The translations under genes were made by a program, and so were the position numbers. This document shows, one piece after another, positions 1 to 64,000 of a stretch of DNA of 64,000 nt; the stretch's first letter is position 1, and every line of letters starts with the position of its first letter. The stretch spans positions 1 to 64,000 of IMG/VR virus record IMGVR_UViG_3300044846_003506. One strand, given 5' to 3'. Under the pieces are notes generated by a model, which did no database searches, had not been told where the DNA came from, and saw nothing but the letters and a program-made list of their open reading frames with translations. The DNA comes from a virus.

Positions 1-2
1 AG

Positions 3-557
3 ATGAAAAGTAAAATTGAGGCAATTGATCCTAATTTATATCAAAACTATGATGGTTTTGTAAGAGGAGCGTCAAGATTTTATTGGGAAAACACCGAAAT
101 GTTAGAAAGAATGGCCGCTTCAGGTGGCGGACGTATGGCATACTGTGACGTATATCCTGATAAAACAAAAAAAGGTGTTTGGGTTATAGAAGTTAGGGCT
201 CCTCACCTTCCATTATTAATGCATGAGTTAGTAAAAGGTGCGGAATACTACGATAGTTTATTTTCATTACCTGGTCAGAAAGAAGTTGGTGATGTTTTAA
301 TGGGTATTACTGACGTTCACAAACATGAAATTCAAAATATGAACTACGGTAGGTCTCTTTGGTCTAAAATTCGTTACATTTTAGAAGAATTTGTAAGTGG
401 TTATGACAGATCTATGGAGAGTGACCTTACTTTTATGTTAGAAAGTCTTGGGCCTAAAGTATATAACAGATTTATGGATGGTATTGTTAAAGATGATAAC
501 AAAATTATCCAAGAATTTATTGCAGAGTGTGAAGAATTAGTAAAAGAATTAGATTAA
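3..557 (+). CDS. Hypothetical phage protein, possibly 5'-truncated by the window edge
   Basis: 184 residues from the first ATG. Only two bases precede it, so the true start may lie outside the window. I do not recognise a family. The protein is mixed alpha/beta with a central segment (LPLLMHELVKGAEYYDSLF, about residues 68-86) and an acidic helical C-terminus. The next gene follows in the same frame after one TAA. Function unknown. Confidence 0.6.
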   Translation: MKSKIEAIDPNLYQNYDGFVRGASRFYWENTEMLERMAASGGGRMAYCDVYPDKTKKGVWVIEVRAPHLPLLMHELVKGAEYYDSLFSLPGQKEVGDVLMGITDVHKHEIQNMNYGRSLWSKIRYILEEFVSGYDRSMESDLTFMLESLGPKVYNRFMDGIVKDDNKIIQEFIAECEELVKELD

Positions 558-569
558 AACGCCAATCCT

Positions 570-1229
570 GTGGAAGAGTCACAAGCAAAACAACTTTTTA
601 TCGATTTATTTGGTAAAGAATTTGAAATTTATGGTCTTTTAGTAAAATTAGTTAGTGTTCATTACGGAGAAGTAAAAAATTCAAACAAAACTTACTATTT
701 TAACTTTGAAATAACTAATCCAAATGACGTTTCTTATTATTATTTACCTTTTGGGTGGGAAATTGATGAGATGTTAATTGATTTTAGTAAATATGTTGAC
801 GTAAAAACCAAATCAGAAGTATATTTTGATACAAATCAAGGTGATTTATACTTCAATCGAGAGAAAACTAAAGAAATTGAAAACGCATTCAAGCAAGTAG
901 ACACAATAAAGTTCACAACAGGCACCCCATTCATAGGTTATAAACGTTATGAAATAAAAATCAAATCAGTTGGATATAAAAAAGGGTTTCAACATGAACA
1001 AATATGGTTAGATAACGTTAGTAAACCTATAAGTGCCACTAAAAATGGTGATCCGTGTGACTTAGACGAAGCGATTTTACAATATTATGAAGAATTTTTA
1101 CCACAAAATGAAACTTATTGGGAGTCTGAAAACATTTACCAACATTTAGACCAAGTTTTATCATCAATTCCTTCTATTGGTAACAACGATATACTATTAT
1201 CATACTCAACAACACTATCTCGTAAGTGA
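570..1229 (+). CDS. Hypothetical protein with GTG start
   Basis: 219 residues. The only start near the 5' end is GTG at 570, twelve bases after the previous stop and in the same reading frame. No intervening stop separates that TAA from the GTG, so a readthrough extension of the upstream protein is formally possible. The protein is rich in Y, F and acidic residues and has no motif I recognise. It ends convergently, overlapping the uvrC-like gene by 15 bases. Confidence 0.6.
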   Translation: MEESQAKQLFIDLFGKEFEIYGLLVKLVSVHYGEVKNSNKTYYFNFEITNPNDVSYYYLPFGWEIDEMLIDFSKYVDVKTKSEVYFDTNQGDLYFNREKTKEIENAFKQVDTIKFTTGTPFIGYKRYEIKIKSVGYKKGFQHEQIWLDNVSKPISATKNGDPCDLDEAILQYYEEFLPQNETYWESENIYQHLDQVLSSIPSIGNNDILLSYSTTLSRK

Positions 1230-2489
1230 TTTACTACGTTTTTTACGGTGAAATGTTATAACAAACCTATGAACCTCATCTTGAATGGTTGCAAGTAGGT
1301 TAAAAAACTTAGAATTTTCAAATTTTACAGTATTTCCGTCAATAAAATGTAAAATATCTGACTTGTGAGACGAATTTTTACTAATTGACACTAAATCTAC
1401 CCTATCAAGTATAGAAAGTTCGTTAAAAACCCTCTTTGCCACCCCTAATTGACCCTTACCACCATCAATAATAACCATATCAGGTAGTTTTTTCTTCTCA
1501 GATAGTAATCTTTGGAACCTGCGACGTAAAACTTCATCAAAAGATGCGTAATCATCTGGACCTTCCACTGTTTTTATGTTGAATTTACGGTATTCTGACG
1601 TGTTTTTCTTACCATTAGTGTACCTAACTAAGGCAGATACCTGACAATCACCTCCTGTATGGGAGTTATCATACATTTCTATGTCAATTGGAGTGTTTTT
1701 TAACCCATAAGTAGTCTTAAAGTCGTCTGCAAGTACCAAATAACCGCCAATTCTTGTAGTTTCTACACATTTCTCATACTTATTTAGTGCATCTAACCTG
1801 AATTTGATGTCATTTGCCTTCTCAAACTCCATATTCTTACTGTATTTACCCATCAAACGGGATAACTTACCTCTATATTGATCAATTTTATAAGAAATTA
1901 CGTCTTTTAGGTCAGAAATGGTGGAGTTATAGACAAATTTATTGATATTACCCACACATGGGGAGTCACATCTACCCATATGGGACTCTAAACAAGAGGA
2001 GAACTTAGTATTTTCTACATTTTCAGGTGTAATATCATAAGAACATGACCGTAAATTAAATATATCATGTAGTAAATCATACATTTCATAACAAATATTA
2101 CTACTTGTAACACAAATTAGGGGATCTGTGTCCAAATTAGTCTCATTTTTTACTTCAAGACGAGGAAAAACCTCATTTGACAGGGTTAAATACCATTTTT
2201 TAGACCGATCATCCTTTAATTTAATGTTAAATTTAGGTTTGTGGGACTTAATTAAGTCATTTTCAAGAGTAAGAGCGGAATTTTCGTCTAAAGTGGTCAA
2301 AAAATCGACATCTGAGACGTTTTCTACCAATAATTTAGTCTTATCTGAGTGATTTTTGTTAGAAAAGTACGATTTTACCCTATTTGGGAGGTATTTTGCC
2401 TTGCCAACATAGATAATTTGACCTTTTTTGTCCTTAAAAAGGTAACAACCACTAGATTTTGGGATATTTTTTAGTTTTTCTTCTAACAT
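1215..2489 (-). CDS. uvrC: UvrC-like excision nuclease without the helix-hairpin-helix tail
   Basis: 424 residues, against about 600 in bacterial UvrC. Seen in order: a GIY-YIG domain (GCYLF, then IIYVGKAK, residues 14-45); a four-cysteine region ending CLESHMGRCDSPCVG (about 150-180), like the Fe-S ligands of UvrC; a UvrB-binding-like helix (about 210-235); and the RNase H-like domain with IEMYDNSHTGG, DDYA, IIDGGKGQLG and EVHRFVITFHR. The Asp/Asp/His catalytic residues of that domain are kept. The C-terminal (HhH)2 DNA-binding region is absent. It would incise DNA on both sides of a lesion in nucleotide excision repair. No UvrA or UvrB is visible, so it may act with host proteins. It lies alone on the - strand. 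Confidence 0.9.
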   Translation of the reverse strand: MLEEKLKNIPKSSGCYLFKDKKGQIIYVGKAKYLPNRVKSYFSNKNHSDKTKLLVENVSDVDFLTTLDENSALTLENDLIKSHKPKFNIKLKDDRSKKWYLTLSNEVFPRLEVKNETNLDTDPLICVTSSNICYEMYDLLHDIFNLRSCSYDITPENVENTKFSSCLESHMGRCDSPCVGNINKFVYNSTISDLKDVISYKIDQYRGKLSRLMGKYSKNMEFEKANDIKFRLDALNKYEKCVETTRIGGYLVLADDFKTTYGLKNTPIDIEMYDNSHTGGDCQVSALVRYTNGKKNTSEYRKFNIKTVEGPDDYASFDEVLRRRFQRLLSEKKKLPDMVIIDGGKGQLGVAKRVFNELSILDRVDLVSISKNSSHKSDILHFIDGNTVKFENSKFFNLLATIQDEVHRFVITFHRKKRSKSLTR

Positions 2490-2535
2490 TTAGGCTAAAA
2501 TACAACTTTTTTATGTAAAAACCAACAATTTTAAC

Positions 2536-2543
2536 TATTTATT
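2536..2543 (+). promoter_or_regulatory. TATTTATT element (late-promoter candidate)
   Basis: TATTTATT followed by AGT and the ATG at 2547. It precedes a leader-bearing gene and lies in the gap after the divergent uvrC-like gene. Confidence 0.45.
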
Positions 2544-2546
2544 AGT

Positions 2547-3089
2547 ATGAAAATAGTAATTACAGAGTCACAATACCGTTTTTTGATAGAAAACACCGTT
2601 GAAATAGACCAAATTTTAGATAAATTAGGTGAAATTGGGTACGAAAACCTTGAAAATGACGAAAAAATGACCCTAAATAGGTACTCAGAGTGGTTAAATT
2701 CGGGTCAAAAAGGCGAATTTATGGGTAAAATGACCCCTAAAAACGACGAATATGATGATAAAACAGGTCAAAAATGGGCCACAAGGTTAGCGGATGGTAG
2801 CGATTTTACCTTCCAATTTGACTATAATGAAATAGAAGATGACGTTGAACTATACTTTGGAACTGTTCGTTGGGGAGGAAAAGAGTGGTATGGTTGTATA
2901 GTGGCAGAAAAAGACGGTGAATTAGCTCTTTTAGATTTTTCAGAAGATGTTGAATTAGAAAGTTATGACGTAGAGACGGAAGAAGACCCCACAGAAAGAA
3001 AAAATTTAGTAGATAGTTTAGGTTTTTTAAACAATGAAGTGGATTATTTTATTGAAGAAAGGGTGATCCCTGAACTAATGAACAAATAA
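2547..3089 (+). CDS. Leader-bearing virion candidate with rhomboid-tail-like motif
   Basis: 180 residues. The N-terminus MKIVITESQYRFLIE-N fits the leader shared by about 15 proteins here, with a predicted cut after Glu15. Directly behind it, residues 20-47 carry IDQILDKLGEIGYENL followed by an EK..L..YS pattern. This resembles the short helical module (DUF6576-type) at the C-terminus of Bacteroidetes rhomboid proteases and recurs in the 38392-38922 protein. The rest is acidic and unknown. The start is the ATG two bases after a TATTTATT element. Packaging into the head is inferred. Confidence 0.65.
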   Translation: MKIVITESQYRFLIENTVEIDQILDKLGEIGYENLENDEKMTLNRYSEWLNSGQKGEFMGKMTPKNDEYDDKTGQKWATRLADGSDFTFQFDYNEIEDDVELYFGTVRWGGKEWYGCIVAEKDGELALLDFSEDVELESYDVETEEDPTERKNLVDSLGFLNNEVDYFIEERVIPELMNK

Positions 3090-3093
3090 CTAA

Positions 3094-3101
3094 TATTTAT
3101 A
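3094..3101 (+). promoter_or_regulatory. TATTTATA element (late-promoter candidate)
   Basis: TATTTATA four bases before the ATG at 3106 of a leader-bearing gene. Confidence 0.4.
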
Positions 3102-3105
3102 TATT

Positions 3106-3531
3106 ATGATAACAAAAAAAGATTTTTTAAATAGAGACTCACTATTAACGGAGCAAAAAAATGGTAATAATGATTATGTAGAGATGATATCATTATTATT
3201 ACACTCAAGAACACAAACACATACATTACATTTACAGACAGAATCATATCCAGAACACAAAGCATTAAACGAATATTACGACGGGATTGTTGATATTATT
3301 GATGGATTAGTTGAATCATACCAGGGTAAGTATGGTATTATTAAAGGGTATAAATCTTATGATATTGTTGAATATAAATCCACAGAATCAACAATAAAGT
3401 ATTTAAAAGATTTATGTGGAAAAGTAGAAAAACTTAGAAATTGTTGTAAAGACTCTTACATTCAAAATCAAATAGATACTGCGTGTGAGTTAATAAACTC
3501 AACATTATATAAACTTAGATTTTTAAAATAA
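3106..3531 (+). CDS. Small helical protein with packaging-type leader
   Basis: 141 residues. The N-terminus MITKKDFLNRDSLLTE-Q matches the shared leader, with a predicted cut after Glu16. The rest looks all-helical, with cysteines at Cys104, Cys113, Cys114 and near the C-terminus (pattern KLRNCCKDSY). No family recognised. The ATG lies four bases after TATTTATA at 3094. The next leader-bearing gene starts five bases after its stop, suggesting co-transcription. Confidence 0.6.
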   Translation: MITKKDFLNRDSLLTEQKNGNNDYVEMISLLLHSRTQTHTLHLQTESYPEHKALNEYYDGIVDIIDGLVESYQGKYGIIKGYKSYDIVEYKSTESTIKYLKDLCGKVEKLRNCCKDSYIQNQIDTACELINSTLYKLRFLK

Positions 3532-3535
3532 AAAA

Positions 3536-3922
3536 ATGGAAAAAAGAATTTTAGTAAATGAAAACGATTTAATCAGATTGATTAAAAAGATGGTTAATGA
3601 GGTAAAACAGGAAAAAGAAATGAAAGAAGGGATTTTTGGTCCTGACAAGAAAGACTTGGAATTAAGAAAAATAGATTTAATTAGAAAAATTGACGACTTA
3701 ATGGAAGAGATGGAATTAACTGATGATGATTTACACAATTCAATTGATTCGGTTATTAGACAGGCTGAAGAAAATAATTATGACGGTGAAGTTGATATAA
3801 GACAAAGTAGAACAGGTAGGGTTGTCTTAGTGTTCAAAGCGGCACCCTCAAAATTCCATCAATCAGGTTTTTATAAGAATTTTGCAGAACCATTAGCAGG
3901 GGGACTTAAAAAGTTCAGATAA
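3536..3922 (+). CDS. Small acidic protein, leader variant
   Basis: 128 residues. The N-terminus (MEKRILVNENDLIRLIKKMV, then NE-V) closely follows the leader of the 57839-59344 protein, position by position. Its processing site would be VNE, weaker than the usual L/I-x-E. The rest is strongly charged, with a basic C-terminus. No enzyme motif is visible. It is the last gene before a strong bidirectional terminator at 3931-3959. Confidence 0.6.
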   Translation: MEKRILVNENDLIRLIKKMVNEVKQEKEMKEGIFGPDKKDLELRKIDLIRKIDDLMEEMELTDDDLHNSIDSVIRQAEENNYDGEVDIRQSRTGRVVLVFKAAPSKFHQSGFYKNFAEPLAGGLKKFR

Positions 3923-3930
3923 AAAATTGA

Positions 3931-3959
3931 AAAAGGTAGTTTTAACTACCTTTTTTTTT
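3931..3959 (+). terminator. Rho-independent terminator, bidirectional
   Basis: Stem AAGGTAGTT paired with AACTACCTT, followed by nine T. The upstream A tract makes it usable from the - strand as well. It sits between two convergent genes. Confidence 0.85.
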
Positions 3960-4235
3960 GTCTATAATTTTATGTATAATTTTTAAAGACTTTAAAGTCA
4001 CTCTATGAAACTTTAAATAATTATAAGATCTTATTGTCTGTTGAGCAAAAATTAAAAAACCAATTAGAAATAAAAGTGCGGGTATAAATCCAAATATTGG
4101 GTCAATTAAATATATCAGCATAAAAGATAAAAAAACAAACAAACTATTAAGTGAGAATCTTAATTTGTTTTCCCATAAATCAATAGTTTTTTTTGCTTCT
4201 AAAATTTGATGGGTTTTTTTTTCTTCGTAATTCAT
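3942..4235 (-). CDS. Small two-helix membrane protein
   Basis: 97 residues with two adjacent hydrophobic segments (about 28-46 and 49-68, including SLFVFLSFMLIYLI and ALLFLIGFLIFA) and charged, lysine-rich ends. The arrangement fits a hairpin inner-membrane protein. A holin or superinfection-exclusion role would be a guess. Its stop lies inside the T tract of the bidirectional terminator. A host-like -7 box (TATATTTG on the - strand, 4250-4257) precedes the start. Confidence 0.6.
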   Translation of the reverse strand: MNYEEKKTHQILEAKKTIDLWENKLRFSLNSLFVFLSFMLIYLIDPIFGFIPALLFLIGFLIFAQQTIRSYNYLKFHRVTLKSLKIIHKIIDKKKGS

Positions 4236-4249
4236 AATTTATATTTTTA

Positions 4250-4257
4250 CAAATATA
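4250..4257 (-). promoter_or_regulatory. Possible host-type -7 box
   Basis: The - strand reads TATATTTG, matching the Bacteroidetes TAnnTTTG -7 consensus, about 15 bases upstream of the small membrane protein. No clear -33 TTTG partner was seen, so confidence is low. Confidence 0.35.
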
Positions 4258-4262
4258 ATAAA

Positions 4263-5477
4263 TTAATCTAAACTATCTTTATATTTTTTAAAAAATTCTA
4301 AAGGTATTTTTTCGTGTGATAAATTGGTGTGAGTTAAAACTTTATTTTTTTCTAAACTTTCTAACCTTTTTTGTATTTTTGGATAATCATCCCAATTATT
4401 ATAATTAGAAAGTGACTTTACATTAGTAGGTAACTTACCATTCTTATATTGTTCAAATTGAGTTTCCGATGTGGATGGGTCGATTAACCCCATGAAAGTA
4501 TATTGACCACTATTAGAAATTATTTCGTCCCAAACATCAGATCCACCAGCAGAAAAACCAACTATTTTAGTTATTTTATTATTTTTTTTAATTTTAGATA
4601 AGTCTGAAGAATCATACGGAATAAAAATTACATTATTTGTAGGTAGACCTGCAGATTCCCATTGGGATTTCATCCATGTTGGGGTAGCATAACCTATTCC
4701 ACCGAATACCACTGTTTTAGATCCTACACCCGATTCTTCTTCTTTTTTAGGTTCAACAATTTTAGACTTAACACCTAAATCAACATCTTTGTAAAGACAA
4801 TCCTCAGATTGTATTGGGTTTTTTGGTGATAAATTTCTACATCCGACATGTATGTGATCATAATGGTCCGCATCACTTTTCCATAAAACCTGACATTTAA
4901 ACCCGTTATGTGTAAAAGACGGGTAGTTACCAACATTGTTTTCCCAAAATGTATATTGAGGATCGGTATCACTCAACCAACCTAAATCCAATAATGCGTT
5001 TTTAATCTTCAAGAATTGTTCATCTCCTTTATCTCCACTAACAGGTAGATCCGCCGCATATTGATAAGGCAACCCACACCAATGGTTAGATATGTTACCA
5101 CTAGCGGATGATTTTGTTGATCTTTTTTGTGAACCAATAGTTAAATCAGAAAGTTTTGCAATTTTTAAAACAAGAGGTAATGTACCATCCCAAGTACCAA
5201 AAGAACCTCCAGGACAAATGACTGGAGGATTTAATCCCACACAAGATGGGTAAGTACCAACAGGCCAACCATAACTTTCAATATCAACATCTGAAAAGTC
5301 GGCATAAGTTCCCGATTCTCCTTTACTAAGAACATCAGTAACACTCATATCATCACCAATAGATGCCGAAGCGTATTCATCGCCAGCAGTATTACCTTGT
5401 AAGTCAACCATACTTTTGAACTTACCGCCTTGTTCGACAATTTGTTTTTTTAAAATATCTAAAAGATTTAACCGCAT
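4263..5477 (-). CDS. Two-domain cell-envelope hydrolase: DD-peptidase-like plus serine-hydrolase-like, with packaging leader
   Basis: 404 residues from the ATG at 5477. A longer frame has no better start, and a TATTTATT element lies eight bases upstream of this one. The leader MRLNLLDILKKQIVE-Q predicts a cut after Glu15. The middle part (about 115-220) has the pattern CQVLWKSDADHYDHIHVGCR. Its SDADHYDHIHVG cluster resembles the metal-binding end of M15-type or related DD-peptidases. The C-terminal part (about 245-400) has IVGFSAGG (a G-x-S-x-G nucleophile elbow), a GLIDPS strand and LSHEKIP, as in alpha/beta hydrolases. It may cut cell wall and an ester bond during entry. Both fold assignments are from motifs only. 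Confidence 0.6.
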   Translation of the reverse strand: MRLNLLDILKKQIVEQGGKFKSMVDLQGNTAGDEYASASIGDDMSVTDVLSKGESGTYADFSDVDIESYGWPVGTYPSCVGLNPPVICPGGSFGTWDGTLPLVLKIAKLSDLTIGSQKRSTKSSASGNISNHWCGLPYQYAADLPVSGDKGDEQFLKIKNALLDLGWLSDTDPQYTFWENNVGNYPSFTHNGFKCQVLWKSDADHYDHIHVGCRNLSPKNPIQSEDCLYKDVDLGVKSKIVEPKKEEESGVGSKTVVFGGIGYATPTWMKSQWESAGLPTNNVIFIPYDSSDLSKIKKNNKITKIVGFSAGGSDVWDEIISNSGQYTFMGLIDPSTSETQFEQYKNGKLPTNVKSLSNYNNWDDYPKIQKRLESLEKNKVLTHTNLSHEKIPLEFFKKYKDSLD

Positions 5478-5485
5478 AATATATA

Positions 5486-5493
5486 AATAAATA
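5486..5493 (-). promoter_or_regulatory. TATTTATT element (late-promoter candidate)
   Basis: The - strand reads TATTTATT, eight bases before the ATG at 5477. It is one of about 21 such sites directly upstream of start codons in this window. Confidence 0.45.
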
Positions 5494-5567
5494 TACAATA
5501 TAATAATTAGATATAGTTAAATGTTAAACTATTCATAATTTAACACCACTAATTTATTTTTTAAACG

Positions 5568-5575
5568 TATTTATT
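5568..5575 (+). promoter_or_regulatory. TATTTATT element before the secreted-protein trio
   Basis: TATTTATT seven bases before the ATG at 5583. It is the only such site in front of the three tightly packed secreted genes, so they probably form one unit. Confidence 0.45.
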
Positions 5576-5582
5576 GTTATAT

Positions 5583-6176
5583 ATGAAATCTATAATTACC
5601 ATTTTATTTTTATTTATTTTTACAATTACATTTGGTCAATGTAACGGAGTGCAATCTTTTACTTTAACTCCACCTCCAATCGGCGGAACTTATTTACCGG
5701 GTCAAGTCGTAACCATGTGTTATACCATGAATGGATATACTCAAGCAGGGACCAATTGGATTGAGGGGTTTGATTTAACATTAGGTCCAGGTTGGGCTTC
5801 AGTTGCCCCACAAACCACACCTGCAAATTGTGGAGGAAACGCAACAGGAGGACAATGGGTATGGAGAACTTCAGTAACATCAACCACAACACCAATAGTT
5901 ACTGTCGGTCCTGGTTACTTTTTTGATTTAACAGTTGATGGTAATCCAGGAAATGATTTTGGTGATGCCGGTTCTTGTGTATGGACATTTTGTGTAACTC
6001 TAACAGTTGCAAATGTATGTACACCACAAAACTTATTATTACAAGTCACTCCCGGTTCAGATGGTATGTGGGGTAGTTATACAAGTAGTACTTGTGACTT
6101 AGCAACACCATTTACCGTATTTAACGGAACAATAAACGCAGTCCCAATTGTTTTGGGACCAATAACACACAATTAA
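5583..6176 (+). CDS. Secreted protein with N-terminal signal peptide
   Basis: 197 residues from the ATG at 5583. The N-terminus MKSIITILFLFIFTITFGQ is a classical flavobacterial signal peptide, probably cut after FGQ. The mature part is rich in T, G, P and aromatic residues with several cysteines, consistent with a beta-sandwich surface domain. The C-terminus ends in PITHN, echoing PIQHN at the end of the next protein. It has no sorting domain of its own. First gene of a three-gene unit ending in a T9SS-sorted protein. Function unknown. Confidence 0.7.
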   Translation: MKSIITILFLFIFTITFGQCNGVQSFTLTPPPIGGTYLPGQVVTMCYTMNGYTQAGTNWIEGFDLTLGPGWASVAPQTTPANCGGNATGGQWVWRTSVTSTTTPIVTVGPGYFFDLTVDGNPGNDFGDAGSCVWTFCVTLTVANVCTPQNLLLQVTPGSDGMWGSYTSSTCDLATPFTVFNGTINAVPIVLGPITHN

Positions 6177-6182
6177 ATTATT

Positions 6183-6764
6183 ATGAAAAAAGTTTTATTT
6201 ATTTTAATGACAATGATTTCAAGTATTTCATTATCACAATTATCAACAGTTAACCCTGATACGGTTTGTTATCAATCAACAGCACTATCAACTTACACAA
6301 TACCTTCAGTTGGTTCAGGCACTTATACTTGGACAGTTGCTGCTCCTGGAGTAATAACCGCAGGTCAAGGAACTAATTCAATATCTGTCAATTGGTCAAC
6401 TGCATCCCCTGGTTTGATACCAAATGGTGTGTCTGTTACATACTCATCGCCTGCACCCGCAAACTGTCCTGCAACCCCTGTAAACTTAAATGTGTTGATT
6501 TATCAGGTTATACCTACAATCACTGCTTTAGGACCATTTTGTGAATCTGATCCTTGTGTGACTTTAGTTGGGTCACCTGTAGGTGGAACTTGGTCAGGAA
6601 CGGGAGTTGTAGGGAATCAATTTTGTCCCGATAACGTAACTAATGGTACAAACGCAACTTCAACTGTGACATATACGGTTGGGTCTGCTGGATGTACATT
6701 TTCTACTTCTGTTGTTGTTCCTGTTTATGGTACACCAACATTATCCCCGATCCAACATAACTAA
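6183..6764 (+). CDS. Secreted Ig/PKD-like protein
   Basis: 193 residues with signal peptide MKKVLFILMTMISSISLSQ. The mature part has PKD/Ig-like strands (a TYTWTVAAPGVITAGQGTNS segment about residues 45-64) and a second repeat with paired cysteines (FCESDPCVTL, about 119-128). It ends SPIQHN, like the previous protein. It starts six bases after the previous stop, and its own stop abuts the next ATG, so the three genes look translationally coupled. Probably exported from the infected cell. Partner and role unknown. Confidence 0.7.
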   Translation: MKKVLFILMTMISSISLSQLSTVNPDTVCYQSTALSTYTIPSVGSGTYTWTVAAPGVITAGQGTNSISVNWSTASPGLIPNGVSVTYSSPAPANCPATPVNLNVLIYQVIPTITALGPFCESDPCVTLVGSPVGGTWSGTGVVGNQFCPDNVTNGTNATSTVTYTVGSAGCTFSTSVVVPVYGTPTLSPIQHN

Positions 6765-7331
6765 ATGAAATTCATTTTTTTCATATTATTTTTATTTATG
6801 TCCTTAGTTACTTCGGCACAACAACTTATTGAATTGTGTGCCGGAGAAACTAAAACTGTTACGTACTTCTCAACATCAACGGGTGATGGGACTACGTCAT
6901 GGACTGTTAATGGTATTGTATATAACACAGATGAATTAACATATACATACAACAGTGAAGGGACTTATAATATAGTTGTAAAAAGAGAAAACGGACCATG
7001 TTATGTTGAAGAGACTTTACAAGTGGTTGTAACCGAGTGTCCTGGCGTAACTTATTGGATCCCTAATTGTTTTACACCTGACGGAAATGAACATAACCAA
7101 GTTTTTGGTCCTGTTATGATTGATGGGTTTGATATAAATGGATTTGAATTCAGAATCTTTAATCGATGGGGTAATGTTGTTTGGGAGTCACAAGACCCTA
7201 ACGGAAAGTGGGACGGCACATATAAAAATAAAAATTGCACCGATGGTGTCTATATATGGACTTTAAAATTCAATATTTTTGGTGATGATGGAAAAGTTTT
7301 TGATCATGGACATTTAACCCTTATTCGGTAA
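6765..7331 (+). CDS. Secreted protein with type-B T9SS C-terminal sorting domain
   Basis: 188 residues. Signal peptide MKFIFFILFLFMSLVTSAQ; one Ig/PKD-like domain (about 20-95, with STGDGTTSWTVNG); then a complete gliding-motility-associated (CHU_C, type-B T9SS) sorting domain. Landmarks are WIPNCFTPDGNEHNQVFGP, FEFRIFNRWGNVVWES, KWDGTYK, DGVYIW and GHLTLIR at the very C-terminus. In Bacteroidota this domain sends proteins through the type IX system to the cell surface. A phage copy implies use of the host T9SS during infection. It follows the previous gene without a gap and ends convergently with the - strand cluster. Confidence 0.9.
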   Translation: MKFIFFILFLFMSLVTSAQQLIELCAGETKTVTYFSTSTGDGTTSWTVNGIVYNTDELTYTYNSEGTYNIVVKRENGPCYVEETLQVVVTECPGVTYWIPNCFTPDGNEHNQVFGPVMIDGFDINGFEFRIFNRWGNVVWESQDPNGKWDGTYKNKNCTDGVYIWTLKFNIFGDDGKVFDHGHLTLIR

Positions 7332-7503
7332 CTTCCCTTATCATACCCAGCTCAATTAAATTTTCTATTGTTTTATTTAGAGGGGCCTTTACATAATAAC
7401 TTTCACCTTCATTTCTAAAAAAACACCACCCAGATAATATACCGTTTAATTGTTGGTATGTCTCTTTATCTTTTACTTTATAAACTTTTAATCCCACCAC
7501 CAT
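7321..7503 (-). CDS. Small hypothetical protein
   Basis: 60 residues, start overlapping the stop of the upstream - strand gene by 16 bases, which suggests coupled translation. It reads as a small alpha/beta fold with no recognised family. The C-terminal coding end overlaps the T9SS-domain gene by 11 bases tail to tail. Confidence 0.5.
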   Translation of the reverse strand: MVVGLKVYKVKDKETYQQLNGILSGWCFFRNEGESYYVKAPLNKTIENLIELGMIREVTE

Positions 7504-8078
7504 CTCATTCTTTCTTTTAAAATTTTAAACAATAAATTATGTGCCTTTTCTTGATTATGTTTTGCAACATAAAAACATAAATCTTTTTTATTTAAATCAG
7601 GTCTTTGTTTTAAAACTTTACGAACACTTGATGGGTATTTTGTTAAAAACACATCATAACTTTCCGATAAAACATCAACCTCTAATGTACTCAGATTTTC
7701 TTTACCCTCCACAGGTTCAAATCTAAATTTAGATTCTTCATAATCAAGATATTCAGTATTGTAGAACTCGTCTTTAACTCTTTCTATGAGGTTCAAAACA
7801 ATAGTCATATCACGATTATCTCTATCAACGTCTATGTGACGATTTGCATAGATTATTTCTTTTCTTTGAAACTCTATTTTTTTTTGTAAGATTGTTAAAA
7901 TATACCATTCATCCCAATCTTTATCTTTATATAAAGTTGGTATCCATCTAAAGATGTTTTTTATACCTCCAACAAAGTATCTTATTCTCCAATGTAGGTT
8001 TCTCCAAACCCACGCAGACACACCTTTTCTATTCCAGGCGGAGTCTTCAGGTATTGTCAGTTTTTCGTAGTTTTTCAT
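7488..8078 (-). CDS. Conserved-looking phage protein rich in Trp and Arg
   Basis: 196 residues. The N-terminal third is unusually rich in W and R (AWVWRNLHWRIRYFVGGIKN, then FRWIPTLYKDKDWDEW). The layout (a W/R segment followed by helical charged segments) resembles hypothetical proteins I associate with other large phages, but I cannot name a family. The middle of a three-gene - strand cluster with overlapping ends (7321-8262). Confidence 0.6.
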   Translation of the reverse strand: MKNYEKLTIPEDSAWNRKGVSAWVWRNLHWRIRYFVGGIKNIFRWIPTLYKDKDWDEWYILTILQKKIEFQRKEIIYANRHIDVDRDNRDMTIVLNLIERVKDEFYNTEYLDYEESKFRFEPVEGKENLSTLEVDVLSESYDVFLTKYPSSVRKVLKQRPDLNKKDLCFYVAKHNQEKAHNLLFKILKERMRWWWD

Positions 8079-8262
8079 TTTCTTTTTCTTTGTATTGCAA
8101 ATATACGGAAAAAATTATTAAAAAGTTAACTAATACACAAAAAAAAGTTTCTAAAATCCAGTGCCAATCTGTTTGGGTCATTGACACATGAGTACCGAAC
8201 CACATGAACGAACCATACTTGTTCATAACCTCAACTAACAAATACTTTAAAAATTTAACCAT
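8047..8262 (-). CDS. Small membrane protein
   Basis: 71 residues with one strong transmembrane segment (WILETFFCVLVNFLIIFSVY, about 34-53) and a basic, charged C-terminal tail. First gene of the 7321-8262 - strand cluster, overlapping the next start by 32 bases. It diverges from the gene at 8299. Function unknown. Confidence 0.5.
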   Translation of the reverse strand: MVKFLKYLLVEVMNKYGSFMWFGTHVSMTQTDWHWILETFFCVLVNFLIIFSVYLQYKEKENEKLRKTDNT

Positions 8263-8287
8263 ATAATTATTATTACAATTATAATTA

Positions 8288-8295
8288 TATTTATT
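8288..8295 (+). promoter_or_regulatory. TATTTATT element (late-promoter candidate)
   Basis: TATTTATT three bases before the ATG at 8299, the first gene of the large 8.3-17 kb virion-gene run. Confidence 0.45.
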
Positions 8296-8298
8296 TAT

Positions 8299-8628
8299 AT
8301 GGAAAAAAGAAATCTTAATGAACCAAATCCCAAATTAAAAGAAGGTGATAGAATCATTTTAATATATATGGACGGGGAAGAAATCCCGATAGGTTCAAAA
8401 GGAATTGTTGTTGGGATAAACGGACAACCTAGATTTAGACCAACAGACTCTGGTATGGGCTATTGGGTTGAGTTTTATGATCCTGAAGATAATCAATTTA
8501 TTTCCAAATTAACATTAATACCCCAAGATGATGTATGGGTGTATGATAAAGATTATTATGAAAATGAAACTTTAAAGGAAAGTTTATTTTTCATAACTAA
8601 AAAAAATATAAACAAAGTAAAATTATAA
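8299..8628 (+). CDS. Small SH3/KOW-like beta-barrel protein
   Basis: 109 residues. Residues 12-60 have the pattern KLKEGDRIILIYM, then IPIGSKGIVVGI and YWVEFYD. This is a small beta-barrel of the kind in KOW or DUF4314-like proteins that limit access or bind nucleic acid. Assignment by pattern only. First gene of the 8.3-17 kb run, two bases upstream of the next ATG. Confidence 0.55.
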   Translation: MEKRNLNEPNPKLKEGDRIILIYMDGEEIPIGSKGIVVGINGQPRFRPTDSGMGYWVEFYDPEDNQFISKLTLIPQDDVWVYDKDYYENETLKESLFFITKKNINKVKL

Positions 8629-8630
8629 TT

Positions 8631-9158
8631 ATGAGAGGATTTTCAATGATGTCTGATGACGAAAGAAATAGAATAAAACAATTACACTCAACACCTTATG
8701 ACGGGTATTCTGTTGGTAATGTTCCGACAAATATGACACCGTTAACGGTTTATGACCCAGCACAAGATAAATTAGGTATTACGGTAACCTCTAATGGAAA
8801 CGTAAAACCATATCACAATCACAGAATTAATGAAATTGCTGCAAAGAATTTACATTACGACGAAATAGATCCGGCATACGAATTTGATTCAAGTGGTCCT
8901 GGAGATGAAAATTTAGGGTATAATGTTTATAATCAAACAAAACCGCCGTATGATTTTGATTCACAAGGACCTGCAGATCCCTTTTATGGTGGAGGTTATC
9001 AAACTGGAGATGAGGGTGACGGAAATGATTTAAAAAAAGATTTTGAATTTGATATGGTTGATTTTGAAGATTATATTGAAAATAAAAATAAAGAGAACAT
9101 AGAAGAAAGTGTTTTTAAAACTATCGATATGTTTAAGAGGTTTAAAAAATTTAACTAA
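8631..9158 (+). CDS. Acidic repeat protein with degenerate leader
   Basis: 175 residues. The N-terminus MRGFSMMSDDERNRIKQLHS shares the E..RI...H pattern seen in the 33280-33633 leader, but lacks an L/I-x-E cut site. The middle repeats DPAYEFDSSGPGDENLGY and PPYDFDSQGPADPFYGG (about residues 83-125), a double FDS-GP motif. C-terminus acidic then helical. Its stop overlaps the next start. Possibly a virion protein. Function unknown. Confidence 0.55.
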   Translation: MRGFSMMSDDERNRIKQLHSTPYDGYSVGNVPTNMTPLTVYDPAQDKLGITVTSNGNVKPYHNHRINEIAAKNLHYDEIDPAYEFDSSGPGDENLGYNVYNQTKPPYDFDSQGPADPFYGGGYQTGDEGDGNDLKKDFEFDMVDFEDYIENKNKENIEESVFKTIDMFKRFKKFN

Positions 9159-9463
9159 TGGAAGTAGTTGAAATATTGTCACATTATATCGATAAAACTC
9201 AAAATTTGATAAATGTTGAATTTAGGGTTATAGGGGATGATGACGATTTAATTAGAGAGGATTTAATTGAGTATACATTTTTTGAAGAGTTTGGTTTTGA
9301 CAATAAAAAAAATTTTGAGATTTTTAACGAGGTCATTGAAGAGTCTGATGAGTGGGAAGATGATGACGTTGACTACTTTAATGACGAAGAAACATTAATT
9401 TCTTTTTTGAATGAATATTATGTAGTTTACCCTAAAAAGTTACCAAAAGCACAATTTAGATAA
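9158..9463 (+). CDS. Small very acidic protein
   Basis: 101 residues dominated by D and E, with a basic C-terminal tail (YPKKLPKAQFR). The start overlaps the preceding stop and the stop overlaps the following start, so it is embedded in the operon. An acidic chaperone or scaffold-like role is conceivable, but nothing identifies it. Confidence 0.55.
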   Translation: MEVVEILSHYIDKTQNLINVEFRVIGDDDDLIREDLIEYTFFEEFGFDNKKNFEIFNEVIEESDEWEDDDVDYFNDEETLISFLNEYYVVYPKKLPKAQFR

Positions 9464-11037
9464 TGAATTTAAACGAACAAATAAGAGAAATAAAAAAACT
9501 AATTGGTATAATGGAAAATACTAAATTAGGAAGTAATGTTTTAATAATGGGTGATAAAATCGCCAAATATTTAAAATTACCTGATTTTGAAATTATTGAT
9601 AGTTTGATAGATGAAGACATGACTGTCGACTTATTAATTGATAGAATATCAGAGCAAGAACTTAATGAAAAAATTGAAGAGATTTTTTTATCTATTGGTT
9701 CTAATGATTTGTTTGATCCAAATAATGATATAGGCGGATTAGTAAGTAAAATTTATGATTTTTTTCCTAATTCAAGACTTCATCTAATAAAGGGATATGT
9801 AAATACATTTGAATTTGGGTTAGATGAAGACGAAATAGATGAGGTAAAAGAAGATGCTGTTACTTTTTTTGAATTATTTAAAAAAGAAGGTATAAAAATT
9901 ATTGGTGGAGAAATCACTGGTAAAATGTCTGTTGTTGGAAATGATATTATAAAATTAAATTCCACAGTTATTGAAAAATTAAAAAACTACATTTTAGGGT
10001 TTGTATTTAATTTTGAAATTAAAGATACTGCGGAAGTTGAAACTGTTGTTTTTTCTGATTTGGATATTGATGAAAAAACCGATTTTGATACTATATACGA
10101 ATTTTTGGATCTATTTGAAAAAATTGTTAAGTCTAATAATACCTATAGTGAAAACATTGGGGATAGATATATTGGTGAGGTTGAAATGATTCAAATTGCT
10201 TTGGCGTTTTTAGGTTATGAGAACGAAATAACAATAAATGGTAAATACGATTCTAAAACAAAAACCGCAGTTTTTAATTTCCAAAGAAAAAATAATTTAT
10301 CAGAAACGGGTATCGCAAATAAAGAAACATTGACTGAAATTTTATGGGAATTAAAGGCCAATGGTTTTGAAGAAGATGATTTAGGTAAATTCTTAAACGA
10401 CCCTAATAAGAAGAAAAAACAATACGAAGTTGACTCTTACGATTTAAAATCATATTGTGATGAAATAATTGATGGTATTGAGGGTGGTTACGCAAACGAA
10501 TCTCACTTTAAAGCAAGTGCAGAAAAAACGGATAGTAAAGATATGAAAAAAGCATTATTGAATTCTTCTGAAACTATGTATGGAATGGATAGAGTGGGTG
10601 GTAATTGGGATAGTCACCCTGTTGGTAAGGATTTTTGGCAATTGATAGATGAAAATAGTGGATGGGCTGAAGAATCCGCAGACAAACCTAAATGGACTCA
10701 TGGGTACATGGGAGGAAGTTTAGAAAGTAAATTAAGAAGTTATGTTTATGATATGATGATTCCAATTTATGAAGACTTAAAAGGCCAATATTTAGATTCA
10801 GAAACAAAAAAATTAGTAGAAGAAGACAAAAGATTGGTACTACACTTTTTATATGCTTGTTGGAACGGTAGTGATTTTTTTAGACAATTCGCCGACACTT
10901 TGAATAGTGAAGTATCGAGTGGAAATACAGATAGAGATTCACTTTATGAGATTGCAATCAACTCAAGATTAAATCATAGTAATGACGTTATAAGAAAAAC
11001 AGGACAAAAATTAAAGGGAGTTATTGAATCTTTATAA
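9463..11037 (+). CDS. Leader-bearing virion cell-wall protein: peptidoglycan-binding plus muramidase-like region
   Basis: 524 residues. Leader MNLNEQIREIKKLIGIME-N, with a predicted cut after Glu18. Residues about 25-175 resemble an SGNH fold (LIMGDKIA, then LSIGSNDLFD), but the catalytic Ser position is Lys. Residues about 230-296 are a PG_binding_1 domain (MIQIALAFLGY, AVFNFQRKNNLSETGIAN). The C-terminal part (about 325-520) starts with IIDGIEGGYANES, like the Glu-Gly-Gly motif of GH108-type muramidases. Probably ejected with the DNA to open the wall. The enzyme assignment is tentative. Confidence 0.6.
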   Translation: MNLNEQIREIKKLIGIMENTKLGSNVLIMGDKIAKYLKLPDFEIIDSLIDEDMTVDLLIDRISEQELNEKIEEIFLSIGSNDLFDPNNDIGGLVSKIYDFFPNSRLHLIKGYVNTFEFGLDEDEIDEVKEDAVTFFELFKKEGIKIIGGEITGKMSVVGNDIIKLNSTVIEKLKNYILGFVFNFEIKDTAEVETVVFSDLDIDEKTDFDTIYEFLDLFEKIVKSNNTYSENIGDRYIGEVEMIQIALAFLGYENEITINGKYDSKTKTAVFNFQRKNNLSETGIANKETLTEILWELKANGFEEDDLGKFLNDPNKKKKQYEVDSYDLKSYCDEIIDGIEGGYANESHFKASAEKTDSKDMKKALLNSSETMYGMDRVGGNWDSHPVGKDFWQLIDENSGWAEESADKPKWTHGYMGGSLESKLRSYVYDMMIPIYEDLKGQYLDSETKKLVEEDKRLVLHFLYACWNGSDFFRQFADTLNSEVSSGNTDRDSLYEIAINSRLNHSNDVIRKTGQKLKGVIESL

Positions 11038-11052
11038 ATTAAAAAAATTATA

Positions 11053-11331
11053 ATGACACATACTTTTGAAAATTTGACGGCAAAAATTTTTATTAAAAAA
11101 ACCAAATTTTTTGGGTTAGTTAAAAAATACGCAGTTTTTGTAGTGGTACCCTCTTTGGTTATTGCTAAAATTCAAACAAATATTAATAATTTACCTTTTG
11201 AAAAGTTAACGACCTTAGATTTGAATAAGTTATTAAGTTTTGTAAAAGAAAATGGGTATGTTTTAAGTTATGGTACTCAAAACAAAAAGTTAAAAAAAAT
11301 ATTAAAAAATAAAGTCAATAAATTTAAGTAA
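11053..11331 (+). CDS. Small basic protein with hydrophobic patch
   Basis: 92 residues, lysine-rich, with a hydrophobic stretch (YAVFVVVPSLVIAKI, about 27-41) that could be a single membrane segment. No recognised family. It lies between two leader-bearing genes in the 8.3-17 kb run. Confidence 0.5.
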   Translation: MTHTFENLTAKIFIKKTKFFGLVKKYAVFVVVPSLVIAKIQTNINNLPFEKLTTLDLNKLLSFVKENGYVLSYGTQNKKLKKILKNKVNKFK

Positions 11332-11339
11332 TTTTAAAC

Positions 11340-11347
11340 TATTTATA
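11340..11347 (+). promoter_or_regulatory. TATTTATA element (late-promoter candidate)
   Basis: TATTTATA four bases before the ATG at 11352 of a leader-bearing gene. Confidence 0.4.
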
Positions 11348-11351
11348 TAAA

Positions 11352-11669
11352 ATGGATAAAATACAAGAAAATATTGAAAGGATTTTAGCACTAATGGAAA
11401 CAAAATCTTCTAAGAAAAAATCTGATGAAGGGGAGATTGAAATGAAAGAAGAAGGTGAAGGGGGAGATACTGCCACTGACACTAAAAGTAGTGGGGGATA
11501 CCCAACAGTAAAAAAACATAGTGACACTTATCCTACAAAAAGAGGAAAGGCTAATATGTTAGGTAAAAATGGTGAAAAATGGGAAAGTGGGTTAACGAGA
11601 GGAAAGGCTAATAAAATAGATAATTCAAAATGGGAAAGTGGTAGGACTATGGGGTCTACAGGACCATAA
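11352..11669 (+). CDS. Leader-bearing protein with short internal repeats
   Basis: 105 residues. Leader MDKIQENIERILALME-T, with a predicted cut after Glu16. The mature part is low-complexity and charged. Its C-terminal half repeats RGKAN...KWESG.T twice (about residues 63-100), visible also in the DNA at 11540-11650. No fold recognised. It may be an internal head protein that is unstructured until delivery. Predicted from leader and position only. Confidence 0.6.
   Translation: MDKIQENIERILALMETKSSKKKSDEGEIEMKEEGEGGDTATDTKSSGGYPTVKKHSDTYPTKRGKANMLGKNGEKWESGLTRGKANKIDNSKWESGRTMGSTGP
11540..11650 (+). repeat. Two-copy imperfect direct repeat inside a gene
   Basis: GAGGAAAGGCTAAT and AAATGGGAAAGTGG each occur twice, giving the repeated GKAN...KWESG peptide. 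Confidence 0.6.
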
Positions 11670-11683
11670 TTAAATTTAGTGAT

Positions 11684-13882
11684 ATGAAAAATTTAGAAGA
11701 AGAACTATTAAAACAATTAAGGTTAATGAGTTATGATCGGGGTAAAATATTATCTGAACAAATAACCGATTTTGGCTCACAACAAAAAAGTGATCGACTA
11801 GGGACTGACGGTGATTTTAAACCATATAAAAAGGATTATACTAAACCAAAAACTCCAAGTGACTCGGAAAAAAAAGAATACGACAATAATGTTGCAAATT
11901 ATGTATATAACAAAATAGTAAACGAAATTAGCCCTAAAGGATCTGCATTACAATTTTGGAATTGGGGTACGGATGAAAACGGATTAACGTATGCTATACA
12001 ACAAATAAAAAATAAACAACAATATCAAATACTAAGAAATTTATTAGCTAAAAAATACCCCGAATCTGCACCACCAAACACCCTATTACAATTTTTACAA
12101 GAAAAAGAATTTTCCACAGCGTTTTACTCGGCCGGTATGCAGGACGAATTGAGAAGTGGTCCGTTACCTTTAGGTCAAGAATATCAATATCAGACAAATG
12201 ATAAATTTTTAAGATTAATGAAAGAACGACTAGAAATTTTTAATTCTGAGGAAACCTATAATACTAATAAATTAAACCTTAATGACCCATTAGCCGGAGC
12301 TATTTCTATGGTTATACCTCCTGCGGCATCAGAATCGTTACACTTAGCACTACCTGCGTTATCAATGGCTCTTAGTGTTTTTCCACCTGCGGCGGTTGCT
12401 GTTGAGTTAATTGATGCCGGTCTTTATTATGCCGAGGGGGATAAATATTCTGCAGGTCTAGGTCTTTGTTTTGCATTTATACCTGGTGGTGCCTTTGGTA
12501 TGTTAGCAAAAAAATTAGGGGCTGCCGGAAAAAAAATATTAATGAAAAAGGTATCTGAAGAAGCTTCAGGAGTTGCAGTAAAATACACTGATGATGAAAT
12601 TAATGCACTTAAATCATTATCAGAAGGATCCACAGAGGCTGCGTTAAAAGCCGCATTATCAAGTAAAGCGTTAGTTTATTTAATAAGAGGAGCATCCACA
12701 ATAATTGAACTATTTAAAATTGTTTATTGGTTAGTTAAAAAAGGGTTTTTACTTCCAAAATTTTTAGTTACAACAGGTATTGAAATAGGTGGAGTATTTT
12801 ATGCTTGGGATTACATTGCATCTGTTTTAGGTCTATGTAATACAATGGGGTTAAAGAAATTTAGTGAGGCAGAAGAACAACATTTTAAATTAATCGGAGA
12901 TGCCTCCAAGTTTTTACAAAGATTTACAGATGATTGTGAAAAAAATAGAGCAATAGCATATTCTCAAGAACTCATAAAAGCATCAACGTCGACAACTAAA
13001 CAAAGGGTTATACTAAAATTACAAAATATTGTTGATAATAATTATGTTTTAACAAACTTGAACTTTGCTAATAAAAAACTTTTAGAAACAATGGCCGTTC
13101 AGGTTGCTTTAAGGGCATTGGGAATGGATAAATATAATTACACAACTTTGGTTGCCAGCCCTAACGAAAAAACATATGTTGAAAAGTCATACGACCCGAA
13201 TGATCCTTGGGTAAAGTTAATGTTGCTTGGGAATAGTGAGGAATCAGTAAAAAAAATGTGGAAAATAAAACAAAACCAAGATAAACAGGAAGTTTCAAAA
13301 TCAAATTTGGTTAGATATGACGATCCTGTAACAGGTAAAGTTTTTTATTTTGATTCTTATGAGGATTATAATTTAGCAACTAAAAATAAATTAAATTTTG
13401 GTAGAGAAGTCGGAACAAATCAAAAAGTAACATATGTACAAAGTACAAAAACGGAATTGTTTACCGCAAACTTTAATTGGGGATACTATAATGAGGACAC
13501 AAAAAAAATGGTTGAGGAGTTCCAAAGAAAAAATAACTTATCAGTTGATGGTGAGGTTGGCGTTAATACCGCAAAAAAACTTATTGAAAAAGTTAATGCG
13601 TTAGGTTCCGTTAGTGGTTATGGTTCAGGAATTGACAAATTAACGGCAGAAGAGATGATAGAAATAGAAAAAACGGTTGTTGAGCAAATACAAAAAGAAA
13701 GGGAAAATGCATTATCTGTTGAAGATTTAAAACAAAAACCAACGGCAGCTCAAATACAAAAGGCGGAAAATGATATTAAACAAAATCAAACTAATGAACT
13801 TAATAAACAAGACCCATCATTATTTAAGATGGACTGGGTAATTTCTGATTTTGATGCAACATACGAAATAAAAACAGAATAA
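11684..13882 (+). CDS. Large leader-bearing ejection-protein candidate with membrane segments and peptidoglycan-binding domain
   Basis: 732 residues. The leader runs to KILSE-Q, with a predicted cut after Glu25. Residues about 200-275 form a long hydrophobic Ala/Pro/Gly-rich region (LALPALSMALSVFPPAAVAV, then GLCFAFIPGG), and more hydrophobic helices follow at about 335-385. This is reminiscent of the membrane regions of pore-forming toxins. Near residues 595-645 there is a PG_binding_1-like repeat (MVEEFQRKNNLSVDGEVG) matching the one in the 9463-11037 protein. A head-packaged protein that crosses the envelope during DNA entry fits these features, but no enzyme activity is visible. Confidence 0.6.
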   Translation: MKNLEEELLKQLRLMSYDRGKILSEQITDFGSQQKSDRLGTDGDFKPYKKDYTKPKTPSDSEKKEYDNNVANYVYNKIVNEISPKGSALQFWNWGTDENGLTYAIQQIKNKQQYQILRNLLAKKYPESAPPNTLLQFLQEKEFSTAFYSAGMQDELRSGPLPLGQEYQYQTNDKFLRLMKERLEIFNSEETYNTNKLNLNDPLAGAISMVIPPAASESLHLALPALSMALSVFPPAAVAVELIDAGLYYAEGDKYSAGLGLCFAFIPGGAFGMLAKKLGAAGKKILMKKVSEEASGVAVKYTDDEINALKSLSEGSTEAALKAALSSKALVYLIRGASTIIELFKIVYWLVKKGFLLPKFLVTTGIEIGGVFYAWDYIASVLGLCNTMGLKKFSEAEEQHFKLIGDASKFLQRFTDDCEKNRAIAYSQELIKASTSTTKQRVILKLQNIVDNNYVLTNLNFANKKLLETMAVQVALRALGMDKYNYTTLVASPNEKTYVEKSYDPNDPWVKLMLLGNSEESVKKMWKIKQNQDKQEVSKSNLVRYDDPVTGKVFYFDSYEDYNLATKNKLNFGREVGTNQKVTYVQSTKTELFTANFNWGYYNEDTKKMVEEFQRKNNLSVDGEVGVNTAKKLIEKVNALGSVSGYGSGIDKLTAEEMIEIEKTVVEQIQKERENALSVEDLKQKPTAAQIQKAENDIKQNQTNELNKQDPSLFKMDWVISDFDATYEIKTE

Positions 13883-13897
13883 AAAATAATTATAAAT

Positions 13898-16411
13898 ATG
13901 GAAAATAATTTATTATACGAAATCGCAAGATTTAGACAACTTTCGGGTTTAAATTTAATTAATGAACAAACTGCGGTTGATAATTTATTGGCGTTAGCGG
14001 GAAAAAGAATTAAAAATGTTGATGATATTATTAATGGTTTAGAGTTGTCGGGTAAAGAATTAACGGATGCTGACATTGATAAATTTTGTAATGAGTTACA
14101 AGGTATTGGTGCAATGACTGACGATAGCCTTAAAAAATTAAGAAAGGAATTAAAGGCTAATGCTAATTTAAGATCCTCACTTTCAAAACAGTCTGAAGAT
14201 TTTGTTTCGGCAATAAAAAATACCGGTAAAAGAATAGATAATGTTGCAGGATTAGCAGGTGTTGCGATTTTAAACAAAACACAAATGTTAAATATTGCAA
14301 CAAAACTTGTTAAACAATTTATTGATGTTGTTGGATCTAAAACACATAAAGTATTTGATACAATAGATAGTTCATTTGCAAAAACATTACAAGGGGGGTT
14401 TGATAAGGGAATTGGTTTACATAATATTGAAGAAGTTTGGGATACAATTGATGGGTACATTTTGGAAAACATTAATGGTTCAGGTTTAAGCCCAGAATTA
14501 GCAGAAGCTCAGTTTAAAGAGTTCTCTAAAAGGATAAGAGAAAGTTCAAAGACTAAAGATATTATTGATAAATTTAATGCTAATGGTAGAAACGCAGGTA
14601 AACCAAAAAGAACAACATCTGTAACAGAATATAGTGACAATTATAAACTACCGGAAGAGTGGCTTGGTGGTAAAAAATGGTTAGCGACCGACGAATCAGG
14701 AAAGGTTATAAAATATTCGGATTCGGTACCTGCCAAAGTTGATGGTGATAATTTACCGAATAAGGTTGATGATGCTGAGGATGTATTTGATGATTACGAT
14801 TTAATCGATGACGGTACCGGAGGAGGACCAGATCCGATTATTAATGAAATGGAATTAAAACATCCTGGATTTTTTGCAAAATTCGGATATTATTGGATAC
14901 CTGACGAGTTTTATAATTTATTAAGAAGTTTTTTTGGGTTTAGAACATCTAGAGTCTATCAACAAGAAGTCGATAAAATTACAAACACATTAGTTACTGA
15001 ATTTCTTCCAAAATTCAAAACCGCCAGCAATAAGATTACAACTGAAAATATTGACCAATTCAATTCAACAGTAAGACAATTACTATATGATTTAAAATTG
15101 GCTAAACCTTCGGGAATGACTTGGGATGACCTTTGGGTTGCGGTAAAGGAGAACCTAAGGGCTAAAGCGGGTAATGTTGAAGGTATTGATGCTTTTATTA
15201 AGGAAATAGAACAGGCGAGTGGTAAAGAAAGTATAGAAAAATTCATTGAAATAATGAATAGGGTTGCCAAGCAACCAAAACTATTTTTTCCAAAAGCCGG
15301 AGAAAGATGGGCATTACAGTCGGCTGAAAGTATCCAGGATTGGCTCGGAATTGCTAAGTTCTTCGAAGAAAGTAGTGAAACTATGAAGAATCTTAAAACC
15401 ACTTGGAAGTCAAATTGGTTTACTGATTTTATTCCTCAACTATTCCGTGAAATATGGAGTTGGTTTAGTGGGTTTTTATTATACCAAGCACCTAGAACAC
15501 TTCAGAGAATTTTAAATGATATTAGTTATGCTGGAATTACCGACAGAAATTTAGTAAAATCTTTAGTGTCGACTTATTTATCGATGCTTTTTGTTTCTTA
15601 TTTTTTTAGTCCAGTTTGGGAAAGTTTAAGGACTTTAGGTGATACATTATTTGGTAGTAAAATTGAAGGAATGTTTGAATATTTAGGAATCCCTTATGAA
15701 AGAGATCAATCTATAAAAGATGAGAGTGGTATGGAGGTTTTATTGAGTGGTTATAAAGAAAAATATAGAAACCTTATTGGTATGGATTTAAATTTAGAAG
15801 ATTTTAAAATTGTTGGAAAAGGACCAATTATTGAAGCGGTCATGGGATTAATTGATAAATACACCAATGAGTCCCCTGAAGAAGCTAAAAATAATGCAAT
15901 TAAGGCGTTTAACGATGAAGAAAAAAAATTCAAAGACGAGACAATAAAAGAAAATAACGAAAGGGCGAATAAACTTTGGTCCGAAGCGGATAATAAAGAA
16001 AAAAAAGAAATAATGAATAAAAACGGTTACAAAAAAGTGGTCGATTTAATTTATTATGGGGTGCAGGGTTTAAGTCTTGAACAAAGAGAAAAAATGGTAA
16101 AATCTCTTGATTTTATACCTGGGATGGACCCAACAATTCAGAATGATATTGAAAACAACACTATTTCAGATTTTAGAAATTATAAAAAAAATCAAGTTCC
16201 GGGTAGTAAACCAGGGATTAAAAACTATGTTCAGTCAATTAAAGACGTTTCCGGATCTATAGTAATTAAAGATAAAAACGGAATATCATATAAGGTAATT
16301 AATAGAGATGGTAATTTATTATACATAGAACCGTCATTTAATGATTTGGAAAAAAATCCAGATTTAGAGAAAACCACAAAACCTATAAATACTTTTGCAG
16401 ATAAGTTATAA
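13898..16411 (+). CDS. Large leader-bearing internal virion protein candidate with membrane region
   Basis: 837 residues. Leader MENNLLYEIARFRQLSGLNL then INE-Q, with a predicted cut after Glu23. The N-terminal 250 residues are helical. A hydrophobic stretch at about 520-585 (FLLYQAPRTLQRIL, LVSTYLSMLFVSYFFSPVW) could insert in membrane. The C-terminus is charged and helical. It starts 15 bases after the previous leader-bearing giant, and the pair looks like an ejection apparatus. No homologous family recognised. Confidence 0.6.
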   Translation: MENNLLYEIARFRQLSGLNLINEQTAVDNLLALAGKRIKNVDDIINGLELSGKELTDADIDKFCNELQGIGAMTDDSLKKLRKELKANANLRSSLSKQSEDFVSAIKNTGKRIDNVAGLAGVAILNKTQMLNIATKLVKQFIDVVGSKTHKVFDTIDSSFAKTLQGGFDKGIGLHNIEEVWDTIDGYILENINGSGLSPELAEAQFKEFSKRIRESSKTKDIIDKFNANGRNAGKPKRTTSVTEYSDNYKLPEEWLGGKKWLATDESGKVIKYSDSVPAKVDGDNLPNKVDDAEDVFDDYDLIDDGTGGGPDPIINEMELKHPGFFAKFGYYWIPDEFYNLLRSFFGFRTSRVYQQEVDKITNTLVTEFLPKFKTASNKITTENIDQFNSTVRQLLYDLKLAKPSGMTWDDLWVAVKENLRAKAGNVEGIDAFIKEIEQASGKESIEKFIEIMNRVAKQPKLFFPKAGERWALQSAESIQDWLGIAKFFEESSETMKNLKTTWKSNWFTDFIPQLFREIWSWFSGFLLYQAPRTLQRILNDISYAGITDRNLVKSLVSTYLSMLFVSYFFSPVWESLRTLGDTLFGSKIEGMFEYLGIPYERDQSIKDESGMEVLLSGYKEKYRNLIGMDLNLEDFKIVGKGPIIEAVMGLIDKYTNESPEEAKNNAIKAFNDEEKKFKDETIKENNERANKLWSEADNKEKKEIMNKNGYKKVVDLIYYGVQGLSLEQREKMVKSLDFIPGMDPTIQNDIENNTISDFRNYKKNQVPGSKPGIKNYVQSIKDVSGSIVIKDKNGISYKVINRDGNLLYIEPSFNDLEKNPDLEKTTKPINTFADKL

Positions 16412-16430
16412 ATAAAAAAAATAAATAAAA

Positions 16431-17294
16431 ATGGAAGGAAAAAGATTTGACGAAGATAATTTTAAACATTGGAAGGACACTTTCAAGTTTCAATCATACG
16501 ATCCAAAAACTGCGGAGTATAAAGATGTTAAAATAAAGACAGACGATGTAATGGATAGAATTAACCATTACAGGAAAAAATATGATGAGGATGATGCCTT
16601 TGTTCGTGCGGTTGTTGATACACACGAAGACGTTGTTAAAATCATGTTCACAAAAGATTTGGCACATTTAACAGAATCAACACAATTGGTTGGTTTAGCC
16701 AGTGTTTTACAAAGTTTAAGAGAAGGTCGTGGTGAAATGGAAATATGGTCAGTTGCTAGACCGGCCGATGGGAACTGGTTTTTAGTTAAAGGTTCTTTTA
16801 ATAAAAAAGAATTAGCAAATATGGATCTCCATAAAAAAGAACCAAGAAATAAAGAAACTGAAAATAGAGAAAAACCTGAAGAAGGTTTAAAAAAAAAAGA
16901 AGAGACCGCACTACAAAGACTGAAGACTGATGAAGTTTCAGGGTTAGAAAATCTACCTGTAAGTGTAAAACAAAAAATAAGAGAAAAAATGTCAAAAGGA
17001 TGGACAACAGAACCTCCTTTTGAATTTTTTAATGAATTCTACACTGAAAGTGAGATAAACTCTATTTTCAATGGTAAAATCAATATATATAAATTAAAAC
17101 CAACCGAAGAATTTTTTAGATCTTTAGTTCAAAATTCAGCGAAACTTAACCTAAAAAGAGGGTTTTGTAGAGCAATTTATTTAGCAAAGGCTGACACCGA
17201 CATTAATGAAAATTCAAAAAAAGTTGTTGACCATATTTTAAATAAATGTAACCAAAGATATGATAATAAATTAGGAGTTTATTCTAAATTTTAA
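16431..17294 (+). CDS. Hypothetical protein of the virion-gene run
   Basis: 287 residues. An N-terminal alpha/beta part (about 1-130) is followed by a lysine/glutamate-rich linker (about 130-165) and a helical C-terminal part. There is no leader, signal peptide or membrane segment. It ends the 8.3-17.3 kb run, just before a new TATTTATT element. Function unknown. Confidence 0.55.
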   Translation: MEGKRFDEDNFKHWKDTFKFQSYDPKTAEYKDVKIKTDDVMDRINHYRKKYDEDDAFVRAVVDTHEDVVKIMFTKDLAHLTESTQLVGLASVLQSLREGRGEMEIWSVARPADGNWFLVKGSFNKKELANMDLHKKEPRNKETENREKPEEGLKKKEETALQRLKTDEVSGLENLPVSVKQKIREKMSKGWTTEPPFEFFNEFYTESEINSIFNGKINIYKLKPTEEFFRSLVQNSAKLNLKRGFCRAIYLAKADTDINENSKKVVDHILNKCNQRYDNKLGVYSKF

Positions 17295-17313
17295 TAATAT
17301 ACATTAACCTTGA

Positions 17314-17321
17314 TATTTATT
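17314..17321 (+). promoter_or_regulatory. TATTTATT element abutting a start codon
   Basis: TATTTATT one base before the ATG at 17323, with a second in-frame ATG at 17326. The tight spacing means a promoter here would give a leaderless or nearly leaderless transcript. Confidence 0.4.
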
Positions 17322-17322
17322 A

Positions 17323-19707
17323 ATGATGTCAAAAAAATTTCACATAACAGAACAAGAAAGGTTACAAATCCTTAAAAAATACAATTTACTAAAAGAAACC
17401 ACTTCTAATGGTAAGTGCCTTTCAGGAAATTGTCAGAACGGAAAAGGTAAATTTGAATACGATAATAAAAATGTTTATGAAGGAGATTTTTTAAACGGAA
17501 ATAAACACGGTAATGGCGCATTAACTTATGCTGATGGCGATGTTTATAGTGGTGAATGGAAAGACGACAAATTTAATGGTAGTGGAATATATAAATCAGA
17601 AAAGAGTACTTTATCGGGAACAAAAACAATATACAGTGGGAATTGGAACTCAAAAACAGACTCAAATGGACTTAATTTACCAATTCCCGATACTAGCGAC
17701 CCTGATTTTATTGTTGCATACGATGCTGATTACACATATAAGGGTTATTTTTCTGAAAATGGAATGAACGGAAATGGTTATTTCATATTTGTTTTAGATA
17801 ATGATGCAACATACACAGGAACATTTAAACAATCGAATTTAAAAAGTAAAATATATTTTAAAGGAACTGATCCTGAAGGTAATGAAATTGAAACTGAAGA
17901 TTTAATTGCTTATCACACAAAAACACCCACTGAGGAGACCATAACTCAAGATTACATTAAAATACAGTACACCGACCGGTTAAGAAAAAATTGGAAGGGG
18001 TGTCTAAGTGGTGAATATGATTATTTATTTAGTGGTAGAGGAGAAAAAGACTACGGTTATCAAAAAGACATACCTGAATTAGGTTGGGCAAAATATGAAG
18101 GAACTTTAGATGGGAAACAAGTAAGAGTTAATGGTTGTTGGGACAAGTTTAAATTAATTACGGGAGAAGAGACAGGGGACAGAGGAGATTTTAAAGGAGA
18201 CTACTATACAACTAATAATAAAGGGTTTTTTGAGGGTGATGAAAGTAGGGCAAATAAATTCATGTATGGTACATTAAAAAATTCACCTGATTATAGTTTT
18301 TATGATCAAGATTGGTCATATGTTGGGTATTTTGTTAATGGTGAAATTGATACAACTGAAATTGACTCAACATCCGTTCCATTATCTTTTGGTATGGGGA
18401 CAGTTACTATTGGAGATGAGCTGGCTCAAATAAAATTTTCAGATGGTAATATTTATGCAGGAGAGTTTGTTGATGGTCAGATAGACGGAAAAGGTACTTT
18501 TGTTTTTACATCTGGTTTAAGATTAAGCGGAGATTTTCAATTGAACGAAGAATCTGAAAATATGACCTACATTGTTACCTTAAAGGATGGTACGGTTATA
18601 AATGATATTTTTAAATATGATAGGGACTATATTCAAAAAAATCAAAAAAACATATCCAAAGATGATAGTATTGGTATTTTAAAGTCAGGCATTTTAAAAG
18701 GAAGAACCTTTTTTAATGTCACACTTTCAAATGAAAAAGAAACAATACAAAAGAAAGATTTTTTACCAAATGTTTTTATAAGGATAACAAATTTAGAAAA
18801 CAATAAAATATTTTTTGAACAAACTTCAAATGACGAAGGTTATTTTAATTTTGAAAGTGTTCCTTTTGGAAAGTATTCTTTAATCTCAAATATAAACGGA
18901 AATAAAGAAATATCTTTGGAAGTCGAGTCTTTTGATCTAAATACAAAAGTAAAGGACGTTAATTTATATTTGAAACCAAATGAAGGGTGGCAAAAATTTA
19001 TTAATTCAGAGCTAAAAAGATTAAAAAACGAGGAAGGTGAAGGGTACAACGTTAGTACTTTTGGGGCCACCAAATTATCAGATTTTACAAGAGAAGATAT
19101 AATGGAGTATTTTATAGACCAAATATATAAAATGTTCAAACCTGATACTTGGATTTCTGATATAGTAAATGGAAGATTTGAACAGAAATACGGCACAATC
19201 ACAACAAAAGAAATGTGTGCCACACAATTAAAAAACTACGCAGACTTAATTAGAAAAATACAAAGTGGAGAATTAGATACAGACATGACAAAAAAAGTAG
19301 GTGCAAAATTAAGACCCACAAAAAAATACATTCAAAATTGTTGGAGAACATACCCAAAAGATATGGAAAAACAAAAATCAGATTTTCTTTTGGTAAGAAA
19401 TCCTGGTGGAGACATAATAGATTATGCGATAGTTTTGGAAAATGCGAATAAACAAGATATTTATAATAAAAATAGTATGGGACTTAAAAATACTATATCT
19501 AATGTTATACATGGTTATAACGAATTGAAAAAAAGAAAAATTCAAGAGAATCAAATTATTAATAATAGATTAAATTTTGTTATTAATGAAAATAAGGTAG
19601 ATTCATTAGTTGATTTGATTAAAGAAAAAAATATTTTATTGAAAAACGGTTATGATAATGAATTAGTTGAATATAATTACGACAAAATAATTAATAAATT
19701 TCGTTAA
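17323..19707 (+). CDS. Leader-bearing MORN-repeat protein with carboxypeptidase-regulatory-like domain
   Basis: 794 residues. The leader ends NLLKE-T, with a predicted cut after Glu25. MORN repeats follow: GKGKFEYDNKNVYEGDFLNG, GNGALTYADGDVYSGEWKDD (about 38-85) and a later copy NIYAGEFVDGQIDGKGTFVF (about 378-397), with degenerate ones between. Residues about 470-550 resemble a CarboxypepD_reg beta-sandwich (VFIRITN, DEGYFNFESVPFGKYSL). The C-terminal 240 residues are helical and unrecognised. MORN repeats bind lipids or proteins. A virion or injected role is inferred from the leader and upstream element. Confidence 0.7.
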   Translation: MMSKKFHITEQERLQILKKYNLLKETTSNGKCLSGNCQNGKGKFEYDNKNVYEGDFLNGNKHGNGALTYADGDVYSGEWKDDKFNGSGIYKSEKSTLSGTKTIYSGNWNSKTDSNGLNLPIPDTSDPDFIVAYDADYTYKGYFSENGMNGNGYFIFVLDNDATYTGTFKQSNLKSKIYFKGTDPEGNEIETEDLIAYHTKTPTEETITQDYIKIQYTDRLRKNWKGCLSGEYDYLFSGRGEKDYGYQKDIPELGWAKYEGTLDGKQVRVNGCWDKFKLITGEETGDRGDFKGDYYTTNNKGFFEGDESRANKFMYGTLKNSPDYSFYDQDWSYVGYFVNGEIDTTEIDSTSVPLSFGMGTVTIGDELAQIKFSDGNIYAGEFVDGQIDGKGTFVFTSGLRLSGDFQLNEESENMTYIVTLKDGTVINDIFKYDRDYIQKNQKNISKDDSIGILKSGILKGRTFFNVTLSNEKETIQKKDFLPNVFIRITNLENNKIFFEQTSNDEGYFNFESVPFGKYSLISNINGNKEISLEVESFDLNTKVKDVNLYLKPNEGWQKFINSELKRLKNEEGEGYNVSTFGATKLSDFTREDIMEYFIDQIYKMFKPDTWISDIVNGRFEQKYGTITTKEMCATQLKNYADLIRKIQSGELDTDMTKKVGAKLRPTKKYIQNCWRTYPKDMEKQKSDFLLVRNPGGDIIDYAIVLENANKQDIYNKNSMGLKNTISNVIHGYNELKKRKIQENQIINNRLNFVINENKVDSLVDLIKEKNILLKNGYDNELVEYNYDKIINKFR

Positions 19708-19802
19708 GTTGGTGACGAATAATAAATAAACCAACAAAGAAACTTTGAGTAGAATCTTAGTTTCATAAACCTTAAAGAAAGGGAGGTGTTCCAAAATCTA
19801 AG
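19708..19802 (+). other. Structured intergenic RNA candidate
   Basis: The gap 19708-19853 has no gene. Possible stems: GTTGGT (19708) with ACCAAC (19730-19735), and GAAACT (19739-19744) with AGTTTC (19759-19764). A mutually exclusive stem pairs TCTTAG (19755-19760) with CTAAGA (19797-19802). A GNRA-loop terminator follows. The switch-like pairings could be a small RNA or attenuator. Confidence 0.4.
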
Positions 19803-19834
19803 AAAGGTATTCCGAAAGGAATACCTTTTCTTTT
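19803..19834 (+). terminator. Rho-independent terminator with GAAA tetraloop
   Basis: AAAGGTATTCC, loop GAAA, then GGAATACCTTTT and a T-rich tail. It separates the MORN gene (and the structured region) from the tail-fibre unit. Confidence 0.85.
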
Positions 19835-19841
19835 ATTAGGG

Positions 19842-19849
19842 TATTTATT
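19842..19849 (+). promoter_or_regulatory. TATTTATT element (late-promoter candidate)
   Basis: TATTTATT four bases before the ATG at 19854 and just after the terminator. It would start the tail-fibre unit. Confidence 0.45.
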
Positions 19850-19853
19850 ATAT

Positions 19854-20210
19854 ATGGAATTTAATATCAGAAAAAGGGCAACGTTACCATATTTAGAAGT
19901 TGATTTGTTTAAATCAGGTAGATTAGATTATAATTTTAAAAATACTAACTTATCTGGATCAACAATTTATTTGTATATGAAAAATGTTGAGACGGGGATA
20001 TATAAAATCGCTAAAGGTGTTTGCGTGTATTCACAAGAAAATAATTCGATATATTATCAATTTACAAAAAAAAATAGTTCTGATATTGGTAGGTTTGAGG
20101 TTGAGTTTATGGTGTTAAACAATCAAGGTGAAATTATTTTACCATTAACGGAAAAAATATTTGTTAATATTTTGGAGTCGATTTCAAATAGTGATTTTTG
20201 TTGTTCATAA
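19854..20210 (+). CDS. Small tail/baseplate-like protein (BppU-like sandwich)
   Basis: 118 residues, all-beta in appearance. The pattern runs from IRKRATLPYLEVDLF through STIYLYMKN and NSIYYQFTKKNSSDIGRFEV to EKIFVNI, and resembles the N-terminal domain of baseplate upper proteins that join fibres to the tail. It is directly upstream of the fibre gene. Assignment from pattern and position. Confidence 0.55.
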   Translation: MEFNIRKRATLPYLEVDLFKSGRLDYNFKNTNLSGSTIYLYMKNVETGIYKIAKGVCVYSQENNSIYYQFTKKNSSDIGRFEVEFMVLNNQGEIILPLTEKIFVNILESISNSDFCCS

Positions 20211-20224
20211 AAATCACAAAAAAC

Positions 20225-20232
20225 TATTTATT
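20225..20232 (+). promoter_or_regulatory. TATTTATT element (late-promoter candidate)
   Basis: TATTTATT twelve bases before the ATG at 20245 of the long fibre gene. Confidence 0.45.
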
Positions 20233-20244
20233 AAATAAAATAGA

Positions 20245-22284
20245 ATGGCTAATAAAAAAATATCGGAATTACCATATATTAACGGTGGTGAAATATCAGG
20301 AAACACTTTGGTTCCTTTGGTTACTTATTATAGTGCCACGACAGGTGATACTGTACACACATATATAACAGACTTACAAAATTATTTAACTAGTGGAATT
20401 ACTGTTAGTGGTAATTATTTACCATTAAGTGGTGGAACAGTAACGGGACAAACAATATTTAATCAAGGATTAACTGCAACAACAATATCAGCAACAACTT
20501 ATCAGAATTTACCAATAAGTGGTTTAACAGAAGGAAACTACATCAATATAAGTGGATCTAATGGGAATTATACGGTATCAGTTACTGGTCTTACACAAGG
20601 GTTAAGTGGCGATTATTTACCTTTAAGTGGTGGTACTGTTACGGGGAATACCGTATTTACTCAAAACATATCAGTAACAGGTGTCACTGGAATTAATTGG
20701 TTTAGTGGTAACACTTCTACCGATTTATTAAGGGTTACACAAACAGGAGTAGGAAATGCGTTTGTGGTTGATGATTCAACAAATCCAGATTCAACACCAT
20801 TTGTTATAAATTCTGGTGGTAGTGTTTCAATAGGAACCACAAGTGTATTTTCAGTAGGTGCGGGAGCAGAAACTAAATTAAACGTATCAACAGGATCATC
20901 TGGAGTCGCAACAACGGGGTTATCCGTTTCAACACCTGTAATAATTGAGTCAACGGTTGGTACAAGTATTGGTTTATTTAATCCAGATGTTGCAAATTCA
21001 CAAATGTATTTTGGTACACCATCAGATGCGTTTGGTGCATTTTTAAGGTGGGATTACACAAATAGAAATTTAATTTTATCAACCGCAAATGGTACAGGTA
21101 AGTTAATTTTCCAAACGGCCAATGGTGTTGAAGTTGCGAGAATAGACCAAAGTGGTAATATGGGTATTGGTCTTACAGGGGCAACTCAAAAATTAGAAGT
21201 TTCAGGTAATACGTTGGTATATGGTAATTTAGAACTAACGTCAGAAAATACAACATCTATTGGCAATATTTTGAGATTCAGAGACAGTGATAGTGTTGTT
21301 ACTCCGACAACTGAACAGTTTATTGGTAAAATTGAGTTTTTCAGTAATGAAAATACAGGTGGTGGTACTGGAGTTAAAAGTTATATTGCTGGAGTTCAAG
21401 ATGCATCTGCAAATAGTTCGATTGTTTTTGCTACTACGGGGGGTACCGGAACTTTAACAGGATCTTCAACAACAATAATTGGTGAAAGAATGAGAATCAC
21501 TAGTACAGGAAATGTTGGTATTGGAACTACATCTCCGTCAGAAAAATTACAAGTTTCAGGTAATGTTTTAATTTCAAACACATTAAGTGCTACCACAATA
21601 TCAGCAACAACCTATCAAAATTTACCAAATAGTTTAACAGGGTTATATCTACCAACAAGTGGTGGTACTGTTTCAGGAAATACAATATTTACGAGTGGTT
21701 TAACTGCAACAACATTAAACATATCATCAACACCAACAACAGATACAGGAACAACAACTAATGTATTAGTTAGAGACATATCAACAGGTGTTATTAAACA
21801 AAGAGATATTACAAGTACTTTAAATAAAAATTACGCATCTTTTTATGACACTGGAGACCAAACAGGTCTTGCTAATACAGTATTAACTATGTCGGCAAAC
21901 ACATCAGATTCTTGGAATACTGGGATTACTTTAAGTGCAAATACAAGATTTGTAATACAAAATCCTGGTGTTTATAATTTAGCATTTAGCGCTCAAATGG
22001 TAAAAACTGGTGGTAATAGTTCTACACACGCACACATATGGCTTTATCAAAACGGTCTTGATGTATTATATAGTGCTAGTCAGATTGGATTTCCTTCAAA
22101 TACTGTATATGTTGTTCCTGCTTGGAATTTCTTTTTTAGTACTACAACACCAAATGAATATGTTGAATTAAAATGGGAAATAAATAGTAATGTAGATAAC
22201 CAATTGTCAATAAAACATCAACCAGCCGCTGGAAGTGTACCCGCAATCCCATCTCTTATTGTTACTATCAACCAAGTAAATTAG
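20245..22284 (+). CDS. Tail fibre with LPLSGGTVTG repeats and TNF/C1q-like tip
   Basis: 679 residues. The shaft carries repeats of YLPLSGGTVTGxTxF...GLTATTISATTYQNLP at about 55-92, 124-140 and 448-495. Between them lie beta-helical segments with GNMGIGLTGATQKLEVSGN and GNVGIGTTSPSEKLQVSGN, patterns common before fibre tips. The last 140 residues (from TGLANTVLTMSANTSDSWN, with NPGVYNLAFSAQM and HIWLYQNG) look like a C1q/TNF jelly-roll, a common receptor-binding head. It binds the host surface. The glycosyltransferase gene follows after 34 bases. Confidence 0.85.
   Translation: MANKKISELPYINGGEISGNTLVPLVTYYSATTGDTVHTYITDLQNYLTSGITVSGNYLPLSGGTVTGQTIFNQGLTATTISATTYQNLPISGLTEGNYINISGSNGNYTVSVTGLTQGLSGDYLPLSGGTVTGNTVFTQNISVTGVTGINWFSGNTSTDLLRVTQTGVGNAFVVDDSTNPDSTPFVINSGGSVSIGTTSVFSVGAGAETKLNVSTGSSGVATTGLSVSTPVIIESTVGTSIGLFNPDVANSQMYFGTPSDAFGAFLRWDYTNRNLILSTANGTGKLIFQTANGVEVARIDQSGNMGIGLTGATQKLEVSGNTLVYGNLELTSENTTSIGNILRFRDSDSVVTPTTEQFIGKIEFFSNENTGGGTGVKSYIAGVQDASANSSIVFATTGGTGTLTGSSTTIIGERMRITSTGNVGIGTTSPSEKLQVSGNVLISNTLSATTISATTYQNLPNSLTGLYLPTSGGTVSGNTIFTSGLTATTLNISSTPTTDTGTTTNVLVRDISTGVIKQRDITSTLNKNYASFYDTGDQTGLANTVLTMSANTSDSWNTGITLSANTRFVIQNPGVYNLAFSAQMVKTGGNSSTHAHIWLYQNGLDVLYSASQIGFPSNTVYVVPAWNFFFSTTTPNEYVELKWEINSNVDNQLSIKHQPAAGSVPAIPSLIVTINQVN
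20395..21720 (+). repeat. Dispersed fibre-shaft repeats
   Basis: Near-identical DNA copies (for example TTAAGTGGTGGAACAGTAAC and ACAATATCAGCAACAAC) occur around 20395-20520, 20605-20665 and 21580-21720. They give opportunities for recombination between fibre genes. Confidence 0.6.
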
Positions 22285-22318
22285 TTCACTTTAAAAAATT
22301 TAACAATATATTTTCAAT

Positions 22319-23296
22319 ATGAAAGATATTGTATTTGTAACCGCACAACCTGACGTTCCGTATTTTCATTGGCAAATTAAACTTTATGTTCACAATTTTA
22401 TAGAGAAAGGAGTTAACCCAAAAAATATTCATGTAATTTTTGCAATGGTACACGGTGCTAAAACCCCGACTGAAAACGCATTAAAATTAAAAGATTTTGG
22501 AATAAACATTCATTTTTATGAAGATAATAGAGACGTAAAAACGTATATACCAAGTGTTAAACCTTACCTAATTTCTAAATGGTTAGAGGAATATCCTGAA
22601 TTTGGTGAGTTATTTTTTCTACATGATGCCGATATAATTTTTAGGGAATTACCGGATTTTAACCAATTGTTAAATGATGATATTTGTTATTTATCGGACA
22701 CAATAGGTTATATTGGTTATAATTATATTATGGATTGTTGCAATCGATACGAAAAAATCCACCCAACATCTGAAAAAGGTCAATTATTACAAGAAATGGT
22801 TGATGTTATTGGAGTTAGTATTGATTGTGTTAAATGTAATCAAGAAAATTCGGGTGGGGGTCAATACCTAATCAAAAATACAGACCATAATCTGTGGGAA
22901 AAAATATATAACGATTGTACTCCTTTGTATAACCAAATGTTGGACTATCAGAAAAGATTCCCAATAAATCCAGGAGAGATTCAATTTTGGACTGCAGAAA
23001 TGTGGTCATTACTTTGGAATCTTTGGTTAAACGGTAACGACACAAAAATAACAAAAGAGTTGGATTTTTCTTGGGCAACAGACCCAATACAAGTGTACGA
23101 AAAAAAACCAATACTACACATGGCCGGAGTAACTGACAATCTTAAAAGAATTAAGTTTTACAAGGGTGAGTATATAAATGTAGACCCAATTGAAAAATTA
23201 AGGAATAACCCTAATCATTTTGATTATGTCGAAGTTAATAATTCAACGATCAAATATATAGAAGTTATGAAATCTTTCATTGAAAACGACAAATAA
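22319..23296 (+). CDS. Glycosyltransferase-like protein inside the tail-fibre locus
   Basis: 325 residues. The N-terminal part is Rossmann/GT-A-like: MKDIVFVTAQPDVPYFHWQ, then a metal-binding D-x-D in ELFFLHDADIIFRE (about 99-112). A second region has NSGGGQYLIKN (about 181-191) and a tryptophan-rich WTAEMWSLLWNLW (about 223-235). This arrangement fits a GT-A glycosyltransferase, although I cannot name the sugar. It lies between fibre genes, so the natural targets would be fibre proteins, perhaps their Thr/Pro-rich linkers, or a host glycan. It is not a structural protein by composition. Confidence 0.65.
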   Translation: MKDIVFVTAQPDVPYFHWQIKLYVHNFIEKGVNPKNIHVIFAMVHGAKTPTENALKLKDFGINIHFYEDNRDVKTYIPSVKPYLISKWLEEYPEFGELFFLHDADIIFRELPDFNQLLNDDICYLSDTIGYIGYNYIMDCCNRYEKIHPTSEKGQLLQEMVDVIGVSIDCVKCNQENSGGGQYLIKNTDHNLWEKIYNDCTPLYNQMLDYQKRFPINPGEIQFWTAEMWSLLWNLWLNGNDTKITKELDFSWATDPIQVYEKKPILHMAGVTDNLKRIKFYKGEYINVDPIEKLRNNPNHFDYVEVNNSTIKYIEVMKSFIENDK

Positions 23297-23299
23297 TTG

Positions 23300-23307
23300 T
23301 ATTTATA
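23300..23307 (+). promoter_or_regulatory. TATTTATA element (late-promoter candidate)
   Basis: TATTTATA thirteen bases before the GTG start at 23321. Together with the A-rich spacer it supports GTG as the true start. Confidence 0.4.
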
Positions 23308-23320
23308 AATAAAAAAGAAA

Positions 23321-24376
23321 GTGGCATCACCTGATAGACCAAAACCAAGTATTGAACCAAGAAATGAATGTGACGTTCTCACAATATTTCCTATGGGGGC
23401 TAAATGCTTCAGTAAAGAACCAACAAATGTTACAACTTTTAATGGATCTATTGCGGTTGGAGTTACGGGAGGAACACCACCATATACAATTTCTTGGGAA
23501 AATGGAAATGTGGCTCCCGCAATTACAAATTTAGGGGTTGGAGAATACCCCGTTACAATAACAGATTCTTATGGTGATTTTATTGTTAATACAACATGTA
23601 TTTTAAGTGCTACGGCGTTACCAACTCCCACACCAACAGGAACGCCCACACCTACACCAACACCTACTATTACACCTACACCTACTTTAACACCTACTGC
23701 AACACCTATACCTAGTCTAACACCATCGGCAACTCCAGAACCAATTATTTGTTTTACAACTGAATATGAATTTTTAGGTCCAATATATACAACAATACCA
23801 TCAACAGGACTTTATAATGGTAAGTACTATTATACTTTAGTTGGTGTTGGAGGAAATGCTTACGTTTGGTGGAACTCAACGTTAAATAGATGGGAAATGA
23901 CTTTAGTTTTAGGTGGAGGGTTACTACTTGCATATTTAGCATCAACAAATAGTTTCCCTGTTGACAATACAGTTGATTGGGTTAATGTAAGAGTTACGTA
24001 TATGTTAACTTCATATGGTTTATGCCAATACCCACCAACAGATATGTGTTTTACCGTAGTTAAAAATGGAACAACACCTATAATAATAACAAGTAATGCT
24101 TATGTTGCGGGAACATATAATAATAAGTTTTATTATGGGGTATATAATCCTTTAACCTCACCACCATCATTAATTGGATACGTATTTTGGGACGATGTTG
24201 ATAATAGGTGGGAGTTTTGGCAAATATTTAGCCCAACGGGAGGACCTTCAGGGTCTTATTATTCATATTTAACTAATTCTTCTGATTATCCAAATAGTAC
24301 TATTACCGAAAATTGGATTAACAATCCATCTGTAATATATGGAATAAACGAATCTACTTTAGGTCATTGCGAATAA
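23321..24376 (+). CDS. Tail/adhesin protein: SprB-like repeat, TP linker, duplicated C-terminal domain
   Basis: 351 residues, GTG start. Residues about 45-90 match an SprB-type repeat (VTGGTPPYTISWENGN, LGVGEYPVTITDSYGDF). A TP-rich linker (about 103-142) follows. Then come two related domains of about 100 residues (each with YNGKYYYTLVG or YNNKFYYGVYN, a VWW/VFWD strand and NRWEM/NRWEF). SprB repeats are typical of the flavobacterial gliding adhesin SprB. Probably a fibre or accessory adhesin. It sits in a run with the next two genes. Confidence 0.7.
   Translation: MASPDRPKPSIEPRNECDVLTIFPMGAKCFSKEPTNVTTFNGSIAVGVTGGTPPYTISWENGNVAPAITNLGVGEYPVTITDSYGDFIVNTTCILSATALPTPTPTGTPTPTPTPTITPTPTLTPTATPIPSLTPSATPEPIICFTTEYEFLGPIYTTIPSTGLYNGKYYYTLVGVGGNAYVWWNSTLNRWEMTLVLGGGLLLAYLASTNSFPVDNTVDWVNVRVTYMLTSYGLCQYPPTDMCFTVVKNGTTPIIITSNAYVAGTYNNKFYYGVYNPLTSPPSLIGYVFWDDVDNRWEFWQIFSPTGGPSGSYYSYLTNSSDYPNSTITENWINNPSVIYGINESTLGHCE
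23619..23740 (+). repeat. TP-linker tandem repeat (+ strand coding)
   Basis: Degenerate ACACCTACA-type hexamer/12-mer repeats encode a run of alternating Thr and Pro. Confidence 0.7.
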
Positions 24377-24377
24377 T

Positions 24378-25382
24378 ATGAATAGTATGGAATTATGTCT
24401 TTTATCTGAAGTATTGGAGAATAACGTTAGAAAAGTTGAGACTTACGTTTTTGAACCATCAAATGAAGTTAATGGAAAAAATAGTTGGGTTAATTCTAAT
24501 GGATATACCATATTTTGGTATACGGGAGATACAAACCAATGGGTATTAAGTGGGGTTGAAAATACCTTTATTTTCACATATACCACAAATGATGTTCCAT
24601 TATCTGGGTGGCAGATTTTGGGATCAAGACCACCTAAACAAATAAAAAATATTAGAATTACAACAGGAGATTGTGTTAATAATGTGATAGTTGATTATAG
24701 TGTTAACATAAAAAACAGTTCTTGTAAATGTGACGGATCTTTAATCATTGATACTTTTAGTGGGATAGGTCCTTTTAAATATTTTTTAAATAATAAAAAA
24801 CAACTTGGAAACATAATTGAAAATCTATGTGAAGGTAAATATGTGGTTAAAGTTATTGATAGTAAAGAATCAGAAACAACTAAGGAAGTTATAATACCAA
24901 AAAATAAATCCACACAGTATTTTGTTACATTAAATTATAATAAAACTAATGGAGAATTTAGTGTTGTTTGTAATCCTGAATTAACAAATAATATAAAATT
25001 AAAATTTGATCTTGTTTATCAAAATGTTTTAAATTATGGACCAGAAGTTAATTCTGTTATACAAAATTATACCGAACAAGTCTATATTAATAATAGAGAT
25101 ATAAGTGAATACACAAATTTTAGTGAAAACACCCAAGTTACTAACTTACAAAGACCATGTATTGGTAGTAATTATAGAATAATTAAAATAAAAGAATGGC
25201 AAAATTTAACCATTGAAAGTGGGGACACGTTAATAGGATATATTATGAGTAGTATTAGTCCAAATATTGACGTTAAAACTTTATGTTATAATGGTAGTCA
25301 AGATTTGACATTAACTTTAAAAAATTTACAAGTAATTAATTGCAATTGTTGTAATGTTACGAAGGTAGTTTTTAACAAATAA
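24378..25382 (+). CDS. Tail-associated beta-sandwich protein with SprB/PKD-like domain
   Basis: 334 residues. The middle (about 105-170) has SSCKCDGSLIIDTFSGIGPF and NLCEGKYVVKVIDSKES, an SprB/PKD-like sandwich. The N-terminal 100 residues are rich in W, Y and N, and the C-terminus ends with paired cysteines (NCNCCNVTKV). It starts two bases after the previous stop. Probably part of the same adhesin assembly. Confidence 0.6.
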   Translation: MNSMELCLLSEVLENNVRKVETYVFEPSNEVNGKNSWVNSNGYTIFWYTGDTNQWVLSGVENTFIFTYTTNDVPLSGWQILGSRPPKQIKNIRITTGDCVNNVIVDYSVNIKNSSCKCDGSLIIDTFSGIGPFKYFLNNKKQLGNIIENLCEGKYVVKVIDSKESETTKEVIIPKNKSTQYFVTLNYNKTNGEFSVVCNPELTNNIKLKFDLVYQNVLNYGPEVNSVIQNYTEQVYINNRDISEYTNFSENTQVTNLQRPCIGSNYRIIKIKEWQNLTIESGDTLIGYIMSSISPNIDVKTLCYNGSQDLTLTLKNLQVINCNCCNVTKVVFNK

Positions 25383-25396
25383 AAAAAGTTATTTAA

Positions 25397-25404
25397 TATT
25401 TATA
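25397..25404 (+). promoter_or_regulatory. TATTTATA element (late-promoter candidate)
   Basis: TATTTATA six bases before the ATG at 25411 of the largest tail gene. Confidence 0.4.
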
Positions 25405-25410
25405 ATTTAA

Positions 25411-28086
25411 ATGGCATATATAATTAAAAATACATCAGGGTTAGTTAACACTAGAGTTACTGACACAGGTAGAAAAAAATTATCACAGGGTAGTTTTAAG
25501 ATTGCGTATTTCCAAGTAGGGGATAGTGAAGTGTCGTACGATAAATTACCATCAAATTATAATTACAATAATTTATTTGTGTTAGAACCTGCATTCAATA
25601 CACAAAACTCTGCGGGAGTACCTGAATCAAATAGACAAAGTATTAAATATCCTTATTATGTTGATGGATCTAGTGGATCAACATATGGTATACCATATAT
25701 GGACTCTGTTGTTGAACCTGTTTATAATAGAGCCCCATTAAGAGGTTTTTTTACGGGTAATACCACCGCCGACACAATAGTTTGGAGTGCATTAACTAAT
25801 GATCAGTATGTTGTTAGTTCTAATTATGTTATAGATATGTCCACATTAAGTGGGTCAAATAAAGTACAAATAATATATTCTGGATGTAACTATACAAATT
25901 TAAATAAACCATCTATAGGTGATATTATAACAATTTATTATGATGGTTTTGGAGAGTATGACTGTAGTTGTATTAATTTACCAACACCAACCCCAAGCGT
26001 AACCCCAACACAAACCCCAACACCAATTCCGGAAACCTGTATAATAATGACAGAATTATCCGAATTTTTAATGACAGAAGATGGAGACTACTTGGTATGG
26101 GGTGATTGCCAAGAATTACCGGCATTAACACCAACCTCAACGGCAACACCAACACCGACACCAAGTGTTACTAAAGATTATAATCCTTGTGCGTCACCAA
26201 CACCAACACCTACACCAACTAAAACTCCATGTTTGACACCTACACCTAGTAGATTGTGTCCGGCACCACCACCACCTAATTGTGTGGTCTCTATGAACTC
26301 TTGTTATCAGATATTAACATATAGAATTGTTGATGTTTGTGAAGATATAATAACATTAGATAGAAATACACCTGATTTTTGCGGTACCGTTATTAGTCAT
26401 TGTTATGCAAGAACTTTAATTTATCCGCCAAACATGACATCTATATATGATAGTCTAACACCAAACCCACATTGGGGTGAACAAGTTATTGATTTTGAAT
26501 CAATATGTGATACCGATCAGTTTGATGTAAAAATTTGGAATATGAACATTCCATGGACTGAAAATCCTGCTGGTTTAGTACCAACAAAATATGAAGGGTA
26601 TGAATATTTTGGATCTGTAGATTATATCGGGTCTAAAGAATACTTTGGGTACAATTCAAATTCAGGTCAGACATTTTTTATTAATAACACTTTAAGTGCT
26701 GAGACAACAGATACATTCTATTATAACTCTTTAGGTGAAGTTGTTGATGTTGAACCTGAAGAACAAAAAGCGATTGCAATTATACACTACACTAATCAAA
26801 CCATAGATTTCTTCTATGGTGAAAAATTTGCGTTAGAACCTTATGATCCGTCAAATCTTGATGATACTACAGGTCAAGCAAGAAATTTTAGACTACATAT
26901 ACCATGGTTAATGTGGCATAAAAATCCCGATTGTTGTTTTGGACAAACGTTTTGGGTAGATCCTCCAGAATTTGAAGGTAAGGGACTATTCCAAGTGAGA
27001 TATGTACAAACAACTAAAAATGATGATATGAATAATCCTGGAATTAGATATTATCATCTTTGGGATAACAATAAAAATAAAAATGGACTACCTAATAGAA
27101 TTGGTAAAGTATTCCCTGATAGTAAATTAATTATTATTGATGATGAAGAGGTAATTGCCTCAATGTCTTACAAGTCAAATAGAAACTTTACATTACCAGC
27201 ACCACAACTATCGTTAATAACCCCAAACACTTGTGGACAAGCATCTTTAAATGCTGATGGGGTTCTTACAGGTAATGGAGAAACTATGTATGTAACTTAT
27301 AGATTTACAAATAAAACATGTAGTACTAATTCACTACATTGTAATTACTATGTTAAATTAGTCGGTAATAATAATGATTGTAGTCCTAATGTTTCACAAA
27401 ACGTGGCGGTAAGATTTGGAAGAGAGTTTAATTGCTTGGGGGAAAATCCAATAACAACAACAACTACAACTTATTATCCAATCACAACTACAAGTACCAC
27501 TTATTATCCAATCACAAGTACAACTACTACTTATTACCCAATCACCACCACAACAACAATATGTCCACAAACTTGTGACATCACAAAAGGTTATTTTGCG
27601 GAATACTTCCAAATAATTTGTCAAAAAGTGGTAACAGGTCAAAGACCTGACCCATCAAATTGGAGAGTAATTGATTATACGAGTGATTTAGGGGGTATAG
27701 TAACCCAAGACACATTAACAAATAATACATTTGTTATAACTAAAGATCAATATGATAAAGCACCATATTATGATTTAGGTAATTACATTAATTTAACAAA
27801 AATTGGTAATGATGTGCCTGATTTAAATTTTGGTGATGAATACTATTTTTATGGGTCTTTTGAGTCTGATATTATGGCAACAATATATGAGATGAAATAT
27901 AAAATTAATTTAAATTTTACCGAGTTCCAAAATACAACAAACCCAACTTGGAAACAAGGGACAAAATCTTATATAACCGAAATTGCATTGTTAGATGAAG
28001 ATAAAGATATATTAGTTATGTCTAAATTACAATCACCTGTTTTAAGACAGGGAATCCAACAGTACTTAGTTAAAATAGATTTTTAA
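25411..28086 (+). CDS. Large tail-fibre/adhesin protein with TP and TTTTTYYPI linkers
   Basis: 891 residues. The N-terminus MAYIIKNTSGLVNTRVTDTG, then KLSQGSFKIAYFQVGDSEV, looks like a conserved attachment domain of phage fibre proteins. Two TP-rich linkers (about 190-206 and 240-285) flank a short domain. The central body (about 290-680) is beta-rich with many W, Y and C residues. A third linker is three copies of a ten-residue TTTxTTYYPI unit (about 684-715). The final 170 residues form another domain. Consistent with a long flexible fibre. A weak AT-rich terminator follows its stop. Confidence 0.75.
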   Translation: MAYIIKNTSGLVNTRVTDTGRKKLSQGSFKIAYFQVGDSEVSYDKLPSNYNYNNLFVLEPAFNTQNSAGVPESNRQSIKYPYYVDGSSGSTYGIPYMDSVVEPVYNRAPLRGFFTGNTTADTIVWSALTNDQYVVSSNYVIDMSTLSGSNKVQIIYSGCNYTNLNKPSIGDIITIYYDGFGEYDCSCINLPTPTPSVTPTQTPTPIPETCIIMTELSEFLMTEDGDYLVWGDCQELPALTPTSTATPTPTPSVTKDYNPCASPTPTPTPTKTPCLTPTPSRLCPAPPPPNCVVSMNSCYQILTYRIVDVCEDIITLDRNTPDFCGTVISHCYARTLIYPPNMTSIYDSLTPNPHWGEQVIDFESICDTDQFDVKIWNMNIPWTENPAGLVPTKYEGYEYFGSVDYIGSKEYFGYNSNSGQTFFINNTLSAETTDTFYYNSLGEVVDVEPEEQKAIAIIHYTNQTIDFFYGEKFALEPYDPSNLDDTTGQARNFRLHIPWLMWHKNPDCCFGQTFWVDPPEFEGKGLFQVRYVQTTKNDDMNNPGIRYYHLWDNNKNKNGLPNRIGKVFPDSKLIIIDDEEVIASMSYKSNRNFTLPAPQLSLITPNTCGQASLNADGVLTGNGETMYVTYRFTNKTCSTNSLHCNYYVKLVGNNNDCSPNVSQNVAVRFGREFNCLGENPITTTTTTYYPITTTSTTYYPITSTTTTYYPITTTTTICPQTCDITKGYFAEYFQIICQKVVTGQRPDPSNWRVIDYTSDLGGIVTQDTLTNNTFVITKDQYDKAPYYDLGNYINLTKIGNDVPDLNFGDEYYFYGSFESDIMATIYEMKYKINLNFTEFQNTTNPTWKQGTKSYITEIALLDEDKDILVMSKLQSPVLRQGIQQYLVKIDF
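25981..26250 (+). repeat. TP-linker repeats (two blocks)
   Basis: CCAACACCAACC-type repeats at 25981-26030 and 26131-26250 encode alternating Thr-Pro linkers. Confidence 0.65.
27447..27560 (+). repeat. 30-bp tandem repeat encoding TTTxTTYYPI
   Basis: Three copies of a 30-base unit with the invariant core TTATTATCCAATCAC (one variant TTATTACCCAATCAC). The reading frame is preserved by copy-number changes. Confidence 0.7.
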
Positions 28087-28116
28087 ACTTTAATTTTTTA
28101 AAGTTTAATTTATTTT
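28085..28116 (+). terminator. Weak AT-rich terminator-like hairpin
   Basis: AAACTTTAA pairs with TTAAAGTTT around a T loop and is followed by AATTTATTTT, at the stop of the big fibre gene. The low GC content of the stem makes it uncertain. Confidence 0.45.
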
Positions 28117-28132
28117 ATAATAAAAACACTTT

Positions 28133-28732
28133 ATGGCAAAAATAAAAAATTCACCAAAGGTCCTTGGTTTAGATATATCAACTAAGACAATAGGATGGGC
28201 GTTATTTGACATTCAATCACAACAATTGTTGGAGTTAACACATGTGTCGCCAAGACCAAAAATGAAAGAGGACGAAAAGCTAAAAGAATTATTACTTAAG
28301 TGTGAGATTTTTAGAGAAAAGTTAATACAATATAAAAATTTAGGGGTTGTTAGTGTTATTATCGAAGAACCGTTAATGAACTCTAATAATGTGTATACAG
28401 TACAAACTTTATTAAGATTTAACAGTTTCATATTTAAAGAAATATATGAAACTCTAAATATAGTACCCGAATTTATATCGACATACAATTCAAGGAAATT
28501 TGCTTTTCCTGAGTTGGTTAAAGAAAATGATAAAGGTAAATATGTGTTATTTGGAGGATTACCAAAAGACGTTGATAAGAAGATGTTGATATGGGAAAAA
28601 GTTGCAAAAAGAGAACCACAAATAAAATGGCAATACACAAGAAACAATACCCTCAAAAAAGAAAACTTTGATCAAACTGACGCATATGCTTGTGTTCTTG
28701 GATATATGAAATCAAAAGAAATTTGGAAATAA
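28133..28732 (+). CDS. RuvC-like Holliday-junction resolvase
   Basis: 199 residues with an RNase H-fold resolvase pattern: LGLDISTKTIGWALFD (first catalytic Asp, about residues 12-27), VSVIIEEPLM (Glu, about 75-84), and FDQTDAYACVLGYM near the C-terminus (the D-x-x-D-A motif, about 178-191). It would cut branched recombination intermediates before packaging. Isolated between two fibre modules, it ends at a strong terminator. Confidence 0.8.
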   Translation: MAKIKNSPKVLGLDISTKTIGWALFDIQSQQLLELTHVSPRPKMKEDEKLKELLLKCEIFREKLIQYKNLGVVSVIIEEPLMNSNNVYTVQTLLRFNSFIFKEIYETLNIVPEFISTYNSRKFAFPELVKENDKGKYVLFGGLPKDVDKKMLIWEKVAKREPQIKWQYTRNNTLKKENFDQTDAYACVLGYMKSKEIWK

Positions 28733-28759
28733 TATCTATTAAAATACCAATAATTTTAA

Positions 28760-28790
28760 ATATCATCTTTTTAGATGGTATTTTTTTTTA
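28760..28790 (+). terminator. Rho-independent terminator
   Basis: ATATCATCT pairs with AGATGGTAT (one G-U), followed by nine T. The T tract runs into the stop codon of the convergent fibre gene. Confidence 0.8.
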
Positions 28791-30470
28791 TCCTAAAAGT
28801 GAAGAATCACATAAATCAAAAACAGTACCTGCACAATTTGCTGCTCCATTACCTGTTATTGTAAGAGTTGTGTACGGTGCCAAAGTTGTAAATGTGAATA
28901 TACCTGAACCAACATTACCTTGAGGGGATGTTTGAGGACAAGGAGATGCCTCTATAATATTACCATTAATTTTAGCACAACAATAAATACAACTTGAAAT
29001 AGATGGATTACCTGAATTTGTTGTAAACGTAAAGGTTTCATAGTTTGTTGGACTTAAATAATCATAATTATTTATTCTTAAACTTATGTTATTTACGGGT
29101 TGACTAAATGTTAAAGTATATGAGAATGGATAATCCACAGGTAAAACACCATTACCTAAATATAAAAACCCGTCTTGGACCAAAGGACCTGTAAGGCACC
29201 AACCTAAGAAACCACCAAATATCCCTTCTTCTATTGCACCTGTTCCGTTACCTGTAATTGTTATACCACCTCCCACTGTTGATAATCCATTACCCAAAGT
29301 TAAAGCCTGATTTTGATTAACCGTAATTGAATTACCAACTTGAGGTAAGTTAATTGTTGATGAACACTCAATACAACCAACCGGAGTGGTTGGTGTAGGT
29401 GTTGGGGTTGATGTTGGTGTAGGTGTTGGGGTATTTGAAGGACTCGGAATACAATCCAAACACTTACCTTCATTTTCAGGACCAAGTTCTGACACTAATT
29501 CTATTTTATCAACACCACTTATGTTATCCACTAAACCTAAGAAAGTCGCACAAATAGATTCATCATTAATTATTGTTTTATAAACATAACCTTGTATAGG
29601 GATTTCACCATTTATAAGAATTAGATCGGCACTAAAATATTCAGTTCCTGTAAAACAATCTCTAAATTTCTTACTATTTGAACATCTTATGTAATCATCA
29701 ATAATATTAAATGTAACTAAACCTGAAACCAAACAATCTATTGTTGGCGTTGGAGTTGGACTTGGTGTGTCGCTAGGTGTTGGTGTGGGTGTTGGGGTAT
29801 ATGTTATACCTGTTGCGACAAAATTTAAACTATTACACACATTAGATGGTGTTGGAGTTACTGTAGGGGTTGGTGTTGGTGTTGATGTTGGAGTGACAGT
29901 TGGAGTTGGAGTGACATCACAATTAAATAATGCCTCAAAATCAATTATGTCACAACTATTATATGTTGTTGTTGTACTTACAACACAATATCCTTCAGTA
30001 AAAAATGTTTCACATAAATCAGGACAATTACTAAGACAAGGCGATTTACCAAAAAGTTCACAAGGGCCATCTAATACGGAAGAAACGCACCAACAAGTCT
30101 CGCCTGTCGAATAGTAAATCAAATAACTCCCACTTTGTCCTGTATAATATGGGAAACCGTTATAAGATCCATTAAACGTATAGTTATCGTCATACGTGTC
30201 TGTACCTGAGATACAGTATTCTGTATTACATTCGGCACAAGGTTCTATGGTTTCTATGGTTCCACTGTCACTTGTTTCACCAACTGTATATGTATTAATC
30301 CCGTCAGAATAAAATCCATTATTTACCAACACTGTACATAAGGAATCTGAATAGATTAAGGATCCCAAGTTTAAATCATCACCATAAATTGATATAGTTT
30401 TAATTTCGTCACAAAGTAATTTAGGACTAATTGATGAGTAGGAAAACGTTCCAAGTAAAACACAAGCCAT
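28788..30470 (-). CDS. Tail-fibre/adhesin protein on the - strand with TP linkers
   Basis: 560 residues. The N-terminal part (about 1-180) is cysteine-rich with NPHY-type beta strands. Three TP-rich linkers (about 186-205, 220-240 and 345-360) separate two globular parts, and a C-terminal glycine-rich beta-sandwich (about 370-560, with NGLSTVGGGITITGNGTGAI) ends the protein. The organisation mirrors the + strand adhesin genes at 23321-28086, but in opposite orientation. The start lies two bases after the stop of the small - strand gene upstream. Confidence 0.7.
   Translation of the reverse strand: MACVLLGTFSYSSISPKLLCDEIKTISIYGDDLNLGSLIYSDSLCTVLVNNGFYSDGINTYTVGETSDSGTIETIEPCAECNTEYCISGTDTYDDNYTFNGSYNGFPYYTGQSGSYLIYYSTGETCWCVSSVLDGPCELFGKSPCLSNCPDLCETFFTEGYCVVSTTTTYNSCDIIDFEALFNCDVTPTPTVTPTSTPTPTPTVTPTPSNVCNSLNFVATGITYTPTPTPTPSDTPSPTPTPTIDCLVSGLVTFNIIDDYIRCSNSKKFRDCFTGTEYFSADLILINGEIPIQGYVYKTIINDESICATFLGLVDNISGVDKIELVSELGPENEGKCLDCIPSPSNTPTPTPTSTPTPTPTTPVGCIECSSTINLPQVGNSITVNQNQALTLGNGLSTVGGGITITGNGTGAIEEGIFGGFLGWCLTGPLVQDGFLYLGNGVLPVDYPFSYTLTFSQPVNNISLRINNYDYLSPTNYETFTFTTNSGNPSISSCIYCCAKINGNIIEASPCPQTSPQGNVGSGIFTFTTLAPYTTLTITGNGAANCAGTVFDLCDSSLLG
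29390..29924 (-). repeat. TP-linker repeats, inverted relative to the + strand copies
   Basis: GTTGGTGTAGGT-type repeats at 29390-29445, 29741-29805 and 29848-29924 are the reverse complement of the + strand TP-linker repeats at 23.6-26.3 kb. Confidence 0.65.
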
Positions 30471-30471
30471 A

Positions 30472-30687
30472 TTATACGGTAATGGTATTAGTTTTTATAC
30501 AATTATTATTGTCAACAATTTTTACAATAAAATCTGTTAAAGAAGAGTATACGTAAGGAACCTCAAATGTGTAAGGTACCGTACTAAATGTACTAACATA
30601 TATACAGGTTGTTAAAGTTGTATCACAAACCCACACGTTATAAGGTGAAGATCCTGTTAAATTTGTTATTGTTACGTTTGTTGGCAT
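30472..30687 (-). CDS. Small beta-sandwich tail protein
   Basis: 71 residues (start MPTNVTITNLTGSSPYNVWV). It reads as a single Ig/PKD-like sandwich with two cysteines and an SprB-like ending (FIVKIVDNNNCIKTNTITV). Immediately upstream of the - strand fibre gene and probably co-transcribed, it has a TATTTATT element 15 bases before the ATG. Likely an adaptor or cap of the fibre. Confidence 0.6.
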   Translation of the reverse strand: MPTNVTITNLTGSSPYNVWVCDTTLTTCIYVSTFSTVPYTFEVPYVYSSLTDFIVKIVDNNNCIKTNTITV

Positions 30688-30702
30688 AAATATATTATCT
30701 AT

Positions 30703-30710
30703 AATAAATA
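30703..30710 (-). promoter_or_regulatory. TATTTATT element (late-promoter candidate)
   Basis: The - strand reads TATTTATT, fifteen bases before the ATG at 30687. It would drive the - strand fibre pair. Confidence 0.45.
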
Positions 30711-30735
30711 TAGAAAATTGAAAAAACTTGTGAAG

Positions 30736-30766
30736 TTGATTAACTTAATTATTTGGACTATATTTT
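30736..30766 (+). promoter_or_regulatory. Possible host-like promoter for the primase unit
   Basis: TTG (30736-30738), then 20 bases, then TATATTTT (30759-30766). This is one mismatch from the Bacteroidetes TAnnTTTG -7 box, and the primase ATG follows within ten bases. Confidence 0.35.
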
Positions 30767-30771
30767 AGGTA

Positions 30772-31671
30772 ATGGAAGAAAACGAGGCTTTAGTTGAATT
30801 ATTAGAAGAAATTTTGGGAGACCACGGGTTGCATTATGACAACAGAGGTCAAATATCCTTCAATTGTCCCGTTTGCGATGAAGGTAGAAATAAACATAAT
30901 TTGGAAATAAATTACATAAGTAATGTTTATAAGTGTTGGTCTTGTGGTGATATTGAGAATACTCACGGATCTTTGGGTAAGTTATTTGACAAATTTGGTA
31001 ATAAAAAACAAAAAAAGTTATATTATATTTTAAAACCAGAAACCGTACCCGTAAAAGAAAAAAAATACAAAAAATTAAAGTTACCTGAAAGTTTTACGTT
31101 ATTTAAAGACTCTCATAAAATTTATCCTGTTAGAAGACAGGCTTATAATTATTTACAAAGTCGTGGAATAACAGATGATATTATTGAAAAATATGGTATT
31201 GGTTTTTGTGATAAGGGAAGTCATGTTGGTAGAATAGTTGTTCCATCGTACGATAAAAAAGGAGAATTAAATTATTATGTTGCCCGTAGTTGGGACCCAC
31301 ATACTAAATTTAAATATAAAAACCCAGAAGCTGAGAAAGACAAAATAATCTTTAATGAAAAACTAATAGATTGGAAAAAAGACATTTACTTGGTTGAGGG
31401 AGTATTCGATGGATTTTTCTTAGAGAACTCAATACCAATGTTGGGTAAACATATGTCAGAAATGTTATTTGATAAAGTTTATAATAACGCAAAAGGAAAT
31501 GTGATAATTGCGTTGGATGGGGATGCATGGAATAACGCAATTAAACTTTACCACGAATTAAATGGTGGAGAATTATACGAAAAAATAAAAATAGTGAAAT
31601 TACCTAACGATCAAGATGTTTGTGATTTAAGGGGTAATATAAATGAATACTTTATAGAAATAAGAGATTAA
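30772..31671 (+). CDS. DnaG-like DNA primase with CHC2-type zinc finger and TOPRIM core
   Basis: 299 residues. Zinc finger: CPVC (about 37-40) and CWSC (about 61-64). Linker domain about 110-150 (YLQSRGITDDIIEKYGIGF). TOPRIM: IYLVEGVFDGFF (the catalytic Glu, about 206-217) and VIIALDGDAW (the D-x-D, about 244-253). Shorter than bacterial DnaG, it lacks a C-terminal helicase-binding domain. It makes RNA primers for phage replication. Its stop overlaps the start of the next nuclease gene. It begins the + strand replication block. Confidence 0.85.
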   Translation: MEENEALVELLEEILGDHGLHYDNRGQISFNCPVCDEGRNKHNLEINYISNVYKCWSCGDIENTHGSLGKLFDKFGNKKQKKLYYILKPETVPVKEKKYKKLKLPESFTLFKDSHKIYPVRRQAYNYLQSRGITDDIIEKYGIGFCDKGSHVGRIVVPSYDKKGELNYYVARSWDPHTKFKYKNPEAEKDKIIFNEKLIDWKKDIYLVEGVFDGFFLENSIPMLGKHMSEMLFDKVYNNAKGNVIIALDGDAWNNAIKLYHELNGGELYEKIKIVKLPNDQDVCDLRGNINEYFIEIRD

Positions 31672-32525
31672 TGGATTTATTATTAATAGCAGAAGAAATA
31701 AGACAAATTATTTCAGAAAAACAAAAAGAATTACAATTAACTTTTGAGGAAGAATCTCACAAGTACACAATGATTGACCTTGATGGTAATCTAACTTCTA
31801 AATTTCCCTCAGTTTCAAAATTAATGAAATTGTTTTATGAGGAATTTGATTCAGAAGGAATTGCGGAATATAAATCAGGTGGTAATCCTGACGAAAAAGA
31901 ACGTTTATTAAAAGAATGGTCAGACGCCGGAACATACTCAACAAATATGGGATCTCGTGTTCACTACATACTTGAAACTCATACATTAAAAGAATTTGGT
32001 ATTGAAAAAGAAATAAGACAACCAATATTTGAGTGTGATGCCGAACAAATAGTCAAAGGAGACTCGATGATAGTTGCCGGTAAACGATACATTGATTTAA
32101 TCAAAGAAAGAGGTTGTATTTTATTGGACACTGAAATTGTTTTGGGACATCCTGAATTAGGATATACGGGACAACCTGATAAGGTTTGGTTGGTTATTGG
32201 GGTTAATGGCAAACTTGGTATTTTAATAACAGATTGGAAAACAAATAAGGAAAAAAACTTTGTTACCAACAAATACACAAAACCAATGAGAAAACCATTT
32301 GAGGACTTACCAAATAACGCTCTCGGACATTATAATACTCAGTTACCATTCTACGGTAAACTACTTTTAAAAATGTTAGAAGGGTCTAAGTATGAAGACA
32401 TACAATTAATGGGTTGTATAGTCGTAAGATTAACGGACGAAAGAGAGTACGTTGAGTACAGAGTCTCAAGAAAAACAATTAAAACAATCCTTGAAATGGA
32501 TATGACCAAATACTTGAAAAAATAA
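31671..32525 (+). CDS. PD-(D/E)XK exonuclease, RecB/Cas4-like
   Basis: 284 residues. The catalytic motifs are GYTGQPDKVW (Asp, about 161-170) and ILITDWKTNK (D-x-K, about 181-190), as in PDDEXK_1 nucleases. An N-terminal segment FPSVSKLMKLF and a conserved GSRVHYILETH helix are also typical of this family. It probably resects or processes DNA ends. It is coupled to the primase by a one-base overlap. Confidence 0.75.
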   Translation: MDLLLIAEEIRQIISEKQKELQLTFEEESHKYTMIDLDGNLTSKFPSVSKLMKLFYEEFDSEGIAEYKSGGNPDEKERLLKEWSDAGTYSTNMGSRVHYILETHTLKEFGIEKEIRQPIFECDAEQIVKGDSMIVAGKRYIDLIKERGCILLDTEIVLGHPELGYTGQPDKVWLVIGVNGKLGILITDWKTNKEKNFVTNKYTKPMRKPFEDLPNNALGHYNTQLPFYGKLLLKMLEGSKYEDIQLMGCIVVRLTDEREYVEYRVSRKTIKTILEMDMTKYLKK

Positions 32526-32547
32526 AATAAAAAACTATATTTTTACC

Positions 32548-32637
32548 ATGGAAAGTACAATCACACCTATTTGGTATACCAACACTAGTTGGGACCACCC
32601 AAAATTTAAAATAAACATAAATTATATTATAAAATAA
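32548..32637 (+). CDS. Tiny ORF (29 residues)
   Basis: Starts MESTITPIWYTNTSWDHPKF and ends overlapping the next start (TAATG). The coupling and the lack of any gap support translation. No known family. It is preceded by TATATTTTT (32536-32544). Function unknown. Confidence 0.4.
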   Translation: MESTITPIWYTNTSWDHPKFKININYIIK

Positions 32638-32849
32638 TGGACGATATTATTAAACCAAGAATTGATCTTAAAAAACAAGAAACAATTAAATGCGAAAAAT
32701 GTGAATCTAAATTCTTCAAAGAAGTTACGATGATAAAAAAAGTACCTAAGTTATTGACAGGAACCCCAGAGGATACCATTGTACCGTTCCCAACCTATAT
32801 GTGTGATAGTTGTGGATTCGTAAATGAAGAATTTTTAATTTTTGAATAA
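32637..32849 (+). CDS. Small zinc-ribbon protein
   Basis: 70 residues with two C-x-x-C pairs (CEKC at about 19-22, CDSC at about 55-58) framing a beta hairpin, so a zinc ribbon is likely. Nucleic-acid binding is plausible. Overlaps its neighbours by one base on both sides (TAATG junctions). Confidence 0.65.
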   Translation: MDDIIKPRIDLKKQETIKCEKCESKFFKEVTMIKKVPKLLTGTPEDTIVPFPTYMCDSCGFVNEEFLIFE

Positions 32850-32995
32850 TGGAAATCGGGAAAATGACAATAAATGAGGCATACCCACACCTTAAAAGTG
32901 TGGCTTTGGCTTATGGGTTAAACTTAAATAGAGTTAGGGAATTTAGATTTGCTAGACTTATATTAGTAAACCTTTATAATAGAGAATTGGTATGA
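32849..32995 (+). CDS. Tiny ORF (48 residues)
   Basis: Starts MEIGKMTINEAYPHLKSVAL and has a basic amphipathic C-terminal helix (RVREFRFARLILVNLYNREL). It ends in an ATGA overlap with the next gene. The tight coupling on both sides is the main evidence. No known function. Confidence 0.45.
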   Translation: MEIGKMTINEAYPHLKSVALAYGLNLNRVREFRFARLILVNLYNRELV

Positions 32996-33231
32996 CACAC
33001 AAAGAATTTTACGTTTGGTTAGATGGTTTTATGACCAACAGAGATTGGACAACAATTAAACAGGTTGATATTGAAAGTATTAAAGAAAAAATGAAAAAAG
33101 TTAATAATAACGACCCATTTTTTCCTAACCCAAGAACAATGGTCTCTCCAATTCAAATACCAATACCACATAACCCTTTTAAAGAAGACGGTTATGATGA
33201 TTTAGGTTCACCACCAAAAATTGTTATGTAA
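32992..33231 (+). CDS. Small hypothetical phage protein
   Basis: 79 residues. The N-terminus (MTHKEFYVWLDGFM, then WTTIKQVDIESIKEKM) is helical, and the C-terminus is proline-rich (ISPIQIPIPHNPF-like). The layout resembles small replication-region proteins of other phages, but I cannot name a family. The last of four overlapping small genes. Confidence 0.5.
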   Translation: MTHKEFYVWLDGFMTNRDWTTIKQVDIESIKEKMKKVNNNDPFFPNPRTMVSPIQIPIPHNPFKEDGYDDLGSPPKIVM

Positions 33232-33257
33232 TTATTAATTTTTTTAAAGTATTAATA

Positions 33258-33265
33258 TACTTATT
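33258..33265 (+). promoter_or_regulatory. Degenerate TATTTATT-like element
   Basis: TACTTATT (one mismatch) fourteen bases before the ATG at 33280 of a leader-bearing gene embedded in the replication block. Confidence 0.3.
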
Positions 33266-33279
33266 AATAAATTAAAATT

Positions 33280-33633
33280 ATGAAAAACATACTATCAAGT
33301 CTTAATACCTCTGAAAAAAATAGAATTCTTGAAATGCATAAAAGAGCAACATCAAGATTTTATTTGTTAGAATCAAATTTAGATGGTGAAATTTATTGGC
33401 AATCTTGTGATGGAGAAATGAATTTATTATCTGATTCCGCAAAATCTAATATGGTCCCAACAGGAACTGAAAACGGAAAAGAATTATTCTCTTTTAAAGT
33501 TTTACCTGAAGATAAAGCAAAAAATCCACAATACGACATCCAAGGATGTGTTGGGGTAGAAAACACTGACAGTAAAGTTTATATTATTGATCGGGATGGC
33601 CAAAAAATTTTAAGACTTTATGAAGGATTTTAA
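33280..33633 (+). CDS. Leader-bearing protein, long leader variant
   Basis: 117 residues. The N-terminus MKNILSSLNTSEKNRILEMH, then KRATSRFYLLE-S, gives a predicted cut after Glu31. It carries the E..RI...H sub-motif shared with the 8631 protein and, more loosely, the MORN protein. The mature part is a small beta-rich domain (WQSCDGEMNLL, FKVLPEDKA, KVYIIDRDGQKI). It sits alone between operons and ends at a strong terminator. Role unknown. Confidence 0.6.
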   Translation: MKNILSSLNTSEKNRILEMHKRATSRFYLLESNLDGEIYWQSCDGEMNLLSDSAKSNMVPTGTENGKELFSFKVLPEDKAKNPQYDIQGCVGVENTDSKVYIIDRDGQKILRLYEGF

Positions 33634-33653
33634 TTTTTAGTAAAAGAATTATT

Positions 33654-33681
33654 AAACCCACCCCAAAAAGGTGGGTTTTTT
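33654..33681 (+). terminator. Rho-independent terminator
   Basis: AAACCCACC, loop CCAAAAA, GGTGGGTTT and a T tail. It isolates the leader-bearing gene from the recombination genes. Confidence 0.85.
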
Positions 33682-33709
33682 GTTGATTGACAATTAATTT
33701 AAAATAGTT

Positions 33710-33717
33710 TATATTTT
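33710..33717 (+). promoter_or_regulatory. Possible host-like -7 region
   Basis: TATATTTTG (33710-33718) just before the ATG at 33722, with TTG boxes about 25-30 bases upstream. One extra base in the spacer of TAnnTTTG keeps confidence low. Confidence 0.3.
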
Positions 33718-33721
33718 GTGT

Positions 33722-34501
33722 ATGATAAAAACTATTATACATTTTTCTGATTTACATATAAGATTATTTAAAGATCACGACTTATATAAATCAATTTTAG
33801 AAGAGGCTATTAATCAATGGAGAGAACTTGAACCTGATAGAATTGTTTTTACGGGAGATTTAGTTCATTCAAAAAATCAAATGACACCTGAGCTTATTGA
33901 AATGGTTTCTTGGATATTAAAAGAATGTTCATACATTGCGCCAACAATTATAATACCAGGTAATCACGATTTCTTAGTTAATAACACAGAAAGATTAGAT
34001 GCACTTTCACCCGTAATTAATTCACTAAACAACCCAAATATATTTTATTACAGAGATAGGGGTGTGTATGAGGATGAAAATATAAGTTGGTGTGTCTATT
34101 CTCAATATCAAGGAAACATACCACCTGATTTAAATGTTGCAACTGGAATTAAGGTTGGATTATTCCATGGACCAATATCAGGACTTAAAACTGATTTAGG
34201 TTTTGAATTTGGGGAAGAGGCGTATGATGTTGAAAAGTTTGATGGACTTGATGTTGTTTTATGTGGAGATATTCACAAAAGAGCGGAATTTAAGTTTAAG
34301 ACAGGTAAAGGTTATATGATTGGATCAACAATACAAAACAATATTGGTGAAAGTATCGGTAGACATGGTTATGGTGTTTATAATGTTGAAACAAACGACT
34401 ATACTTATAGAGACTTGTTTAACCCAAAACCTTTTTTAAAATTCTCAATGAAGTCATTTGAAGATATTGAAAAAGGAACGGAAAAAATACAAAATTTTTA
34501 A
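33722..34501 (+). CDS. gp47/SbcD-like metallophosphatase, recombination exonuclease subunit
   Basis: 260 residues from the ATG at 33722. Calcineurin-type metal-binding motifs are in order: IHFSDLHIRLF (D-x-H), IVFTGDLVHS (GDxV), IIIPGNHDFL (GNHD), GLFHGPISG (H) and VVLCGDIHKRAE (GDIH). With the gp46-like ATPase at 35911 it should form the Mre11/Rad50-type end-processing nuclease used in recombination-dependent replication. Confidence 0.85.
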   Translation: MIKTIIHFSDLHIRLFKDHDLYKSILEEAINQWRELEPDRIVFTGDLVHSKNQMTPELIEMVSWILKECSYIAPTIIIPGNHDFLVNNTERLDALSPVINSLNNPNIFYYRDRGVYEDENISWCVYSQYQGNIPPDLNVATGIKVGLFHGPISGLKTDLGFEFGEEAYDVEKFDGLDVVLCGDIHKRAEFKFKTGKGYMIGSTIQNNIGESIGRHGYGVYNVETNDYTYRDLFNPKPFLKFSMKSFEDIEKGTEKIQNF

Positions 34502-34504
34502 TTA

Positions 34505-35263
34505 ATGGAATTACCAAAAGACTTAAAAGACAAAGTTTGGAATTATTGTAGATTAAATGATATAACCGACGTAAACGGTTTTATTATTAAAACAATAAAA
34601 AAAGGGTTAGATGTTGAAGTTTATGGGTTTTTGGGTAAAACACTTAATGAAGGTGAAAAAGACTTAAAAACGGATAACGAAGGTGAAAAAGACTTAATAG
34701 ATTCAAGAAAAACGTGCGGGATTGAAGAAAAACGTGCGGAAATTGAGGTAATCCGAGAAATACGGGTGGAAGTACCCGTTGAAGTTATAAGGGAGGTTGA
34801 GAAAATAGTTGAAATTATCAAGGAAATTGAGGTAATCAAGGAAGTTACTGTGGAAGTACCTGTTGAGAAAATTGTCACAAAAATAGAATATATTAGTGAC
34901 AAAACAAGTGAGAATGAACTATTGTTAAAAATACAACAGTTGGAAGATAATATTTTCCACTTAAATGATGAAATAGACACGGAAAGACAAATATTTTCCA
35001 CTAAGACAGAACAAGTGGAAAATATTTTCCAAAATGAAATGTCTAAAAAGGATAAAGAGTTAGACGAACTTAGACGTAATTTAGACATTAAAAAAGATGA
35101 CGACCAAGTAAAGTTACTTCAAGAGACACTACAGAAATTAAGAAAAGAGATTTCAGAAAAAAATAAAAAAATAGAAGAGTTAGAAAAAATAAACAAAGAA
35201 CCTAACAATAATGCGATGAACGCATTTTTTATGAAAGGATCAAACTTAAAAGATATATTATGA
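34505..35263 (+). CDS. Coiled-coil protein between the gp47 and gp46 genes
   Basis: 252 residues. Small N-terminal helical domain (1-40), then duplicated GEKDL segments, then a repetitive Val/Glu/Ile/Lys region (VEVIREVEKIVEIIKEI, about 92-125) and a long coiled coil (about 135-235) with Q, E, K and L at heptad spacing. It may oligomerise or scaffold the SbcCD-type complex. Position suggests this, sequence does not prove it. It overlaps the next gene by four bases. Confidence 0.55.
   Translation: MELPKDLKDKVWNYCRLNDITDVNGFIIKTIKKGLDVEVYGFLGKTLNEGEKDLKTDNEGEKDLIDSRKTCGIEEKRAEIEVIREIRVEVPVEVIREVEKIVEIIKEIEVIKEVTVEVPVEKIVTKIEYISDKTSENELLLKIQQLEDNIFHLNDEIDTERQIFSTKTEQVENIFQNEMSKKDKELDELRRNLDIKKDDDQVKLLQETLQKLRKEISEKNKKIEELEKINKEPNNNAMNAFFMKGSNLKDIL
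34660..34880 (+). repeat. Internal short repeats in the coiled-coil gene
   Basis: GAAGGTGAAAAAGACTTA occurs twice (around 34650-34700), and further on EVPVE-type codon blocks recur. Copy-number change here would alter the length of the coil. Confidence 0.45.
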
Positions 35264-35661
35264 TAGAATTAGTAATTTGGGCAATGGTTGCCTATGGTAT
35301 GACAAACATTTTAGTTTATGGGTCAATATTTAACGGATTAAGAAACTCAATCCATAAATGGGGAAATAATAAATATGCTCCCTTTAATCACTTTGGTAAA
35401 TTTTTATCTGAATTAATATCTTGTGTTTTATGTACATCTACTTGGGTAGGGTTCTTCCTGTCCTTGGCGTACTTTTCTCCGAACACTTGTTTCATTGGAC
35501 TTAATAAATATTTATCGGTATTTTTTGATGGGATATTATCCGCAGGTTTTGTGTGGGCAATAAATTCTATAATTGAATGGTTTGAAGAAAACAGACCAAT
35601 GAAACAAAATCAATATGTTGAAGAAACAACAGAAACTGAAGAACAAATTTTAAACGATTAA
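35260..35661 (+). CDS. Membrane protein, DUF1360-like
   Basis: 133 residues with at least three hydrophobic segments (IELVIWAMVAYGMTNILVYG about 2-21, LISCVLCTSTWVGFFLSLAY about 51-70, FDGILSAGFVWAINSII about 88-104) and a C-x-x-C within the second. The C-terminus is acidic. The C-x-x-C-x-x-x-W arrangement resembles the DUF1360 family. It begins four bases inside the coiled-coil gene. Confidence 0.55.
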   Translation: MIELVIWAMVAYGMTNILVYGSIFNGLRNSIHKWGNNKYAPFNHFGKFLSELISCVLCTSTWVGFFLSLAYFSPNTCFIGLNKYLSVFFDGILSAGFVWAINSIIEWFEENRPMKQNQYVEETTETEEQILND

Positions 35662-35673
35662 ATAATAAATAAA

Positions 35674-35907
35674 ATGGGAAAAAAAGATAAAGAACACAGA
35701 GCAAAGGTCGCAAAAAGAAATGCAAAAGTAAAAGAACAAAAATCAGGAATGCAAAAAGCATTTGATATGTTAATGAAACAACAAATAGAAAGATTGCAAG
35801 AAAATAATGGGGTTGACGTTAGTTTATCGGGACAACCATTAACTTTTAATGTTGTTGATCAAGATACTCCTGAAATTAATGAAGAAAATAAGGAAGAAGA
35901 CAAATAA
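35674..35907 (+). CDS. Small hypothetical protein
   Basis: 77 residues. A basic N-terminus (MGKKDKEHRAKVAKRNAKVK) is followed by a helix (FDMLMKQQIERLQ) and an acidic tail (EINEENKEEDK). Thirteen bases downstream of the membrane protein and three bases upstream of the gp46-like gene. A nucleic-acid-binding role is possible from charge alone. Confidence 0.45.
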   Translation: MGKKDKEHRAKVAKRNAKVKEQKSGMQKAFDMLMKQQIERLQENNGVDVSLSGQPLTFNVVDQDTPEINEENKEEDK

Positions 35908-35910
35908 TAA

Positions 35911-38286
35911 ATGGATCTCTTTAATCCACCAAAAATATACAACTACAAAATTATGATAAAAGATTTAGACTTTACTAAGTTTGAAAACCCAACAATACAA
36001 GTTGTTTGGGAGGACTTACAAGAAAATTTTACTCAAGATAAAATTAAAAGTGTTAAATACTATTTTCAAAAAAAATATAATACAACAAACGTCAACGTAT
36101 TAACAAAAGTTAAAAACGTAGATCAAGAAACAATGCAAACAGTTGATGTGTCTGTTAATATCACTGATAGTAATTATCAAATAGATCTTTTGAAAAATTT
36201 TTTACAATCTAAAGGTTATGATAAAAACTTAGACCAAATATTAGATCTAAACAGAACTGTAGAACATAAAATGGAAGAAGGTGACGTTGACGTAACCCAA
36301 TTTAAAAAATGGTACATTAGAAACATTGAGTTCTCAAATTTTCTATCCTATGGTGAAAATCAAAAATTAGATTTTGATACTTTAAATGGATTAATTGTTG
36401 TTGAGTCCGACCCCCCAAATTTTGGAGGGAAAACAGTTTTGTCTGTGGACTTATTAATGTTCTTATTCTTTAATGAGACAACAAAAACAACCAAGGCCGA
36501 AGAAATCTTTAATCGATTTACCGATAAAGACTCGGTAGTTGTTAAAGGTGAAATTACAATTGATGGTGAAGATTATATAATCTTAAGAAAAATTGAAAGA
36601 AAGAAATCAAAAAAAGGTGATTGGAATGTAAAAACAGAATTAGATTTCTTTAAAAAACTTTCCGACGGTAGTTTACAAAATTTTACTGGTGAACAAAGAA
36701 GAGAAACCGAAGCTTTCATTAAAAATTCTATTGGAACAAAAGAAGATTTTTTAATGACAATACTTACAACTTCGACAAATCTTGAAGAGTTGTTGGAGTC
36801 AAAACCAACTGCAAGAGGACAAGTCCTATCAAGATTTATGGGTCTTGAGTTTTTAAAAAGGAAAGAGGAGGTTGCGAAAGAAATATATAGTTCGTTTGGA
36901 AAATCAAAACTATCAAATTTGTATAGTTCTGAACAATTAAAAACGGATATAGAAACTTATGTGACTAAAATCGTTGAATACAATGATCAGATTGAGGAAA
37001 ACAAAAAAGAACTAGAGGACATCGAAGATAAGATATCCAAAGGTAAAGAATATCGTGACGATATGTTAAAGAAAAAACATAACGACATTGATAAAGAAAT
37101 TGCTCTGATGAACCCTGATAAAACTCAAGACGAGGTTGTTAAGTTAAAAAAAGAAAAAGAAGAATTCTTAGTTAAGTTAACCGAACTTAAAGTTATTGAA
37201 CCATCTTCGTTTTATTATGAGGATGATCACGATAAAGTTAAAGATGAATACAACAAATCATTTAAACAAATGGTTGAGGTTGAAAGTAAGATTAAATCAA
37301 TTGAAGAATTAAAGAGTTCTGTTGACGGTGGAATCAAATGTGAACACTGTGGAATTGACTTAATGATGGCCTCAATCACACAATCTAAAATTGCCGAACT
37401 TGATGGTTATATCATGCAAAAAGACCAAATTTATACCATAATGCAGGTTTTAACCGGCACAGAACAAACATTTGTTAGACTTAAAAAAGAATTTGATGAG
37501 TATGAAAAAAACAAATTAATCAAAGAAAAATATGATTTAAGTGTGGAAAGTTGTGACCTTAAGATTAATGGTTTAAATGATAAATTAAAAAGATGGTCCG
37601 AAGTACAAGACAAGATTAAATTAAATACCCAAATAGACGGTCAATTAATAAAGGCAGATCTTCGTTTAGAGGAATTAGATAGATTAAAAAAGAATAAGAA
37701 CACTGAAATATCTAACTGTGAATACAATATAAAAACAAATGAAGAAAAAATAGAACATAATAAAAAATTAATCGTTAAAATAAAAGAAGAGGACGAAAAA
37801 GATAAAATTTATAAAATGTATCTTGAATCTTACGGAAAAAATGGGGTATCAAAATCAATAATGAAAACTATGATGCCACTAATTAATTCTGAATTACAAA
37901 GATTAATGGAAGATAGTTCATATTTTAAATTGGAGGTGAGAATTAATGATAAAAGTGAGGTTGAATTTATTATGGTTGATAATGGAACTGGTATTGAAAA
38001 ATTGATGGTTTCAGGTTCAGGTTACGAAAAAACAATTGCTTCGTTAGCGTTAAGATCGGTATTAAGTAAGGTTTGTTCGTTACCAAAACCAAATGTTGTT
38101 GTCTTTGATGAGGTATTTGGTAAAATATCTAACGATAATTTAGAAATGGTTTCCGAATTTTTCATCAAAATTAAGACATATTTTGATAAGATATTCCTTA
38201 TTTCGCACAATCCTTTGGTTAATCAATGGGCAGACTCAACGGTTAAGATATCCAAACAAAATAATGTCTCAAGACTATCAAAATAA
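35911..38286 (+). CDS. gp46/SbcC (Rad50-like) ATPase with unusual Walker A
   Basis: 791 residues. An N-terminal extension (about 1-135) precedes the ATPase head. The P-loop reads SDPPNFGGKTVLS (about 168-180): the first and fourth Gly of the usual GxNGxGK(S/T) are Pro and Phe. Then a long coiled coil with a zinc hook (KCEHCGID, about 472-479), a signature-like MVSGSGYEKTIASLALR, Walker B VVVFDEVF and the D/H-loop FLISHNP. It pairs with the 33722-34501 nuclease for end resection and recombination-dependent replication. The loop change may affect ATP binding. Confidence 0.85.
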   Translation: MDLFNPPKIYNYKIMIKDLDFTKFENPTIQVVWEDLQENFTQDKIKSVKYYFQKKYNTTNVNVLTKVKNVDQETMQTVDVSVNITDSNYQIDLLKNFLQSKGYDKNLDQILDLNRTVEHKMEEGDVDVTQFKKWYIRNIEFSNFLSYGENQKLDFDTLNGLIVVESDPPNFGGKTVLSVDLLMFLFFNETTKTTKAEEIFNRFTDKDSVVVKGEITIDGEDYIILRKIERKKSKKGDWNVKTELDFFKKLSDGSLQNFTGEQRRETEAFIKNSIGTKEDFLMTILTTSTNLEELLESKPTARGQVLSRFMGLEFLKRKEEVAKEIYSSFGKSKLSNLYSSEQLKTDIETYVTKIVEYNDQIEENKKELEDIEDKISKGKEYRDDMLKKKHNDIDKEIALMNPDKTQDEVVKLKKEKEEFLVKLTELKVIEPSSFYYEDDHDKVKDEYNKSFKQMVEVESKIKSIEELKSSVDGGIKCEHCGIDLMMASITQSKIAELDGYIMQKDQIYTIMQVLTGTEQTFVRLKKEFDEYEKNKLIKEKYDLSVESCDLKINGLNDKLKRWSEVQDKIKLNTQIDGQLIKADLRLEELDRLKKNKNTEISNCEYNIKTNEEKIEHNKKLIVKIKEEDEKDKIYKMYLESYGKNGVSKSIMKTMMPLINSELQRLMEDSSYFKLEVRINDKSEVEFIMVDNGTGIEKLMVSGSGYEKTIASLALRSVLSKVCSLPKPNVVVFDEVFGKISNDNLEMVSEFFIKIKTYFDKIFLISHNPLVNQWADSTVKISKQNNVSRLSK

Positions 38287-38335
38287 TTAAAAAATATTTA
38301 TTCATTAAAAATTCTGTAAATCAAAAAAAAACAAC

Positions 38336-38343
38336 TATATTTG
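38336..38343 (+). promoter_or_regulatory. Host-type -7 box
   Basis: TATATTTG matches TAnnTTTG. Only a weak -33 partner (TCTG at 38313-38316) is present. It would transcribe the genes at 38392 and the sigma-factor gene at 38924. Confidence 0.45.
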
Positions 38344-38391
38344 TACAACAATAACAGTATAGTTGTTTTAATTCTTACGAAAATTATAAAA

Positions 38392-38922
38392 ATGAAATAT
38401 ATCTTATTTATCTACCGTTGTGACGATAAAAAAAACAAAACCGAATTTGTCGGAGGAATTGCTCAAGAATTAAGTCCAATTGTTAAATCAGACGAAATTA
38501 AATTTGTTTTTGGTGATACAAACGCGGTTTACCATTTTGAAACAGAAATGTCATTTCCTGAATTGAATATCTATTTGGAATTAGTTAGTAAAGACTTTGA
38601 TGACTTTACGTACTTCTTAATCCCAAAAGGAAGGAATTTTGCAAGTAATATTGAGAAACAAAATTTAGACCACCTAATGGATCTTTATCCAAATAAGAAA
38701 AAAAGAAAAAGTAATAAAGGTATCTTTGAATTACCTAAAATTGAACTCAACGAAGAGGAGTTTATAAAAAATTATCTATCATCTGTTGATTATAAGGAAA
38801 AAAATGAAGATATTTGTATCCTTACAGTTGATGAGATATTAGATAAAATAACAGATAATGGTATTAACTCTTTAACTAAATCAGAAAAAAATAAACTTGA
38901 CGAATATTCTAAAAACGTATAA
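38392..38922 (+). CDS. Hypothetical protein with C-terminal rhomboid-tail-like motif
   Basis: 176 residues from the ATG at 38392, downstream of the -7 box at 38336. The body is unrecognised alpha/beta. The last 31 residues read VDEILDKITDNGINSLTKSE, then EYSKNV. This is the same motif as residues 20-47 of the 2547-3089 protein and resembles the short module at the C-terminus of Bacteroidetes rhomboid proteases. The stop is one base before the sigma-factor ATG. It might modulate the sigma factor, which is inference from position only. Confidence 0.55.
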   Translation: MKYILFIYRCDDKKNKTEFVGGIAQELSPIVKSDEIKFVFGDTNAVYHFETEMSFPELNIYLELVSKDFDDFTYFLIPKGRNFASNIEKQNLDHLMDLYPNKKKRKSNKGIFELPKIELNEEEFIKNYLSSVDYKEKNEDICILTVDEILDKITDNGINSLTKSEKNKLDEYSKNV

Positions 38923-38923
38923 T

Positions 38924-39724
38924 ATGAAAGACAAAAATGTTGGGGCACCAATAAACCAAGAAGAAATTCAACACTACCTTAAAGACATTAGGAAAATAAA
39001 AGTTATGACTCCCGATAGAGAAAAGGAAATGGCAAAACTTATGAAGTCAGATGAAATAAGTGTGGACCAAAGAAAACAAATTGAGGAAGAATTACTTAGA
39101 GGTAACTTACGTTTTGTGATAACAGTCGCAAAACAATACCAAAACCAAGGATTGGATCTTTCAGATTTAATCGCTGAAGGTAATTTAGGTCTTATGAAGG
39201 CAATTAAACACTTTGATTGGAATAAGGACTTAAGATTTATCTCATACGCAGTGTGGTGGGTTAAACAATCTATAATCCAATCATTAAATGATAACGCAAG
39301 AACAATAAGACTACCAGTTAATGTTGTTCAGGATCTACAAAGAGCAAAGAAAGAGTTAGAACAAACAGGTAAAAAACTTGAAGATAAGTTCTCATCTTTA
39401 CCATCAATAATTGATTTAGATATGAAAATTAATGATGAAGGAGATACTTTAATTGACATGATCTCAAACCCAGATGCCGAACAACCTGATTCAGCATTTA
39501 ATACTAAAGATTTATTAAAAGATAAATTAATGTCTTTGTTAAATGTTTTAGACGATCGTGAAAAAATAATTGTTGGAGATTATTTTGGGTTAACAGGAAC
39601 ACCAAGAACCCTTGAGGACATTGGGACTGATTTTGGCCTAACAAAAGAAAGAGTTAGACAGATTAAAGAAAAAGCGTTACGAAGACTTAGAAATGGTGGT
39701 TCTGTATTATTTGAATATATTTAA
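38924..39724 (+). CDS. Phage-encoded sigma-70-family factor
   Basis: 266 residues, start at 38924 just after the previous stop. Region 1.2-like (QHYLKDIRKIKVMTPDREKE); region 2 (GNLRFVITVAKQYQNQGLDL, DLIAEGNLGLMKAI, ISYAVWWVKQSIIQSL, RLPVNVVQ); region 4 helix-turn-helix (LEDIGTDFGLTKERVRQIKE). The region 2 wording is strikingly like Bacteroidetes RpoD, and the region between 2 and 4 is compact. It would redirect host RNA polymerase, plausibly to the TATTTAT(T/A) elements, which is not proven. A host-like box upstream at 38336 fits early expression. Confidence 0.9.
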   Translation: MKDKNVGAPINQEEIQHYLKDIRKIKVMTPDREKEMAKLMKSDEISVDQRKQIEEELLRGNLRFVITVAKQYQNQGLDLSDLIAEGNLGLMKAIKHFDWNKDLRFISYAVWWVKQSIIQSLNDNARTIRLPVNVVQDLQRAKKELEQTGKKLEDKFSSLPSIIDLDMKINDEGDTLIDMISNPDAEQPDSAFNTKDLLKDKLMSLLNVLDDREKIIVGDYFGLTGTPRTLEDIGTDFGLTKERVRQIKEKALRRLRNGGSVLFEYI

Positions 39725-39744
39725 ATAATTTTTCATACTTTTTG

Positions 39745-39775
39745 TTTGGTGGTTTAAAAAAAATCATTACCTTTG
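39745..39775 (+). promoter_or_regulatory. Host-type promoter TTTG-N19-TACCTTTG
   Basis: TTTG (39745-39748), a 19-base spacer and TACCTTTG (39768-39775), an excellent match to the Bacteroidetes -33/-7 promoter. It lies just before the gene at 39799. Confidence 0.65.
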
Positions 39776-39798
39776 TAATGTATCTAAAACGAAATATT

Positions 39799-40245
39799 AT
39801 GACAACTGACATCATCAAAGTAACTGAAGGGACAATGTCCGGAGATGTATTCTACGGATCTTTTAACACAAACATCAAAGGTAAAAGAATTACCGTTGGG
39901 GTATCTAACCACCTTAAAGATGTGAACAAAGAATACGAATTCCGTATCGCAAATAAATGTCAGGCAGGGTTTATCAATATCCACGACACTAAAGGAACCG
40001 CAGAATCAGTAATCCGTGGATACCAAAAAAACTCATTGGTTAATATCCAAGCAAAAAATGAGTACGGATACTGGATGAACGTTTACACTGTCAAAGGAGG
40101 TAAATGGTACTCAATCGACAAAGGGTTCTTGGACGTGTTAACCGTAGGAACTATGAGAGAGTCATTCCCTGATATGTGTGACATGGAATTGTGGGGTAGA
40201 ATGGGAGCAAAAACTTGGGCAGACAAAGCATTTAAACAAAACTAA
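39799..40245 (+). CDS. Hypothetical protein behind a host-like promoter
   Basis: 148 residues, taking the ATG at 39799. A longer frame with an ATG at 39778 would start only three bases after the -7 box, so 39799 is preferred. Beta-rich (EYEFRIANKCQAGFINIHDT, YWMNVYTVKGGKWYSIDKGF). No family recognised. First gene of a likely early unit of small genes at 39.8-41.2 kb. Confidence 0.6.
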   Translation: MTTDIIKVTEGTMSGDVFYGSFNTNIKGKRITVGVSNHLKDVNKEYEFRIANKCQAGFINIHDTKGTAESVIRGYQKNSLVNIQAKNEYGYWMNVYTVKGGKWYSIDKGFLDVLTVGTMRESFPDMCDMELWGRMGAKTWADKAFKQN

Positions 40246-40248
40246 AAA

Positions 40249-40584
40249 ATGGGAACTTACATCTATACATACAAGAAAAAATTTGATAAGAACGCAACCT
40301 TCAACGGAGAGAAGGTTGTTGTTGGACAAGCAACATTTATGTGTCGTCAAGATTGGTCAGGTAATTACTCACCATCTGAGAAGAGAGAAATGACAAGAGC
40401 TTACGCTTTGACTAAAAATGACCAACCTGAATATATTACATTCGATGGTGAAATGGTTTATAAAAATAATAAAAAAGGTGTTTGGTCGGACGGAAGTGGT
40501 TTTTATGGTGGTATTAATCACGAAAATGATTTTGTTGGGAAATTAGAAAAAGAAGGAAGAAAATACGTAGTTGAAACAAAATAA
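40249..40584 (+). CDS. Hypothetical protein
   Basis: 111 residues, starting four bases after the previous stop. Beta-rich with a single Cys and many aromatic residues (GTYIYTYKKKFDKNATFN, ITFDGEMVYKNNKKGVW). No family recognised. Part of the 39.8-41.2 kb small-gene unit. Confidence 0.55.
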   Translation: MGTYIYTYKKKFDKNATFNGEKVVVGQATFMCRQDWSGNYSPSEKREMTRAYALTKNDQPEYITFDGEMVYKNNKKGVWSDGSGFYGGINHENDFVGKLEKEGRKYVVETK

Positions 40585-40595
40585 AAATAAGTGAT

Positions 40596-40778
40596 ATGGA
40601 AAAAGAAACAGTTGAAGAAGCAGCTACTAAAGTATTAGATAGGAAATACCCTTACCATCGACCATCAGATGCAAGTTATTGGAAAGATATGTTTATATCA
40701 GGTGCTAAATGGATGGAAGAAGAGATGGAGAAGTTAAAAGATTTTGATACTTGGAAGGAGTGGAAAAATAAAAATTAA
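40596..40778 (+). CDS. Small helical phage protein
   Basis: 60 residues, mostly charged helices (YWKDMFISGAKWMEEEMEKL). The FISGAKWM pattern resembles small phage proteins of unknown function that end in a helix of this type. Probably expressed with its neighbours in the 39.8-41.2 kb unit. Confidence 0.5.
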   Translation: MEKETVEEAATKVLDRKYPYHRPSDASYWKDMFISGAKWMEEEMEKLKDFDTWKEWKNKN

Positions 40779-40798
40779 TAAAAAATATATAAATTAAA

Positions 40799-41245
40799 AT
40801 GGGAAGTGTAATTGACTTTATTGAATGTCCAAATTGTAAACAAGAAGCCTTTAGTGATTTCTATTACAAAACAGGAGAAGAATATTTAAATTGTAACAAT
40901 TGTGGATATCATAGATCTGGATTTTATAAAAGAGGTGAGGATGGTAAATTTCTTACCGAGGATGGTACTGAAAATTACGCTTTTGATAATCTAATATGGG
41001 AAACTAATGAATTAAAAAATCCATACGGTTCTTACCGGTTAAAAGTTTATCAATCACCAGCAACTCAGTGTGGTTCTTTTGAAACTGAGGAACAATATAA
41101 TGAATTTAAATCAAATCTTAATGAGGATGTTGAAATTGAATTCTGTTCTGTGTCAAGATTTGTTGATGGTGAGATCAAAGTTGAAATGTTAATTGACAAT
41201 GGTCCTGAAGTTGATTCTTCTGGCTTTACGATTGAAGATCGTTAA
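40799..41245 (+). CDS. Zinc-ribbon protein
   Basis: 148 residues. A zinc ribbon at the N-terminus (CPNCKQ at about 9-14, CNNCGYH at about 32-38) is followed by a beta-rich acidic part with no recognised motif. Such ribbons bind nucleic acid or protein. It ends the 39.8-41.2 kb unit, followed by a strong terminator. Confidence 0.6.
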   Translation: MGSVIDFIECPNCKQEAFSDFYYKTGEEYLNCNNCGYHRSGFYKRGEDGKFLTEDGTENYAFDNLIWETNELKNPYGSYRLKVYQSPATQCGSFETEEQYNEFKSNLNEDVEIEFCSVSRFVDGEIKVEMLIDNGPEVDSSGFTIEDR

Positions 41246-41271
41246 TTTAAACTAACAACCCTATCATATAT

Positions 41272-41298
41272 AAACCCCCACCTAAAATGGGGGTTTTT
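41272..41298 (+). terminator. Rho-independent terminator
   Basis: AAACCCCCA, loop CCTAAAA, TGGGGGTTT and a T tail, between the small-gene unit and the lysis/membrane unit. Confidence 0.85.
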
Positions 41299-41310
41299 CT
41301 TTATCTTTTA

Positions 41311-41318
41311 TATTTATT
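41311..41318 (+). promoter_or_regulatory. TATTTATT element (late-promoter candidate)
   Basis: TATTTATT seventeen bases before the ATG at 41336, immediately after a terminator. It would drive the lysis unit. Confidence 0.45.
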
Positions 41319-41335
41319 AAGTATAGTTTATTAAT

Positions 41336-42481
41336 ATGAAAGAAAAATTTTTACCTTGGTTTATGTTATTTTGTGCGTTGGGTTTATCTGGAACTGCAGC
41401 ATATTATTCAGTAGTTGGTTTATCAATAGTATTTGTTGGTGTAGCATTACCCGTTATCATTATGGGATCATTCCTTGAAATATCCAAGATTGCAATTGCA
41501 ACATACTTACACGATAAATGGAAAGAAACCTATGGTATTCTTAAGATTTACCTATCAATTGCTCTTATAGTACTATCTATAATTACCTCTTTAGGGATAT
41601 ACGGACTGTTAAGTACCGGTTTTCAGAGTAATATTGCAAAACTTGAAATAAATGAAAAACAAGTTAAAAATATTGAAGTCAAAAAGAAACGATTTGATGA
41701 AGTTAAAGTTGAGTTAACCAAAGAAAAAAACACTTTAGATGGAGACATTACTAAGTTAAGAGATGGGGTATCTAATAACACAACAACACAATCTATAGAT
41801 AGAAGAACCGGACAGGTAATTACAAGAGCCAACGAAGGTAATAGAAAATTATTTGAATCTCAATTATCGCAAGCACAAGTTAGAAGGGACACTATAGCAA
41901 AAAGAATTGATAATATGAATGATAGTATCACACAACTTGATATTGATATTTTAAACATGGAATCAAAAGAAATTTCAGGAAGTGAATTGGGAGCTCTAAA
42001 GTATGTTAGCGAACTACTTGATTGGGATATTAAAAGAACGGCAAATCTTTTTATTTTAATTCTGATATTTGTATTTGATCCATTGGCAATCACGTTAGTT
42101 ATTGCGACAAACCAAGCGTTTAAAGGAAAAAGAAAAGACGAACTTACCCCCCAAGTTACCCCCCAAGTTACCCCCCAAGTTATCCCCCAAGTTACCATAC
42201 ATGATGAGGTTGAGATTCCTGAAAGTTATTTAACTCATCATACCCCTCAAGTTACCGACGAAGTACCGACTAAGTACCGACTAAGTACCGACGAAGTAAA
42301 AAAGGTTTGGGAAAGGGTTAAAAAATTAAGAAAAAAAGGTTTATTACCTCTTGAACAAACAGAAGAAGAAAAGATTGATGAACCTACCGCATTGGCATTT
42401 ACCCCATATGAAATTGAAGATTTGGGGGAAACCGACTATGTTGAAGAAAACAATAAGAAAAGATTGATTTATAAAAAATAA
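41336..42481 (+). CDS. Membrane protein with internal coiled coil and repetitive cytoplasmic tail (DUF4407-like layout)
   Basis: 381 residues. Three hydrophobic segments near the N-terminus (about 6-24, 28-48 and 70-92), a coiled coil (about 95-220) and a fourth segment (FILILIFVFDPLAITLVIAT, about 238-257). The C-terminal tail carries TPQV repeats and a frame-rotating 11-base repeat. The three-plus-one TM layout resembles DUF4407 proteins. It lies directly upstream of the amidase gene (one-base overlap), so a holin-like or envelope role is possible. Confidence 0.6.
   Translation: MKEKFLPWFMLFCALGLSGTAAYYSVVGLSIVFVGVALPVIIMGSFLEISKIAIATYLHDKWKETYGILKIYLSIALIVLSIITSLGIYGLLSTGFQSNIAKLEINEKQVKNIEVKKKRFDEVKVELTKEKNTLDGDITKLRDGVSNNTTTQSIDRRTGQVITRANEGNRKLFESQLSQAQVRRDTIAKRIDNMNDSITQLDIDILNMESKEISGSELGALKYVSELLDWDIKRTANLFILILIFVFDPLAITLVIATNQAFKGKRKDELTPQVTPQVTPQVIPQVTIHDEVEIPESYLTHHTPQVTDEVPTKYRLSTDEVKKVWERVKKLRKKGLLPLEQTEEEKIDEPTALAFTPYEIEDLGETDYVEENNKKRLIYKK
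42142..42196 (+). repeat. 12-bp tandem repeat encoding TPQV
   Basis: About four copies of AGTTACCCCCCA with one T variant. Copy-number changes keep the frame. Confidence 0.7.
42250..42298 (+). repeat. 11-bp tandem repeat inside the same gene
   Basis: About four copies of AAGTACCGACT. Because 11 is not a multiple of three, successive copies are read in different frames (EVPTKYRLSTDEV). Confidence 0.7.
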
Positions 42482-43077
42482 TGGTGGACATAATAAAATA
42501 TGGAAACTTTAAATCTAAAAATGTATCAGATTTAAAAAAACAAATCATATTAATACATTCCTCCAGATATTCTGAAGAATATATTACATCCCTAAAATAC
42601 AGGCACAACGAGTCATACAATAAAATACCTAACTATTTTATTGATCGGGAAGGTAAAATAGTTAAGTTATTGGAGGATCAAGAATACTCAAAATTTTTTA
42701 ATAAAAATGATTTAAATAAAAACGCAATTTTTGTTTGTTTAGAAAATTTAGGTTGGTTAGAAAAACAACCATTAAAAACTGGTTACATTAACTGGATTGG
42801 CAATATTTATAATAGTGAAGTTTTCCAAAGAAGATGGAGAGATTATTATTATTGGCAACCATATACTGAAGATCAGATGAAATCTACTTCAGACTTATGT
42901 TTAAAATTATGTGGTGATAACAATATTGAGGTCAAAATTTTGGGAAACAACACAAAAATAAATGGTATTGAAAATTTTGAAGGTATTGTCACAAAAAGTA
43001 ATTATTTAAGTGAGATTACAGACTTAAGTCCGGCCTTTAATTTTGAATTATTTAGTAAATTATTAGAAAATGAATAG
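42481..43077 (+). CDS. N-acetylmuramoyl-L-alanine amidase-like endolysin
   Basis: 198 residues. An Amidase_2/PGRP-like pattern: QIILIHSS (first zinc-ligand position, about 21-28), YFIDREGKIVKLL (about 52-64), IFVCLENLGWL (about 82-92) and a TDLSPAFNF stretch near the C-terminus, typical of the T-D-P-x-P-A-F ending. The usual His before it (G-H) is not obvious: the region reads GIVTKSNYLSEITDLSP. It is followed by spanin-like genes, which supports a lysis role. Cytoplasmic (no signal peptide), so a holin would be needed. Confidence 0.65.
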   Translation: MVDIIKYGNFKSKNVSDLKKQIILIHSSRYSEEYITSLKYRHNESYNKIPNYFIDREGKIVKLLEDQEYSKFFNKNDLNKNAIFVCLENLGWLEKQPLKTGYINWIGNIYNSEVFQRRWRDYYYWQPYTEDQMKSTSDLCLKLCGDNNIEVKILGNNTKINGIENFEGIVTKSNYLSEITDLSPAFNFELFSKLLENE

Positions 43078-43645
43078 ACAGGAAGAAATAAAAAAATTAT
43101 TGTCAGCATCAAGAAATCTTCTTAACAAAGATATGGTGAAGGAATCAACAGACATACTTAATAAGTATTACGGTATAATTAAGGAATCTGATGATGAATA
43201 TGAAACCGCAGAACCCAACGACGAAGATAATGAAGAAACTCCTGAAGATAGAAAGTTTGAAAAGAAAACAACCTATAGGATTTCAGGAGGACTTATGACA
43301 ATAAATGGTAAAGATAAAAAAGAATTACAATTAACAACAGACGATAAAAACGCATTTCAGGAATCAATGGACGAGTTTGTTGGTGAAGTATCTGAATTAG
43401 TTGATTTTAATACTCTTAATTTATACCCAAATAACGTAGAATGGTCAGGTAAAATACAAGACTTAGATATTGAATTTTTCTTCTCTATTGGTGAAACAAA
43501 TGGGGTTTACATAAACGGAGATATGATAAACATTAATGATGAATTTGTTGAATTTACCACTAAGTTAAGAACTTATTACGAAAAGTTTAAGGCAAAATGG
43601 TCAAAAGTTATCGCTAACAGAAAAAAAACACCAAAAGAAAAATGA
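43070..43645 (+). CDS. Leader-bearing protein
   Basis: 191 residues. The leader is long and helical with two possible sites, DMVKE-S (Glu25) and GIIKE-S (Glu39). An acidic linker follows, then a domain with YRISGGLMTING and beta strands. It overlaps the preceding amidase stop by eight bases and the next gene by four, so it is embedded in the lysis unit. Whether it is packaged or acts at lysis is unclear. Confidence 0.55.
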   Translation: MNRQEEIKKLLSASRNLLNKDMVKESTDILNKYYGIIKESDDEYETAEPNDEDNEETPEDRKFEKKTTYRISGGLMTINGKDKKELQLTTDDKNAFQESMDEFVGEVSELVDFNTLNLYPNNVEWSGKIQDLDIEFFFSIGETNGVYINGDMININDEFVEFTTKLRTYYEKFKAKWSKVIANRKKTPKEK

Positions 43646-43995
43646 AAAATTTTTTAGTTAAATATTATAAAGAAATCTTATTAGTAGTATTAACATTATT
43701 ATTAACAATAATTCTAATTAAGATATTTAAACCAATTGAAGATAGGTCTGAATTATTAAATTATAAGTTAGATCAATTAGATCAAAACATTAGTAAAGTT
43801 AAAAACTTACAACTACAATTAAATGATTCTATCACATCATATAAAAAAGATATTGAAAAGATTGATGAAAATATATTAAAAATAAAAAGTGAAAAAACAA
43901 CCGTAAATAATTATTACGAACAAAAGAAAGATCAAATAAAAGGAATGGACAAAAAAGAAATTGACAGTTCGTTCAAACAAAGATACAAATATTAA
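43642..43995 (+). CDS. i-spanin-like (Rz-type) protein
   Basis: 117 residues. One N-terminal membrane segment (ILLVVLTLLLTIILIKIF, about 12-29) and then a coiled-coil periplasmic part (LDQLDQNISKVKNLQLQLND and after). This topology fits an inner-membrane spanin or a similar envelope-spanning partner in lysis. It overlaps the preceding gene by four bases and is followed after two bases by a signal-peptide protein, the expected partner. Confidence 0.6.
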   Translation: MKNFLVKYYKEILLVVLTLLLTIILIKIFKPIEDRSELLNYKLDQLDQNISKVKNLQLQLNDSITSYKKDIEKIDENILKIKSEKTTVNNYYEQKKDQIKGMDKKEIDSSFKQRYKY

Positions 43996-43997
43996 TT

Positions 43998-44414
43998 ATG
44001 AAAAAAATTATTTTATTAACATTTTTTATGGTGTCTTTTATAGGTTTTAGTCAAACTAAACCACAAAAAGAAGATACCACTACAATATGTTTTCCTGTTA
44101 ATGTGGGGAAACAAATACTATTAGATCTTAATGACTTAGATAAATTAAAAAAACAATCTATTTTAGATCAAAAAGAAATAAAAGAATTAGAAACCAAAGT
44201 AATTAAAGAAGAGGGTGTTGTTAAATTTTTGGAACAAAAAGATAAAAATAGTGAAATAATAATAAAAGATACCGAAGAAAAGGTAACACTATTAGATACT
44301 GAAAACAAAGAGTTAAGAAAAGATATTAAAAAAATAAAAACAAAAAACACAATTATTGAAATAGTTTCAGGATCAATAGTTGGAGCATTAACATATATTT
44401 TAATTTTTAAATAA
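43998..44414 (+). CDS. Exported coiled-coil lysis protein, spanin partner candidate
   Basis: 138 residues. N-terminal signal peptide or anchor (MKKIILLTFFMVSFIGFSQ), a coiled coil (about 45-110) and a C-terminal hydrophobic segment (IVSGSIVGALTYILIFK, about 121-138). It has no lipobox, so it is not a standard o-spanin. Two bases after the i-spanin-like gene and two bases before the next gene. A paired envelope-disrupting role is inferred. Confidence 0.55.
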   Translation: MKKIILLTFFMVSFIGFSQTKPQKEDTTTICFPVNVGKQILLDLNDLDKLKKQSILDQKEIKELETKVIKEEGVVKFLEQKDKNSEIIIKDTEEKVTLLDTENKELRKDIKKIKTKNTIIEIVSGSIVGALTYILIFK

Positions 44415-44416
44415 AA

Positions 44417-45142
44417 ATGGAAGATTGGAAAGGGGCAATACAAAAAAGTTTTTCCGAAGTAATTGCAAATGCTAGAGGTTATGAGGGTGGAGGTCAATTA
44501 GACCCTACCTCTGCCATCCAATCAAAAAACGATTTATTATCAACAATACAAACAGAAGAAGATAACGGAGAAAATACAAAAAATCATTATATGGATTTTT
44601 TAAAAGATAAGAAGGATATAATTGAAATGTACAAACTTATTAGAAACAAAAAGTTATCAAAAAACAAGATAAAACAGGAGATGAAAAAATATTTAAAAGA
44701 TCCTGAAGAATTAAAGGATTTTTTAGAAATGGTAGTTACTACTAAAAAAAATAATACGGAAACCAAAGAGGCAACCGCAACAGGAGGATCAGGATCCTTT
44801 GAACCTTTATTTTCAGGTGAAGAACCTAAAAAAATTGAGGCCACGGAAGCGACTTCATCTTCATCTTCAGGATCATATGAAACAACAGGAGCTTGGGCCA
44901 AATCTATGAGTAAGAAAGATTGGAGAGGTAAATCCAAAACACAATTACCTGGAGGAAAATTCGTTCAGGTTAAAAAAAAATGTAAACGTTTTCCATATTG
45001 TAACCAAGGCGATATTAAAGCTCTTAACATTTTTGAGAATCAATCGGTAGAAAATGTAATAAAAAAGATAAGTGGTAAATATAAAATTCATGAGGATATT
45101 ATTAAAGATATTATCTTAAGTGAAATGAATAAACTTGGATAA
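44417..45142 (+). CDS. Hypothetical phage protein with basic cysteine motif
   Basis: 241 residues. Acidic helical N-terminal part, a Ser/Gly-rich linker (about 125-155), then a basic patch ending KKKCKRFPYCNQGDIKALNI (about 191-210). The short conserved-looking CKRFPYCNQGD segment suggests a structural role. It starts two bases after the previous stop. Unknown. Confidence 0.5.
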   Translation: MEDWKGAIQKSFSEVIANARGYEGGGQLDPTSAIQSKNDLLSTIQTEEDNGENTKNHYMDFLKDKKDIIEMYKLIRNKKLSKNKIKQEMKKYLKDPEELKDFLEMVVTTKKNNTETKEATATGGSGSFEPLFSGEEPKKIEATEATSSSSSGSYETTGAWAKSMSKKDWRGKSKTQLPGGKFVQVKKKCKRFPYCNQGDIKALNIFENQSVENVIKKISGKYKIHEDIIKDIILSEMNKLG

Positions 45143-45147
45143 TCATA

Positions 45148-45155
45148 TATTTATA
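45148..45155 (+). promoter_or_regulatory. TATTTATA element (late-promoter candidate)
   Basis: TATTTATA twelve bases before the ATG at 45168. It supports that start over the longer frame that overlaps the preceding gene. Confidence 0.4.
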
Positions 45156-45167
45156 ATAAAAAAAGAA

Positions 45168-46274
45168 ATGAAAAACTATAGAGGAGAAATGTCCAAAAAA
45201 TACGATACAATGAAATTCAATAAAGCAGGGAATTCTTTTGATTATGTTGAGGAAGAGATGGAAGAAGGAAACGCTTTTACTGATGCTCTTAGAAAAACAA
45301 AAAAAGGTGAAAAATTTAAATTAGGAAATAAAGAATATATGGATAGATCTTCTTTAGAGGAGGATGAGACAATCTACGAATTTGAAGTTAATGAAAGTGA
45401 CATCTGTGAGTGTGGTGGATTAAAAATGGAGGGAGAATGTTCTGAGTGTGGAATGAACGAATCTAGTCTTTTAGAAATTGAAGAAGACATGTATGACAAT
45501 ATGGAAAAAACATCTGATTTTTGGAATAAGGGAGAAAAAACATTTAGAACAAAAATGTATGAGTACGAAATATTCAACGATAAATTAGGTAGAACTGTAA
45601 GATTAAGTGAAGAACAAGTTGTTAATTTAATTGAGACTTTAGCTGAAGAGAAATTAAAACCATCTAAAAAAACAAGAGGTTATTCTGAATATGAAAGATC
45701 TTTTGATAAATCAGGAAAAGAAAATCAAGATTACTACAAAGAAGTCTCTAAAAAAATGAAAGATTATATGAAAGATGGATCTAAAGAGTCATTTACTATG
45801 GAACCTAAACATTTCCCAATGGGTAATGGGGAGATAGAAGAAATGGATAAGATGGCTTATGTTCCTTCAGATAGTGTTGCAGAATACGTTGAAAACTTTA
45901 CTGCCGCAGCATTAGAAAATATTGAATACGATGAATTCGCACCTAATAAAGAGTGGGTTGAAGATAATGTTCTTGGATCGTCAAGAACAGGAAACAACCC
46001 TAAATGGGCAAATGCGGTAGAAACACCAACAAACAAAAGAAGAAATGAAATTAGAGAAAAGAATTTGTTAGGTCAAATTAAGAAAAAGGCTTATAATAAA
46101 TCTCCACAACCTATTGTTAAAGATAGACCAGGAAGTGATGATGCTTCTGATCTTTTAAATAAAGTTGAAAGTGGGGAAAAAAGAAGTAAAAGAAGTAGTA
46201 AAAAGTCTAAAAAAATTAACGAGGATTTAGAAAGAATCGGAAATTTAATTTCATACGGTAGAAAAACACAATAA
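45168..46274 (+). CDS. Acidic structural-type protein with zinc-ribbon-like motif
   Basis: 368 residues from the ATG at 45168. It has a C-x-C...C-x-x-C cluster (ICECGGLKMEGECSECGMNE, about 80-99), which looks like a small zinc ribbon, and long Glu/Lys-rich stretches. The C-terminal part is basic (GEKRSKRSSKKSKK). No capsid or scaffold family can be assigned. Followed by a hairpin at 46301. Confidence 0.5.
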   Translation: MKNYRGEMSKKYDTMKFNKAGNSFDYVEEEMEEGNAFTDALRKTKKGEKFKLGNKEYMDRSSLEEDETIYEFEVNESDICECGGLKMEGECSECGMNESSLLEIEEDMYDNMEKTSDFWNKGEKTFRTKMYEYEIFNDKLGRTVRLSEEQVVNLIETLAEEKLKPSKKTRGYSEYERSFDKSGKENQDYYKEVSKKMKDYMKDGSKESFTMEPKHFPMGNGEIEEMDKMAYVPSDSVAEYVENFTAAALENIEYDEFAPNKEWVEDNVLGSSRTGNNPKWANAVETPTNKRRNEIREKNLLGQIKKKAYNKSPQPIVKDRPGSDDASDLLNKVESGEKRSKRSSKKSKKINEDLERIGNLISYGRKTQ

Positions 46275-46300
46275 TTTACATAAAAATATAATAACCTATA

Positions 46301-46335
46301 ATTATCCATAGATGAACTCTATGGATAATTTTTTT
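46301..46335 (+). terminator. Terminator-like hairpin enclosing a start codon
   Basis: Perfect 11-bp stem ATTATCCATAG / CTATGGATAAT (46301-46311 with 46319-46329), loop ATGAACT, then a run of T. ATG 46312 is in the loop and ATG 46321 in the 3' arm. It would terminate the upstream gene and could also mask the downstream start. Confidence 0.7.
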
Positions 46336-46785
46336 AACTATATCTCTAAACCTATCAATAAAGAAGATATTGATACTTGGTTTAAAATTAACAATATTTT
46401 ACCGGAAAAATTAGAATTGTATTATGATTTTTCATATTCATTATATGATTTAATTAAAAAAACATTTTTAGGGGAGGAAGATAATTCTGAAACCAAAATA
46501 AAAATGTCGGAAGAAGATATAGTCAATCATTTTAAATGGTGTTGGAATAAAACAATAGATAATTTTGGTAAAGAAGGTATATTTTTTACCAACGAGGGAA
46601 AACACTACGAATACTTCGTATTATTTTTTATAGAGATCTTTTATAATCAAAACGATAAAAAAATTAAAGAATCAATAGGGGAGTTTTTTGATGACATATT
46701 CAGCATAGAAAAAACTTTCACACAATCAGATCTTGACATAATGTTAAATATATACAAATCATTAGATAACAATTTAACTGTTTAA
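46321..46785 (+). CDS. Conserved-looking phage protein starting inside a hairpin
   Basis: 154 residues from ATG 46321 (MDNFFNYISKPINKEDIDTW). An ATG at 46312 in the same frame would add three residues. Helical, aromatic-rich with NHFKWCWNKTIDNFGKEGI (about 60-78) and a C-terminal FTQSDLDIMLNIYKSLDNNL. Pattern reminiscent of conserved proteins in other large phages, with no function known to me. Its start codon lies in the hairpin at 46301-46335. Confidence 0.6.
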   Translation: MDNFFNYISKPINKEDIDTWFKINNILPEKLELYYDFSYSLYDLIKKTFLGEEDNSETKIKMSEEDIVNHFKWCWNKTIDNFGKEGIFFTNEGKHYEYFVLFFIEIFYNQNDKKIKESIGEFFDDIFSIEKTFTQSDLDIMLNIYKSLDNNLTV

Positions 46786-46845
46786 TATTTACTAAGATCT
46801 TAAAATTGATATTTTTAATATTAAATAAACATATAATAATAAAAA

Positions 46846-47016
46846 ATGGAAACACTTGAAAAAATCAAAGTTTTAACAGAACAACTTAGCGTAGATACCA
46901 CAAAATTTTTTGAGGGTAATAAAAGTGCGGGAACAAGAGCAAGAAAATCGGCTCAGGAGTTAAAGGCTTTAATGCAACAACTAAGAGGTGAAATTTTAGA
47001 AAGTAAAAAAGTATAA
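46846..47016 (+). CDS. Bacteroidetes-type histone H1-like protein (Hc1 family)
   Basis: 56 residues. The motif KFFEGNKSAGTRARKSAQEL (about 20-39), then LRGEILESKK, is the hallmark of Hc1-type proteins of Bacteroidetes, which bind DNA. Shorter than most, it lacks the long lysine-rich tail. The N-terminus (MET..IKVLTE-Q) also happens to look like the packaging leader. It may help condense phage DNA or remodel the host nucleoid. The stop is one base before the next ATG. Confidence 0.8.
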   Translation: METLEKIKVLTEQLSVDTTKFFEGNKSAGTRARKSAQELKALMQQLRGEILESKKV

Positions 47017-47017
47017 T

Positions 47018-47212
47018 ATGACAAACATTAATACATTATATCTTTTTGTATTTATATTTTCAATATTATCAATATTTAGAATTTTTCTAAAATTTGTTAT
47101 TTCCCTACTACATAGTAATCCTAAACCAATTGATTTAAGTGGTAGGGAAATATTTTTGTATGGTTTATCTTTAACTTATATAATAACATTTTTAATACAA
47201 ACAAACGAATGA
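47018..47212 (+). CDS. Small membrane protein
   Basis: 64 residues with two hydrophobic segments (LYLFVFIFSILSIFRIFLKF about 7-26, and LYGLSLTYIITFLIQ about 46-60). Begins one base after the histone stop. Its stop overlaps the next start. Function unknown. Confidence 0.55.
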   Translation: MTNINTLYLFVFIFSILSIFRIFLKFVISLLHSNPKPIDLSGREIFLYGLSLTYIITFLIQTNE

Positions 47213-47625
47213 GCATGTTCCAAGAATTTAATATCTTATTTCCGTACTTACAATCGGTAAGAAAATTAAAAAATTATCTATCATTTGACATAGAATTTCC
47301 AGACACTTGGAAATTACCTAAAAAATTTGTCGATGAAAAAAGCGTACTAGAAAGTAAAACCCAAAACCCTAACGTAAGGTTGTTTTCTTTTGTTAGTGAA
47401 TTTAATGAACAATTAATTGATAATCAGATCACTAATATAAAAAATATAATTGCTTACAATAAGGAAAGAGAAGACAAAGACAAACTATTCCAACAAAAGA
47501 TAGACGAACTAAAACATATTTTTGAAAAACAAAAATTAAATGATCTACAAGGATTGAAATTTGAAATAAAATCACCTAAAATTGAGTTAGAAGATGATGA
47601 AGAAGAAAAGCAAATTGGAGGCTGA
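47209..47625 (+). CDS. Hypothetical helical protein
   Basis: 138 residues. An N-terminal mixed part (LFPYLQSVRKLKNYLSFDIE, about 10-29), then a coiled-coil-like charged stretch (NKEREDKDKLFQQKIDELK, about 84-102) and an acidic tail. Overlaps the next gene by 32 bases. No family. Confidence 0.5.
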   Translation: MSMFQEFNILFPYLQSVRKLKNYLSFDIEFPDTWKLPKKFVDEKSVLESKTQNPNVRLFSFVSEFNEQLIDNQITNIKNIIAYNKEREDKDKLFQQKIDELKHIFEKQKLNDLQGLKFEIKSPKIELEDDEEEKQIGG

Positions 47626-47794
47626 GATTGATTGGTTAAAAAATGAAATAGAAAGAGACTCTAAAGATTTAAATTTTGAAAAAAATAACTTTATCAATAA
47701 GATCAAAGAATTAAAAAAAGAGGATATATTACCAAAAAAACCTAAGAAACTTACTTTATGGGAGAAACTGAAAAAAATATTAATGATATCTTAG
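47594..47794 (+). CDS. Small helical protein overlapping both neighbours
   Basis: 66 residues, lysine- and glutamate-rich. The start overlaps the previous gene by 32 bases and the stop overlaps the next gene by 37. Such nested overlaps imply coupled translation. Function unknown, and it is the weakest of this group. Confidence 0.4.
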   Translation: MMKKKSKLEAEIDWLKNEIERDSKDLNFEKNNFINKIKELKKEDILPKKPKKLTLWEKLKKILMIS

Positions 47795-48087
47795 AAAAAT
47801 TAGTTATTGTTACTGATGCCGCTAATAATATTTTTCCTTCAGGAAAAACAATTTTGGTGTATGAATTAGACAATGAAGATTTTAAAGAAGTACAAAAAAA
47901 TTTTAGAAAAGTTGATAGTAATAGATTAAGATTTAAAGTTGAAATTTCAGGGACAGAAATTGTTTTTATCAATAATAAAATTTACGAGGAAGAAGTTCTT
48001 GAAGAAGAAGTTATTGAAAAGAAAAAAATAAGTTTTTGGGAAAGACTATTCCCTAGTAAACGTAGTAAACCTTCTATAAAGAAATGA
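47758..48087 (+). CDS. Small hypothetical protein with basic C-terminus
   Basis: 109 residues. A beta-rich N-terminal half (AANNIFPSGKTILVYELDNE) and a basic tail (FPSKRSKPSIKK). Ends convergently, overlapping the opposite gene by 42 bases. No family. Confidence 0.5.
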   Translation: MGETEKNINDILEKLVIVTDAANNIFPSGKTILVYELDNEDFKEVQKNFRKVDSNRLRFKVEISGTEIVFINNKIYEEEVLEEEVIEKKKISFWERLFPSKRSKPSIKK

Positions 48088-48684
48088 TTTATCAATACCT
48101 TTAGACTCTAAAATAGTATAAAGGTATTTTTTTTGTTGTTTAGAGGTATCCTTAACCAAGATACAATCCAACCTACCATTTTTTATTAAATAATCCTCAA
48201 GAACATCTATAAATCTTGAACATTCATCAATAGATTTTAAAGAAACCAAATTTACCTTATCATCATTTTGTATTGCGACTTTATTATTAAGTTTAGATAT
48301 TAATTTTATTCCTGACCTTGTTAGATACTTTTTAATAAAACCACCGAAAGATATTTTATTCTTTTCATCAACATCATATAGTAACTCTTCAATGTTATAA
48401 TCAACAATCTTAGTAAGACGGTAATCAGGATCGTCAATATCCACTTTTATTTGTCTTCCTAGTTCGTCTTTAACGAAATATAAATTAAAGTCTGTTGAAC
48501 CGGATTCTAAAAACCCAATCTCATACTTACAAGGTTTACCATTCTCGAATGATTTTGAAAATAAAACATTGTTACTTGTTTTAAGGGTATCGTTAAAATA
48601 TTTGTTTGCCCTCTCTAATGTTTTAAATTTATTTAAAATCTTTTTTCTTTTCTTATTTTTAAATAAGACTATTAGATATTTCAT
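48046..48684 (-). CDS. Hypothetical phage protein
   Basis: 212 residues. A lysine-rich N-terminus (MKYLIVLFKNKKRKKIL), a beta-rich middle and a helical C-terminus (LEDYLIKNGRLDCILVKDTS). Resembles nothing I can name. Diverges from the dnaJ-like gene and converges on the gene before it. Confidence 0.55.
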   Translation of the reverse strand: MKYLIVLFKNKKRKKILNKFKTLERANKYFNDTLKTSNNVLFSKSFENGKPCKYEIGFLESGSTDFNLYFVKDELGRQIKVDIDDPDYRLTKIVDYNIEELLYDVDEKNKISFGGFIKKYLTRSGIKLISKLNNKVAIQNDDKVNLVSLKSIDECSRFIDVLEDYLIKNGRLDCILVKDTSKQQKKYLYTILESKGIDKSFLYRRFTTFTRE

Positions 48685-48728
48685 ATTTTTTATCCTATAT
48701 TACAAATAATACAACAAAAAATTAATAA

Positions 48729-49652
48729 ATGAACTCTGAAAATTATTATAACATATTAGGCGTTGAGGAGACGGCAACACAAGACGAAATTAAGAAGGCC
48801 TATAGAAGTTTAGCAAAGGAAAACCACCCAGATAAAGGCGGGGATGAAGAATTGTTTAAGAAAATATCTGGTGCTTATGATGTGATTGGAGATGACAATA
48901 AACGTAGAGAGTACGACATCCAAAGAAAGAACCCATTTGGTAATTCAAAGTTCAATCAATTTTCGGATATGTATGAGATGTTTAATAATCAATTTAGACA
49001 ACAAAGAAAACCATCAAGAGTAATCAACTTAAGTGTGGATGTTTTAAAAAGTTTCACTAATGAAAAAGTTTCGTTAAATTATAAAAGAAAAGAAAAGTGT
49101 GATCCTTGTAATGGTACTGGTGGTGATAAAAAAGTTTGTGAAACATGTAAAGGAGAAGGGATTACTTGGAAACAAATGGGGAGTGGAATGTTCGTACAAA
49201 TGGTACAATCTCCATGTGACTCTTGTCGAGGATTTGGAACAATTATAACGAATGCTTGTTATGCTTGTCATGGATCTGGTACAAAAGATGAGGTAAAGTC
49301 AGTTGAAGTTAAAGTACCACATGGTATTGATGATGGACAAATGTTGAGACTAAATGATATGGGCGATTATGGTAATGGAATATACGGGGATTTATTATTA
49401 AAAATTAGTTTAACAAATGAGAGTGGATTTGAAAAATTTGGGGAACATTTAATTTATAATAAGTTTTTTAATTTAGAAGAGATTAACAAGGATAATTTTA
49501 TAGTTCCACACCCTGATGGGGACATATCGGTCAATTTCCCAAAACATATGGATACATCTAAACCATTGAGAATTAAGAGTAAAGGATTTAGATTGCAGAC
49601 TGTTATAGGAGATCTGTTAATAAGACCATATTTGAAATATGATAGGGATTAA
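48729..49652 (+). CDS. dnaJ: DnaJ-type co-chaperone
   Basis: 307 residues. J-domain (NYYNILGVEETATQDEIKKA) with HPD (HPDKGGDEELF, about 35-45). Four zinc-finger CxxCxGxG-type repeats (CDPCNGTG, CETCKGEG, CDSCRGFG, CYACHGSG, about 120-185) and a C-terminal client-binding part (VPHPDGDISVNFP). The Gly/Phe-rich region is minimal. It could recruit host DnaK to fold or remodel phage complexes. Ends tail to tail with the small - strand gene at 49649. Confidence 0.9.
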   Translation: MNSENYYNILGVEETATQDEIKKAYRSLAKENHPDKGGDEELFKKISGAYDVIGDDNKRREYDIQRKNPFGNSKFNQFSDMYEMFNNQFRQQRKPSRVINLSVDVLKSFTNEKVSLNYKRKEKCDPCNGTGGDKKVCETCKGEGITWKQMGSGMFVQMVQSPCDSCRGFGTIITNACYACHGSGTKDEVKSVEVKVPHGIDDGQMLRLNDMGDYGNGIYGDLLLKISLTNESGFEKFGEHLIYNKFFNLEEINKDNFIVPHPDGDISVNFPKHMDTSKPLRIKSKGFRLQTVIGDLLIRPYLKYDRD

Positions 49653-49807
49653 AACCAAGATATGATGTCTTGAACCAATCTAACGGCTCCGTAAATCGCC
49701 AAAGAAAATAATAATCCACCTGAGATTACTAAAAACATTTGTAAATTTTCTTGTCCTTTATTACATTTACGACATCCTGTGACTTTAGTTGCTTCTTTCT
49801 TTTCCAT
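49649..49807 (-). CDS. Small C-x-x-C membrane protein
   Basis: 52 residues. Charged N-terminus with VTGCRKCNKGQ (a C-x-x-C, residues 12-15), then a hydrophobic segment (LQMFLVISGGLLFSLAIYGA, about 22-41). Like a single-span membrane protein with a zinc or redox pair. Overlaps the convergent dnaJ-like stop. Unknown. Confidence 0.5.
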   Translation of the reverse strand: MEKKEATKVTGCRKCNKGQENLQMFLVISGGLLFSLAIYGAVRLVQDIISWF

Positions 49808-49814
49808 AAATTAA

Positions 49815-50321
49815 TTATAATAACACGGTTCTTAAATGAAAATACTTTTCTATTATAACTTTTCTTGCTTGGACAGCATCTCTACCGTAAAGTTTTAAAT
49901 AATTACCATTATCGGAAAAAGTACTTGACACCACTAAAAAAGTATTATCTTCATCACGACTAAGGATAAATTCAATGTAGTCAAAAACTTCCTCATCTTC
50001 ATTATTATTTCTTTTGTGTACAAATTTTATTTTTTTCTCTTCCGAATTTAAGGAAAATTCATTAAGTATTTTTCTATATTTGTCTCTTATTAGTTTTGAA
50101 ATCATAAGGTTAGGAACCCCAACTCGTGTATGTGTATTACTATTTGAGTTAATTGCGGTTAGAATTATGTCTTTTATTTCGTCATAACTTAAATTACTTT
50201 TTCTATCTTCTGTTTGATGAGTTGTTGCGATAAATTTAACTCCTTCAGGAGAAGTAAATAACCTATGGTATTTACCCCTATTTTCTAAAATTAAATTTTT
50301 AAGAATATTTAATGTTTTCAT
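49815..50321 (-). CDS. Leader-bearing protein
   Basis: 168 residues. The leader MKTLNILKNLILE-N predicts a cut after Glu13. The mature part has SPEGVKFIATTHQTEDRKS, KIKFVHKRNNNEDEEVFDYI and a basic C-terminus (KVIIEKYFHLRTVLL). No family. A TATTTATT element precedes its ATG by four bases on the - strand. Probably another packaged protein. Confidence 0.6.
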   Translation of the reverse strand: MKTLNILKNLILENRGKYHRLFTSPEGVKFIATTHQTEDRKSNLSYDEIKDIILTAINSNSNTHTRVGVPNLMISKLIRDKYRKILNEFSLNSEEKKIKFVHKRNNNEDEEVFDYIEFILSRDEDNTFLVVSSTFSDNGNYLKLYGRDAVQARKVIIEKYFHLRTVLL

Positions 50322-50325
50322 TATT

Positions 50326-50333
50326 AATAAATA
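50326..50333 (-). promoter_or_regulatory. TATTTATT element (late-promoter candidate)
   Basis: The - strand reads TATTTATT, four bases before the ATG at 50321 of a leader-bearing gene. Confidence 0.45.
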
Positions 50334-50342
50334 TAATGAAAT

Positions 50343-50367
50343 AAAAAAAGGGGACCAAAAGTCCCCT
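50343..50367 (-). terminator. Rho-independent terminator (- strand)
   Basis: On the - strand: AGGGGAC, loop TTTTG, GTCCCCT, then a T tract. It sits just after the stop of the 32-residue gene and upstream of the next - strand gene. Confidence 0.85.
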
Positions 50368-50369
50368 CT

Positions 50370-50468
50370 TTATATTTTTCCTGTTAGGAAGGTATTTTGA
50401 CCTGTCTCTAATAACCGTAAGATGACATCACGACTTGCGTTTTTTAAATGGTGTACCAAATCATCCAT
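50370..50468 (-). CDS. Very small protein (32 residues) with its own promoter and terminator
   Basis: Starts MDDLVHHLKNASRDVILRLL. A single amphipathic helix followed by a short polar tail. A complete monocistronic arrangement supports it: host-like promoter (50499-50530), a 12-base palindrome and a terminator two bases after the stop. Function unknown. A small early regulator or toxin-like peptide would be speculation. Confidence 0.45.
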   Translation of the reverse strand: MDDLVHHLKNASRDVILRLLETGQNTFLTGKI

Positions 50469-50476
50469 TTTGTTTA

Positions 50477-50488
50477 GTGGTTAACCAC
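50477..50488. promoter_or_regulatory. Perfect 12-base palindrome GTGGTTAACCAC
   Basis: Lies between the - strand promoter (50499-50530) and the start at 50468, close to the expected transcription start. It is a candidate operator or 5'-UTR hairpin. Confidence 0.45.
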
Positions 50489-50498
50489 ATCCACAATA

Positions 50499-50530
50499 CA
50501 AATATAGTTGTTTTATATTTATCCACCAAA
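50499..50530 (-). promoter_or_regulatory. Host-type promoter on the - strand
   Basis: The - strand reads TTTG (50527-50530), 20 bases, then TATATTTG (50499-50506), fitting the Bacteroidetes -33/-7 pattern. It drives the 32-residue gene. Confidence 0.6.
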
Positions 50531-50587
50531 GTTTTTTTATATTTTTTTCTTGTTGATTAATTACGATAAGTTTATTATTTTTTGAAT

Positions 50588-51427
50588 ATGTTAAGTTATA
50601 TCGGAGGAAAAAGTAAAATAGGAAAGTGGATCGTCCCTTTCTATGATAAGAATATGGAAACGTATGTTGAGACGTTTGGAGGGATGTTTTGGTGTTTTTA
50701 TAATATGGACTTAAAAGAGTTCCCCAACCTAAAGAAAGTTGTTTACAACGACTTTAACCCATTAAACTACAACTTATTTAAGTGTATCCAAAACCCAACG
50801 GAGTTATTGAAGGCAATCAACTCAATTGATTGTCAAAAATTTGGTGAGGTGACAACTCCACCATTATATAAAGAACAATTTATCAGGTTCCAAGCTGAAA
50901 TATTTAATGAAGGTTTCAGCGTAAAACCTGGCGATTATGAAGTTGCGGCAAAATATGTTTACGTTTTAACTCAAGTATTTAGTGGATCAAAACCTGAAAC
51001 AAGTTCTTTTATTGACCTTAAAGGTAAGTACAAGTCAAAGTATTTGACGTTTAGAGATAAACTATCAAAGCCTGATTGGATTGATCATTTTATTAAGATC
51101 ACAGAAGTGGAAAATATGGACTTTGCGGATGTAATTGAAAAATATGACTCACCATCCACATACATTTATTTGGATCCACCATATTGGAAAACAGAAAACT
51201 ATTATTCTAACCATGATTTTGATAGACAAGACCATGAAAGATTGGCAAACACGTTGAAAAACATTGAAGGTAAGTTTTCTTTATCGTATTATGATTTCCC
51301 TTTATTATCCGAATGGTTCCCTAAAAATGAATACAGATGGGAATCAAAGGAGTTTGCAAAGGCCGCGGCAGCAAAAAAAGGTAAAAAACAAAATATGGGA
51401 GAAGAGATATTAATAATGAACTATTAA
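50588..51427 (+). CDS. DNA adenine N6-methyltransferase, Dam/D12 family
   Basis: 279 residues from the ATG at 50588. N-terminal MLSYIGGKSKIGKWIVPFYD (the D12 family opening); motif I region YVETFGGMFWCFYN (about 32-45); catalytic motif YIYLDPPYW (the D-P-P-Y of N6-adenine enzymes, about 195-203). It methylates adenine in DNA, presumably of the phage, to escape restriction. No matching restriction gene is nearby. It lies downstream of a divergent regulatory region at 50477-50530. Confidence 0.85.
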   Translation: MLSYIGGKSKIGKWIVPFYDKNMETYVETFGGMFWCFYNMDLKEFPNLKKVVYNDFNPLNYNLFKCIQNPTELLKAINSIDCQKFGEVTTPPLYKEQFIRFQAEIFNEGFSVKPGDYEVAAKYVYVLTQVFSGSKPETSSFIDLKGKYKSKYLTFRDKLSKPDWIDHFIKITEVENMDFADVIEKYDSPSTYIYLDPPYWKTENYYSNHDFDRQDHERLANTLKNIEGKFSLSYYDFPLLSEWFPKNEYRWESKEFAKAAAAKKGKKQNMGEEILIMNY

Positions 51428-51448
51428 GATTTTTTTTCATAATTCTAA

Positions 51449-51456
51449 TATTTATT
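51449..51456 (+). promoter_or_regulatory. TATTTATT element (late-promoter candidate)
   Basis: TATTTATT fourteen bases before the ATG at 51471 of a leader-bearing gene. Confidence 0.45.
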
Positions 51457-51470
51457 AATAAAAAAATATC

Positions 51471-53405
51471 ATGGAACTTGTTAAATTATTATCAAATATA
51501 GTTAAAGAAAATACGAATAAAAAAAATAGGTTATTACTTGAATATCCAGAATCTACCGTTAAAAAACTTGTTGGAAAATTTTCTGGCCAAACAGAAGATT
51601 CGATTGAGGTTATTAAACAAACAATATCTGATTTTGAAAGATTTAAAGGCACTTTACAGGGTAATGAGAGAGATATCTTTACTTATGACTATCAAAAACT
51701 AAAAGATGTTGTAAACTCTAAGTCTGAGAGTCAAAAGTCTAAAAAATCTTTCGATGACATTTATAAGACTTTCATGGAAAAAAATGCCGGAGCAGATAAA
51801 AGATTAACAAAGTTAAACATTAAGAAATTTTTTGAAATGAAAGCTTTGGATTCTAAGAAGTTCAGAAAAGACATTTTAACTATGACATCCATAGAACTTT
51901 CTGCTTTAATAAGAAGAGACTTTGAAAATTTTATGAAAGAAAAGTTAACTGAAAAGTTGGTTAAAGAAAATCCCCAAGAAAATATAGAACAAGTTGTTAA
52001 TAGGGTTGATAGGTATATTGCAAACTATCCTTTGGTCCCTATTAATACTAAACCGGCGGGTATGATGACTTTTATTGAGTTTGAACATGTTGTTGACGTT
52101 TTACCTATGCAGGATGAATATAAAATGCCTGAAGTTGATGTTAATGATGTTGATGTCACATATGAGGATGACACTATATTAATATTTGCACCTGATCAAA
52201 AACATAAGTGTATTAATATTAGAAAAAAATTCGCTCCTGATAGAAGATGGTGTACATCTTGGGAGGGATCCTCAAACTATTATTACAATTATAGATTAAG
52301 ACAGAATTTAACTTTATACTATGTAATTAATAAAAATTTAAAAGAAAGTGATGTTAATTATGCGGTGGTAATCTTAGTCGATAACGATTGGAGAAATAAC
52401 ACACAATTTAGATTGGCGGATGGAACTAACTCAGGTAGATTCGCAGGATCTACGATTATGCCTTTTAGTGAGATTGTACAAAAAATACCAAACCTAAACG
52501 GAAAAGAAAAATACTTCAAACCTAATCCATACTCAAGTGAACAACAAAGTATGATGATGACTTTTGAAAGAAAAAATTTAACAACAGACGATGCGATAAA
52601 GGAATTAGGATCAGAAGAGAATGTTGAATTATGGTTAGAATTAAGAACACCTGACTTAACAACTGTTGGTAATGGTGATCAAATATGGGCAAACTTTACA
52701 CCATACTTAAGACACAAATACATTGGTATGGATGGTAAGATTAATGGTGAAATGCTTAAAGTAAGTGACAAAGAAAGTAAGGATTATTACCTTTCAAAGA
52801 AAAGAAAATCGTTGTTGTTAACAGATATTGACAAATTAAGTGAAGCGGATGTTTCCTTAATTATGAGTGATGAGATGGCTCCTTACCATGAGGCACTTAT
52901 TAATTCATACGCAAAACAATTGGATAAGAAAAATCTTGACCTGTCATATTTACCTATTTCTTTCCCTAATGATTCTGTTGCCAAATTTGCTATGATGTTT
53001 GGGTTAGAAACTTTATTCGAAATGTTACCTAAAGATACTCAGTTTATTAACTTAGAAAACAAATCAGATAAAGTAAAACCATTTGATGTGCCAGCAAATA
53101 TATCAAGATTTAAAAATTTAAAGACCTTTGTTGCTGACAACATAATAAAAAGTTTACCTGAATCTATTGGTGAGTGTGGAGTATTATCATTCCTAAACGT
53201 TACCGGGAATAAGGAACTTAAAACTTTACCAAAATCATTATCAACATTATACTGTCTGACATTTGTGTCAGTGTTAGATTCTGGTATTGATGTTGATAGA
53301 CTACCTAAAGAGTTATTTAAATACATGATACCAACCGAAGACTTCTTTATTGTTAATTTCCCACCGGAACTTAAAAAGAAAAGAGGTTGTAAAAGCGAAG
53401 ACTAA
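51471..53405 (+). CDS. Leader-bearing leucine-rich-repeat protein
   Basis: 644 residues. The leader has two possible cut sites: NIVKE-N (Glu13) and RLLLE-Y (Glu24). A helical region and a domain with RRWCTSWEGSSNYYYNYRLR and LTLYYVINKN (about 260-297) follow. At the C-terminus (about 540-620) there are LRR-type repeats (FKNLKTFVADN, IKSLPESIGECGVLSFLNVT, LKTLPKSLSTLYCLTFVSV). LRR proteins bind other proteins. With the packaging-type leader, delivery into the host as an effector is a reasonable hypothesis. Confidence 0.65.
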   Translation: MELVKLLSNIVKENTNKKNRLLLEYPESTVKKLVGKFSGQTEDSIEVIKQTISDFERFKGTLQGNERDIFTYDYQKLKDVVNSKSESQKSKKSFDDIYKTFMEKNAGADKRLTKLNIKKFFEMKALDSKKFRKDILTMTSIELSALIRRDFENFMKEKLTEKLVKENPQENIEQVVNRVDRYIANYPLVPINTKPAGMMTFIEFEHVVDVLPMQDEYKMPEVDVNDVDVTYEDDTILIFAPDQKHKCINIRKKFAPDRRWCTSWEGSSNYYYNYRLRQNLTLYYVINKNLKESDVNYAVVILVDNDWRNNTQFRLADGTNSGRFAGSTIMPFSEIVQKIPNLNGKEKYFKPNPYSSEQQSMMMTFERKNLTTDDAIKELGSEENVELWLELRTPDLTTVGNGDQIWANFTPYLRHKYIGMDGKINGEMLKVSDKESKDYYLSKKRKSLLLTDIDKLSEADVSLIMSDEMAPYHEALINSYAKQLDKKNLDLSYLPISFPNDSVAKFAMMFGLETLFEMLPKDTQFINLENKSDKVKPFDVPANISRFKNLKTFVADNIIKSLPESIGECGVLSFLNVTGNKELKTLPKSLSTLYCLTFVSVLDSGIDVDRLPKELFKYMIPTEDFFIVNFPPELKKKRGCKSED

Positions 53406-53406
53406 A

Positions 53407-53697
53407 ATGAAAAACGTAGACATAGAGGTTTATATTAGTAACCTCATTAATTTTTTTGAAAAAAATCCTAATGATTTGCTTGTTTTAATAGGTGACTTAC
53501 AAAAGGATGAATTCTATGTAAAATTAAAAGAAAGAGCTATTTCTAATTTTGAAAAGGGTCAGGATTATATTTTAACAAAGTCACAAATTGTTGAGGTGGT
53601 ATTGGAATTAAAATTACCTATCATTAAGGGAGAAAAAAAACCTTATATTGATAAGATAATACAAAGAACAAAATTTGGTGATATTATTTTAAATTAA
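53407..53697 (+). CDS. Small hypothetical protein
   Basis: 96 residues from the ATG at 53407, one base after the LRR-gene stop. A longer frame overlaps that gene and is less likely. Helical with basic C-terminal half (LPIIKGEKKPYIDKIIQRTK). Function unknown. Confidence 0.5.
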   Translation: MKNVDIEVYISNLINFFEKNPNDLLVLIGDLQKDEFYVKLKERAISNFEKGQDYILTKSQIVEVVLELKLPIIKGEKKPYIDKIIQRTKFGDIILN

Positions 53698-53698
53698 T

Positions 53699-53729
53699 TT
53701 TGTTTATTTAAAATAAACCATTACATTTG
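53699..53729 (+). promoter_or_regulatory. Host-type promoter TTTG-N19-TACATTTG
   Basis: TTTG (53699-53702), a 19-base spacer and TACATTTG (53722-53729). The inverted repeat GTTTATTT/AAATAAAC (53702-53718) lies between the boxes. It drives the DUF932 gene. Confidence 0.7.
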
Positions 53730-53753
53730 TTTTATAATTTTAAATCTAAAGAC

Positions 53754-54509
53754 ATGATCTACACACCAGAACTTATTAAAACACAAGCACCTTCAGTATT
53801 TGCAACTTCAGCCTCACCTAAGATGACAGAAAAGTACACATTTGTACCAACAGACCAGGTTTTGGAATTCTTTGATAGAGAAGGTTGGCAAATCGCATCA
53901 GTAAAACAAACAGGGAAGGGAGTACATTCTCTACACGAGATCAGATTCCGTAATAGTGAACTACCAAAAGTAGGTGACACTTTGGTTGAGGCGATCGTAA
54001 AAAACTCACACAACGGTTCATCGGCATTTTCATTGAGTGCAGGACTATTCAGACTTGTGTGTTCAAACGGATTAACAGTACCAACCGCAGTCGCTGAGAG
54101 ATTCACAATGAGACATAACCACTTTCAATTAGACGACGTTAAAGAGTTGGCAGACAACTTTTCTAAAAAACTTCCATTTATTGAACAATCTGTTGGTCGT
54201 ATGATGTCTCGAGAACTAACGGTTGATGAAAAAATAAATTTTGTACGTGAATCTGCAAAAATTAGATTTAATGCTGAAAAAACATTAAATGATATGGAAA
54301 TCTTGGGTCTTCTAACACCTAATCGACAAGAAGATGAAGGAGATGACCTTTGGAGAGTTTTTAACACCGTACAAGAGAAATTTATCCGTGGTGGGGTACA
54401 AGTGTCAAACCAAAGAGGTAAAATGGCAAAGATGCGAAAAATAGATAACATAATCGCACAAAACACAATCAATACAAAACTTTGGGAATTGGCCGAAGAA
54501 ATGATTTAA
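53754..54509 (+). CDS. DUF932-family phage/plasmid-like protein
   Basis: 251 residues from the ATG at 53754, 24 bases after the host-type -7 box. Pattern SLHEIRFRNSELPKVGDTLV, HNGSSAFSLSAGLFRLVCSN and GLTVPTAVAERFTMRHN matches the DUF932 family of phage and plasmid proteins. The biochemical role of the family is unclear. Highly expressed early is inferred from its promoter and terminator. Confidence 0.8.
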   Translation: MIYTPELIKTQAPSVFATSASPKMTEKYTFVPTDQVLEFFDREGWQIASVKQTGKGVHSLHEIRFRNSELPKVGDTLVEAIVKNSHNGSSAFSLSAGLFRLVCSNGLTVPTAVAERFTMRHNHFQLDDVKELADNFSKKLPFIEQSVGRMMSRELTVDEKINFVRESAKIRFNAEKTLNDMEILGLLTPNRQEDEGDDLWRVFNTVQEKFIRGGVQVSNQRGKMAKMRKIDNIIAQNTINTKLWELAEEMI

Positions 54510-54514
54510 TAAAG

Positions 54515-54543
54515 AAGTGGTGACTTTTTCACCACTTTTTTTA
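54515..54543 (+). terminator. Rho-independent terminator
   Basis: AAGTGGTGA, loop CTTTT, TCACCACTT and a T tail after the DUF932 gene. Confidence 0.85.
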
Positions 54544-54553
54544 TTCTTATATT

Positions 54554-54892
54554 ATGGATAAAAAAGATTATTTTGGAAAGGAAGATGAGTTCTTAAAATC
54601 AATTTACGATAAAGAAGGTAAACTATTATCTAAAAATAGGATACAGGGAACTCTTAATTTAACTCCTGAATTATTACTTGAAAAAAATTTTAAGATAGAG
54701 TATTGTGATATGTTAACATATGAAAATGGGTTTTTTTATACGGATACCATTTTTAGAAATAAGTCTGACATATTCATATATTTATCAAAAAAGGAAACAA
54801 ATGAAGTTGGTTATCAAACCATGATATATTTTGACCCTGAAAGATTAGAAGAAATAAAATTCTTCATAAAAAATTTAATAAAATTAAAATAA
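54554..54892 (+). CDS. Hypothetical protein upstream of thioredoxin
   Basis: 112 residues. Starts with a charged helix (DYFGKEDEFLKSIYDKEGK), then strands (YCDMLTYENGFFYTDTIF) and ends with a lysine-rich helix. Its stop overlaps the thioredoxin start (TAATG), so translation is coupled. No family. Confidence 0.5.
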   Translation: MDKKDYFGKEDEFLKSIYDKEGKLLSKNRIQGTLNLTPELLLEKNFKIEYCDMLTYENGFFYTDTIFRNKSDIFIYLSKKETNEVGYQTMIYFDPERLEEIKFFIKNLIKLK

Positions 54893-55206
54893 TGGAAATT
54901 AGTGGTGATGAACTAACAAAAAAAATAAACTCAGGTAAAAAAGTTATTGTTGAGTTTTGGGCGGAATGGTGTGGACCATGTAAGATGATGAAACCAGTTT
55001 TTGAAAAAGTATCAACGGAAAATGAAACAGAAGTTGAAATGTATACGATGAATGTGGATCTTAATAAAGAGATTAGTTCAACTCTAGGGATTAGAAGCAT
55101 CCCTACTGTAAAAATTTTCAATGAGGGAAATGTTGTTGATACACGAGTTGGTGTTATGGCTGAAAACAACATAAAAAGTTTAGTTAAAAATCTTTTATTA
55201 AATTAA
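54892..55206 (+). CDS. trxA: Thioredoxin
   Basis: 104 residues. Active site VEFWAEWCGPCKMMKPVFE with WCGPC (about 22-26) and the cis-Pro loop SIPTVKIF (about 65-72), so the fold and redox site are complete. Reduces disulfides, for example for ribonucleotide reduction. One base upstream of a small lipoprotein gene, followed by a glutaredoxin-like gene, forming a redox cassette. Confidence 0.9.
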   Translation: MEISGDELTKKINSGKKVIVEFWAEWCGPCKMMKPVFEKVSTENETEVEMYTMNVDLNKEISSTLGIRSIPTVKIFNEGNVVDTRVGVMAENNIKSLVKNLLLN

Positions 55207-55207
55207 T

Positions 55208-55348
55208 ATGTATAGAATAATTTTATCAGTTTTGTTAACCTTTGTTTTATTTTCATGTAAGACAACAAAATCCGCTAATTGCGATGCTTATGGGTCGAAC
55301 CAAAATAAAAACTATTATAATGATAGTATAAATTACTTAAATAAATAA
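55208..55348 (+). CDS. Small lipoprotein
   Basis: 46 residues, too short for most gene callers. N-terminus MYRIILSVLLTFVLFSCKTT is a lipoprotein signal with lipobox-like LFSC (cut before Cys17). The mature part is short and polar with one more Cys. It starts one base after the thioredoxin stop and ends three bases before the glutaredoxin-like gene. Perhaps an o-spanin-like or envelope lipoprotein. Unproven. Confidence 0.6.
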   Translation: MYRIILSVLLTFVLFSCKTTKSANCDAYGSNQNKNYYNDSINYLNK

Positions 55349-55351
55349 AAT

Positions 55352-55639
55352 ATGGATAAGATAGTTGTACTATATACCATGAAAAGTTGTTCTTATTGTC
55401 ACGACTTAAAAAATATGTTGGATAAAGAAAACATTAAATACTTTGATAGGGATATTGACGATTATAAAGAGGAGTATGATATTTTTACAGAAATAACAAA
55501 GAATGAATACGTACCATCTTTTATGACAATAGAGGACCCAAACTCAAAAAGACCAAAAACTAAATTATTTGCTCCTGAAAGAGATTTTGACGAAATTGAA
55601 GATGGGGTGAAAATAATAAAAGAATTTTTTAAGAAATAA
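55352..55639 (+). CDS. Glutaredoxin-like protein
   Basis: 95 residues. VLYTMKSCSYCHDLKNMLDK carries the CSYC redox site (about 13-16), and VPSFMTIEDP contains the cis-Pro position (about 50-59). A compact glutaredoxin/thioredoxin fold. The last gene of the redox cassette (54892-55639) and followed by a terminator. Confidence 0.8.
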   Translation: MDKIVVLYTMKSCSYCHDLKNMLDKENIKYFDRDIDDYKEEYDIFTEITKNEYVPSFMTIEDPNSKRPKTKLFAPERDFDEIEDGVKIIKEFFKK

Positions 55640-55664
55640 AAAAACCACCTAATGGTGGTTTTTC
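55639..55664 (+). terminator. Rho-independent terminator, bidirectional
   Basis: AAAACCACC, loop TAAT, GGTGGTTTT and a T tail. The flanking A tract permits use from the - strand by the convergent gene. Confidence 0.85.
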
Positions 55665-55665
55665 T

Positions 55666-56361
55666 TTATAATAAAACTACATGTTCTAATCTGTCCTGTA
55701 CCATGTATGGCTTATTGTTATCTTGATATAAAATGTCTTCAATAAGGTTATAGTTAGTTAATTTATTATTGAACTCATTTAGGTTAAAATCAAAAACATC
55801 CAAAATCAAAGATTTAATTTCATTAGGACTAACTTTAGATTTAGATAAAATTTCAATTTTAAAATCTTCATCAGAGTCAACCTCAGTTGTGAAATAAAAT
55901 TTTAAATCTTTTACACCAAGCAAACTATACATATGATTGAATATGTAGTTAGAGTAATACACCATAGATCTACCACAACTTAAACTATGTCCGTAAGGAA
56001 ATTCTGAAGTCGTTATAATGTTTGTCACAGGTTCAGGAACATTATAATACAGATCTTTAGTAACATTCACCCAACCACATTCTAATGGTTCTAAAGTTGC
56101 ACCATAGGTGATTATATCAATTATATTCATGTGATCAATACCAACGTCATCTAAATAAGATTTAAATTTAATAAAGAACTCTCCTTTTATTGATTGTAGA
56201 TCAAGTATCTCCTTACTGGTACTTTTACCTGCGACAACAATAAAGCTATTACAGTCAGAAACTTGTATTATAGTTTTTTCTGTTTTATCTATCTTTGAAA
56301 GAATAAAATCAGAAAATAAATTTACTATAAATCTTTTTGAATTTTTGTTTAATAATCTCAT
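55666..56361 (-). CDS. Hypothetical protein
   Basis: 231 residues. An N-terminal helix-rich part (FIVNLFSDFILSKIDKTEKT), a middle with strands and a segment EFPYGHSLSCGRSMVYYSNY (about 124-143), and an acidic helical C-terminus. I considered a methionine adenosyltransferase-like pattern and rejected it. Converges with the redox cassette. Function unknown. Confidence 0.5.
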   Translation of the reverse strand: MRLLNKNSKRFIVNLFSDFILSKIDKTEKTIIQVSDCNSFIVVAGKSTSKEILDLQSIKGEFFIKFKSYLDDVGIDHMNIIDIITYGATLEPLECGWVNVTKDLYYNVPEPVTNIITTSEFPYGHSLSCGRSMVYYSNYIFNHMYSLLGVKDLKFYFTTEVDSDEDFKIEILSKSKVSPNEIKSLILDVFDFNLNEFNNKLTNYNLIEDILYQDNNKPYMVQDRLEHVVLL

Positions 56362-56436
56362 AATCTATTTTTTTATAATGGATATGAGTTTTATTTTAAT
56401 ATATAAATAGTTAAGTGATTTAGTTTAAAAAACGTA

Positions 56437-57549
56437 TTATATATAGTCTGTAAAAAGATCGTTTATATTTTTTCTAATATAGGTCCAATCTGCATAATCA
56501 GGTACTCTAAAGTCAATTTCGTCATATACATCATTATCCATTAGATGTCCTAACATATTAACATAACCACCCCAGTATTCTAAATTTGATTCATTATATC
56601 CACTACCACCCTCAAGGCCAATAAATTCCATAATATCCCTTTTAAAATCCCCGATCTTAATATACGATGACCATTTTGTTTTATCTCCTGACTTAATCTG
56701 AACGTCCTCAATCTTAGAGGAAAAAAATTCCTCAAGACCACCATAAACAAGTTCGTAACATTCATCTTGATATGCATTATTATAGGCGTTATTATGTATA
56801 GAATATAATTCACTTTTTAAATCGGATAGATCACCATCAAGAAGTTCGTTCATTGCCTCAGAATCCTTTAGTAACTCATTAACATCATTTTGGGTTATCA
56901 TAAAAAACTCGCCTCTATTTTGAGACTTTGCCAAATCATGAAAAAAATCAGAACTATAATCGTCAACAACCAAATCCTGATTACCGATCATTTTTAAAAT
57001 ATAATTTTCTAAATGTCTATAGTTAGATTCATCAAGTTCCTCAATTACATCACTATATACGTCAGATGTTGTGTCCCAATAAGGTTCCCACATATCTTCA
57101 CCAAAAACATGTTCGGCAACATTTCTAGCCGTCGCATTACGACCTCTACCATCAAAAAGAGGGGCCAATTCATCTCGATCCCTTAAATATAACCAAAATC
57201 CATCATCTCTAATTTCTACATCGGTTATAATATTATCCGTTATATATTTAAATGCGTTATTTGGAGCAACTGAAATCCAATAAGATAAAAAGTAATTTCT
57301 AAGTTCATTATCAAAGTCATCATATTCTTTTCCTTTTAAATAACCATTCTCATTTAAAAACCCAAAAAAATCAGGACCTTCATTATAATCTTCACTATCT
57401 AATACCTCAACACTAATTTCTTCAGATAAACCTTTTACTGCAACGTACTTTAAAAAAGTACGGACTCTTTTAAAGTATGGTTTTACGCTCTTTTCCCAAT
57501 ACCCATTATTGAATAGTTCAATTAGTTCTTTTAAGTTTGAATTGTCCAT
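56437..57549 (-). CDS. Acidic conserved-looking phage protein
   Basis: 370 residues from ATG 57549. A longer frame exists, but a TATTTATA element lies three bases upstream of this ATG. Highly acidic with a distinctive stretch LAPLFDGRGRNATARNVAEH (about 130-149) and ending DDVYDEIDF-type sequences. No domain recognised. Probably a structural or internal protein. Confidence 0.55.
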   Translation of the reverse strand: MDNSNLKELIELFNNGYWEKSVKPYFKRVRTFLKYVAVKGLSEEISVEVLDSEDYNEGPDFFGFLNENGYLKGKEYDDFDNELRNYFLSYWISVAPNNAFKYITDNIITDVEIRDDGFWLYLRDRDELAPLFDGRGRNATARNVAEHVFGEDMWEPYWDTTSDVYSDVIEELDESNYRHLENYILKMIGNQDLVVDDYSSDFFHDLAKSQNRGEFFMITQNDVNELLKDSEAMNELLDGDLSDLKSELYSIHNNAYNNAYQDECYELVYGGLEEFFSSKIEDVQIKSGDKTKWSSYIKIGDFKRDIMEFIGLEGGSGYNESNLEYWGGYVNMLGHLMDNDVYDEIDFRVPDYADWTYIRKNINDLFTDYI

Positions 57550-57552
57550 AAT

Positions 57553-57560
57553 TATAAATA
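57553..57560 (-). promoter_or_regulatory. TATTTATA element (late-promoter candidate)
   Basis: The - strand reads TATTTATA, three bases before the ATG at 57549. Confidence 0.4.
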
Positions 57561-57561
57561 C

Positions 57562-57588
57562 AAAAAAGGTGGAAAAAAAATCCACCTT
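57562..57588 (-). terminator. Rho-independent terminator (- strand)
   Basis: On the - strand: AAGGTGGA, T-rich loop, TCCACCTT, then T. It ends the 47-residue gene and separates it from the next - strand gene. Confidence 0.8.
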
Positions 57589-57613
57589 AATTTCTTTGGC
57601 CAAAGGAAATTAA

Positions 57614-57757
57614 TTACTTTTTATTATAATATTTTTCAACTATCTTCTTTACTGACTCTTGAACTGATTGATTTTTAACCTGTTCATTTTGAGGTCTTGC
57701 CGCCTGTTGAGGAGCTGAAGCTTGTTGATTTCCTTTATTTTTACAACCACATCCCAT
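57614..57757 (-). CDS. Small Cys- and Gln-rich protein
   Basis: 47 residues, start MGCGCKNKGNQQASAPQQAA. Basic C-terminal helix (SVKKIVEKYYNKK). Starts with M-G-C-G-C, which could be a metal-binding or lipidated motif. Terminated by the hairpin at 57562. Function unknown. Confidence 0.5.
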   Translation of the reverse strand: MGCGCKNKGNQQASAPQQAARPQNEQVKNQSVQESVKKIVEKYYNKK

Positions 57758-57773
57758 AACAAATTGTTTTTTA

Positions 57774-57789
57774 ATGTTTATTTAAACAT
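57774..57789. promoter_or_regulatory. 16-base palindrome upstream of the small Cys-rich gene
   Basis: ATGTTTATTTAAACAT is a perfect inverted repeat lying between the divergent start regions at 57757 and 57839. A possible operator. Sequence evidence only. Confidence 0.35.
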
Positions 57790-57825
57790 AAATATCAGTC
57801 TATTGTCTTATTTGTAAATGTTTCA

Positions 57826-57833
57826 TATTTATT
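57826..57833 (+). promoter_or_regulatory. TATTTATT element (late-promoter candidate)
   Basis: TATTTATT five bases before the ATG at 57839 of a leader-bearing gene. Confidence 0.45.
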
Positions 57834-57838
57834 GTTAT

Positions 57839-59344
57839 ATGAAAAAGAAAATAAGACTTACTGAAAATAAACTTGTTAGTATTATTCTTAAATTAATTAA
57901 AGAAGATGAAATTGAAAAAGTTTATATTTCACCTGAACAATATATGCAATATTTAAGACAAGTTGGTTTTATGGCTCATGCAATACCTTATTTACCAAAA
58001 TTTAGGGGTAAAAAACTTGTTGTTAAAGGTGACCTTAATCTTAGTAATGTTGATGGTAAACAAAAGATTTATAAAATTGGGGACATTGAGGTTGAAGGAG
58101 GTTTGAATGTTTCATACACAAATGTTAAATCATTGGATGATGTTAAGGTTACGGGACATAAAACTTTTTGGCAAACCCCTTACGAAAAGGTTATTGAAAG
58201 AAGACAACTACAAGCCAAATATAATGAACAAAATGAAAAAAGAGAAGATGGTGATTGGGATATAGAAAATACTGGTTACGAAAGTCCAAGAGCCAATGCG
58301 GTTTTTCAATATGCGGTAAATGACGGTCATTTACAATCTCTTGATGATGATGATAAAGAAAGGGTAAGAGAAATAGAAGAAGAAATACAATCACTTGAGG
58401 AAGAACAAGAAAATTTAGATTCTGGTGACGAAAACTATAGTGAAAAATTTGATGAGATTACAGACAAACAATCAGAACTTGAAGAAGAAAGAGATGATTT
58501 ATTATCAGATAGAGTTGATGTATATGATCTATATCCGGCAGGTTCCCATTATAATTTGGCCGAGTTTGAGTCATTGTCAACACAAATGAGATTTGCGGTT
58601 GGTGAATATAGGGAAGCCGATGATTCATTGGAGGATTATTATGAACAACAAATTGATGACCTTGATAATTATTTTTCTAAAGAAACTCTATCAAGTTATG
58701 TTGATGAAGATAAAATAAAAGAATATTATAGGGATTCTGTAGAAGAATGGATAAGAGATGAACCTGATAGTTACGGGGTTGAAAAAGAATTAAGTAATTC
58801 TCAAGAAGAAGAAATTTGGTTACTAGAAATGGAAAAATGGGTTTACGAAAACGAAGGAGTAAGGGCTCCAATTATGTACCCATCAAAAGAAAAAGACGGA
58901 ACATTTGATTTTTATGATTCTGAGGATAATGAATTACAATATAGAAGAGAAGGAAATAATTCGATATTATATAAGGAGGGTCAAGTTGTTCCACCAAGAC
59001 AATTATATGACGATGAGGACACCGAAGAACATGAAACCGATCGTGAAAATAGGATTAGTGAAATAGACTCAGAGATAGATGATATAAAAGAAAGTCCTGA
59101 TGGGGATCCTGACGAAAGTAGTATTGAAGAGGCGGTTGATAATTACTTAGAAAATGAGATAGGTTATGATCCAGCCGGATGGTTAGATAATATGGGTGGG
59201 GATATTTTCGATTTTATTGATACAAGAGAGTTATTAGATGATTTAGTTAGAAATGGGGATTATGGTGATTTAAATGGTTATGATGGTACTTATGATACAG
59301 TTAACATCAATGGTACTGATTATGTTGTAATGAGAATAGACTAA
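57839..59344 (+). CDS. Leader-bearing, very acidic protein
   Basis: 501 residues from the ATG at 57839. The leader MKKKIRLTENKLVSIILKLI then KE-D predicts a cut after Glu22. It closely matches the leader of the 3536 protein. Residues about 55-105 show a beta region (LVVKGDLNLSNVDGK). Then a long acidic coiled coil (REIEEEIQSLEEEQENLDSG) and a Tyr/Asp/Glu-rich C-terminus. Highly acidic head proteins could hold cations or mimic DNA. Not proven. Confidence 0.6.
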   Translation: MKKKIRLTENKLVSIILKLIKEDEIEKVYISPEQYMQYLRQVGFMAHAIPYLPKFRGKKLVVKGDLNLSNVDGKQKIYKIGDIEVEGGLNVSYTNVKSLDDVKVTGHKTFWQTPYEKVIERRQLQAKYNEQNEKREDGDWDIENTGYESPRANAVFQYAVNDGHLQSLDDDDKERVREIEEEIQSLEEEQENLDSGDENYSEKFDEITDKQSELEEERDDLLSDRVDVYDLYPAGSHYNLAEFESLSTQMRFAVGEYREADDSLEDYYEQQIDDLDNYFSKETLSSYVDEDKIKEYYRDSVEEWIRDEPDSYGVEKELSNSQEEEIWLLEMEKWVYENEGVRAPIMYPSKEKDGTFDFYDSEDNELQYRREGNNSILYKEGQVVPPRQLYDDEDTEEHETDRENRISEIDSEIDDIKESPDGDPDESSIEEAVDNYLENEIGYDPAGWLDNMGGDIFDFIDTRELLDDLVRNGDYGDLNGYDGTYDTVNINGTDYVVMRID

Positions 59345-59383
59345 TATTTACTGATTAACAAATTATGATTATTATTATGTCAA

Positions 59384-60154
59384 ATGAGAAGAAAAAAGAA
59401 AATAGAATTTTTGATGGACACCGATTGGATGTTCGAAAAACCAATTGACAGAGAACACAAAGAATATAAATTATTGTCGTACTTTCAAAAAATGGGAGAT
59501 AAACTCGATAAGATGGAACTTTATCCTGGGTTTATAGAACTTTCATTACATCTCGCAAATTTGCAGACACTTATTAAAGATAAAAAAATTATCTACACAA
59601 ATAAGAAATTAGACTCAGTAGACGATGAGTTATTAGTTAAGGATCTAAAGTTAAAAGAGATACCCGAACTAAATGATGATGAATCAAAAGAATTTATACA
59701 AATATTAAGTTATAGTGCCCCTAGAATGTTAGAGTATTTTAACATAGCAAAATCTGTTTGGACAATAGTTTATGAGAATGTGGACATAAAACCAAATAGA
59801 AGAGCAAAAGAAACCCTGTCAGACACCGGGTACTTCTACTTCAACAACACATCAGATAATAAAATACATGTTTGGGAATATAACATAAAACCGGCGGCCA
59901 AAGGTTCCATGGAAAGTAAAACAAAGGTAAATTTAATTTATTCTGACGTTAAAGATTTGACATTTACGAAAATAATTAATAATTTTTCAATATGGAATTC
60001 TGAAAATAATAAGTTACCGGTTTTTGAAATGACAAGTAAAGGGATTTTTCCAATACAGGAAACATTGTTACCTATCTTTAAAAGAAAACTGATTTCATAT
60101 ATTAATCAGAAAAAAATCTCAGAAAATTTTAAAAAAGAAAAAGAAACGATTTAA
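59384..60154 (+). CDS. Hypothetical phage protein
   Basis: 256 residues. N-terminal basic (MRRKKKIEF) then acidic helical segments, a middle with YFYFNNTSDNKIHVWEYNIK, and a basic C-terminus (FKRKLISYINQKKISENFK). The conserved-looking phrase KPAAKGSMESKTKVNLIY is unassigned. Its stop directly abuts the DUF3310 gene. Confidence 0.5.
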   Translation: MRRKKKIEFLMDTDWMFEKPIDREHKEYKLLSYFQKMGDKLDKMELYPGFIELSLHLANLQTLIKDKKIIYTNKKLDSVDDELLVKDLKLKEIPELNDDESKEFIQILSYSAPRMLEYFNIAKSVWTIVYENVDIKPNRRAKETLSDTGYFYFNNTSDNKIHVWEYNIKPAAKGSMESKTKVNLIYSDVKDLTFTKIINNFSIWNSENNKLPVFEMTSKGIFPIQETLLPIFKRKLISYINQKKISENFKKEKETI

Positions 60155-60370
60155 ATGGAACAAGTTAATCACCCCAACCATTACGGTGGTGAAGAAAATC
60201 CATACGAAGCAATCAAAGTCATTGATGCTTGGGATTTGGGTTTTAGTTTAGGGAACACCGTAAAATACATATCAAGAGCAGGTAAAAAAAATAAAGACAA
60301 AGAACTTGAGGACCTTAAAAAGGCTCTTTGGTATTTGCAACATCATATTGAAACATTAGAGAAAAAATGA
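60155..60370 (+). CDS. DUF3310 family protein
   Basis: 71 residues. Pattern VNHPNHYGGEENPYEAIKVI, FSLGNTVKYISRAGKK, then a helix-rich end (DLKKALWYLQHHIETLEKK) is the DUF3310 signature of phage proteins linked to nucleotide metabolism. Overlaps the RmlB-like gene by four bases. Confidence 0.85.
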   Translation: MEQVNHPNHYGGEENPYEAIKVIDAWDLGFSLGNTVKYISRAGKKNKDKELEDLKKALWYLQHHIETLEKK

Positions 60371-61296
60371 GAATAGTAGTAACAGGAGGTGCCGGATTTA
60401 TAGGTTCCGCATTTATAAATCACCTATTAGATAACTTTGAATGTGATGTTCTTTGTGTTGATAAACTTACATATGCTGGTCGTAGAAAAAACCTTAAACA
60501 CAATGTACCATTTTTACATAAAGACATATGTAATGTTACAAGTGAGGATCTTGGTGAGTTTGATTACATTGTTCACTTTGCTGCCGAATCACATGTAGAT
60601 AACTCAATTACTAATGGGTTACCGTTTGTTAGAACAAATGTTGAAGGAACCTTTAATCTACTTGAGATATCAAGAAAAAATAAAAAACTTAAAAAGTTTA
60701 TACATATCTCAACCGATGAGGTATATGGTGATATGGATGAACATATTGCAATTAACCATACTGCGTTAGAAACTGACCATTTAAAACCAAGTTCATATTA
60801 TTCCGCAACTAAAACCGCATCAGATATGTTGGTTTTGGCAGCAAATAGGACTTATGGGTTACCATACTTAATTACAAGAACATGTAATAATTTTGGCGAA
60901 CACCAGTTTGAGGAGAAATTTTTACCAACAATTGCTAGATCCATTAATAATGGAAACTCAATACCGGTATACGGTGATGGTAAACAAGTAAGGGAGTGGA
61001 TGTATGTTTATGATAATGTTAAAGTTATTTGTGATCTTTTATTTGATGATGAGGTTGTAAATGACATATATAATATTGGGACAACTTTTAGATTAACAAA
61101 TTTGGACATTATTAAAAAGATTTCTTATATTCTAAATAAAGAAGTTGAAATTAAACACGTTGAGGATAGGTTAGGTCATGATAGAAAGTACGGACTTAAT
61201 TGTTTTAAAATGGGGGATTATTACCTTAAAAAAGATGGAGAAACACCAAAGTTTTTAAATTTGTTCGATTACTTGGAAAGACAATATAAAAAATAA
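60367..61296 (+). CDS. dTDP-glucose 4,6-dehydratase-like short-chain dehydrogenase (RmlB type)
   Basis: 309 residues, full length for the family. TGGAGFIGSAF (NAD site, about 6-16), HFAAESHVDNSI (about 73-84), ISTDEVYGD (about 117-125), SSYYSATKTASDM (Y-x-x-x-K, about 146-158), VREWMYVYDN and EDRLGHDRKY (about 265-274). All catalytic residues of RmlB-type dehydratases are present. Acts on a nucleotide sugar, normally dTDP-glucose, to a 4-keto-6-deoxy product. A sugar for DNA, virion or host glycan modification is the likely context. Confidence 0.85.
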   Translation: MRIVVTGGAGFIGSAFINHLLDNFECDVLCVDKLTYAGRRKNLKHNVPFLHKDICNVTSEDLGEFDYIVHFAAESHVDNSITNGLPFVRTNVEGTFNLLEISRKNKKLKKFIHISTDEVYGDMDEHIAINHTALETDHLKPSSYYSATKTASDMLVLAANRTYGLPYLITRTCNNFGEHQFEEKFLPTIARSINNGNSIPVYGDGKQVREWMYVYDNVKVICDLLFDDEVVNDIYNIGTTFRLTNLDIIKKISYILNKEVEIKHVEDRLGHDRKYGLNCFKMGDYYLKKDGETPKFLNLFDYLERQYKK

Positions 61297-61297
61297 T

Positions 61298-62149
61298 ATG
61301 ATAGAAACAGGAAAAATAATAACTGGAGATTGTGTTGAAGTGATGAAAACCTTACCTGAAGGTTGTGTTGATTTAATTGTTACCTCACCACCATACGGTG
61401 TTGGTATTGCTTATGATACTCATGATGATGACGTGGAGTTTCAAGAATACTTGGTCTTTGCAAGGAATTGGTTAACTGAAGCCTATAATGTGTTAAAAGA
61501 TGATGGTAGAATTGCGTTAAACATACCGTATGAAATTAACAGACAAAAGAAAGGAGGAAGAATCTTTTTTGTTTCTGAGATGTATCAAATAATGAAAGAG
61601 ATAGGGTTTGGGTTCTTTGGTATTGTTGACCTTGAAGAACAATCACCTCATCGTAGTAAAACAACTGCGTGGGGATCTTGGATGTCACCGTCAAGTCCTT
61701 ATATATATAATCCAAAAGAATGTGTTATTTTGGCGTATAAAAAATTACACATAAAAAAGGTTAAAGGAGAACCACAGTGGAAGGGAACACCAACTGAAAT
61801 TATTCAGGAGGATGGAACCATAAAAAATAAAGTGGTATATGAAGAACAAGATAAGAAAGAATTTATGGAACTTGTTTTTGGTCAGTGGAATTACTTTGCA
61901 GATACTAAATCACTCACCAAGGCGACCTTCTCAATGGACATCCCAACAAAGGCGATTAAAATATTGTCCTACAAAAACGATGTAGTATTAGACCCATTTG
62001 CTGGGTCAGGAACAAGTTTGGTAGCTGCAGAGATATTGGGGCGTAGATGGTTGGGTATTGAGTTATCGCCAAATTATACTGAGATTGCCAAAACAAGAGT
62101 TGAATATTTTAAAACATTAGGTCAAATAAAAGAAATCCCATTTTCATAA
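61298..62149 (+). CDS. DNA methyltransferase with TSPPY motif
   Basis: 283 residues. Catalytic motif VTSPPYGVGI (about 28-37), target region in the middle, and FxGxG-like DPFAGSGTSLVAAEI (about 231-245). The motif order (catalytic before the SAM site) is the beta class. TSPPY is typical of N4-cytosine enzymes, but some N6-adenine enzymes also have it. No restriction partner is near. Starts one base after the RmlB-like stop. Ends in a terminator. Confidence 0.85.
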   Translation: MIETGKIITGDCVEVMKTLPEGCVDLIVTSPPYGVGIAYDTHDDDVEFQEYLVFARNWLTEAYNVLKDDGRIALNIPYEINRQKKGGRIFFVSEMYQIMKEIGFGFFGIVDLEEQSPHRSKTTAWGSWMSPSSPYIYNPKECVILAYKKLHIKKVKGEPQWKGTPTEIIQEDGTIKNKVVYEEQDKKEFMELVFGQWNYFADTKSLTKATFSMDIPTKAIKILSYKNDVVLDPFAGSGTSLVAAEILGRRWLGIELSPNYTEIAKTRVEYFKTLGQIKEIPFS

Positions 62150-62166
62150 ATGGGATTTTTTATTTT
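62133..62166 (+). terminator. Rho-independent terminator overlapping a stop codon
   Basis: AAATCCCATTT, loop TCAT, AAATGGGATTT and a T tail. The stem begins within the last codons of the methyltransferase gene. Confidence 0.8.
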
Positions 62167-62172
62167 ATATGG

Positions 62173-62180
62173 TATTTATT
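62173..62180 (+). promoter_or_regulatory. TATTTATT element (late-promoter candidate)
   Basis: TATTTATT four bases before the ATG at 62185 of the leader-bearing DHH gene, directly after a terminator. Confidence 0.45.
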
Positions 62181-62184
62181 TAGT

Positions 62185-63564
62185 ATGAAAAGACTAATTA
62201 AAGAATCGGGGATTAGAGACATCAAAAATTTATCAAAAAGATACCCTAAAGCAAAAATTTATTTTCATCAAGATTTAGATGGTGTAACAACCGCCATTGC
62301 GATGAAAGAATATTTAGAGTCAAATAACATAAATGTTGTGGATGCTGAAATTATTCAATATGGAGATAAAGAGTTTGCAATTAAAAAATTAGACGCTAAA
62401 GGTGATATAATGCCTGTTTTAGTTGATTTTGCTCACGGTAAACCAATGTTTGTTATTCATACAGATCACCACGACACTCAAGCCGGAGTTGAGGACGGAA
62501 CTGCAACTTCTTTTAGAAGTTCAAGATCTAATGTAGAGACAATATCTCAAAGTGTTTCACCTAAAGAAATATTCCCTAATGAAGATATTACATTAATTTC
62601 TACCGTAGACTCCGCAAATTTTGCTCAATATAATATTTCTGTTGATGAAGTTATAAATTATCTATTTAAGATAGATAGAAATTCTGACGTTAAAAGAAAT
62701 AAAATGTTAATGGGATTAGTTGCAAACAAATTACTATTGGCATTTAAAAACAAACCAGGATTCTTAGAGGAATTAGTTTTAGATTGTAAACCTTCTTTAC
62801 TTAATATACTACTTAAGATAAAATCTATAATGAAAAGAGAAGGTTTTGATAATGAAGAAAAACTAACACAAAACCAACAAAAATATATTCAAAGTATGAA
62901 TGTTAGCCCTAACGTAAATGTTAGTGGAAACATATTAGTACAATACGGTGGAGGTTATATGACACCACAAGGATCTTACGATAGATACACACCTTTTAAA
63001 AATAATCCTGACGCTGACTTTTTAGTTATTGCTTGGCCAATGGGATTAGTTCAGGCTTCCTGTAACCCATATAAAAAAGAAAGAGCACTTAAAGGTGTTG
63101 ATTTAGGTGAAATAAAAAATGAGGTTTTGGATGAGATGAATCCAGAATTAGAAAGTATTATAGTCCCATTATCAACATTAAAAGTTGTTTCAGAACAAAA
63201 AGCAACATTCAAATCAGTCGGATTTACATTCAAAGACTTTATGGCGATATATGGCAAAAGTCCTTCCTTAAAAGTTTTTGGTAGAAAAGAGACATTGTTC
63301 CCGATTATAGAAAATATAATGGATAGACCTTACAGAAATTTAAGTGTAAAACAAGTTGCACTATTGGACAAAGTTGTGTTAAATGGTAGAGACATCATAA
63401 ATGCTAATTCAGGTGGACATAAATGTATTACTAATATTTCAGGTATTAATTCTTTATATAGAAAAAAAGATGGGAATGGACAAAAAAGTTATGTTGATCT
63501 AACAAAAGAAATACAACAGAAGTTTTACGAAATTTTACAAACAAAGATTAATAGTGAAAAGTAA
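62185..63564 (+). CDS. DHH-family phosphoesterase with short packaging-type leader
   Basis: 459 residues. MKRLIKE-S at the start is the shortest leader of the set (predicted cut after Glu7). DHH motifs: YFHQDLDGVTTAIAM (about 26-40), PVLVDFAH, and VIHTDHHD (D-H-H, about 89-96). A C-terminal GGHKCITNISG (about 411-421) matches the GGH motif of DHHA1 domains. This is the NrnA/GdpP/RecJ-type arrangement. Substrates of the family include nanoRNA, cyclic di-nucleotides and single-stranded DNA. Which applies here is unknown. Confidence 0.75.
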   Translation: MKRLIKESGIRDIKNLSKRYPKAKIYFHQDLDGVTTAIAMKEYLESNNINVVDAEIIQYGDKEFAIKKLDAKGDIMPVLVDFAHGKPMFVIHTDHHDTQAGVEDGTATSFRSSRSNVETISQSVSPKEIFPNEDITLISTVDSANFAQYNISVDEVINYLFKIDRNSDVKRNKMLMGLVANKLLLAFKNKPGFLEELVLDCKPSLLNILLKIKSIMKREGFDNEEKLTQNQQKYIQSMNVSPNVNVSGNILVQYGGGYMTPQGSYDRYTPFKNNPDADFLVIAWPMGLVQASCNPYKKERALKGVDLGEIKNEVLDEMNPELESIIVPLSTLKVVSEQKATFKSVGFTFKDFMAIYGKSPSLKVFGRKETLFPIIENIMDRPYRNLSVKQVALLDKVVLNGRDIINANSGGHKCITNISGINSLYRKKDGNGQKSYVDLTKEIQQKFYEILQTKINSEK

Positions 63565-63895
63565 TCTTATTACCCTCAACGATATTATATTCTTCACAAT
63601 GTCCTGCCGGTATTTCTAATATCATATCACCATACCCTTCAAATCTTTCACACTCTTCTTCTTTACAAGGAAGACAGTTGTGGTGTATTTCCGTTACTTC
63701 GTTATTTTTTATGAATATAATATCTAAAGGGATTATACAGTTTTTCATCCAAAAACTATGATCACCATCTTCCATAATAAATAACATACCATCAAAAGAA
63801 TTATTGAATTTTTTATTCATCATTCCATTTGAGATATCTTTTTGTGTGATAACAGGTTTAACTGTGTATTTGTTATTATTTATGATTATATCCAT
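63548..63895 (-). CDS. DUF192-family protein
   Basis: 115 residues. Pattern DISNGMMNKKF, DGMLFIMEDG, FWMKNCIIPLDIIFIKN and GDMILEIPAGHCEEY is the DUF192 family (found in many bacteria, function unclear, often envelope-related). No signal peptide. Overlaps the end of the DHH gene by 17 bases, tail to tail, and diverges from the last gene. Confidence 0.8.
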   Translation of the reverse strand: MDIIINNNKYTVKPVITQKDISNGMMNKKFNNSFDGMLFIMEDGDHSFWMKNCIIPLDIIFIKNNEVTEIHHNCLPCKEEECERFEGYGDMILEIPAGHCEEYNIVEGNKITFHY

Positions 63896-63902
63896 ATTTA
63901 TA
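63895..63902 (+). promoter_or_regulatory. TATTTATA element, + strand
   Basis: TATTTATA eleven bases before the ATG at 63914. It overlaps the - strand element. Confidence 0.4.
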
Positions 63903-63906
63903 AATA
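63899..63906 (-). promoter_or_regulatory. TATTTATA element, - strand
   Basis: The - strand reads TATTTATA three bases before the ATG at 63895. The + strand copy (63895-63902) overlaps it, forming a palindromic bidirectional site. Confidence 0.4.
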
Positions 63907-63913
63907 TATTAAC

Positions 63914-64000
63914 ATGGCAGAATTTAACAGATATTCAGGTGTGGTGGTAAAAAACAAAGATAAAGTTTTACTTTGTAAAAGGTCACCGAATAAAACTTTA
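63914..64000 (+). CDS. Start of a Nudix-hydrolase-like gene (cut by window end)
   Basis: 29 codons visible: MAEFNRYSGVVVKNKDKVLL, then CKRSPNKTL. The opening strands and KVLLCKR pattern fit the start of a Nudix domain, but the catalytic Nudix box is beyond the window. Shares the bidirectional TATTTATA site with the DUF192 gene. Confidence 0.45.
   Translation, partial: MAEFNRYSGVVVKNKDKVLLCKRSPNKTL

Follow-up and report, generated by a model that had tools for sequence, protein, structure and literature searches.

A conserved three-gene phage unit combining a type-B T9SS sorting domain with partners that share a short C-terminal ending

We describe a phage three-gene unit, conserved in 49 distinct loci, in which the third product (P3) carries a type-B T9SS sorting domain (CTD), the first gene is replaceable, the first two products (P1 and P2) end in a shared short tail, and single-chain counterparts exist in other phages; apart from the CTD these features are new here, as are the homology between the domains that follow a tail and the tailed relative in a Flavobacteriales MAG. 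The conserved PIxHN ending, the replaceable gene 1 and the single-chain versions extend beyond the preliminary description of this DNA. We hold it at an even chance that the unit makes a phage-encoded structure on the infected-cell surface, assembled from three separately exported polypeptides.

Gene layout, conservation and upstream element

The window, the 64,000-nt stretch of DNA analysed here, belongs to a virus record of 92,454 bases with matches to tail fibre, primase, SbcCD, sigma factor, exonuclease, endolysin-like and thymidylate synthase proteins. The tail fibre, primase, SbcCD, sigma factor and thymidylate synthase matches identify the record as a phage. The features of the unit, all on the + strand, are:

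5568..5575, +, TATTTATT element, putative promoter for late expression of genes 1-3 (TATTTAT enrichment, relatives)
5583..6176, +, gene 1, encoding P1 (197 aa from the ATG): beta-sandwich domain behind a signal-peptide-like start; CTD absent; replaceable among relatives
6159..6173, +, C-terminal tail PITHN of P1 (I/V-x-H-N/D ending)
6183..6764, +, gene 2, encoding P2 (193 aa): two PKD/Ig-like domains behind a signal-peptide-like start; CTD absent
6237..6506, +, P2 residues 19-108, PKD-like domain 1, which may accept the P1 tail (hhalign homology)
6747..6761, +, C-terminal tail PIQHN of P2 (I/V-x-H-N/D ending)
6765..7331, +, gene 3, encoding P3 (188 aa): signal-peptide-like start, PKD-like domain, type-B CTD
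6819..7043, +, P3 residues 19-93, PKD-like domain 1, which may accept the P2 tail (hhalign homology)
7059..7328, +, type-B T9SS sorting domain of P3 (CHU_C / TIGR04131; residues 99-188; PF13585, TIGR04131)

The open reading frame list places the start of gene 1 at a TTG (5574), with the ATG at 5583. Genes 1 and 2 are separated by 6 bases and genes 2 and 3 by 0 bases in the window, and the gene 2 stop overlaps the gene 3 start by 1 nt in 32 loci; judged from sequence, coupling among genes 1-3 is tight, and purifying selection acts on them. Readthrough or frameshifting as a means of fusing the ORFs was rejected: they share one frame in the window, but the frames differ in two relatives (L008, L036), and every ORF has its own signal-peptide-like start.

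Searches of IMG/VR with P3, P1 and P2 returned about 190 loci, among which the same contigs often recurred. Removal of loci sharing an identical 60-residue end with an earlier locus left 49 complete three-gene loci (window included), five with two genes and five with one; a single-chain CHU_C protein is present in nine distinct loci (L192 and L193 being alike). All phage relatives are metagenomic fragments, and they place the unit in differing neighbourhoods. Genes 2 and 3 are constant, with P2 spanning 184-197 aa and P3 mostly 183-191 aa, and gene 1 is replaceable, its products ranging from 190 to 632 aa. P1 (about 190-216 aa) occupies this position in most loci; the alternatives comprise SprB-repeat proteins of 490 aa (L111) and 262 aa (L139), a 349-aa protein with a glycine-rich domain (L126) and further proteins 322-632 aa long. 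SprB repeats (PF13573) were detected in the gene-1 products of L111 and L139, as well as in the single chains of L085 and L027, with L026 falling below the cut-off; a Pfam search found none in the window unit. In four relatives, a further large secreted protein is encoded just upstream of the unit (L134:2484-4934, L140:370-4932, L117:1749-3908 and L151:656-4648). It bears a type-A-like T9SS tail by PF18962 in L134, L140 and L117 (weak in two), and by eye in L151.

The element noticed earlier ahead of the unit, TATTTATT, is real and above chance: TATTTAT occurs 21 times against 2.5 expected in 45-nt windows upstream of ORF starts across the 92-kb record, mostly at -11/-12 relative to the start, and precedes gene 1 in most relatives. 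TATTTAT is probably a phage late promoter with very short leaders, and TATTTATT is likely the late promoter driving the unit. A sigma-70 factor of the phage's own is encoded at 38897-39724. Other ORFs of the record with TATTTAT at -11/-12 are numerous and include those at 2536, 8288, 17314, 19842 and 62173. Elsewhere in the record, many otherwise unlike ORFs share a similar N-terminal stretch of 20-30 residues (MKxxITESQ..LI..SEQ; window 2547, 11684, 13898 and 17323; record 66201 and 74679), perhaps a capsid-targeting propeptide. By eye, the record also holds two similar-looking UvrC/GIY-YIG-like proteins, at window 1215-2489 (- strand) and record 79992-81275 (+ strand).

Sorting domain, signal-peptide-like starts and selection

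The type-B CTD that the preliminary description placed at the end of the third protein is borne out by profile searches. P3 matches PF13585 CHU_C (E 3e-14, 53.3 bits against a cut-off of 27) and TIGR04131 (E 1.6e-9, 37.7 bits against a cut-off of 35), the latter match running to the last residue (188). Alignment of 26 P3 sequences revealed invariant P100, N101, F103, T104, P105, N111, R134, W135, G136, W149, G151 and Y163, and the conserved CTD motifs (PNxFTP, RWG, WxG and Y) are all present in P3. The domain is carried by P3 in 49 of the 49 complete loci, making routing through the host T9SS the natural reading; that P3 is a type-B substrate that would take this route is well supported. P1 and P2 gave no match to PF13585, PF18962 or TIGR04131 at E values up to 10. 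By known criteria, P3 is the only T9SS substrate among the three proteins.

All three proteins begin with Lys and a hydrophobic run, followed by a predicted cut ahead of Gln (TFG/Q in P1, SLS/Q in P2 and TSA/Q in P3, the slash marking the cut). Gln occupies this position in 187 of 189 unit proteins of the relatives, confirming signal-peptide-like starts on three consecutive genes, and the hydrophobic run followed by Gln recurs in all 63 P3 relatives, giving P3 the hallmarks of a Sec signal peptide. A Gln after the cut is the Bacteroidetes "Q-rule" (PMC5837995). These Q-rule starts, together with 635- and 642-kb relatives predicted for Bacteroidetes, fit a T9SS-bearing host, and the phage probably infects Bacteroidota-type bacteria.

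In divergent pairs, the first 17 codons tolerate replacements (pN about 0.3-0.5 in many pairs), whereas the mature parts are constrained, with pN/pS mostly 0.05-0.15 for P1 and P2; this is the pattern expected of cleaved signal peptides. Mature P3, at a pN/pS of about 0.25, is under weaker purifying selection than mature P1 and P2. That P1 and P2 are so strongly conserved points to a conserved binding partner and against antigenic variation. A search of the PADLOC-DB defence library returned 0 families for P1, P2 and P3.

The selection data bear on a reading in which P3 acts as a decoy: produced in excess, this minimal CTD protein would occupy the host SprF-like shuttle or translocon and stop gliding or adhesin display, with P1 and P2 as helpers. 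P3 does consist of one small domain plus the CTD, with no shuttle of its own, and overproduced type-B substrates can exceed low-abundance shuttles (PMC12618676). The stronger purifying selection on mature P1 and P2 than on P3, and the long adhesin-like regions ahead of the CTD in single chains, superfluous for a decoy, make this distinctly unlikely.

Ig-like domains are common on virions, and the putative late element also precedes the tail-fibre-like gene at 20245, so P1-P3 could conceivably be virion parts, either Ig-like decorations or a receptor-binding structure. Packaging in the cytoplasm, however, needs neither conserved signal-peptide-like starts nor a CTD; the signal peptides evolve as cleaved, and the neighbourhoods differ among relatives. 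We regard this as the least probable reading.

C-terminal tails and single-chain counterparts

An I/V-x-H-N/D sequence ends every gene-1 and gene-2 product of the split units. The loci together contain 2,822 unique ORFs; the 137 with this ending all belong to the unit, outside which only two ORFs end in HN or HD. Upstream of the ending, gene-1 products have Gly at -6 (56 of 60), and gene-2 products have Ser or Thr at -6 (50 of 52) and Pro at -5 (52 of 52). The tail is kept on gene-1 proteins with no match to the P1 model (L111, L118, L126, L134, L139 and L140), and its retention on proteins of unrelated make-up indicates that it belongs to the position, not the fold. IxHN as a general tag was rejected: elsewhere in the large phage genomes it gave only scattered matches beyond gene-1/gene-2 pairs, not clearly above a reversed-pattern control; one of these, examined at ORF level (L134), ends no ORF. 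In the related loci L117 and L118, both tails end in HD rather than HN, as if a single reader of the tail had changed; the shared Asp could equally reflect one common reader, which counts against the tail-acceptor pairing proposed below.

P1 matched no Pfam family, and its single-chain structure model (pLDDT 79.7) ends in a coil at the tail. A specific fold for P1 was rejected, since only generic Ig-like matches were obtained, with TM < 0.45 (query-normalised) among the matches listed. P2 matches PF19408 PKD_6 (E 1.1e-8), and its single-chain model (pLDDT 89.3) places the last strand at residues 171-182, leaving the tail outside the fold (residues 183-193). Profile-profile comparison with hhalign revealed that domain 1 of P2 is homologous to domain 1 of P3 (95.5%, E 1.5e-8), the other eight domain pairs tested reaching at most 6%. 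The domains homologous to each other are those that lie downstream of a tail, at the starts of P2 and P3, which suggests that these first domains may be sockets for the tails. Two covalent arrangements were rejected. A Lys-Asn/Asp (Spy-type) isopeptide within the unit lacks a suitable residue, since none of the three mature proteins has a Lys conserved at 90%; a host protein could still be the partner. An inter-subunit disulfide, considered from the odd cysteine counts (7 in P1, 3 in P3), is countered by the presence of C92 of P3 also in the L026 single chain.

The same modules occur in single chains. L081 and L082 each encode one protein of 526-527 aa that runs from P1 through a P2-like part to P3 behind one signal-peptide-like start. 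In LR745206, a phage of about 635 kb, a 732-aa protein matches P2 at residues 401-555, followed directly by P3 at 556-732, with no tail and no inner signal peptide between the two parts: the P2 match ends before the tail, and the P3 match begins within the end of the signal peptide. LR756502 (642 kb) combines P1-like, SprB-repeat, PKD and CHU_C parts in 1,670 aa. In the study that describes them, phages of this size were predicted to infect Bacteroidetes (PMC7162821). The recurrence of the same modules in the same order within one chain indicates that the three parts belong to one object, and that the three small genes are the split form of a colinear surface protein. The tail in the split unit thus occupies the place of the peptide link in the single chains.

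These chains weigh on a reading in which only P3 uses the T9SS and P1 and P2 stay periplasmic, where the tail would serve as a binding or retention motif, with the two proteins perhaps helping to assemble P3, protecting it or preventing the DNA of a second phage from entering. P1 and P2 do have signal-peptide-like starts with no CTD, and known T9SS cargo needs a CTD (PMC12618676); yet the same domains lie upstream of a CTD in single chains, where they would reach the surface, and gene 1 can encode a SprB-repeat protein, a surface-adhesin type. We consider a periplasmic location unlikely.

A tailed relative also occurs in a bacterial setting. Contig L198, from a Flavobacteriales MAG, encodes a 927-aa CUB/PKD protein with C-terminal repeats that ends in PAITHN. 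Next comes a P2 orthologue (54% identity), truncated where the contig stops; bacterial-looking genes adjoin the tailed gene-1-like protein. Profile scans of genome contigs found no bacterial relative with P1 and two with P2, and a P2 search of plasmids gave no match. Of the genomes sampled, 3 of 399 from the order and 1 of 396 from the phylum had a strong P2 match, indicating that P2 is far commoner in phages; one such match (L206) belongs to a 400-aa fusion protein that bears a type-A tail. UniProt contains two related entries from uncultured Caudovirales phages: A0A6J5NML0, which shares 62% identity with P2, and the 187-aa A0A6J5NJX2, annotated as gliding motility-associated C-terminal domain; both differ from the present unit in being single entries under short generic names.

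The unit could be a host adhesin cassette carried as cargo, useless to the phage or benefiting the host. In its favour are the tailed gene 1 and P2 orthologue of the Flavobacteriales MAG, the latter falling among phage P2s in a tree that gives no direction of transfer. Against it, pN/pS is low and lengths hardly vary across many divergent phages, and strong P2 matches are scarce in the sampled order and phylum genomes; we consider this reading very unlikely.

Proposed surface assembly and relation to known systems

In the surface structure that we favour, the late promoter would drive the unit and Sec would export P1, P2 and P3. P3 would then exit through the host T9SS, held by a host PorP/SprF-like shuttle, and P1 and P2 would be joined to it via their tails, at the place of the covalent link in the single chains. 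The tails may dock into the homologous PKD-like domains, in the order gene 1 product to P2 to P3, leaving the gene 1 product (P1 or SprB-like adhesin modules) as the exposed part. Against this tail-acceptor pairing stand its basis in domain homology and order, and the presence of the acceptor domains in chains that need no tail. As to use, masking receptors, sticking cells together, excluding other phages or hindering gliding are guesses, as are the earlier suggestions that the unit marks or shields the infected cell.

Passage of type-B substrates through the T9SS depends on a PorP/SprF-type shuttle (PMC9143113, PMC12618676). The host is invoked as its source because the phage record has no PorP/SprF gene: PF11751 matched nothing in the 92-kb record or in the other unit-bearing viral records searched, except the 270-kb record of L196. 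A cognate shuttle gene close by, which is usual but not universal for type-B substrates, is thus absent; shuttles can serve more than one CTD, and orphan type-B substrates with a distant shuttle are known (PMC12618676).

The closest known type-B systems, SprB-SprF of F. johnsoniae and PG1035-PorP (PMC9143113, PMC12618676), share with the unit a signal-peptide-like start and a terminal CHU_C domain, and SprB also shares its repeats with gene 1 of some relatives. P3 differs in its length of only 188 aa, in having no nearby shuttle gene and in its two tailed, CTD-less upstream partners. As a gliding adhesin of SprB type, the window unit lacks both SprB repeats and an adjacent sprF. The sprC-sprD-sprB-sprF operon of F. 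johnsoniae likewise has extra genes beside a type-B adhesin, being named as one operon in works cited by PMC12635249 and PMC9870892; the likeness is one of gene arrangement, and the phage has no sprF. Aureispira GhpA (PDB 9fly, 9flp), whose CTD is matched by the P3 profile (E 6.5e-13), is also the best PDB fold match of P2 (E 5.7e-5, TM 0.35), a weak match between generic Ig-like domains; GhpA is a single chain of 5,898 residues.

Phage T9SS cargo has been published (PMC7468147, PMC6949934), so the cargo idea itself is not new. The Cryophage genes bear T9SS sorting domains and have been proposed to exploit host export; they are of type A, variable, and encode enzymes or PA14-domain proteins, with no tail-bearing partners reported (PMC7468147). 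The crAss-like cluster-2 ORFs resemble the unit as sorting-domain proteins of Bacteroidetes phages but carry BACON repeats, and no three-gene unit is described for them (PMC6949934). The CHU_C proteins of LR745206 and LR756502, which contain P2-P3 or P1 modules, differ in having one chain, one signal peptide and no IxHN tail, and are not discussed as T9SS cargo in the available part of their source (PMC7162821). Our search of the open-access literature turned up no account of either the three-gene unit or the tail.

The shared four-residue ending suggests a mechanism, as yet undescribed, that joins or sorts secreted proteins. We propose tentatively, and as somewhat short of an even chance, that I/V-x-H-N/D is a new Bacteroidota C-terminal assembly or sorting tag, by which CTD-less proteins ride with, or join on the surface, a small CTD carrier that displays interchangeable adhesins; phages would have adopted or invented the tag to rebuild the infected-cell surface. 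T9SS cargo is commonly understood as one chain with its own CTD, and a carrier with tag-bearing partners would follow a different logic of surface display. The tag would be short and directly testable, perhaps usable for display in flavobacteria. Many large Bacteroidota phages would then deliberately remodel the surface of infected cells, and superinfection exclusion and gliding of infected cells could be tested with a defined gene set.

The exceptional 270-kb record (IMGVR_UViG_3300020165_000007) encodes its own PorP/SprF-type shuttle (L209:1438-2427; PF11751, E 4e-45), located a few kb from a 998-aa CHU_C cargo protein (L196:3280-6276) that is a different single chain.
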